Positions 1-27,849 of a stretch of DNA of 27,849 nucleotides are shown piece after piece. Below the pieces are notes generated by a model. That model did not search any database. It was not told the origin of the DNA and saw nothing but the letters and a program-made list of their open reading frames with translations. Made by a program: the position numbers and the translations under genes. How positions within the stretch are numbered: the stretch's first letter is position 1; every line of letters starts with the position of its first letter. Source of the DNA: a virus. The stretch spans positions 1-27,849 of IMG/VR virus record IMGVR_UViG_3300047483_000099; one strand, given 5' to 3'.

Positions 1-270
1 TTCTTTAAAAACTTTCGGGCGAAGTTTGAGTCAATCGAAGAGATAGACAATATAGCGGACCAGATAGACGATAGGAAGGATGAGAAAGAAAAGCTATTTG
101 ATCTACTGGACGAGAGACGCAAAGATCTCTGCTGGTATGAGAATACCTTGCTTGATCAATACGTAGCTTCAAACTTTAATCAAATGGAGCTACACCGAAA
201 GACTCGGATCCCCTATCCATCCATAGTCAAGACGATTTCGCTAATTAAGAATAAACTCAAGGATGAATAA
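1..270 (+). CDS. Partial small protein with possible C-terminal helix-turn-helix (sigma-region-4-like)
   Basis: The frame is open from the first base, so the N-terminus lies outside the window; 89 codons remain before TAA at 268-270. The visible part is very charged, with a helical acidic/basic stretch (EEIDNIAD, DDRKDEKEK), then a C-terminus containing RIPYPSIVKTISLIKNKL. That tail resembles the recognition-helix region of small sigma-70 region 4-like proteins common in Bacteroidetes phages near the terminase. Its stop overlaps the next start by 8 bases, which suggests translational coupling. Role in transcription is inference; it could equally be an unrelated helical protein. Confidence 0.6.
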   Translation, partial: FFKNFRAKFESIEEIDNIADQIDDRKDEKEKLFDLLDERRKDLCWYENTLLDQYVASNFNQMELHRKTRIPYPSIVKTISLIKNKLKDE

Positions 271-454
271 GAAGCCCGATGAATTCGCGAAGGATCTGTT
301 TAATAACTGCCTTTACTTTACTGGATCTAAACTAATGGCGCGAGAGTGCGCTCTGTTTGTTTGCCAGAAGTTCCTGGACTATTGCACCAGGATGGACGAT
401 AAATGTTATCACCTGGAGGTGCAGGAAGCCCTCTATAAAATCGAGATCGTATGA
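263..454 (+). CDS. Small hypothetical phage protein (63 aa)
   Basis: The 63-residue product is probably a small helical cytoplasmic protein, with no signal peptide or membrane segment. It has a central ARECALFVCQKFLDYC helix containing several cysteines. I associate this pattern with a family of short Bacteroidetes phage proteins of unknown function, but name no function. It starts inside the end of the preceding gene (8-base overlap) and its stop overlaps the next ATG by 4 bases, so it sits in a tight operon of small proteins upstream of the packaging genes. Confidence 0.6.
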   Translation: MNKKPDEFAKDLFNNCLYFTGSKLMARECALFVCQKFLDYCTRMDDKCYHLEVQEALYKIEIV

Positions 455-678
455 TTCAACTCCTTGCCTCGGTGGCCTTTGTCACTTTTTTCCAGATGAA
501 TAACTTGCACCTGGATCTAAAGCTAAACTTCAAGCCATTCAACTGCGCGCCTTGCCTAGGCTTTTGGGTAGCGCTGGGATTGATGTGGGCTCCAGTGCTT
601 TTGTCTGAGGTCATAGCGATCACGTTCGGAGCTGGTGTAATATGCGCCATCGTTTACAGACTTTTAATGAAATTATAA
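451..678 (+). CDS. Small membrane protein with a C-x2-C near the first helix
   Basis: The 75 residues hold two or three hydrophobic stretches: residues 1-17, then 34-52 (APCLGFWVALGLMWAPVLL) and 53-72 (SEVIAITFGAGVICAIVYRL). The motif FNCAPCLGFW, two cysteines ahead of a transmembrane helix, recalls small membrane proteins such as DUF1360 members; that resemblance is from memory. It is probably an inner-membrane protein of unknown role. Its TAA shares one base with the next gene's ATG (TAATG), as happens repeatedly in this phage, indicating coupled translation. Confidence 0.6.
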   Translation: MIQLLASVAFVTFFQMNNLHLDLKLNFKPFNCAPCLGFWVALGLMWAPVLLSEVIAITFGAGVICAIVYRLLMKL

Positions 679-992
679 TGACAGATCAAGACATCAAATT
701 CATCCAGGACAATATCATCAACTTCGAATCGGTGGCCCTGGGATACACTCGAAACCTGGATCACGCGGTCCTAAATGAATACCACGAAATTTACAAACGA
801 TCGCTCGATCCTAGTTACGTCCTAAACGCCTGGTGTGGTGGATGTGTCTTTGACATGCTCAAGCGATTGAAGCATCACTACGAAAACGTCATGGCATCCA
901 AGCAAGCGGAGGCAGTGATCCAGACTAACCAAACCAACCAACCAAATGACAAAATCAAAACTTCGAATTCTCGCAGTAGGAAGTCAAAATAG
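678..992 (+). CDS. Hypothetical phage protein (104 aa)
   Basis: I start at the ATG at 678 rather than an in-frame ATG at 642, because 678 gives the TAATG junction with the gene upstream and removes a 36-base overlap. The product has a central motif NAWCGGCVFDMLKRLKHHYENV, split here as WCGGCVFDMLKRL, that looks like a conserved Cys-x2-Cys helical segment. The tail is polar (TNQTNQPNDK) and ends basic (SRSRKSK). Small phage proteins with a Cys-x2-Cys and a following DMLKRL helix are frequent near Bacteroidetes phage terminase genes; function unknown. Its last 47 bases overlap the glycosyltransferase start. Confidence 0.6.
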   Translation: MTDQDIKFIQDNIINFESVALGYTRNLDHAVLNEYHEIYKRSLDPSYVLNAWCGGCVFDMLKRLKHHYENVMASKQAEAVIQTNQTNQPNDKIKTSNSRSRKSK

Positions 993-1968
993 TGGCGTAA
1001 CCTACCACAGACTGGCGCTTCCTTTGTCGATCATGGAGAAGGAATACTGCCTGATTACAGACACGATCACAGAGGACCTATTGAAGGAGAAGAACTTCAA
1101 CGTCGTAGTGGTGAATCGGTTCCTGGAATCAGTTCCACTTCTTCAGCTCCTGGAGTGGCGAGCGAAGTTTGGGTTTAAATTGGTGATCGATATCGATGAC
1201 TACTGGATCCTATTTGACAAGCACCTAAGCGCTGGGACCTATCGCAAGCTTGGGATTACTAGGATTATTCGTGACTACATTAAGTACGCGGACCTGGTTA
1301 CAACGACTCACAATCGACTTTATTTAGAGATAATCCAAATAAACAAAAATTGCGAGATTCTACCTAATGCCTTGCCGTTTGATAAGGATCAGTTTACAGA
1401 TGTAAAAAAGGAGAATGAGAAAGTCACGATCGCTCACACTGGATCCATCACTCACTATCCAGACATCCAGCAACTCAAGCAACCGATCGCAGAGCTAGCG
1501 AAGTCCAGGGTATTTAGAGAGAACGCCAGAATGCTTCTATGTGGATGGAATAATTTCAACGAGTGGCACTGGAAGCAGATGGCAAATCTATACACTGCCA
1601 ATGAGAACCTTGACTACAAGATCATCGAATCCTTACCAGTGGATCTATACATGAATTTTTACCTTGAAGCTGATATGCTTTTGGTTCCTTTATTGGATAA
1701 CAAATTCAATCGTCTAAAGTCAAACCTTAAGGCACTGGAGGCAGGAGCTAAGAACATCCCGATCCTGACCTACAAGCGAGCACCTTATGACGATATCCCT
1801 ACAATCTTCGAAGTGGATAACTGGGAGCGCGACATCAAACGAATGGCGTTCAGTAAGCAGATGCGCGAGGACTATGGTAAGGCAAACGGGGAATTTGTCC
1901 GCGAGCATTACGACATCTTCAAAATTAACGCTAGCAGATTTGCTATTTACTCAAAACTAATCGAATGA
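946..1968 (+). CDS. Glycosyltransferase, GT-B fold, family-4-like
   Basis: The product (340 residues) looks like a GT-B glycosyltransferase. Visible signs are an N-terminal Rossmann-type start (RILAVGSQNSGVTYHR, residues 7-22), a DIDDYW motif (82-87), DLVTTTH (116-122), the inter-domain LPNALP (139-144), a second-domain start VTIAHTGS (about 160-167), and LKALEAGA (261-268) at the donor-sugar site, where family 4 enzymes carry the E-x7-E motif. It lacks a signal peptide, so it should be cytoplasmic. It sits with a methyltransferase two genes downstream, just ahead of the terminase. A virion protein, phage DNA or a host glycan are all possible acceptors; the sequence does not say which. Its start overlaps the preceding gene by 47 bases, which is unusually long. 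Confidence 0.8.
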   Translation: MTKSKLRILAVGSQNSGVTYHRLALPLSIMEKEYCLITDTITEDLLKEKNFNVVVVNRFLESVPLLQLLEWRAKFGFKLVIDIDDYWILFDKHLSAGTYRKLGITRIIRDYIKYADLVTTTHNRLYLEIIQINKNCEILPNALPFDKDQFTDVKKENEKVTIAHTGSITHYPDIQQLKQPIAELAKSRVFRENARMLLCGWNNFNEWHWKQMANLYTANENLDYKIIESLPVDLYMNFYLEADMLLVPLLDNKFNRLKSNLKALEAGAKNIPILTYKRAPYDDIPTIFEVDNWERDIKRMAFSKQMREDYGKANGEFVREHYDIFKINASRFAIYSKLIE

Positions 1969-1972
1969 AATC

Positions 1973-2404
1973 ATGCCCGTAATTTTGTGCTCAAATGGAA
2001 AGTATCGAATTGGTGAAGGTGCTTGCATCTACGACACCAAAGAGAAAGCAACTGAAGTCTACCAGGCGATCCTGGCGGGTGGTAAGTTCGCAGAAGATTC
2101 CTATACAGACTATCCAGAAGGCGCAGTCGATAACGCTAAGCGCGCTTTGAAGTGGGCTGAGGAAAATGGCTGGGGATCTTGCGGGACTGCGGTCGGAAAG
2201 ATCAGAGCTAACCAGCTAGCAAATAAGGAGGCGATCTCCAGGGATACGATTGCACGGATGGCATCATTCAAACGTCATCAACAAAATAAAGACGTACCTT
2301 ACGATCAAGGATGTGGTGGCCTAATGTGGGACGCCTGGGGAGGGACAGAGGGGATAGAGTGGGCAATCAGAAAATTAGACCAGATAGATAATGCAAGCAA
2401 CTGA
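1973..2404 (+). CDS. Phage head-associated-type protein with CGGLMWDAWGG domain
   Basis: Two modules are visible in 143 residues. Residues 1-36 carry a KYRIGEGACIYDTKEKA motif, seen at the ends of many phage structural proteins. Residues 45-140 carry YPEGAVDNAKRALKWAEENGWGSCG, GKIRANQLANKEAISRDTIARMASF and GCGGLMWDAWGGTEG (given here in parts). I know this second module as a conserved segment that occurs alone or attached to head-maturation protease or minor-head proteins in many phages, with no proven activity. Here it stands alone and follows the glycosyltransferase by only four bases. It ends 14 bases inside the methyltransferase. A head-related role is inference from family context. Confidence 0.65.
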   Translation: MPVILCSNGKYRIGEGACIYDTKEKATEVYQAILAGGKFAEDSYTDYPEGAVDNAKRALKWAEENGWGSCGTAVGKIRANQLANKEAISRDTIARMASFKRHQQNKDVPYDQGCGGLMWDAWGGTEGIEWAIRKLDQIDNASN

Positions 2405-2924
2405 AAAGGAGTTCTTTGATCATGAGATCAGCATAGGTGTAACGCCAGACAATCCAGACTATTGGGCGCTCATGGACGGCACAGCTAACATCATCCAAAA
2501 CTACGCGAAGAACGTAATCGAGATTGGTGCAGGCATGGGAACCCTAGGCGAGTGCTTAGTCAGCAAAGGTGTGAACTATTACGGCATTGAGCCAAACCAA
2601 TATCACCAGGCTTTTGCTAAAAATCGGGGGCAATTATTGCACGGACTTGATGATTATCCAAACCGATGCGGAATGATTGTCACGATCGAAGTGTTTGAGC
2701 ACCTAACAGATGAGCAGATAAATGAGTACATGGAGAGCATTGACGCTAAATACTTGTATTTTTCGTCCACTCCTTACACGACTTCACCAGAATTTGACTC
2801 CTGGTGGGGCCATATTAATATAAAACAGACCGACGAATGGATCGAGTTCTTCGCTGAGTATGGCTACACGCTAGAAAGACGCCTAACAATACCCACAGAT
2901 TGGACCTTATTATTTAGAAAATGA
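2391..2924 (+). CDS. Class I SAM-dependent methyltransferase
   Basis: The 177-residue protein carries the SAM-binding core of a class I methyltransferase: motif I VIEIGAGMG (residues 42-50), the acidic end of the second strand at GIEP (65-68), and the post-motif IEVFEHL (99-105), which is typical of small-molecule or sugar methyltransferases of the Methyltransf_23 type. No DNA methyltransferase catalytic motif such as DPPY or PC is evident, so DNA as substrate is not supported. Lying close behind a glycosyltransferase, it may methylate a sugar added by that enzyme, but that is inference. It overlaps its neighbours by 14 and 4 bases, within the same operon. Confidence 0.75.
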   Translation: MQATEKEFFDHEISIGVTPDNPDYWALMDGTANIIQNYAKNVIEIGAGMGTLGECLVSKGVNYYGIEPNQYHQAFAKNRGQLLHGLDDYPNRCGMIVTIEVFEHLTDEQINEYMESIDAKYLYFSSTPYTTSPEFDSWWGHINIKQTDEWIEFFAEYGYTLERRLTIPTDWTLLFRK

Positions 2925-3373
2925 AAGAGAACACACCAAAGAAAAAGATAGTAGTCAAAAAAGCAGACACCACGATCAGAGAATCTGAGCTGATCATGGA
3001 GTGGGCGAATAAATATATCGACTATTGCCTGGATTCTACGAAGGAAGTCGCAACTGGGGCAGGTGTTAGGATCATCCGTGAACGCCACTTGCCTACGATC
3101 AGCTACTTTCTATTGATCTGGCTCCCACGCCAGGGTGAAGAATTCTACAAGCGATCGCACTGGTATAACATTATGAAAAATTCTGATCATCCACTACACA
3201 AAGAGGTCAATCAGATCGACGAAATGTTTCGCGCTCTAGCGGCCGATATTGTCGCTAATGAAGGGAAGGGTATCTTCTACGCTAAGAATCTCTTAGGGTG
3301 GACGGATCGAGCTAAGAATGAAGAAAAACAAGAAGTAATAATCAGCTTTGCAAACGAAGATCACACTTCCTAG
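2921..3373 (+). CDS. terS: Terminase small subunit
   Basis: Assigned from position, directly before the large subunit, and from its sequence. A basic N-terminus is followed by a helical region (RIIRERHLPTISYFLLIW, about residues 49-66), consistent with a DNA-binding helix-turn-helix that discriminates targets. The C-terminus GKGIFYAKNLLGWTDRAKNEEK is typical of Bacteroidetes phage small terminases. At 150 residues it is within the usual range. The protein would recognise the phage packaging site and dock the large subunit. The start overlaps the methyltransferase stop as ATGA, and its last 26 bases overlap the large terminase frame. Confidence 0.75.
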   Translation: MKENTPKKKIVVKKADTTIRESELIMEWANKYIDYCLDSTKEVATGAGVRIIRERHLPTISYFLLIWLPRQGEEFYKRSHWYNIMKNSDHPLHKEVNQIDEMFRALAADIVANEGKGIFYAKNLLGWTDRAKNEEKQEVIISFANEDHTS

Positions 3374-4520
3374 ACCACACACTAACCAAGCGAAGGTCTT
3401 AAACTCAAAAGCAAGGTTCAAGGTGTTAATGTCAGGCAGACGCTGGGGGAAGTCCTTGATCTGTCAAGTAATCACTTGCTTGGAATCCATGCAAGGGAAG
3501 CGCGTCGCGTACATTACACCGACGTATTTATTAGCGAAGGCGTTCTTCGATGAGCTTGCCTTATTGATGCCCGCAAACGTAGCGATCCCGAACAGATCCG
3601 ATCTGACCTTCAAGTTAATCTCTGGAGGATCGATCAGGTTCTTCACTGGTGAACGCCTGGATAATCTCCGCGGTTTAAAGTTTCACTATGTGATCATCGA
3701 TGAGGCGTCCTTCATCCCTGATCTGGAAGATGGCTGGAATAACGCGATTCGTCCAACGCTTACCGATTACCAAGGGAAGGCGATATTCTTGTCTACACCT
3801 AAAGGTAAAAACTTTTTCTATTCTCTATTCCTAAAAGGGATTGATCCATCTCCAGAGTGGGAGTCTTTCAAGTTTACCTCTTACGATAATCCTCATATAT
3901 CAGACGATGAGATCGATAGCGCTAGGCTTGCACTGCCTGAGGTAGTTTTTCAGCAGGAATATCTCGCAAATCCTGCGGAGAATAGCGCGAACCCTTTCGG
4001 ATCTCAGGCGCTTTCCAAATGTGTTTCTGCGATGTCATCGGAACCCGTGAAGGTTTACGGGATTGACCTTGCGAAATATAGTGACTGGACCGTGATCATC
4101 GGAATGGATGCAAACGGAAACGTCGCGTATTTCGATCGATTCCAGAGCGACTGGGCTAGCACACAGAACAAGATCAGGACGCTTCCCAGAGCACCGATGC
4201 TGATCGATAGCACGGGTGTAGGGGATCCAGTAGTCGAACAACTCCAGCGCGAAGGTTTAGCAATTGAGGGCTTTAAGTTCACATCACAATCGAAGCAAGA
4301 GTTAATGCTAGGCTTGCAGGTGGCGATCCATCAAGAGAAGATCCACTACCCTCCAGGAATGATCCAGGAAGAGCTCGAGATCTTCGAGTATCAATACTCA
4401 GCTAATGGGGTTAAATACTCAGCACCTAGCGGATTCCACGATGACTGCGTGATGGCTTTGGCGCTTGCCTGGAGGAAGCTAGACTTTAAGGCTGGAACTG
4501 GAAAATACAATTTTGTTTAA
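3348..4520 (+). CDS. terL: Terminase large subunit (ATPase and nuclease)
   Basis: This is the DNA-packaging motor. The ATPase domain shows Walker A GRRWGKS (residues 30-36), Walker B VIIDEA (115-120) and the coupling motif LSTPKG (about 149-154). The RNase H-like nuclease shows three acidic clusters: YGID (D240), LIDSTGVGD (D287) and FHDD (D365/D366). At 390 residues it is slightly short but complete. The start I choose is TTG at 3348: the first ATG in frame encodes residue 28, two residues before Walker A, and would remove the KITLPRPHTNQAKVL lead that belongs to the family's N-terminus. It overlaps the small terminase by 26 bases. Confidence 0.93.
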   Translation: MQTKITLPRPHTNQAKVLNSKARFKVLMSGRRWGKSLICQVITCLESMQGKRVAYITPTYLLAKAFFDELALLMPANVAIPNRSDLTFKLISGGSIRFFTGERLDNLRGLKFHYVIIDEASFIPDLEDGWNNAIRPTLTDYQGKAIFLSTPKGKNFFYSLFLKGIDPSPEWESFKFTSYDNPHISDDEIDSARLALPEVVFQQEYLANPAENSANPFGSQALSKCVSAMSSEPVKVYGIDLAKYSDWTVIIGMDANGNVAYFDRFQSDWASTQNKIRTLPRAPMLIDSTGVGDPVVEQLQREGLAIEGFKFTSQSKQELMLGLQVAIHQEKIHYPPGMIQEELEIFEYQYSANGVKYSAPSGFHDDCVMALALAWRKLDFKAGTGKYNFV

Positions 4521-4538
4521 ACGCTATTTATAATCAAT

Positions 4539-5186
4539 ATGACTTGGAAAGACGTAACCGTGTGGCAGTGGATCCAGCTCCAGAATGTTCTCCTAAAGAA
4601 GGAGGAATACACAGAGCTTGACATCGCCGTTAAATCCTTGGCTATTCTGACTAACCAAACAGAAAACCAAATCGATTCTTTAAAAATAAAGGATCTACAA
4701 AAGCAATTAGAGGAGATCAGATTCATTACTGACACGCTACCAGAACCTAAGCCAGTGGATTATATCAAGACACCAGGGCGAAGATATCGGTGTGTGTACG
4801 ATGTGAAAAATATCCCCTATGCAAGATACCTGGAGACTAAGTTCTTCGGGACCGATATAGGTTTGAACATTCACAAAATCTGCGCGTCAATGGTGATGCC
4901 TATGAAGCTCACCTGGAGAGGATGGAAGGTCGCATCTTATGACTCTGCAAAGCACGAGGATTACGCTGAGGATCTTTTGGAAGCGCCATTCGAGCAGGTT
5001 TATGGATCGATAGTTTTTTTTTGTCAAGTGTTCAGCGACTCGATAAAGAGTTTAGCGGGCTATTTCAAGACGGAGTCAATGAAGGCGGGGATGACGGAAG
5101 AGGAGGCCGAGAAAATGGCTCAGGATTTATGCGACGCTACGGATGGATTTATCAAGCTACGCTCATCGCTGAACACGAAAAAATAA
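4539..5186 (+). CDS. Tail assembly chaperone, unshifted form
   Basis: The 215-residue product begins MTWKDVTVWQWIQLQNVL, an N-terminus I recognise from tail assembly chaperones of Bacteroidetes siphophages. These correspond in role to lambda gpG: they hold the tape measure while the tail tube polymerises. The C-terminus is acidic and helical (GMTEEEAEKMAQDLCDATDGF). It is followed by an overlapping frame lacking an obvious start that resembles the T extension, and a run of nine T lies at codons 159-161. Order (terminase, chaperone, then tail genes) fits. The assignment rests on pattern and context, not a catalytic motif. Confidence 0.65.
   Translation: MTWKDVTVWQWIQLQNVLLKKEEYTELDIAVKSLAILTNQTENQIDSLKIKDLQKQLEEIRFITDTLPEPKPVDYIKTPGRRYRCVYDVKNIPYARYLETKFFGTDIGLNIHKICASMVMPMKLTWRGWKVASYDSAKHEDYAEDLLEAPFEQVYGSIVFFCQVFSDSIKSLAGYFKTESMKAGMTEEEAEKMAQDLCDATDGFIKLRSSLNTKK
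5014..5022 (+). promoter_or_regulatory. Candidate -1 frameshift slippery run (T9) in the tail chaperone
   Basis: Nine consecutive T lie within the chaperone gene, read in frame as GTT TTT TTT TGT. A -1 slip on T TTT TTT moves ribosomes into the overlapping frame that ends at 5302. The result is a 254-residue fusion made of 161 residues of the first frame plus 93 of the second. A homopolymer of this length could also cause transcriptional slippage. An alternative site is the A6 run at 5178-5183, just before the zero-frame stop. Confidence 0.5.
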
Positions 5187-5302
5187 AACTGGATGAGGTT
5201 TACAATCTATCCACGATTCAGGCACTTAATGACCTGGCATATTTGAAGAGTAAAACCGCGCATGATCGCGAACAAATAAAACAAGCGTATGCAAAGCATT
5301 AG
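5021..5302 (+). CDS. Tail assembly chaperone frameshift extension (T-like)
   Basis: This frame lies -1 relative to the chaperone and runs 93 codons, opening at a TTG that is part of the T9 slippery run. The segment from about residue 37 onward (MRRYGWIYQATLIAEHEK, DEVYNLSTIQALNDLAYLKSK) reads as genuine protein and resembles the C-terminal extension of chaperone pairs in Bacteroidetes phages. The first 36 residues are Gly/Asp/Arg-rich and may be only a linker. Independent initiation at the ATG at 5129, giving 57 residues, is possible. Production as a fusion is more likely because G/GT pairs are almost always made by frameshifting. The end overlaps the next gene by 14 bases. Confidence 0.6.
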   Translation: MSSVQRLDKEFSGLFQDGVNEGGDDGRGGRENGSGFMRRYGWIYQATLIAEHEKIKLDEVYNLSTIQALNDLAYLKSKTAHDREQIKQAYAKH

Positions 5303-5984
5303 CCAGGCTCAGGCTTCTTTAGGTTCTAGTTTCGATCCAGGCGGTATCGCCAAAGGTGGAGACGTGCAACTTAATGCAGTCGAGACGATCATGTCTCAGG
5401 CGGCGCTTAAATTCATTCAGCTTGCAAAAAAGAGATTAACCCAGCGAGGCAAGATCGACACTGGTAATCTGTCCGACATAGTAGTTAGTCAATTAACTAA
5501 GAAGGGTGGATCTTATTCGATCACGATCGGATACGACAGAAGCAATCCAGCGTCTGAGTATTACGATTTTAATGACAAAGGTGTCAAGGGGATCGGAGGA
5601 TTTAAGGGCCAGCTTCCTAGAGGATTTCATGAGCCGTCTGGTAGTCCTTATAGCTTTAAGAATTTACGTTTATCTAGTGGCTTTATAAACTCGATTATCA
5701 AATGGTATTTACGTCATAAAAGCTATATAAGGAATGAAGACCAGCGAGAGAACCTAACTGCCTTACAACGTAAAAGAAAGACGCTAGGTGAGATCGGAAA
5801 TGAGACAGAGAAAATCAGAAGTCTAGCGATCGCCACTGCCAGAAATATAAAGCGCAAAGGTATCTCACGAACTGGATTCTTTGAAGATAATATCGAGCTT
5901 GCCTTTGGTGAAGATTTCCAGGCTGATTTATCAAAGGCATTAGGTCAAGATATAGCATTAAGTATTAAACAAACTTTTAAATAA
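5289..5984 (+). CDS. Putative tail-completion/neck protein
   Basis: The 231-residue protein has an N-terminal helical segment (VETIMSQAALKFIQLAKKRLTQRGKIDTGNL, about residues 31-61) that recalls HK97 gp10-like tail-completion proteins, where a helix and a DTG motif precede a beta sheet. The C-terminal part is RNIKRKGISRTGFFEDNIELAFG (about 186-208). Together these support a virion-neck or tail-completion role, at low to moderate confidence. It lies between the chaperone and two large tail proteins, overlapping the former by 14 bases and sharing a TAATG junction with the latter. A wholly different minor tail role cannot be excluded. Confidence 0.5.
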   Translation: MQSISQAQASLGSSFDPGGIAKGGDVQLNAVETIMSQAALKFIQLAKKRLTQRGKIDTGNLSDIVVSQLTKKGGSYSITIGYDRSNPASEYYDFNDKGVKGIGGFKGQLPRGFHEPSGSPYSFKNLRLSSGFINSIIKWYLRHKSYIRNEDQRENLTALQRKRKTLGEIGNETEKIRSLAIATARNIKRKGISRTGFFEDNIELAFGEDFQADLSKALGQDIALSIKQTFK

Positions 5985-7135
5985 TGGCGATCACTATCGA
6001 GAGCATTCCTGCTAGTTATACATCCGCTCACGACGCGCTTTGGTTCGTAGTGAGTTCGGATAATGTAGGACTATCCAATTTCAAATATGTATTTGATGTA
6101 CAAGTTAATAGCGCAACCGTCGCAAGCTTCAAAGTTTATCCAGACACTAACGATCTCGGGATCATCGATGTCGGCCCTATTGTCAGAAACTACTTTCAGA
6201 GCCAGCTTGTCGATGACGGATCAGGATTTGTCAGAAATGCTGACGGCTTCTTGCATGTCGATTACGGCATTCGATACGGGGAAGAATACGAGGGTGTAAC
6301 GTACACGAATTTAACTTCTGGAACTTACAAGGGCTGGAACTTCTCACTTGATCCTTTCCGCACTCCGATCACTACTTATGAAAATAAGTTCTTAACCTCG
6401 CGCGATCGCACATCTGCGAAGGTGGTTTCTGGTGAGTCATTCTTGATCACTTACTTTAATTCAGACTTAGCCAGTTCGCTAACTGCTACGATCCAAAATC
6501 TAAACGAGGATGGATCAAATAACGGGAGCGCTTCGACTGGTTCTAACTTCTTGACTTCAGCAGTTCACGGAATCATTTTGGATCTGTCTCCTGCTTCGAT
6601 CAATAGCTATCTAGGGACCACAAAGATCACGGCTTCAACGTATGCTTATCGCGTGTCGATTGGATCGGATTCTATTGTGATAACACAGACATGCGCTCCT
6701 AGATTCACGCCTATTCAGATTGTCTTCCAAAATCAGTTTGGAGGATACGATCAGTTTGCTTTTAGATTACTATCGCGTCAATCCAGAAAGATGGACCGCA
6801 AAACTTACACACGATCAGGCTATGAAATTAACCCTTCAACAAAGACGATGGATTTCAAAGATTCGTCGAACATATTTTACGGTGGCACTCGAAGCTTCAC
6901 GACTGGTATCGATTACGACTATCTTGTTATAAGTGATTATTTGACCGTAGACGATTATAACCTAGGAGCTCAAATTTTAGCTTCTAACGAAATATATTTT
7001 CTATTTGGTGGTAACTATTACCCAGTAGTATTTACGGGCACCACATGGCAGGAAAAGAATAACACCTCGGACAAGATCTTTAACTACGAATTAAACTTCA
7101 ACCTAGGAATAAAACAATATAGCCAATTCAAATAA
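5984..7135 (+). CDS. Tail structural protein (383 aa)
   Basis: This 383-residue protein is rich in beta-forming residues (Thr, Ser, Val, Ile, Tyr) with no membrane segment or signal peptide. The N-terminal NFKYVFDVQVNSATVASFKVYPDTNDLGIIDVG pattern (about residues 31-64) recurs in Bacteroidetes phage proteins that accompany the SKTI-type tail protein, so I place it in the tail tip or baseplate. No enzyme motif is visible. It shares TAATG junctions on both sides (5984 and 7135), meaning it is almost certainly translated together with its neighbours at matched levels. Confidence 0.6.
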   Translation: MAITIESIPASYTSAHDALWFVVSSDNVGLSNFKYVFDVQVNSATVASFKVYPDTNDLGIIDVGPIVRNYFQSQLVDDGSGFVRNADGFLHVDYGIRYGEEYEGVTYTNLTSGTYKGWNFSLDPFRTPITTYENKFLTSRDRTSAKVVSGESFLITYFNSDLASSLTATIQNLNEDGSNNGSASTGSNFLTSAVHGIILDLSPASINSYLGTTKITASTYAYRVSIGSDSIVITQTCAPRFTPIQIVFQNQFGGYDQFAFRLLSRQSRKMDRKTYTRSGYEINPSTKTMDFKDSSNIFYGGTRSFTTGIDYDYLVISDYLTVDDYNLGAQILASNEIYFLFGGNYYPVVFTGTTWQEKNNTSDKIFNYELNFNLGIKQYSQFK

Positions 7136-9303
7136 TGATCACAGAGATAATTTTAGAAAATAGCAGGCTAGACATTTACGAGGACATTGGTCTCGAGCTT
7201 AATTTGGCGATTGATGATATTAAAGACTTTTCTAGCAGGAATACAACGTATTCAAAAACGATTACGGTTCCAGGCAATGCTAACAATAATAAAATTTTTG
7301 GGCATATTTATAGCCTTACTAGCGCTAATAATTACGGGGTTAATACAGATCTGCCATCTGTTGGTTATAATTTCGATCCAACTAAGCAGACAAATGCGAA
7401 AATCTTTGTAAATAAAATCCAGGTTTTTAAAGGTGTGCTTCGCTTACTTGAGATCAAGATCAACAAGGGAGCGATCGAGTACGAGTGTGCGGTGTTTGGT
7501 GAGCTTGGAGGATTTGCCTCCGCGATCGCAAATAAAACCCTGGAAGATACTGAGCTAGCTAATTACTTTCAGCAATATGACCAAGTTTGGAATGAAACTA
7601 ATATCGCGAATTCGTGGAATGCTTCTGGAACTGGTATCGTTTTTCCTTTAATTGATTACGGAAACTGCAAGCATCCTGCTGGGGGTACTGGTAATAATTA
7701 CCACATGGACGCCTTTCGTCCTGCTTTCTTTGTTCATGAATTGATCGACAAAATAATCGATTATTCAGGCTACACTTATAGCAGTGATTTCTTTAATACT
7801 ACTTTCTTTAGATCCTTAATTATCCCGAATAATTTCGCGAATCTTGAGCAGGTAATCGCGAATCTTTTGAACGCTCAAGCAGCGAACATTACGATCGATC
7901 AGCCTGACGAATTACTGACATTCAACTCAACAAATCTGTATCAGTTCACCGTAGCTTCTAGCAATACGTTCACTTTTACTGGCACTACTGGAACGCTTGG
8001 AAAGTTTACCTTCCAGGGATACGGGACCGTGATCACACAACGCCAGGTTAATATAAAGCTATACCAGAATTTAACGGTGATCGGATCTTGGACGCTTGCA
8101 GATAACGATGACGAGATCACGGAATTCTACATTAACCAGGAGATCGAAGCATCACTGACAAATGGTGACACGATCTATGTGGAAGTGACCACGAATCCAG
8201 GCTCGAATCCTAACTACGAATTTGTCTCTGAGAATTTAATGCTTGACTTCATGTCAGACGCTTTGGTTCCAGTGCAGGCTGGTTATGGTGCTAGCTTATC
8301 AATGCCTAACCTATTGCCTAAAGGAATTCTTCAAAAGGATTTTTTCATCTCGATCTGTCGAATGTTTAACCTTTACGTTTACGAGGATAAATCCCTGGAT
8401 AAGCATATAATGATCGAGCCGTTCATCGACTTCTATCAGATCGGTGGAGGGTTTATTAAGATCGATGACTTTGGAGATTTACTTTTGCATGGTCAGCCAG
8501 GAGATACGACTGGATTGGTCCTATTAGAGGATCCCGTATCTAACGCGGTAGACTGGAGCGACAAGGTAGACTACTCTCAAGAGGTTACAATTAAGCCCAT
8601 GAGCGAATTGAACGCGCGCTTCTATGACTTTATGTACACAGAAGACGATGATTTCTTCAACGAAAGGTACAATAAAAAGTATTCTGAGAGCTACGGAGAT
8701 AGAAAAGAGGACACTGGCTTCCAGTTTACGAAGGATAGAACAGACATTCAGATCATTTTTAGCCCTTCTGTCCTGGTAAAAAGAACGGGAGACGATAAGC
8801 TTTGTGCATCTATATTTGATTTATCGGATAATGTAGAGGAAAGCCGTGATTCAAATATCCGAATTATGCAATTCCAGAAGATCACTGGTGTGACTGGATG
8901 GAGATTAAAGGAACCTTATGCCCAGGGATCTGGAAACGTCGGTCCAGAATACACTTCTTACGGCTACGCTGGACACATAGATCATCCGACGGCACCAACA
9001 AAAGATATTAATTTTGGGGTTCCTAAAGAATTGCTATTCTCTCTATCGGTTCAATACCCAAGCGCGAATTTATTCACGTCATTCTGGGGGGACTATTTAG
9101 CTGAGATCATCAACAAAGATAGTAAGCTCCTAACTTGCTATTTATACCTAGACTTGCAAGACATCTATTCGCTAGATTTTGCAAAGCTTATCTTGATCGA
9201 TGGCGCGCTTTGGAGATTAAACAAAGTCAATGACTTTAACCCTAGCGTTCCAAAGACTACCCAAGTAGAACTATTGAGAGTGATTGAATTAACATACGCA
9301 TAA
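7135..9303 (+). CDS. Large tail tip/baseplate protein, SKTI type
   Basis: A 722-residue tail protein. Near the N-terminus, IDDIKDFSSRNTTYSKTITVPGNANN (about residues 26-51) and the following KIFGHIYSL match a conserved head of large tail proteins in Bacteroidetes siphophages, which begin with a short beta domain and a SKTI motif. A carbohydrate-binding-like middle (about 270-350, rich in Thr, Phe and Asn) precedes a C-terminal part ending LNKVNDFNPSVPKTTQVELLRV. Probable role is distal tail or tail-tip hub, by analogy. It lies upstream of the tape measure here, whereas in most siphophages such genes lie downstream. Confidence 0.65.
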   Translation: MITEIILENSRLDIYEDIGLELNLAIDDIKDFSSRNTTYSKTITVPGNANNNKIFGHIYSLTSANNYGVNTDLPSVGYNFDPTKQTNAKIFVNKIQVFKGVLRLLEIKINKGAIEYECAVFGELGGFASAIANKTLEDTELANYFQQYDQVWNETNIANSWNASGTGIVFPLIDYGNCKHPAGGTGNNYHMDAFRPAFFVHELIDKIIDYSGYTYSSDFFNTTFFRSLIIPNNFANLEQVIANLLNAQAANITIDQPDELLTFNSTNLYQFTVASSNTFTFTGTTGTLGKFTFQGYGTVITQRQVNIKLYQNLTVIGSWTLADNDDEITEFYINQEIEASLTNGDTIYVEVTTNPGSNPNYEFVSENLMLDFMSDALVPVQAGYGASLSMPNLLPKGILQKDFFISICRMFNLYVYEDKSLDKHIMIEPFIDFYQIGGGFIKIDDFGDLLLHGQPGDTTGLVLLEDPVSNAVDWSDKVDYSQEVTIKPMSELNARFYDFMYTEDDDFFNERYNKKYSESYGDRKEDTGFQFTKDRTDIQIIFSPSVLVKRTGDDKLCASIFDLSDNVEESRDSNIRIMQFQKITGVTGWRLKEPYAQGSGNVGPEYTSYGYAGHIDHPTAPTKDINFGVPKELLFSLSVQYPSANLFTSFWGDYLAEIINKDSKLLTCYLYLDLQDIYSLDFAKLILIDGALWRLNKVNDFNPSVPKTTQVELLRVIELTYA

Positions 9304-11177
9304 TGGCAGTAAATGAAACGGTAGGTATTAACCTAGTAGCAGACACCAAGAGTCTCAGAGGGCAACTTCGCGAGGCGATGATGGAATTAGTAAAACTCCA
9401 GAATACTGCTGGAGCTTCTGCTGGTGAGATCGCGAACGCTGCCAAAAGAGCGGCAGAACTCAAGGACAGAATCGGTGACGCTAAAGCAACTATCGAGGCT
9501 TTTGATCCAGACGCTAAATTCAAGGCGTTTGGTCAATCGATCCAGGGCGTGGCTGGTGCTTTTGCTGCAACCCAGGGAGCTCTGGCTCTAGTAGGTGTGG
9601 AATCTGCTGAGGTCGAGAAGCAACTCTTAAAAGTCCAGGGAGCCCTGGCGTTATCTGAAGGACTTAATACTGTCCTTAGCTCAATCGATGGCTTTAAGAA
9701 CTTAGGGCTAGTGATCAAGACAAACGTCTTGAGTGCTTTTGCTTCTATGAAAGCGGCAGCGATCTCTGCATTCACTACTATGCGAGGCGCTTTGATTGCC
9801 ACTGGTGTGGGTGCTTTTGCTATTGCCCTGGGATTAATTGTCGCAAACTTTGACGCAATCAAGGAAGCGGTTTTGAAAGCTATCCCTGGCCTGGCTAATG
9901 TCGGTAAGATCTTCTCTGGTATAGTGGAGAAAGTGACCGACTTTGTAGGGATCACAAATGAAGCAGACAGAGCGCTTGAGAAATTCACGAAAACTTCAGC
10001 TAAAAGAAAAGAAAGTCTTGAATCAGAATTAAAAATCCTAGAAGCTTCTGGAGCTGGAGAAAAGGCGCTATCTGAAAAAAGAAAACAGATCGTAAACACT
10101 GATCTAAATGTCCTTCGCGAAAAACTAAAAACGACTGGCAAGCTATCAGATGAGGAGGCGAAGAAATTTCGTGAATTAAAAACTGATCTAGTCGTAATCG
10201 ATGCAAAATATAATAAATCTGTAATCGATGAAAATGCGAAGCGTCATGAGAAAGTAGCTCAGCAAAATAAAGAGGCTAGAGACAAGGAGCTAGCAGCAGA
10301 GAAAAAACGTCTTGAGGATCTTCGCAAAGGCGCAGAAGATGCACGTTCAGAATACGAAAAAAATCAAGCGAGGATCAATGCTGAAGATGAAAATATCGCT
10401 AATAGAAATGCTGATAAATTCTTAAGCGATCAAGAGAAAGAGATCGAAGCAACTCAGGCGAAATATGACAAGCTTTACGAAGAACGTGTCAAGTTTGGTG
10501 GTGATCTAGCTGAGGTGGAATCAGCAAGACAAGAGGAGCTCGCTAAGATCCAGGAGAAGTTTGACCAACAATCGCTGGAAAAAATGTCTGACGTAGCAGA
10601 AGAAACGGTTCAGACTAACAGAGCTACGCTTCAGATGCAGGTAGCAGATGAGAAGAAAGCAACTGAGGCAAAAAAGAAATTAGCTCAAGAAGAGGCAAAA
10701 GCTAAAATCGCCGCAGCATCTGCGACTGCTGACACATTAGCAAACCTTTCCAATCTATTAGGTCAAGAGACTGCAGCAGGTAAAGCCATGGCAGTAGCTT
10801 CTGCAACTATATCCGCGATCGTATCAGCTCAGAAAGCCTATGAATCTACAATCGGAATTCCTTTTGTAGGACCAGTGCTAGCTCCGATCAATGCTGGGCT
10901 TGCTTTAGCTTCTGGATACAAATCAATTCAGAACATCTTAGCGGTTCAGGTTCCAGGTCAATCAGGAGGAGGAACGGCGCCTAGCCTGGGATCAGCACCA
11001 AGCGCAGGAGCTGGAGCTCCGATTGCACCAAGAGCATCGGAACCAGTACCAACTGCCTTAGATCAAAAGTCACTTAATACAATTTCAAATGTAGTCACAA
11101 GGGCTTACGTCGTAGAAAGCGACATTACTGGATCTCAGCAAAGAATCCAGAGAATAGAAAAAGCTTCAAGATTTTAA
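9303..11177 (+). CDS. Tape measure protein
   Basis: The 624-residue product has the composition of a tape measure protein: Ala/Lys/Glu-rich helices throughout, hydrophobic segments near residues 160-190 (GALIATGVGAFAIALGLIV) and a long coiled coil from about 225 to 480. A second hydrophobic part lies near 495-555, and a Pro/Ser/Gly-rich tail follows. Such proteins set tail length, thread the tube and enter the cell envelope during ejection. At roughly 0.15 nm per residue it suggests a tail of about 90 nm, at the short end for siphophages. The gene starts at a TAATG junction with the upstream tail protein. Confidence 0.85.
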   Translation: MAVNETVGINLVADTKSLRGQLREAMMELVKLQNTAGASAGEIANAAKRAAELKDRIGDAKATIEAFDPDAKFKAFGQSIQGVAGAFAATQGALALVGVESAEVEKQLLKVQGALALSEGLNTVLSSIDGFKNLGLVIKTNVLSAFASMKAAAISAFTTMRGALIATGVGAFAIALGLIVANFDAIKEAVLKAIPGLANVGKIFSGIVEKVTDFVGITNEADRALEKFTKTSAKRKESLESELKILEASGAGEKALSEKRKQIVNTDLNVLREKLKTTGKLSDEEAKKFRELKTDLVVIDAKYNKSVIDENAKRHEKVAQQNKEARDKELAAEKKRLEDLRKGAEDARSEYEKNQARINAEDENIANRNADKFLSDQEKEIEATQAKYDKLYEERVKFGGDLAEVESARQEELAKIQEKFDQQSLEKMSDVAEETVQTNRATLQMQVADEKKATEAKKKLAQEEAKAKIAAASATADTLANLSNLLGQETAAGKAMAVASATISAIVSAQKAYESTIGIPFVGPVLAPINAGLALASGYKSIQNILAVQVPGQSGGGTAPSLGSAPSAGAGAPIAPRASEPVPTALDQKSLNTISNVVTRAYVVESDITGSQQRIQRIEKASRF

Positions 11178-11188
11178 ATAAATAAAAA

Positions 11189-12487
11189 ATGAATTTACCT
11201 ATTTACTTGCTAGAAATTAATGAGGATCTAATGGATGGATCAGAGGTGGACTTCGTCGCTTTGGTGGATAGACCAGCGATCGAGAGAAACTTCCTAAGAT
11301 TCAAAGCAGATCGATTAAATTTTGAGATCCAGGATGAAGAGCGTCGAATCATCTCTGGTCCTATCATGCTAGCAGACACACCGATCTATCGCAATGATAA
11401 CGGACAAGAGTACTTCGTTTCATTCCCAAAGGATACGATCTATAAGATAGTTAAGAAAATGTTCCAGAAGGGATACACGTCAAATGTGAATTTGATGCAC
11501 GATCCTAATCAGGTAGTAGATGGTGTGACAATGTTTGAGTGCTGGATCACAGATGAGTCAAGAGGTATTAAACCTATGAAAGGTTTTGAGGATGCACCTG
11601 ATGGCTCCGCTTTTGCCTCTTATTCAGTCGATAATGATGAGGTATGGGGAAAGGTTAAGTCTGGAGAATTTAAAGGCTTTAGCGTCGAAGGAATGTTTAA
11701 TTACAAGAAGGAGCCAAAGACGATGAGTATAGAAGAAAAACTTTGGTCTAAAATCGCAGGGATCCTATATGAGATTGAGTTCGGTGGTCCAGGTAGTGGA
11801 AGACGTCCAGAAGGTGGAGCAGATAAGGAAGCGAAAGGAGCTGGTAGAATTCCTAAAATCGCAAAGGTAGAAAAAGGAGATGCCAGAGTTTCTAAATTGA
11901 TGGAAGGCGCTAAAGCTTCAGCTTCTGAAGTAGATAAGGTAGGCAAAGGATACGCGGAAAAACTTGGAGGCGTAGTAACTCCAATCAATTTAAAATCTGA
12001 AGATAGTATTTTGCGCAAGGTAAATGACGAGGAGGCTGGTAATGTTGGAGCAATCAAAGATGCAGTTAGGAACACCGTAGTAATTGATCGAGACAAAATC
12101 GGATCAGCTAGAGACTTAGTCAAATCAGATCCAAGATTTAGCCCAGAGAACGGAGGTAGGATTAAGATCCAGGAAGGTGATCAGTTCTTCGGTTATTCTG
12201 GAATGATTGCAAACTACAAGACAGAAAACGGGACCATGGCTGAGATGCAGATCAACACACCTGCAATGATCTACGCTAAGGAATCAGAAGCAAGCGCTAG
12301 AGCAGTTTTAGGAAACGAAAAATATGACGCTATCGCGAAGCAAACTGGACTACCAGGTGGACAAGGTCACAAGCTTTACGAAGAAATTAGAGTCTTAAAT
12401 GTGAAGGGTGCTTCACCTGCTGATCTTAAAAAAGTAGAGGACCTAAAAAATCAGTCAAGAAATTATTATAAAAACTTTGCTTTCTAA
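11189..12487 (+). CDS. XkdF-like prohead protease fused to a RelA/SpoT-like synthetase domain
   Basis: Two domains lie in 432 residues. Residues 1-180 fit the XkdF-like phage head protease: IYLLEINEDLMDGSEVDFVALVDRPAI at the start (given in part), a candidate catalytic His in NLMHDP (H104) and Ser in GFSVEG (S165). A linker with GGPGSGRR (199-206) follows. Residues about 255-402 align with the (p)ppGpp synthetase fold of RelA/SpoT: INLKSEDSILRKV (K269, R276, K277), DAVRNTVV (D291, matching the Mg-binding Asp), FFGYSGM (Y336, matching the guanine-stacking Tyr) and AEMQINT (E352, Q354). The second half is therefore a likely nucleotide or tRNA pyrophosphokinase rather than part of the protease. 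Whether it is active, and whether it is packaged or cleaved off, is unknown. Confidence 0.75.
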   Translation: MNLPIYLLEINEDLMDGSEVDFVALVDRPAIERNFLRFKADRLNFEIQDEERRIISGPIMLADTPIYRNDNGQEYFVSFPKDTIYKIVKKMFQKGYTSNVNLMHDPNQVVDGVTMFECWITDESRGIKPMKGFEDAPDGSAFASYSVDNDEVWGKVKSGEFKGFSVEGMFNYKKEPKTMSIEEKLWSKIAGILYEIEFGGPGSGRRPEGGADKEAKGAGRIPKIAKVEKGDARVSKLMEGAKASASEVDKVGKGYAEKLGGVVTPINLKSEDSILRKVNDEEAGNVGAIKDAVRNTVVIDRDKIGSARDLVKSDPRFSPENGGRIKIQEGDQFFGYSGMIANYKTENGTMAEMQINTPAMIYAKESEASARAVLGNEKYDAIAKQTGLPGGQGHKLYEEIRVLNVKGASPADLKKVEDLKNQSRNYYKNFAF

Positions 12488-12510
12488 AATAAATTTTATA
12501 TATTGTGTAT

Positions 12511-12735
12511 ATGAGTGAGATAATGAATTTATACAATCGCTTAAATAGCGAGCCAGTTTATTTGCTTTTAGAAAGCGAAGACCTGGTCATCAAAAGCTTG
12601 CCAGAAAATCCCAATTACATCGCTAAAAGAAAAGGCGGTGATGAATACGAATTAGCATTCAACACCGACTTAGCTATGGAGGCGATCCACGGAGGTGGTA
12701 AAGAGATCAGCGAGGCTGAGTATTTAGCTTACTAA
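12511..12735 (+). CDS. Small acidic protein after the protease-synthetase fusion (immunity candidate)
   Basis: The 74-residue product has no recognised domain. I use the ATG at 12511; a GTG two codons earlier is possible. Its C-terminal half (YIAKRKGGDEYELAFNTDL, then AIHGGGKEISEAEYLAY) has the look of a compact beta-alpha protein. It starts 23 bases after the fusion gene and is transcribed with it, the usual position of an immunity or antitoxin gene beside a phage-borne toxin domain. That role is inference from position only. Its stop overlaps the end of the leftward hydrolase gene by 4 bases. Confidence 0.5.
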   Translation: MSEIMNLYNRLNSEPVYLLLESEDLVIKSLPENPNYIAKRKGGDEYELAFNTDLAMEAIHGGGKEISEAEYLAY

Positions 12736-13229
12736 TCTTGATCAAAAAAATCTTTGATCTGATCAAATAAATATCTGTAATTTTCACGGAGCAGGATTCT
12801 ATAAAATGTAGGATTCTGCTCTTTGTATTTAGCTAGTTTATCATCATTGTCATCTCTGATACAACACGCTATATTAGCAAACCTATCGCAAACCTTAATA
12901 AAGATCGCTAGATTATCCTGAGCTACCTGCTTAAAATAGCTTTCTGGATCTGATCCGTTTTTTGTTAGCAGTTTGACAAGTAATAAAATCCTTGGATTTA
13001 AGGCGCGCAAAATTTCGTCCTGGGTGCATAGGGTATCTTCTAAGATATCGTGTAAATAAGCAGCACAAATGACGTCTTCAAGATCTTCCTTTGGGACCAA
13101 TACAGAATAAATTCTGACTAAATTAACAACCATTTGTAGGTGATCAGAATATGGATTATCTCCATACATTTGATTTTTGTGATAAGCAAAAGCCAGTTCC
13201 CTGGCTTTGCTGATTAATTGACTTTTCAT
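12732..13229 (-). CDS. Small alarmone hydrolase (MESH1/SpoT-type HD phosphohydrolase)
   Basis: The 165-residue product matches a single-domain (p)ppGpp hydrolase. It begins KARELAFAYHKNQMYGDNPYSDH, split here as ARELAFAYH and PYSDH (H30). Next comes AAYLHDILEDT (H60, D61, E64, D65) and KVCDRFAN (D115, N119). These match the order of the metal-binding and catalytic residues of human MESH1 (H35, H61, D62, E65, D66, D122, N126). There is no synthetase or regulatory domain. An upstream ATG at 13247 would add six residues; I prefer 13229 because family members start just before the ARELA helix and an A-rich leader precedes it. It is third in a leftward set and convergent with the RelA-like gene. 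Expected reaction: removal of the 3' pyrophosphate from alarmones or modified tRNA. Confidence 0.85.
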   Translation of the reverse strand: MKSQLISKARELAFAYHKNQMYGDNPYSDHLQMVVNLVRIYSVLVPKEDLEDVICAAYLHDILEDTLCTQDEILRALNPRILLLVKLLTKNGSDPESYFKQVAQDNLAIFIKVCDRFANIACCIRDDNDDKLAKYKEQNPTFYRILLRENYRYLFDQIKDFFDQD

Positions 13230-13239
13230 ATTTTTATTT

Positions 13240-13806
13240 TTAAGCATACCAACTACAATAAACTCCTTGATCTCCTTTGTTGTAAACGCTCATCCAGCCA
13301 TGTTCACTTTTTAAGTAGTGGTGAGGATTGCCTCCGCTTACCATGGCGTTTACTTTTTTCAAAATCGGATCGCCACAGAAACTATCTTTAACTGGGGCAG
13401 TTAGGCCAGCCATACTGCTATATCCTTCGCTTGGGATCATTTTGCCCTGGATCGGACGAAGCACAACGCTTTTGTTTTTCACTTCGACTACCTGGTAGAA
13501 ATCAATGTTAGTCTGCTCATATCCCCAGCTATCATACATCAACTGACCAACCTGGAACGGATTAACCTCAAGCGCTTTCTTTCTCACTGCCTTTCTTTCC
13601 TCCTCCAAAGCTTTGATCGCCAGGCGATTTGCTAAGAACTTTTCAAGCCAGGCGATCATCTGATCAGCGTCTCTGAATCTATAATTGAAAACTGGTTTCG
13701 CATAAATACTTTTAGCTCTCAAGTTTCTACCTAAAGCTACGTTTCTTTCTAAATTGATCTCAAGACCGACATTAACACTGGCGAATTTGCTGATTAAATT
13801 TTTCAT
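13240..13806 (-). CDS. Conserved phage/plasmid protein, SWGYEQTN family
   Basis: This protein (188 residues) has the motif YDSWGYEQTNIDFYQVVEV (about residues 90-108), then SVVLRPIQGKMIPSEG and MAGLTAPVKDSF. I know similar proteins from many phages and mobile elements, where they carry no assigned function. The N-terminal part is basic and helical (EEERKAVRKKALEVNPFQVGQLMY, in part). It is the middle gene of the leftward island and precedes the alarmone hydrolase; its stop overlaps an upstream ATG of that gene. The start carries the CATCTAA leader element 4 bases away. Role unknown. Confidence 0.65.
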   Translation of the reverse strand: MKNLISKFASVNVGLEINLERNVALGRNLRAKSIYAKPVFNYRFRDADQMIAWLEKFLANRLAIKALEEERKAVRKKALEVNPFQVGQLMYDSWGYEQTNIDFYQVVEVKNKSVVLRPIQGKMIPSEGYSSMAGLTAPVKDSFCGDPILKKVNAMVSGGNPHHYLKSEHGWMSVYNKGDQGVYCSWYA

Positions 13807-13826
13807 GATATTAGATGTTTAAAAGA

Positions 13827-13913
13827 TTAAAGACTGATATTTCCGTTTCTCTGAACGTGATCGTTTAAAAAGATCTGGAAAACAAGGGCGAGTAAAATAA
13901 ATAAGTAAATCAT
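13827..13913 (-). CDS. Possible 28-residue leader membrane peptide
   Basis: A short frame lies in the 140-base leader between the leftward promoter and the gene at 13806. Its product starts MIYLFILLALVFQIFL, one hydrophobic helix, and ends in a polar tail. It is preceded by TTGAAAA. It could be a small membrane protein or a leader peptide affecting the downstream gene, or a chance frame. Only hydrophobicity and position support it. Confidence 0.35.
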   Translation of the reverse strand: MIYLFILLALVFQIFLNDHVQRNGNISL

Positions 13914-13953
13914 TTTTCAAGGGGTATAGATTAGTAGCGCACTGACTACATAT

Positions 13954-13998
13954 CAAAGATAATAAAAGATTTAATAAATAAAAATCTTTTTTAATCTT
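13954..13998 (-). promoter_or_regulatory. Leftward promoter 1 (Bacteroidetes type)
   Basis: On the minus strand an A/T-tract block (AAAAAAG, ATTTTT) leads to TATCTTTG (13961-13954), matching the TAnnTTTG -7 box. It is followed by ATATGTAGTCAG. The same start-site sequence (CTGACTACATATCAAA on the plus strand, 13942-13957) recurs at 14327-14342. It should drive the genes at 13806 and 13229. Confidence 0.65.
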
Positions 13999-14010
13999 TT
14001 TTTTCTAGGG

Positions 14011-14298
14011 CTAAATGTTCAGCCCTGGAAAGATTTCTTCAAGTTCGCCAGCTTCGATCGCTTTAAAGATCTTGATCAAATTCTCTGGCTTGTATAAAAT
14101 CTGAATAATTCGTAAAGCTTCTTTTTGATTGCCTCCGCTAGCTACCATCAACTGAGCGTAGGCGTCAGCCAGGCTAGGTTCTGCCCAGTCTAAAATTTTT
14201 ATCTGGTTTTCATTCAGTCCAGCGCGATCAGCGCGGTGACTATTGAAGAAAGCATTGTAAGCAGCACCGTAGGCAAGTTCTTTTAATTGAGCATTCAT
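14011..14298 (-). CDS. Hypothetical protein (95 aa), first gene of the leftward island
   Basis: The 95-residue protein looks all-helical (GAAYNAFFNSHRADRAGL, SLADAYAQLMVASGGNQKEALRIIQ, in part) with an acidic C-terminus (AGELEEIFPGLNI). I do not recognise the family. It lies behind its own leftward promoter, with the CATCTAA element 11 bases before the start. It may be expressed apart from the next leftward genes, since a second promoter follows its stop. Its position inside a structural operon, on the opposite strand, is that of a phage moron gene. Confidence 0.55.
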   Translation of the reverse strand: MNAQLKELAYGAAYNAFFNSHRADRAGLNENQIKILDWAEPSLADAYAQLMVASGGNQKEALRIIQILYKPENLIKIFKAIEAGELEEIFPGLNI

Positions 14299-14338
14299 GA
14301 TCGTATTGTTTAGATGTTTTGTCGTTCTGACTACATAT

Positions 14339-14382
14339 CAAATATACGAAAGTGTTTGATAATAAAAAACTTTTTTAAACTT
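14339..14382 (-). promoter_or_regulatory. Leftward promoter 2 (Bacteroidetes type)
   Basis: On the minus strand, AAGTTT, an A-tract, TTTTTT and ATTATC lead to TATATTTG (14346-14339), a perfect TAnnTTTG box. From AAGTTT to the box the spacing is identical, base for base (44 positions), to the rightward promoter at 25802-25845. It should start transcription near 14332 and drive the gene at 14298. Confidence 0.7.
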
Positions 14383-14452
14383 TTTTTTCTGTAAAGTATA
14401 AAGTTTTTTTTCTGGGGTATTTATATACGTTAAGTAAAAAACCAAAATAAAA

Positions 14453-15046
14453 ATGACGGTAAAAGAAGGAATCGAAAAAATCCGCTTGATGCTGGCTTCA
14501 GAATTTGAAGTCGATCAGGTAGAGACTAGCGAACCAGAGGCACCAGTCGCAGAATTAGCTTTTGAAACTTACGATCTAAAAGACGGATCTAAGATTGACT
14601 TGAGCGGTTTAGAGATTGGAGCTGAGGCGATGTTAGTGGATGAAAGCGGTAATTCATCGCCAGCACCAGACGGTGAGCATGAATTAGTAGACGGTACTAT
14701 GATCACGATCGTAGGAGGTAAGGTAGAAGGCATTGAGACACCTCAGGCAGAAGCTGAACCTATTGAGGAACCAGAGGCAGAAATGCCAATGGAATCAGAC
14801 AAGTTTGAAGAAATGAACGGAACTATCTCTTATCTGCAAGCAGAGAATGAGGCATTGAAAGCGAAGATCGCATCTATCGAGGGTAAATTCTCTCAAGCAA
14901 TCAATGATCTATCAGACGTAGTTTTGGGACTTGCTTCAACTCCAAGCGCTGGACCTATCCAGGCACCAAAAAATTCTTTCTCACAAGTAGAGAAAAGAGA
15001 AGATAAAATCGAGAGATTTTTGACTAAAGTAAAAAATTTAAAATAA
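14453..15046 (+). CDS. Capsid scaffold/assembly protein
   Basis: The 197-residue protein lies 19 bases before the major capsid gene. It is acidic, with a Glu/Pro/Ala-rich middle (EPIEEPEAEMPME, about residues 101-113) and a coiled-coil stretch (ISYLQAENEALKAKIASIEGKF, in part, about 124-145). A basic C-terminus (IERFLTKVKNLK) follows, a typical capsid-binding end of scaffolds. The motif PAPDGEHELVDGTMITIVGGKV (about 71-92) is shared with Bacteroidetes phage scaffold-type proteins. It would form the internal scaffold and be removed by the protease encoded upstream. The intervening leftward island separates the two. Confidence 0.75.
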   Translation: MTVKEGIEKIRLMLASEFEVDQVETSEPEAPVAELAFETYDLKDGSKIDLSGLEIGAEAMLVDESGNSSPAPDGEHELVDGTMITIVGGKVEGIETPQAEAEPIEEPEAEMPMESDKFEEMNGTISYLQAENEALKAKIASIEGKFSQAINDLSDVVLGLASTPSAGPIQAPKNSFSQVEKREDKIERFLTKVKNLK

Positions 15047-15065
15047 CAATTTAACAAACAAAAAG

Positions 15066-16028
15066 ATGGCATTTGTAGTATCTTCATTGGCTAACTATAC
15101 AGAAGAGAACGCTACGCAATTAGTAGCTTCATCTGTATTAGGTGCAAAAACAATCTCTTTGATCAAGGATCAAGGAAACGTTATGTTAGGCGTAAAGTCT
15201 GCTGAAACGGTTAATATCATGGACACTGACGCGTTCTTCCAAGATGGTTCATCTTGCGGATTCAACGCTTCTGGTACAACTACTTTCACTCAACGTACAT
15301 TGACGGTAGGTAAAATTAAGGTAAACGAAGCTTTATGTCCAAAAGACTTAGAAGCTAAGTATTTACAGAAGGCATTACCTGCTGGATCATCTTATGATTC
15401 AACGGTATTTGCTGCTGAATACTCACAACGTAAAGCTGACAAGATCGCTTCTCAATTAGAGATTGCAGTTTGGCAAGGTGATACTGCTTCAGCTAACGGA
15501 AACTTAAACAAGTTTGATGGTTTCGCTAAGTTAATCGCTGCTGCTTCTGCTTCAGTAATCCACGCTAACACTACTACTTACTACGGTACTCCTTTAGCTG
15601 CTTCTGCTGGTATCACTACTTCAAACGTGATCGCAGTTATCGATGCAGTTTACAAGGCTTTGCCTGCTGAGATCGTAGCTAAGGATGATGCAACTATCTT
15701 CGTAGGAATGGACGTATTCCGTACTTACACTATCGCATTGAAAAACGCGAATTTATTCGCTTACACTTTCGATGGTAAGGCAGATTCTGAAATGATGCTT
15801 CCAGGTACTACTATCAAAGTGGTAGCAGTTCAAGGTTTGAATGGAACTTCTAAGATCTATGGTGGTCGCGTTTCTAATATGTTCTACGGAACTGACTTAT
15901 TAGATGAGCAAGAGCGTTTCGAATTGTTCTTCGCTAAAGAAGCAGATCAAGTTCGCTTCGTAGCTGAGTTCAAGGCTGGCGTTCAAATCGCTTTCCCTGC
16001 TGAAATGGTAGATTTCATTTTAGCTTAA
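15066..16028 (+). CDS. Major capsid protein
   Basis: The 320-residue product starts directly behind the scaffold gene and has the layout of a Bacteroidetes siphophage capsid protein with the HK97 fold. It has a helix-rich N-terminus (GAKTISLIKDQGNVMLGVKSAETVNIM, in part), a central KADKIASQLEIAVWQGD segment and a beta-rich C-terminus (DQVRFVAEFKAGVQIAFPAEMVDF, in part). Codon use is more biased toward a few codons (GCT, ACT, TTA, AAC) than in neighbouring genes, as expected for the most abundant virion protein. An A-rich leader (AACAAACAAAAAG) precedes ATG. A hairpin lies 17 bases after the stop. Confidence 0.85.
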   Translation: MAFVVSSLANYTEENATQLVASSVLGAKTISLIKDQGNVMLGVKSAETVNIMDTDAFFQDGSSCGFNASGTTTFTQRTLTVGKIKVNEALCPKDLEAKYLQKALPAGSSYDSTVFAAEYSQRKADKIASQLEIAVWQGDTASANGNLNKFDGFAKLIAAASASVIHANTTTYYGTPLAASAGITTSNVIAVIDAVYKALPAEIVAKDDATIFVGMDVFRTYTIALKNANLFAYTFDGKADSEMMLPGTTIKVVAVQGLNGTSKIYGGRVSNMFYGTDLLDEQERFELFFAKEADQVRFVAEFKAGVQIAFPAEMVDFILA

Positions 16029-16045
16029 TTCTTACCAATAAGTTC

Positions 16046-16080
16046 GGGGAGCTTCCATTGGATTGGACTCCCCTAATTTT
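16046..16080 (+). terminator. Hairpin after the capsid gene, weak terminator or processing site
   Basis: GGGGAG (16046-16051) pairs with CTCCCC (16068-16073), and TCCA (16054-16057) pairs with TGGA (16064-16067) across a two-base bulge. TAATTTT follows. The T-tract is poor, so partial termination or RNA protection that raises capsid mRNA over downstream mRNA is more likely than full stop. Confidence 0.5.
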
Positions 16081-16101
16081 AACCTTTTAAATTTAAAAAT
16101 A

Positions 16102-16614
16102 ATGGCTTGCGCATTAACTCAAGGATATTCCTTAGATTGCAGAGATTCATTAGGCGGAATCACGGAAGTGTATTTCATTGAAAAAGGTAACGTATCTAGC
16201 ACGACTGAGGCGAGCGGTGTAATCACTGCGATCACTAAGGGAAGCGGTAAGGTTTTTAGAAAATATGAATTAGTTCCAGGAACTTCTTCTTTAACTGAGA
16301 ACATTAACGCTAACGTGCAAAACGGGACCGTATTCTACGCTCAAGAATTATCAATCATTCTTAACAAATTGCAAGCTAACACAAGAAACGAAATTCTTTT
16401 GTTAGCACAGAACACTTTGCTAGCGGTCGTAGGTGACAATAATGGCAAATACTGGTTCTTAGGTAAGGTCCACGGATTGAACCTATCAGGAGGTAACGGT
16501 GCAACTGGAACGGCTCAAGGAGATCGCTCTGGATACACTTTAACTTTCTCAGCTTCTGAGTCTTCTTTGGCTCCAGAAGTAGCTTCAAACATTATCGCAG
16601 GATTAACTGCATAA
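16102..16614 (+). CDS. Probable major tail (tube) protein
   Basis: This 170-residue protein starts MACALTQGYSLDCRDSLGG and carries VYFIEKGNV, KVFRKYELVPGTSSLTENI, and a C-terminal VVGDNNGKYWFLGKVHGL followed by RSGYTLTFSASE. I recognise this order from a family of abundant Bacteroidetes phage structural proteins; the tail-tube role is the best fit but is inferred. I use the ATG at 16102, because the longer frame from TTG at 16063 starts inside the capsid hairpin. A strong terminator follows 26 bases after the stop, so the unit scaffold-capsid-tube ends here. Codon use is biased like the capsid gene. Confidence 0.65.
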   Translation: MACALTQGYSLDCRDSLGGITEVYFIEKGNVSSTTEASGVITAITKGSGKVFRKYELVPGTSSLTENINANVQNGTVFYAQELSIILNKLQANTRNEILLLAQNTLLAVVGDNNGKYWFLGKVHGLNLSGGNGATGTAQGDRSGYTLTFSASESSLAPEVASNIIAGLTA

Positions 16615-16639
16615 TACGATAGTCGTTTGGTTAGACGGG

Positions 16640-16668
16640 GAGGAGGCTCATCGCCTCCTCTTTTTTTT
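16640..16668 (+). terminator. Strong rho-independent terminator
   Basis: GAGGAGGC (16640-16647) and GCCTCCTC (16653-16660) form a perfect 8-base-pair stem with the loop TCATC, followed by eight T. It closes the scaffold-capsid-tube unit. Confidence 0.9.
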
Positions 16669-16705
16669 GTTTAATAAAAAAATAATCCTTTGCTATTTAA
16701 TATCG

Positions 16706-17092
16706 ATGATTCACTTGACTAAAGGACAGACCGAAAAAGTTATTTTAACTCTGAAGGAAAAACAAACCCTATCGGGTGCAAATTTTCTATTCTATTTCAC
16801 GTCCAGAGTGACTGATCAAAACGTCGCTTTCGTAGTCCTTGGATCCAGCGATCTGTCTGGATTTAAGGACCGTTACAACGCGTTTAATATCGTAGTTAAT
16901 ACACACTTTGCAAACATGCCTAGTGGGGAGTTTAATTACTCGATCTATGAGCAAGCATCAAGCTCAAATTTAGATCCTGCTTTAGCTACTGGATTAGTAG
17001 AATCTGGACAGATGTCTTTAAAGAATTCGACTGAATTTGAATTCACCACATACAACCAAACGAATAACACTTACAAGGTTCGCGATATATGA
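16706..17092 (+). CDS. Small structural-operon protein (128 aa), function unknown
   Basis: The frame extends upstream to a TTG inside the terminator T-tract, so I choose the ATG at 16706. The 128-residue product opens MIHLTKGQTEKVILTLKEKQTL and has beta-forming stretches (NFLFYFTSRVTDQNVAFVVL, in part; EFNYSIYEQAS). The pattern of a small beta protein directly before the portal gene recurs in Bacteroidetes phages; I recall it as a hypothetical structural protein. It overlaps the portal start by 4 bases. A sequence TTTGCTATTTAATATC, possibly part of a promoter, ends one base before the ATG. Confidence 0.6.
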   Translation: MIHLTKGQTEKVILTLKEKQTLSGANFLFYFTSRVTDQNVAFVVLGSSDLSGFKDRYNAFNIVVNTHFANMPSGEFNYSIYEQASSSNLDPALATGLVESGQMSLKNSTEFEFTTYNQTNNTYKVRDI

Positions 17093-19065
17093 GCAATACC
17101 AATTTTTTAAATGTCCTAACCTTCGCAGAAGCAAGGCAGCCAGAATACATCGAGAAAAAAGGTGAAAATGGCGGTTACATTCAATTCGGAAAAAAGAATG
17201 ATTACCCAGATTACCTGGTGGAATTGTTTAATAAGTCTGCCAAGCACAACGCGATCGTAAAGAGCAAGGTAAATTACATCACTGGGAACGGATTTAAGCC
17301 AGTAGATGAGAATGATTTAGTAGCTCAGGAGTTTATTGACAAACCAAACCAGTTTGAATCCTTAAATGATATTCTAAAAAAGGTATCAACTGACGTCGAA
17401 TTATTCGGAGGTGCTTATCTTCAGGTTATCTGGAGCCAGGTAGCTGGACAAATTGCAGAGATCTATCACCTAGATTATACAAAAGTTCGCACAAACGAAG
17501 ACAATACACAATTCTGGTATAGTGAAAATTGGCAAGATAGTAAGTACAAGCGTGATATTTATAACGCTTTCAACGAAAAACTACCAGTAGGAACCCAGAT
17601 TTTGTACCTAAAAGAATACCGTCCTAACCTTTCGGCGTATTCTTTACCTGGTTATTTAGGTGCTTTGAACTACATCGAGTCAGACATCGAGGTTTCTAAG
17701 CACGTTTTAGGTAACGCGCAGACTGGATTTAGTGCTTCAAAGTTAATCACGCTTCCTAATGGTGAACCACAAGACGAAGAAAAACGCCAGGTAGAGCGCA
17801 AATTTACTGATCGTTTCTCTGGATCCGATGGCAAGAAGTTTATTCTATCCTTTGTGAACGATGCTTCAAGAAAGCCGATCATTGAGGACCTAGGAGCTTC
17901 TGACATTACGAAGGAAGATTTCCAGAATGTCGATAAGATCATCGAAAAAAATGTGTATGCTGGACACCAGATCACGTCTCCAGATTTATTTGGTATTGCA
18001 ACTCCTGGACAATTAGGATCACGCCAGCAAATGCGCGATTCTTATGAGATATTTAAAAACACTTATGTCAATGATAAGCAAATATATCAGGAACAAGTAT
18101 TCAGTCTACTTGCCAAACTACGCGGTGCTATCGATGGGCTACAAATAATCCCAGTCGAGCCGATCGGCATGGAGTTCTCTGAGGCTACGATCGCGCAAAA
18201 CCTAACTAAGGATGAGATTCGTGAAAAACTTGGAGCTCCTAAGTTAGAAGCTAAGACTTCTGGAACTTCTCAGGATGTGATCGACGCGATCAATAGCTTG
18301 TCTCCTTTAGTAGCGAACAAGGTTCTTGAGTCAATGACTCCGAATGAGGTCCGTGCTTTAGTAGGATTGAAAGATGAGCAAGGCGGTTCTTCTTTAGATA
18401 CTGCACCAGTGCAAGCAGGCGCTTTTAAGTTTAGCGAAGACGATGTGATCTCGATCTTTGATCAGTTTGGAGAAAGCAAATCTAATTACTCGATATTTCG
18501 ATCAAGAGACACGTTCTCTGACTTACCTAATGACTTAGAAGAGTCGCTTAATTTGGACTTCGCTACACAAGAATTAACGCGTTTAGAAGCGAATGTCTTG
18601 GACTTAATCCAGAAGGATAAGAGAATCACTCCAGAGATCATCGCTGGGACCGTAAAAACGGATCTAGGGATCATTAATAAAATCATGGATAGCTTGGAAG
18701 AGCGCGGATTGATCAAGTCCACAAATGTAAAAGGAACCGTCGAGAGAATCTTGACTTCTCCCCTATCTGAGATCACTGACACTAAGCCATCAACAAAGAG
18801 CTTCATGGTCCGTTATTCTTATGAGTGGAGATCATCGATCCCAGTAGCTCAGAGAAATTCTGCTGATCATCCATCGCGTCAATTCTGTGCGCGCTTGATG
18901 CAACTAGATAAACTTTATACCAGGGCAGAGATCGAAGCGATCAGTTTACGCCTGGGTTATTCAGTGTTTGATCGCAGAGGTGGCTGGTGGACAATGCCAG
19001 ACGGAGAACATTCTCCTTCTTGCCGTCACGTCTGGGCTTCTCAAGTGGTAATAAAAAAAGACTAA
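17089..19065 (+). CDS. Portal protein with winged-helix and CRHVW-type C-terminal extensions
   Basis: The first 380 or so of 658 residues fit a phage portal protein: KHNAIVKSKVNYITGNGFKP (about residues 51-70), DVELFGGAYLQVIW, DYTKVRTNED, and DLFGIATPGQLGSRQQM (about 300-316), which recalls the portal clip/crown region. A second part (about 496-555, LTRLEANVLDLIQKDKRI, IINKIMDSLEERGLI) has the layout of a winged-helix DNA-binding fold. The final 88 residues (from about 571) carry HPSRQFCARLMQLDKLYT, GYSVFDRRGGWW and SPSCRHVW, a tail seen in Bacteroidetes phage portals that resembles minor-head modules. It forms the dodecameric DNA gate of the head. In most siphophages it lies next to the terminase, but here it lies 12.5 kb away, behind the capsid gene. 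Confidence 0.85.
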   Translation: MSNTNFLNVLTFAEARQPEYIEKKGENGGYIQFGKKNDYPDYLVELFNKSAKHNAIVKSKVNYITGNGFKPVDENDLVAQEFIDKPNQFESLNDILKKVSTDVELFGGAYLQVIWSQVAGQIAEIYHLDYTKVRTNEDNTQFWYSENWQDSKYKRDIYNAFNEKLPVGTQILYLKEYRPNLSAYSLPGYLGALNYIESDIEVSKHVLGNAQTGFSASKLITLPNGEPQDEEKRQVERKFTDRFSGSDGKKFILSFVNDASRKPIIEDLGASDITKEDFQNVDKIIEKNVYAGHQITSPDLFGIATPGQLGSRQQMRDSYEIFKNTYVNDKQIYQEQVFSLLAKLRGAIDGLQIIPVEPIGMEFSEATIAQNLTKDEIREKLGAPKLEAKTSGTSQDVIDAINSLSPLVANKVLESMTPNEVRALVGLKDEQGGSSLDTAPVQAGAFKFSEDDVISIFDQFGESKSNYSIFRSRDTFSDLPNDLEESLNLDFATQELTRLEANVLDLIQKDKRITPEIIAGTVKTDLGIINKIMDSLEERGLIKSTNVKGTVERILTSPLSEITDTKPSTKSFMVRYSYEWRSSIPVAQRNSADHPSRQFCARLMQLDKLYTRAEIEAISLRLGYSVFDRRGGWWTMPDGEHSPSCRHVWASQVVIKKD

Positions 19066-19068
19066 GGA

Positions 19069-19650
19069 ATGAAAAATATCTGCTTTATAAACGTAAACAC
19101 GATCAAGGAAAGATCAGCTCTTCATTCTAATGTAGATGATAAACTTATTTTGCCAGAAGTTCTTGCGGCGCAGGACATGTACATCTTGCCTGCTTTAGGG
19201 ACGGCTTTGTACAATCGCCTTCAGGACGGTATTGATAATAATAACCTAACGACTGACGAGGTGGACTTACTAGATAATTTCATCACTAACGCCTTAGTTT
19301 ATTACACGCTATCTGAGCTTCCAGTGGGATTGTCATATCAATTCTACAATAAAGGATTAGTTCGCAAGACCAGCGATAACACAGACACGCCAAACATGCA
19401 GGATCTGATCGATGTCGCTAACAGATATCGTACACGCGCTGAGTTTTACACACAGAGATTGATTAAGCACCTTAAGCAGGTATCTTCTACGTCTGACAAG
19501 TTCCAAGAATATGTCAACTACGGATCAGGTGTGGATATTGTAAAGCCAGAGCGTGACGCTTACCAGGCTTCAATCTGGTTAGGCGATCCTTATGAGTGTA
19601 AGCCTATGAGTTTCGAAGAAAGATACCAGGGCGAAAATGGTCTCTGCTAA
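19069..19650 (+). CDS. Head-tail adaptor-type protein (DUF6712-like)
   Basis: This 193-residue protein follows the portal by 3 bases. It is helical, with VDDKLILPEVLAAQDMYILPALGTALYNRL (about residues 22-51, in part LPEVLAAQDMYILPALG) and a C-terminal QEYVNYGSGVDIVKPERDAY. I recognise this as the family that fills the head-tail adaptor position in Bacteroidetes phages (I recall it as DUF6712; not verified). It would bind below the portal ring and link it to the tail. Start is the first ATG after the portal stop, and no other choice is sensible. Confidence 0.65.
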   Translation: MKNICFINVNTIKERSALHSNVDDKLILPEVLAAQDMYILPALGTALYNRLQDGIDNNNLTTDEVDLLDNFITNALVYYTLSELPVGLSYQFYNKGLVRKTSDNTDTPNMQDLIDVANRYRTRAEFYTQRLIKHLKQVSSTSDKFQEYVNYGSGVDIVKPERDAYQASIWLGDPYECKPMSFEERYQGENGLC

Positions 19651-19661
19651 AAAATAAAAAG

Positions 19662-19775
19662 ATGCCGAAAGCGTATAGCACAAAAAACATTAAAAAACTC
19701 CAGGTTTACCTGGCTTCCCAAACAAATGGCAATCAAGCAACTGACATTAAATCAAACAATCAAACTAATAAGTGA
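19662..19775 (+). CDS. Possible 37-residue basic peptide overlapping the neck gene
   Basis: An ATG behind an A-rich leader opens a 37-codon frame (MPKAYSTKNIKKLQVYL at the start) that fills the gap after the adaptor gene and overlaps the next gene by 50 bases. The first half reads as plausible protein. The second half is Asn/Thr/Gln-rich and lies in the overlap, so it may be a shadow. Support is weak. Confidence 0.25.
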   Translation: MPKAYSTKNIKKLQVYLASQTNGNQATDIKSNNQTNK

Positions 19776-20181
19776 TTTAGGCTTAGCACATGAGCAGATA
19801 AACACGGTTTACTTTGGTGATGTATGGGAGTTTTTAAAGACTGACAATATCTATCCAGCGATGTTCTTTTCATTGACTGGATCGTCGATCTCTGGCAAAT
19901 CATTGAACCTAGATTTCTCTTTGTTCTTCCTGGATCGTCAATTACAAGACGAGTCAAATGAGAATGAGGTCCTTTCTGATCAGTTATTGATCGCGCAGGA
20001 TATCATCTCAATGATGAGATATCCAAAGTTTGACTGGGAGATCGGTGATCAGGTATCGCTTGAGTTTTTCACAGAGAAAGAAGAAGACTATTTAGCAGGA
20101 GTGAAGGCAGATGTAAGCGTTTCATTCCCAATGTTATCAGACAGATGTCAAGTTCCAACAGATTTTAATTATCCTAACTAA
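19726..20181 (+). CDS. Neck or tail-terminator protein
   Basis: The 151-residue product begins MAIKQLTLNQTIKLISDLGLAHEQI and continues YFGDVWEFLKTDNIYPAMFFSL, patterns I associate with a small tail-terminator or connector protein in Bacteroidetes phages and prophages. It would close the tail end or join it to the neck. Its position after the adaptor and before the tail fibre agrees. The stop shares a TAATG junction with the fibre gene, implying coupled translation. No enzymatic motif or membrane segment is present. The exact role within the neck is inferred. Confidence 0.6.
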   Translation: MAIKQLTLNQTIKLISDLGLAHEQINTVYFGDVWEFLKTDNIYPAMFFSLTGSSISGKSLNLDFSLFFLDRQLQDESNENEVLSDQLLIAQDIISMMRYPKFDWEIGDQVSLEFFTEKEEDYLAGVKADVSVSFPMLSDRCQVPTDFNYPN

Positions 20182-22229
20182 TGGCAAATAAAAAAGTAAG
20201 TCAATTAACCAGCAAGCCCTCAGTTCTTACGACTGATTTATTCCCGATCGCTGATCCTTCAACTGGTCAGCTATTCAAGACTACTATTTCGGATCTAGGC
20301 ACTGCCATAGGTTCGGGGGTTAGTTCGGTTAATAGCTTAGTGGGTGCAGTGGTTTTAGATACTGACGATATCCAGGAGCTAGTAAGTCCTACTAATAAAT
20401 GGTTTACAGATACCAGGGCGAGAGCGGCGCTCTCTGCTTCGTCTCCTTTGACTTATAATTCTGGAACTGGCGCCTTTGGTATTCAAGTGGCTACGGGTTC
20501 TCAGAATGGATATCTAAGCTCTGCGGACTGGACAACTTTTAATTCTAAACAAGCGGCGCTTTCTGGAACTGGTTTCGTTAAATCTACGGGAGGCACTATC
20601 TCTTACGATACAAATACTTATTTAACTACCAGCGCCGCGGCTTCGACTTACCTAGCTTTAGGCGGGGGAACATTAACTGGAACTTTAATAGGAACTAGAG
20701 CAGAATTTACAACTTCAACCTTAGTTGATGGGGTGCTAGTAAATAACGGCTCAGGTAGAGGTATTCGAGTAAATAACTCAGGTGCAGGTTACGGTATTAT
20801 AATAAATAACGAAACCGCTTCTAGTGCTATTCCTTTCTTGATTCAAAAGAACGGAACTAATAAAATTAGTTTTACTGATGCTGGCGGAGCAACTTATAGC
20901 GATAGGATTAATACACCTACTTTATACGCTACTGGTTCAAGCTCTGAATCTGCTATTACTATTAATCAGAATAGTGGATATCACGCTTTAAGCATTACTC
21001 AATCGGGTGTAGGTAATGCTATTTATGCGACTGGTGCGGTTACAATTACTGGCACCACATACGTAGGCGGTCAGCTTACTTTAGGTTCTACTATTAGCAA
21101 TTTATCGGGTTATACTTACACGCTACCTAGTGCAACTGGTACCCTTGCCTTAACTTCTGATTTATCCTCTTACCTACCTTTAAGCGGAGGCACATTAACT
21201 GGAGCTTTAAGCGGTACGAGTGCAACGTTTAGCGGAAATCTAAATCAAAACGCACCTATATTTATAGATAATTCAAATCACGAATTAGCATCATTTTCTA
21301 ATAATAATTTACAATTATTTTTTAGTTCAATTTATGATGGCACTAATATCATTGCAAAAAGTGGGGCAGGTGGTAGATTAATAATGAACGGTGGAGCGTT
21401 TACCTTTCAAACTTTTGGAGGTGCTACAATTGGCAATGTAGTAACACCAATACAAAGATTTAATATTGCAAATGATGGGGCCGCCACGTTTTCGAGTAGT
21501 GTTACGGCAACAAGCGGAATTCTTAGTGGGAATTTATTTATGCAAGCAGCAGCTGGCATTGGTACATTTATAACTTTTAAGAATGATAGTAATACAGATG
21601 GGTTTGATATTGGTCATTTAAACGGAGGCGGAGCAGGTGCATATATATATCAAAGAGCAAATCAACCGATAATAATTGGTACTAATAATGCCGAACGTAT
21701 GCGAATCACCTCCTCTGGCAACGTAGGAATCGGCACGACGGCGCCAGATAGAGACCCAAGCGGAACTCGTTCTTTAGCAATATCAGGTGGAGGTTCTTTG
21801 GCTGCATCTTTAGATTTATATGGTAACGGAGGCAGAAATTATGCGATTTTTACTGGAGGTGCAGGAGCTTTAGGATTTTTTGATTTAACCGCTGGCTCCG
21901 AACGTATGCGAATCACGAGCGCAGGAAGCGTTTTAGTAGGTACAACAAGCGATAACGGAGCTGGGAAATTGCAAGTAGATGGCTTAATAGTAGGTTCTAC
22001 TTTTGCTGCAAGTCAAACCCTTACCGTTAACGCTAACAATGAAAAAAAATCTGGTATGTATAGATGGAATGATTCATCTACTAATTTACCAGAAGCTGGG
22101 TTTTTTAGTGTAGTTATTTATGGTAATTGTGATAATGTTGTAGCTCAAATGGCTACGCATTTTCAAAATGCTAACACATATGTAAGAGCATTTAATACAT
22201 CTTGGACTGCTTGGAGGAGAATTATTTAA
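20181..22229 (+). CDS. Tail fibre / receptor-binding protein
   Basis: The 682-residue protein has the repetitive, Gly/Ser/Thr-rich composition of a trimeric phage fibre. Its N-terminus (KKVSQLTSKPSVLTTDLFPIAD, in part) is a virion-attachment head found on many fibres. Two LxGGTLTG repeats lie at 158-167 and 332-341. Two ERMRITSxGxVxxGTT repeats at 505-520 and 574-589 are typical of fibres ending in an S74 chaperone. It instead ends in NTSWTAWRRII, a tip like that of knob-ended fibres. The coding DNA contains no GATC after 20295 and becomes A/T-richer after about 21240, suggesting the tip was acquired separately. It probably determines host receptor choice. Confidence 0.8.
   Translation: MANKKVSQLTSKPSVLTTDLFPIADPSTGQLFKTTISDLGTAIGSGVSSVNSLVGAVVLDTDDIQELVSPTNKWFTDTRARAALSASSPLTYNSGTGAFGIQVATGSQNGYLSSADWTTFNSKQAALSGTGFVKSTGGTISYDTNTYLTTSAAASTYLALGGGTLTGTLIGTRAEFTTSTLVDGVLVNNGSGRGIRVNNSGAGYGIIINNETASSAIPFLIQKNGTNKISFTDAGGATYSDRINTPTLYATGSSSESAITINQNSGYHALSITQSGVGNAIYATGAVTITGTTYVGGQLTLGSTISNLSGYTYTLPSATGTLALTSDLSSYLPLSGGTLTGALSGTSATFSGNLNQNAPIFIDNSNHELASFSNNNLQLFFSSIYDGTNIIAKSGAGGRLIMNGGAFTFQTFGGATIGNVVTPIQRFNIANDGAATFSSSVTATSGILSGNLFMQAAAGIGTFITFKNDSNTDGFDIGHLNGGGAGAYIYQRANQPIIIGTNNAERMRITSSGNVGIGTTAPDRDPSGTRSLAISGGGSLAASLDLYGNGGRNYAIFTGGAGALGFFDLTAGSERMRITSAGSVLVGTTSDNGAGKLQVDGLIVGSTFAASQTLTVNANNEKKSGMYRWNDSSTNLPEAGFFSVVIYGNCDNVVAQMATHFQNANTYVRAFNTSWTAWRRII
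21691..21709 (+). repeat. 19-base direct repeat inside the fibre gene
   Basis: ccgaacgtatgcgaatcac occurs exactly at 21691-21709 and again at 21898-21916. Both copies encode the ERMRIT core of the two fibre repeats. Identical DNA, rather than only identical protein, suggests recent duplication or repeated gene conversion. It could support recombination between fibre segments. Confidence 0.85.
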
Positions 22230-22493
22230 TACAAGTTACGAAGGATTTTTAAATTTAAATACAAAGACCAAACGCACGACGATTTTAATATAGGTATAAT
22301 TGCTCAACAAGTAGAATCCGTAGCTCCTGAATTTGTGGATGTAGATGGATGGGAAAAAGAAAACAGTTATGAAACTCCTTTAAAATCAATTTATACGGCT
22401 GACCTTTATCACGCTTCAATAGGAGTACTTAAAGAGGCAATGACTAAAATTGAGGCTTTAGAGGCTAAGATTAAAACTTTAGAAAACAAATAA
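22230..22493 (+). pseudogene. Remnant of a peptidase S74 fibre chaperone domain
   Basis: Directly after the fibre stop codon, and in the same reading frame, 87 codons encode the C-terminal part of an S74 intramolecular chaperone: FKYKDQTHDDFNIGIIAQQVE, VAPEFVD, PLKSIYTADLYHASIGVLKE and a coiled coil (KIEALEAKIKTLENK). The start of such domains, with the Ser-Asp self-cleavage site and the KxxI motif, is missing, and there is no good start codon. The domain cannot work as it stands. The likely history is replacement of the fibre tip by the AWRRI-type ending, which left the old chaperone end behind. Confidence 0.8.
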
Positions 22494-22494
22494 T

Positions 22495-22677
22495 ATGGCA
22501 AACTTTAAAAAGTATCCCAGTTTATTTTTGGCTTTGATAGCTTGTTTTAATTTAGGAGCTTATACTGCTTTGACAATAAAACATAATGAGCAAATAGACT
22601 TATATAGATGGATTCTAACTAGCTTATTTGGTTTAATGTTTTTAACAACTTTTTTAATAGAAAATAACAAAAAATAA
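22495..22677 (+). CDS. Small two-helix membrane protein
   Basis: The 60-residue product has two hydrophobic helices, about residues 9-27 (SLFLALIACFNLGAYTAL) and 38-54 (RWILTSLFGLMFLTTF), joined by a short polar loop, with a basic C-terminus (NNKK). A holin is possible from size and topology. However, it lies about 1.1 kb upstream of the lysozyme and inside the fibre module, so that role is only a guess. The DNA is notably A/T-rich. Its ATG follows the stop of the S74 remnant by one base. Confidence 0.55.
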   Translation: MANFKKYPSLFLALIACFNLGAYTALTIKHNEQIDLYRWILTSLFGLMFLTTFLIENNKK

Positions 22678-22678
22678 T

Positions 22679-23038
22679 ATGGCATTTTCATTCATTATTT
22701 CACAGCTAGACTCTATCCCTTCACTTGATGGAATGGAAAAAGTAATTAGCGTAATTCATTGGAGAGCGCAGAAAGTATTTGAATATATTCCAAATCCTTT
22801 AAATAAAATTAAAGAGACTGGAATAGTAGACACTTACGGAGCTTTAAGCGTTCCAGCTCCACACGAAGCGAGCTTCACTCCTTACGATGAGGTTACGAAA
22901 GAAATGGTAGAAGGCTGGCTAGAAGATTCACTAGATTGCGAGGCAATCGAGGCGAATTTGGATAGTCAGATTCAGAACTTTTTGAATCCGCCAGTAGTGG
23001 CTTATCCTTTGCCGTGGAGCAATCCTAAAAACATTTAG
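22679..23038 (+). CDS. Fibre-accessory-type conserved hypothetical protein (119 aa)
   Basis: The 119-residue protein has FSFIISQLDSIPSLDGMEKVISVIHWR (about residues 3-29, in part ISQLDSIPSLDGM and VISVIHWRA), then SFTPYDEVTKEMVEGWLEDSL and a C-terminal VAYPLPWSNP. I recognise this layout from small proteins found near tail fibres in many phages, including marine phages (I recall a DUF7936-like name, unverified). No function is established; a virion-decorating or fibre-associated role is inferred. It sits within the GATC-free segment. Confidence 0.6.
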   Translation: MAFSFIISQLDSIPSLDGMEKVISVIHWRAQKVFEYIPNPLNKIKETGIVDTYGALSVPAPHEASFTPYDEVTKEMVEGWLEDSLDCEAIEANLDSQIQNFLNPPVVAYPLPWSNPKNI

Positions 23039-23083
23039 CACTTTTGCTATATATTATCAGAATTAATTTAAACAAACCAAACG

Positions 23084-23353
23084 ATGAAATTAGATTTTAA
23101 TTTTGACCTTGTCGGATTAGACGGTCAGGCCATTGATGGCGCGAATGCAGGGAAGTTATTAGCTAACGCTTTAGCTCAGGGATCTAAGGGCGATGCTCTT
23201 AAGTTCTGGGACTGGGCGGTAAACTTAAACAAAGGAGAGATCCTTGACCTGGACTCAAGCGATCAGGAAACGATTAAAAATTTTATCAAGGATTCTGAAG
23301 GTTTCACGATCCTTGCAAAAGCTCAATTATTGCAGGTATTAAAGAAAGATTAA
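23084..23353 (+). CDS. Small conserved phage protein (89 aa)
   Basis: The product contains GLDGQAIDGANAGKLLANALA, split here as GLDGQAI and GANAGKLLANALA (about residues 11-32), and later GDALKFWDWAVNLNKGEILDLD and AKAQLLQVL. I recognise this pattern from small Bacteroidetes phage proteins without assigned function. It is acidic and probably soluble. The possible regulatory sequence TTTGCTATATATTATC lies at 23043-23058, 25 bases before the ATG. GATC sites reappear inside this gene at 23181, marking the right end of the foreign-looking fibre segment. Confidence 0.6.
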   Translation: MKLDFNFDLVGLDGQAIDGANAGKLLANALAQGSKGDALKFWDWAVNLNKGEILDLDSSDQETIKNFIKDSEGFTILAKAQLLQVLKKD

Positions 23354-23356
23354 TAA

Positions 23357-23677
23357 ATGAATTTGGAAGACATTCTTGGGCAATCTGTAACGGGGGCGAT
23401 CGCCGCACTGATCGGATGGCTAGTAGGTAGAAGAAAAGAGCAAGCGGAGATCACAACCACAGAGCTCGATCAAACCACTAAGGCCATCGAAATCTGGAGA
23501 CAGATGGCTCAAGAAATGTCTGACAAAGTGAAGGAGCTAAGCGATAAGATCGACATCTTGACGGCTGAGGTCCACTCATTAAAATCTGAGAATTCAAACC
23601 TGAAAACCAAACTAGGCATAATTGATGAAAGTAACCAAAGCCAGCCAAAAAGGACTCGATCTAATAAAAAGATTTGA
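23357..23677 (+). CDS. Membrane-anchored coiled-coil protein, lysis-cassette candidate
   Basis: The 106-residue product has one N-terminal hydrophobic helix (SVTGAIAALIGWLVG, residues 10-24) followed by RRKEQ. A coiled coil spans about residues 35-90 (IWRQMAQEMSDKVKEL, DILTAEVHSLKSENSNL) and the C-terminus is basic (QPKRTRSNKKI). Such a layout is seen in holin-like or holin-partner proteins, and the gene lies directly before the lysozyme, overlapping it by 53 bases. A role in membrane permeabilisation or in holding the endolysin is inferred from neighbours; a structural anchor is also possible. Confidence 0.6.
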   Translation: MNLEDILGQSVTGAIAALIGWLVGRRKEQAEITTTELDQTTKAIEIWRQMAQEMSDKVKELSDKIDILTAEVHSLKSENSNLKTKLGIIDESNQSQPKRTRSNKKI

Positions 23678-24080
23678 GGGCTTAAAACTTAAGCCATACC
23701 TTTGCCCAGCCTCGATTTGGACTATCGGCTACGGCAATACCTATTATCCTTCTGGAGCCAAAGTAAAACCAACGGATCCATCGATCACTCAGATCGTCGC
23801 TGAAGCATTACTTAAACACCTTCTAGGATCCTACGAAAAAGCGGTAGATTCTTTCTGTCGCGACGATATAAATCAAAATCAGTTCGATTCCCTGGTCTCT
23901 TTTGCCTACAATTGCGGGGTAAATAACTTAAAATCTTCCACACTTCTTAAAAAAGTCAATGCAAATCCGTATGATCCTACTATCAAGGCTGAGTTTTTGA
24001 AGTGGAATAAGGGAGGTGGAAAGGTGCTTGCTGGATTAACTAAACGACGTCAAGCGGAAGCTGACCTTTACTTCTCATAA
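23625..24080 (+). CDS. Endolysin, GH24 lysozyme
   Basis: The 151-residue protein is a T4/P22-type lysozyme that cuts the beta-1,4 bond between MurNAc and GlcNAc in peptidoglycan. The catalytic Glu is E18 in KRFEGLKLKPY, and T33 in WTIGYG is 15 residues later, the same spacing as E11-T26 in T4 lysozyme. The position of the T4 Asp20 is Cys27 here, a known alternative in GH24 enzymes (LCPAxxWTIGYG). There is no signal peptide, so it needs a holin. I use ATG 23625; a TTG one codon earlier is also possible. It forms a lysis cassette with its neighbours. Confidence 0.9.
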   Translation: MKVTKASQKGLDLIKRFEGLKLKPYLCPASIWTIGYGNTYYPSGAKVKPTDPSITQIVAEALLKHLLGSYEKAVDSFCRDDINQNQFDSLVSFAYNCGVNNLKSSTLLKKVNANPYDPTIKAEFLKWNKGGGKVLAGLTKRRQAEADLYFS

Positions 24081-24082
24081 AC

Positions 24083-24532
24083 ATGCGAAAATTCCTTATT
24101 CTTTTGGCTTGTGTTGGATTCTTTTCTTGTAAACAGACAAAGACATTAACTGAGTACAAAGAGACGCTTAGAATCGATACAATCAAAAGCGAGAAAATCG
24201 TCGAGAAGTTCAGAGCAGTGCATGACACTTTACTGATCACAAATCCATGCGATTCTTCTGGGATCCTATCTTCTTTTTATTCACGCCTGGTCCTACCTAA
24301 TGGATCCGTGACGATCAAGTCCGATAAGGGCCAGATCAAAGCAACGATCGATATCGACTCGATTCGCAATGAGATCGAAAATAATTACAGAAACTCCCAG
24401 GTGAAATGGATTGAATATCGTGACAAGGAAGTGATCAAATACCAGGTGCCTACCTGGGTGGTAATGCTACTATTTGCGGAGGCTTTGATGCTTGTCGCTT
24501 ACTTGTACGTTAAATTCGGTCTTCGTGTATAA
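24083..24532 (+). CDS. Probable unimolecular spanin (u-spanin)
   Basis: The 149-residue protein has a lipoprotein signal peptide (MRKFLILLACVGFFSC, candidate lipidated Cys16) and a hydrophobic helix at the C-terminus (TWVVMLLFAEALMLVAYLYV, about residues 124-143) ending in KFGLRV. Between them is a mixed region with beta and helical parts. A lipid anchor for the outer membrane at one end and an inner-membrane helix at the other is the topology of u-spanins such as phage T1 gp11. The gene follows the lysozyme by 2 bases. Expected role: fusing inner and outer membranes in the last step of lysis. Assignment is from topology and place. Confidence 0.65.
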   Translation: MRKFLILLACVGFFSCKQTKTLTEYKETLRIDTIKSEKIVEKFRAVHDTLLITNPCDSSGILSSFYSRLVLPNGSVTIKSDKGQIKATIDIDSIRNEIENNYRNSQVKWIEYRDKEVIKYQVPTWVVMLLFAEALMLVAYLYVKFGLRV

Positions 24533-24719
24533 AATAGATATAGATCCTATCGAAAATCCTAGAAACCCAACGACGGAAACGCTTGATAAAATGCTCGAAG
24601 TCATGGAAGCTATTGAGCATATCGACGATGCTGGCTTTGTTCTTCGAATGAAGCTATTAAATAACGTCGAATTTCTAGTCGATCAATTAATGGAAGAATA
24701 TGAGCAACGAAAAAGATAG
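24525..24719 (+). CDS. Small acidic protein (64 aa)
   Basis: I start at GTG 24525, which gives an 8-base overlap with the spanin candidate; the TTG at 24492 would overlap it by 41 bases. The product is acidic and helical: TTETLDKMLEVMEAIEHIDD and MKLLNNVEFLVDQLMEEYEQ. I recognise no domain. It ends 20 bases inside the metallophosphoesterase gene, so it is translated in the same operon. Function unknown. Confidence 0.5.
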   Translation: MYKIDIDPIENPRNPTTETLDKMLEVMEAIEHIDDAGFVLRMKLLNNVEFLVDQLMEEYEQRKR

Positions 24720-25692
24720 AGCTGAAGCGATCAAGAATCACTTCTATTCTACAAACATGACACGCGCAGACTTTGAGCGTGAAAACTGGGAGAATTATGG
24801 ATACAAAGATATCATTAATTTCCACAAGGCATTAACCAGGTTTGATATCTCAGTCAAAAAAAGATCAGAGCACTGGAAACAAACCAGACCAAGCGCGAAG
24901 ATTGAGTCATTTAACCTGGACGAATTAGACAATTTTGGAATAGAGCCAGGGATCGGAAAGGAATACACCAGTGCGCGTCTTCCAGATCACTTAAAAAAGA
25001 TCGGGATCCTATCTGATATCCACGTTCCTTTTCATTCATTAGAAGCGCTTACATGCGCGATTAAATACCTTAAGGACCAGGAGATCGACTGCCTTTATTT
25101 AAACGGAGATACCTTTGACTTTTATAGTATTTCACGTCACGAAAAAGAAAAGGATCTCAGAGACTTTCCGCGCGAGATCGAGATGTGCAGAAACTTTCTC
25201 CAGAAGCTTCGAGATATCTTTCCACTGATACCGATATACTTCAAGGCTGGAAATCATGAGAATAGATTCCAGCGCTACCTATTTAGCCAGGCGGAGGAGT
25301 TCGCAGGATTGCATGAATTGCAGTTCGATAAGTTCTTCCGTATGGATCATTTGAAAATTGAGTGGATAGAAGACTGGCAAGGGATGGAAATGGGTGATCT
25401 ATTGGTTGCTCACGGACATGAGCTCTTGGCTGGAGGAATGAATCCTTCCCAGACTACATTCAACAAAACCTTTTGTAATACATTAATCGGTCACGTTCAT
25501 AGGACCACAAGCACAACAAAGAAGGATGGATTTAAAAGGTACATTCATAGCTATTCGACTGGATGCTTGACTCACTTATCACCGAAATACTACCCTTTTG
25601 CCCAGCATAATCATGGCTTCGCACTGGTAGAAATTAATCACGGTAAATCAAAAGTTTCCAATATCATGATAAAAGATGGAAAAATTGTTTAG
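24700..25692 (+). CDS. Calcineurin-like metallophosphoesterase
   Basis: The 330-residue protein has a helical N-terminus of about 95 residues and then a metallophosphoesterase domain with all five motifs: GILSDIHVPFH (D106, H108), LNGDTFDFY (NGD 135-137), KAGNHENR (GNHE 184-187), VAHGHE (238-241) and GHVHR (264-268). These bind two metal ions for phosphoester cleavage. The substrate, whether nucleic acid, nucleotide or protein phosphate, cannot be read from the sequence. The N-terminal region (TRADFERENWENYGYKDII) may bind DNA. It is the last gene before a terminator. Confidence 0.85.
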   Translation: MSNEKDRAEAIKNHFYSTNMTRADFERENWENYGYKDIINFHKALTRFDISVKKRSEHWKQTRPSAKIESFNLDELDNFGIEPGIGKEYTSARLPDHLKKIGILSDIHVPFHSLEALTCAIKYLKDQEIDCLYLNGDTFDFYSISRHEKEKDLRDFPREIEMCRNFLQKLRDIFPLIPIYFKAGNHENRFQRYLFSQAEEFAGLHELQFDKFFRMDHLKIEWIEDWQGMEMGDLLVAHGHELLAGGMNPSQTTFNKTFCNTLIGHVHRTTSTTKKDGFKRYIHSYSTGCLTHLSPKYYPFAQHNHGFALVEINHGKSKVSNIMIKDGKIV

Positions 25693-25745
25693 ATTTGCAT
25701 AGTATTTTGTTTTTCATAGTTTTATAGGTTTAGATGACACTTAGA

Positions 25746-25776
25746 AAGCCCCAGGATTTTGTCCTTGGGCTTTTTT
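25746..25776 (+). terminator. Rho-independent terminator ending the lysis operon
   Basis: AAGCCCCAGGA (25746-25756) pairs with TCCTTGGGCTT (25762-25772) with one mismatch, the loop is TTTTG, and six T follow (25771-25776). It separates the late operon from the next promoter. Confidence 0.85.
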
Positions 25777-25801
25777 GTTGTGTGAAAAATAATTTAAAAA
25801 A

Positions 25802-25845
25802 AAGTTTAAAAAAATTTTTTATTATCAAAAAAGGTGTTACCTTTG
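25802..25845 (+). promoter_or_regulatory. Rightward promoter (Bacteroidetes type) for the replication-type genes
   Basis: AAGTTT, an A7 tract, TTTTTT, ATTATC, a spacer and TACCTTTG (25838-25845) make a TAnnTTTG promoter with an A/T-tract upstream. The arrangement matches the leftward promoter at 14339-14382 position by position. Start near 25851, followed by a leader ending CATCTAAATC before the ATG at 25888. Confidence 0.75.
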
Positions 25846-25887
25846 ACATGTGATCGGCAACGAAGCCCACACAAAATCATCTAAATC

Positions 25888-26178
25888 ATGGAAAACTTAA
25901 TTGAAAAATCTTATGAAATTGATCAGTTCTCTTGGCATGTAAAATCTAATGGAGAGAAAGTGTCACGTTACAGAATTGTTTACGTTAAAGTAGAGACTGA
26001 CAATGAAATAATTCATTACGATATCTATCGATCAGCAATGCCTCAGGAGGCAGTCGGACATATCAGCTCTAGGAGAATAACTCACCTAGGCTACGAAGGC
26101 AAAAGCTACTGGAAGATCTACTATGATAATGATAAGTTCGAGAGAGCTATCAAGAGAATTGAAAAACTAACTAAATAA
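25888..26178 (+). CDS. Hypothetical protein (96 aa), first gene of the promoter-led unit
   Basis: The product starts MENLIEKSYEIDQFSWHVKSNGEK and has alternating beta and helical parts (RIVYVKVETDNEIIHYDIY, in part; KSYWKIYYDNDKFERAIKRI). I recognise no domain. It is the first gene behind a strong promoter and before a single-stranded DNA binding protein, the place of early or middle genes that open phage replication. The leader has the CATCTAA element 3 bases before the start. No signal peptide. Confidence 0.6.
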   Translation: MENLIEKSYEIDQFSWHVKSNGEKVSRYRIVYVKVETDNEIIHYDIYRSAMPQEAVGHISSRRITHLGYEGKSYWKIYYDNDKFERAIKRIEKLTK

Positions 26179-26185
26179 AAATACA

Positions 26186-26296
26186 ATGAGAGAGCACCTA
26201 AAACAAGTCACTGGTTCTGAGTTAGCTCAAGCCACTATCATCACGCTGATCGTCATCGGCATCCTATCAGTAATCACAATAATTTCAAACCTTTAA
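26186..26296 (+). CDS. 36-residue single-helix membrane peptide
   Basis: The ATG at 26186 opens 36 codons. The first 16 residues are polar (MREHLKQVTGSELAQA). Residues 17-34 are a strong hydrophobic helix (TIIITLIV-type stretch rich in Ile, Leu, Val). An A-rich leader precedes it, seven bases after the previous stop. Codons are used as in neighbours, so a real small membrane protein is likely. Function unknown. Confidence 0.5.
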   Translation: MREHLKQVTGSELAQATIITLIVIGILSVITIISNL

Positions 26297-26306
26297 TTTT
26301 ATTATC

Positions 26307-26951
26307 ATGTCAAACCAAACAAAAATTATCGCAACTTCAGCAGGTGGATCTAACTATGAACCGATCCCTGCTGGGACTTATGTAGCTCGATGCTATTCAA
26401 TGATCCACATGGGAACCGTAAAGGAATCCTACATGGGTGAAGAGAAGTTCGTCAATAAGGTACGCCTTACATTCGAGCTTCCAACGGAGCTAAAAGTATT
26501 CAAGGAGGAGAACGGAGAGCAACCTCAAGTGATATCAAAAGAATTCACCTTGTCACTAGGTGAGAAATCAAACCTTCGGGCTTTCTTAAATTCCTGGAGA
26601 GGCAAGGCACTAACAGAAGAAGAGTGTAAGTCGTTTGATATTGCGGTCCTAGCTGGCAAGGCTTGCACCTTATCGATCATCCACAAGACGTCAAAGGTAA
26701 GTGGTAAGACTTACGCTGAGATCGCTTCAATCGGTGGGGTAATGAAGAACATGGAAGTTCCTGCCTTGATAAATCCTCAGATCGTTTTCTCTGTGAACAA
26801 CTTTGACCAGGTAGCTTTTGATTCCTTCCCTGATTTTATCAAGGAAAAAATCGCTTCATCTCAGGAATACCAGGCACTACAAAAGAGCGCACCAGCTCCA
26901 GCACCAGAGCCAGAAGTTCAGATCGTAGAGGAGGATGACTTACCATGGTAG
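26307..26951 (+). CDS. Single-stranded DNA-binding-type protein
   Basis: The 214-residue protein has an N-terminal PIPAGTYVARCYSMIHMG stretch (about residues 19-36) and beta strands (VNKVRLTFELP; KEFTLSLGEKSNLRAFLNSWRGK, in part) that suit an OB-fold. A Pro/Ala linker (APAPAPEPE) leads to the acidic tail EEDDLPW. The tail mimics the C-terminal tip (DDIPF) by which SSB proteins recruit replication partners. It matches a family annotated in phages as replication or SSB-like protein. It would cover single strands during replication or recombination. It overlaps the following small gene by 7 bases. Confidence 0.7.
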   Translation: MSNQTKIIATSAGGSNYEPIPAGTYVARCYSMIHMGTVKESYMGEEKFVNKVRLTFELPTELKVFKEENGEQPQVISKEFTLSLGEKSNLRAFLNSWRGKALTEEECKSFDIAVLAGKACTLSIIHKTSKVSGKTYAEIASIGGVMKNMEVPALINPQIVFSVNNFDQVAFDSFPDFIKEKIASSQEYQALQKSAPAPAPEPEVQIVEEDDLPW

Positions 26952-27142
26952 CAGAGACTTATCCTCAGGTCCTTAAGGTCGATTTAAAATCGCCTTCTGG
27001 TAACTACTACACCGTGATAGAGCGGTTCGCATCTAGCGAAGAATATGTAAAGTATGTGGACTGGCAATTATGGTCAGGATATAAAGTGATCGGAACGCGT
27101 CCATACATGAAATTAAAAGAAAATGAAGATGACCAGAATTAA
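26945..27142 (+). CDS. Small hypothetical protein (65 aa)
   Basis: It starts seven bases before the end of the SSB-type gene. The 65 residues suggest a small beta protein: PQVLKVDLKSPSGNYYTVIERF, then SSEEYVKYVDWQLWSGYKVIG. I recognise no family. Position in the replication-type unit suggests an accessory role in DNA metabolism, but nothing in the sequence confirms it. It ends 20 bases into the next gene. Confidence 0.5.
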   Translation: MVAETYPQVLKVDLKSPSGNYYTVIERFASSEEYVKYVDWQLWSGYKVIGTRPYMKLKENEDDQN

Positions 27143-27311
27143 GAAAATGAATGTTTACCAGCAATGTGCTGAGCGATTAAATGCTAAAGGGATCAAGCCT
27201 TTTAGCGCTAGAGAATGGACCACTGCAATAGTTCAGCAGACCGTTTACGGAAAGGTTAATTATCCAGAAGTTTTAGCAGAAATTAAATCGATCTACGATG
27301 AATACAAGTAA
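27123..27311 (+). CDS. Small hypothetical protein (62 aa)
   Basis: The 62 residues include MNVYQQCAERLNAKGIKPFSAREWTTAIVQQTVYG (in part) and end PEVLAEIKSIYDEYK. Helical content with a basic N-terminus suggests a small DNA- or protein-binding factor, but no domain is recognised. Starts are possible at 27123, 27129 and 27147; the last avoids overlap with the previous gene. The stop overlaps the next ATG by 14 bases. Confidence 0.5.
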   Translation: MKMTRIKKMNVYQQCAERLNAKGIKPFSAREWTTAIVQQTVYGKVNYPEVLAEIKSIYDEYK

Positions 27312-27483
27312 GCCTAGTTTCAACGACTGGATGGATCACATAGCTAACCAGCTCCAGAAAGATTATCGTAAACTTTATTATTCATCTAAATATAAAAGCG
27401 ATGCTAACATTCCAGCAATACCACGAAAAAAATCCAAGGATCTACGAAGAGTTCAAACGCTTCGCCTTTTTGCTGATCAATAA
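27298..27483 (+). CDS. Small hypothetical protein (61 aa) with overlapped C-terminus
   Basis: The N-terminal 33 residues (FNDWMDHIANQLQKDYRKLYY) look like ordinary protein. The C-terminal 27 (PRKKSKDLRRVQTLRLFADQ) lie in an 83-base overlap with the next gene and look like its shadow. The gene may be real, or the true reading may switch to the next frame. Start ATG overlaps the previous gene by 14 bases. Confidence 0.4.
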   Translation: MNTSKPSFNDWMDHIANQLQKDYRKLYYSSKYKSDANIPAIPRKKSKDLRRVQTLRLFADQ

Positions 27484-27667
27484 TGGTCACAAAAAGATCG
27501 GAGCCAAGCAAGTCTTCGAAAGGATCAGATGGGAGTCTCTGATCGAAAGGACAGATCGCTACAAGGTGAACAATAACTATACGGCAGACTATGCCTATAA
27601 GTTTGAGCAAGACTTCCCCTACCTGGAAGGTATCTTCTACCACAGAGCTAGAAGAATAAAAAATTAA
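27401..27667 (+). CDS. Conserved phage hypothetical protein (88 aa), IRWE family
   Basis: The 88-residue product has FQQYHEKNPRIYEEFKRFAF (residues 4-23), then GAKQVFERIRWES (about 34-46), NNNYTADYAYKFEQDFP and a basic C-terminus (FYHRARRIKN). I recognise this order from a small family that is widespread in phages and some bacterial genomes; function unknown, though the charged helical make-up is consistent with nucleic-acid binding. It overlaps the gene before by 83 bases and is the last complete gene of the window. Confidence 0.65.
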   Translation: MLTFQQYHEKNPRIYEEFKRFAFLLINNGHKKIGAKQVFERIRWESLIERTDRYKVNNNYTADYAYKFEQDFPYLEGIFYHRARRIKN

Positions 27668-27668
27668 G

Positions 27669-27676
27669 TATATTTG
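27669..27676 (+). promoter_or_regulatory. Candidate -7 box (TATATTTG)
   Basis: TATATTTG, identical to the box of the leftward promoter at 14339-14346, lies between the gene ending at 27667 and the gene starting at 27723. There is no clear upstream T-tract, so this is weaker than the others. Confidence 0.4.
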
Positions 27677-27683
27677 TAAACAA

Positions 27684-27706
27684 GGACCAGTCATCTAGGC
27701 TGGTCC
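27684..27706 (+). other. Leader hairpin
   Basis: GGACCAG (27684-27690) and CTGGTCC (27700-27706) form a perfect 7-base-pair stem with a nine-base loop. No T-run follows, so this is more likely a 5' leader structure of the next gene than a terminator. It lies 8 bases past the candidate -7 box. Confidence 0.6.
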
Positions 27707-27722
27707 AAATCTAACCAATAAA

Positions 27723-27849
27723 ATGGAAAAAGAATTTGTAACATACGAGCAAGCATTAGCCTTAAAGGAATTAGGTTTTGATGATGAATGCTGTGGATAT
27801 TATTCTGATAATATTCTTTATATCTATGAAATTGAAAATAAAAATCTTT
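27723..27849 (+). CDS. Partial conserved phage protein (EQALALKELGFDDEC type)
   Basis: The ATG at 27723 opens a frame that runs off the window; 42 codons are visible. The start (MEKEFVTYEQALALKELGF, then DDECCGYY) is one I know from many small Bacteroidetes phage proteins and their host genomes, without known function. A candidate -7 box and hairpin lie in front, so it may begin a new transcription unit. Confidence 0.6.
   Translation, partial: MEKEFVTYEQALALKELGFDDECCGYYSDNILYIYEIENKNL

Follow-up and report, generated by a model that had tools for sequence, protein, structure and literature searches.

A truncated S74 chaperone domain behind the stop codon of a viral tail fibre gene, probably a scar of fibre-tip replacement

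The tail fibre gene and its present tip

The DNA analysed here is a stretch of 27,849 nucleotides from a virus (IMG/VR record IMGVR_UViG_3300047483_000099), to which we refer as the window; all features described below are on its plus strand. A tail fibre gene (20181..22229) encodes a protein of 682 amino acids and ends with a TAA codon. Behind it lie the C-terminal part of an S74 chaperone domain, which is the main subject of this report, a small open reading frame, and a gene of 119 codons (22679..23038; phrog_7802, unknown function). The latter is found in 80 viral loci and forms the right-hand anchor of the exchanged region; indeed, both genes that flank the fibre are conserved across many viral contigs. 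Within the fibre gene itself, members of the family share the first ~500 nt, and the remainder is a variable tip cassette. In BLASTN comparisons of the window with its relatives, similarity in the fibre ends at ~20710 and is back at ~22666; for the relative L113, identity in the fibre is 0.88-0.98 and then falls to about 0.4-0.6 past about 20700. Judged by these alignments, the whole stretch from ~20710 to ~22666 appears to be an exchangeable cassette.

The present terminus of the fibre is a C-terminal knob (21981..22226) with the final residues NTSWTAWRRII, which is 47-48% identical to the fibre C-termini of four viral loci (L027-L030). The fibres of these loci stop 2-3 residues further on than the knob in the window and contain no S74 domain; since they end at the knob without it, the knob can be regarded as a natural fibre terminus. 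In a profile search, the knob had no match in bacterial genomes and, among viral contigs, matched only the same four loci; a protein search of the phage collection with the knob and a DNA search of that collection with the fibre region also gave no match. A degenerate WTAWRRII-stop pattern had a single match, in L189, which is in another frame and was rejected as a chance occurrence. The AlphaFold2 model of the knob, built from three sequences, has a pLDDT of 41, too poor for naming the fold.

The S74 remnant behind the fibre stop codon

The fibre stop codon (TAA, 22227..22229) is followed by T. An earlier, sequence-only reading of this locus had noticed that the reading frame of the fibre is kept for 87 codons past the stop, and this is indeed the case: positions 22230-22490 are open, and the next in-frame TAA is at 22491-22493. 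The same reading placed the beginning of the S74 remnant at the codon after the stop, which holds for the open frame, starting at 22230, but not for the S74 homology, which is detectable only from about 22244. The intervening junction stretch (22230..22243; YKLRR in frame) has no S74 homology when compared with eight intact S74 genes, and may derive from the 3' flank of the gene that donated the knob.

The remnant proper (22244..22493) consists of the C-terminal ~82 codons of an S74 chaperone, including its coiled-coil helix and its own TAA; an example of the peptide that it encodes is SIYTADLYHASIGVLK. Its identity was established by matches to Pfam, PHROGs, relatives and an HMM. The Pfam profile PF13884 (Peptidase_S74) matches the remnant with E 1.5e-5 and 25.6 bits, above the curated cut-off of 22 bits, over profile positions 25-57 of 58. 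A PHROG search retrieved 17 families at E up to 0.01; the matches are to the ends of tail-fibre families, and the best of these families end in the S74 domain. A search with a profile of the remnant gave a further match (E 2e-4), to the C-terminal end of a chain of the L-shaped tail fibre (PDB structure 8hqz), and S74 protein matches in the phage collection, all of them from cyanophages, reach 35-43% at most. It is this homology, and not the length of the open frame, that carries the case, because a stop codon would be expected only after ~10 random substitutions.

Self-cleavage by S74 domains relies on a Ser/Lys dyad in their N-terminal part (PMC3742443). Intact relatives carry LSDERTKK or close variants in the dyad region, and the remnant is without that part. 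With a 113-position HMM made from the intact relatives, the remnant covers positions 20-113, and, since the match begins only at position 20, lacks both the Ser and the Lys of the dyad; the absence of the N-terminal cleavage half, stated in the earlier reading, is thus confirmed. The claim of an intact coiled coil at the end of the remnant likewise agrees with structure prediction, in which remnant residues 56-85 form a helix and the block-mean pLDDT is 86-96 over the last ~27 residues of a monomer model. A Foldseek search with this model produced no significant match, which may not be surprising for half of a domain in isolation. We also searched the whole window in every frame for a second S74 domain and found none, so that the remnant is not paired with a complete in-frame copy elsewhere, which would have spoken against its being a remnant.

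In sequence, the remnant resembles the C-terminal part of the phage S74 domain, or intramolecular chaperone (ICA, CIM; PF13884), and, like the S74 domains of fibres and tailspikes, it occupies the 3' terminus of a fibre gene and has a coiled-coil helix as its last element. Unlike them, it is devoid of the N-terminal part with the Ser/Lys dyad, and, whereas an S74 domain is the C-terminal portion of the same polypeptide as the fibre, a TAA at 22227-22229 lies between the two here. An intramolecular chaperone with a large truncation has been described in phage AidaStucki (Bas93), and the receptor-binding domains of its fibre family are described as being frequently transferred horizontally (PMC11990801). 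AidaStucki belongs to the Gordonclarkvirinae, which are different phages, and the legend that served for this comparison is silent on any rest behind a stop codon (PMC11990801).

Fibre ends in related viruses

A scan of viral contigs with the remnant retrieved 25 loci with 60-72% identity over the best segment; over the ~82 codons of the remnant, identity to the C-terminal part of S74 is 64-77%. The comparison with relatives carrying the complete S74 fibre, which had been proposed from the sequence, gave the same picture in 25/25 of these loci: the full domain is present at the fibre end, unbroken with the fibre, and has the SD.R.K motif (typical sequence ..LSDERTKKDIEPLESYWDKFKAIEIVKFKYKDQTHDDFNIGVIAQQVE..). 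For a broader view of the family, we collected the fibre ends of all loci in which the downstream gene is present as well, which gave 71 distinct ends, window included. S74 domains terminate ~59 of the 71 (57 were labelled by pattern, and L014 and L032 were added by eye), and 12, window included, are other tips. Most S74 fibres end in ..LKNK or ..LENK, with these codons and the stop directly abutting the start codon (ATG) of the gene that follows (TAATATGGC). Among 159 S74 hits, a count that includes redundant and partly overlapping loci, the window has the sole orphan S74, i.e., one cut off from its fibre, and none of the others has the same fibre-stop-remnant arrangement. An exact 29-base pattern comprising the end of the remnant and the start of the small ORF had no match in viral contigs.

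Seven other distinct non-S74 tips were measured. In these, the new stop precedes the position of the old S74 stop by 4-34 nt, and not each of them is counted as proven S74 debris, because part of this stretch in the AT-rich cases may simply be sequence around the start of the next gene that the loci have in common; in the window, 261 nt separate the two stops. L073, which is among the nearest relatives, retains only FILKA*, and its last bases match the S74-bearing fibre end in L042. The fibre frame and the old S74 frame agree in 4/8 distinct non-S74 tips, window included, with ~2.7 expected by chance; the frame match of the remnant is therefore unremarkable, at about chance level.

Origin of the remnant

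The S74 ends of the relatives, the knob termini without S74, and the stop positions of the other tips, which lie near the common 3' anchor, together indicate that the remnant is most plausibly an untranslated scar left when the fibre tip was replaced, one of the two explanations suggested by the sequence-only reading; we assign it a probability of roughly 0.86. The fibre of the ancestor would have ended, like most of those in the relatives, in a self-cleaving S74 trimerisation chaperone running into the next gene. We infer that recombination then exchanged the distal portion of the fibre, together with the N-terminal part of S74, for a knob tip, which would have come with its own stop codon and would have had no need for S74. 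As the crossover would have occurred inside S74, and not at its last codons, ~82 codons of the former S74 domain would have been left downstream of the new stop; that they are in the fibre frame would be a coincidence expected in one case out of three. A knob donor with the same 3' flank, or an immediate ancestor, was not found, and the event is not seen with both parents. Tip replacement in L073, L063 and L040 is of the same kind, with a non-S74 tip whose stop is just upstream of the common 3' anchor, but there the old S74 stop position is within the short distances given above; the process is an ordinary one, and the remnant in the window differs in degree, as a scar of unusual length.

How long ago the replacement took place can be approached from the state of the remnant. 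The unbroken frame had been taken earlier as a sign of recent loss or of retained use. Recent loss is plausible, but, with an even chance of a stop in the remnant frame reached only at ~10 random substitutions, the open frame fits such a loss and does not prove it. The remnant is altered at 3/37 otherwise invariant positions, one of which, codon 7, is near the junction, and individual relatives are altered at 0-3; this fits little time since the loss. In comparisons with intact relatives for which dS is estimable, the dN/dS ratio of the remnant is about 0.08-0.23, which mostly reflects the time before truncation, and would also be compatible with a remnant still in use.

Such use might take several forms. 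Rare read-through of the TAA, the other explanation put forward from the sequence, would add the C-terminal part of S74, trimerising coiled coil included, to a fraction of the fibres, and the 87 codons open in the kept frame, as well as the predicted integrity of the helix, are in its favour. But UAA followed by U is the strongest bacterial termination context (PMC5289835), the RNA downstream of the stop shows no excess of structure over shuffled controls (z = 0.12), the arrangement did not recur in any relative, and the agreement of frames is about what chance would give. Moreover, as the cleavage half is missing, a read-through product would be unable to be processed like an S74 fibre, and the appended part could not be released. 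Read-through thus has no support, and we consider it extremely unlikely. The TAAT context occurs at 9/28 gene ends listed in the window, and stop-codon recoding was ruled out because TAA ends 18 of these 28 genes. No more credible is retention of the remnant for another role, either as a DNA homology anchor for tip exchange or as a protein translated alone from one of the only two in-frame internal starts (of ATG, GTG and TTG), GTG 22335 (52 aa) and ATG 22440 (17 aa). Exchanged tips share the S74 3' end as their right-hand boundary, and both of these frames exist; however, the other non-S74 tips have no long anchor, there is no convincing ribosome-binding site upstream of the GTG, and the shortened form has no independent relative among the loci searched. 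Taking low-level read-through and internal starts together, continued translation that would give a minority of the knob-tipped fibres a trimerising coiled coil is very unlikely, and the remnant itself is probably inert.

A different kind of doubt concerns the assembly, as the junction is seen in one metagenomic contig, the window, and might have been joined artificially from two fibre variants of one sample. L112, which does not differ from the window at any of the 7,881 bases compared, stops within the fibre at 21606, ~0.6 kb before the junction, at a place where tip variants may diverge, and the fibre genes contain short repeated motifs, such as ERMRIT. Yet the knob side and the S74 side of the junction have no common sequence that could mislead an assembler, and the 3' end of the remnant runs through the usual anchor of the family into the conserved gene, so a chimera is improbable.

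If the remnant is a scar of tip replacement, the window would capture an exchange of fibre tips in which a portion of the previous, self-cleaving chaperone is still present. The crossover, then, can fall within S74, and a knob-tipped fibre apparently manages without this domain. A family in which S74 domains of many types occur alongside occasional non-S74 tips, and in which genes resembling homing endonucleases lie at one boundary (see below), would provide a useful natural series for the study of tip change.

Small ORF and inserted genes at the right-hand boundary

In the interval that separates the fibre gene from the conserved gene downstream, the window encodes a predicted small hydrophobic protein of 60 amino acids (22495..22677; 25% G+C), with two likely membrane spans. 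This ORF is flanked by a 16-base direct repeat with two differences, spanning stop and start codons: copy 1 (AACAAATAATATGGCA, 22485..22500) covers the S74 end, its stop and the next start, and copy 2 (AAAAAATAATATGGCA, 22669..22684) is at the start of the downstream gene. No convincing relative of the 60-aa ORF was found; a match in L194 is in a non-gene stretch and is probably due to chance.

The inserted genes of several relatives also end at this boundary, AAATAATATGGC, which looks like an entry site for cassettes. Inserted genes are located between the fibre and the downstream gene in L042 and L066 (5520-5995 in both), L073 (5502-5995), L043 (1883-2278), L091 (5248-5995) and L002 (2427-3229). 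By their motifs, the inserted genes look like homing endonucleases of the HNH (..NQVNHINGIKDDNRLENLEW..) or GIY-YIG (MAYVYRHIRLD..FYIGIGS) type, and could promote co-conversion of the adjacent fibre tip. Elsewhere, a second gene of ~150 aa follows the S74 fibre (L071, 3478-3949; L098, 5514-5992; L103, 5494-5980). The one in L071 is itself followed by DNA similar to an S74 end, TTTAAAAAATAAATAATATGG, apparently a further relic of an exchange.
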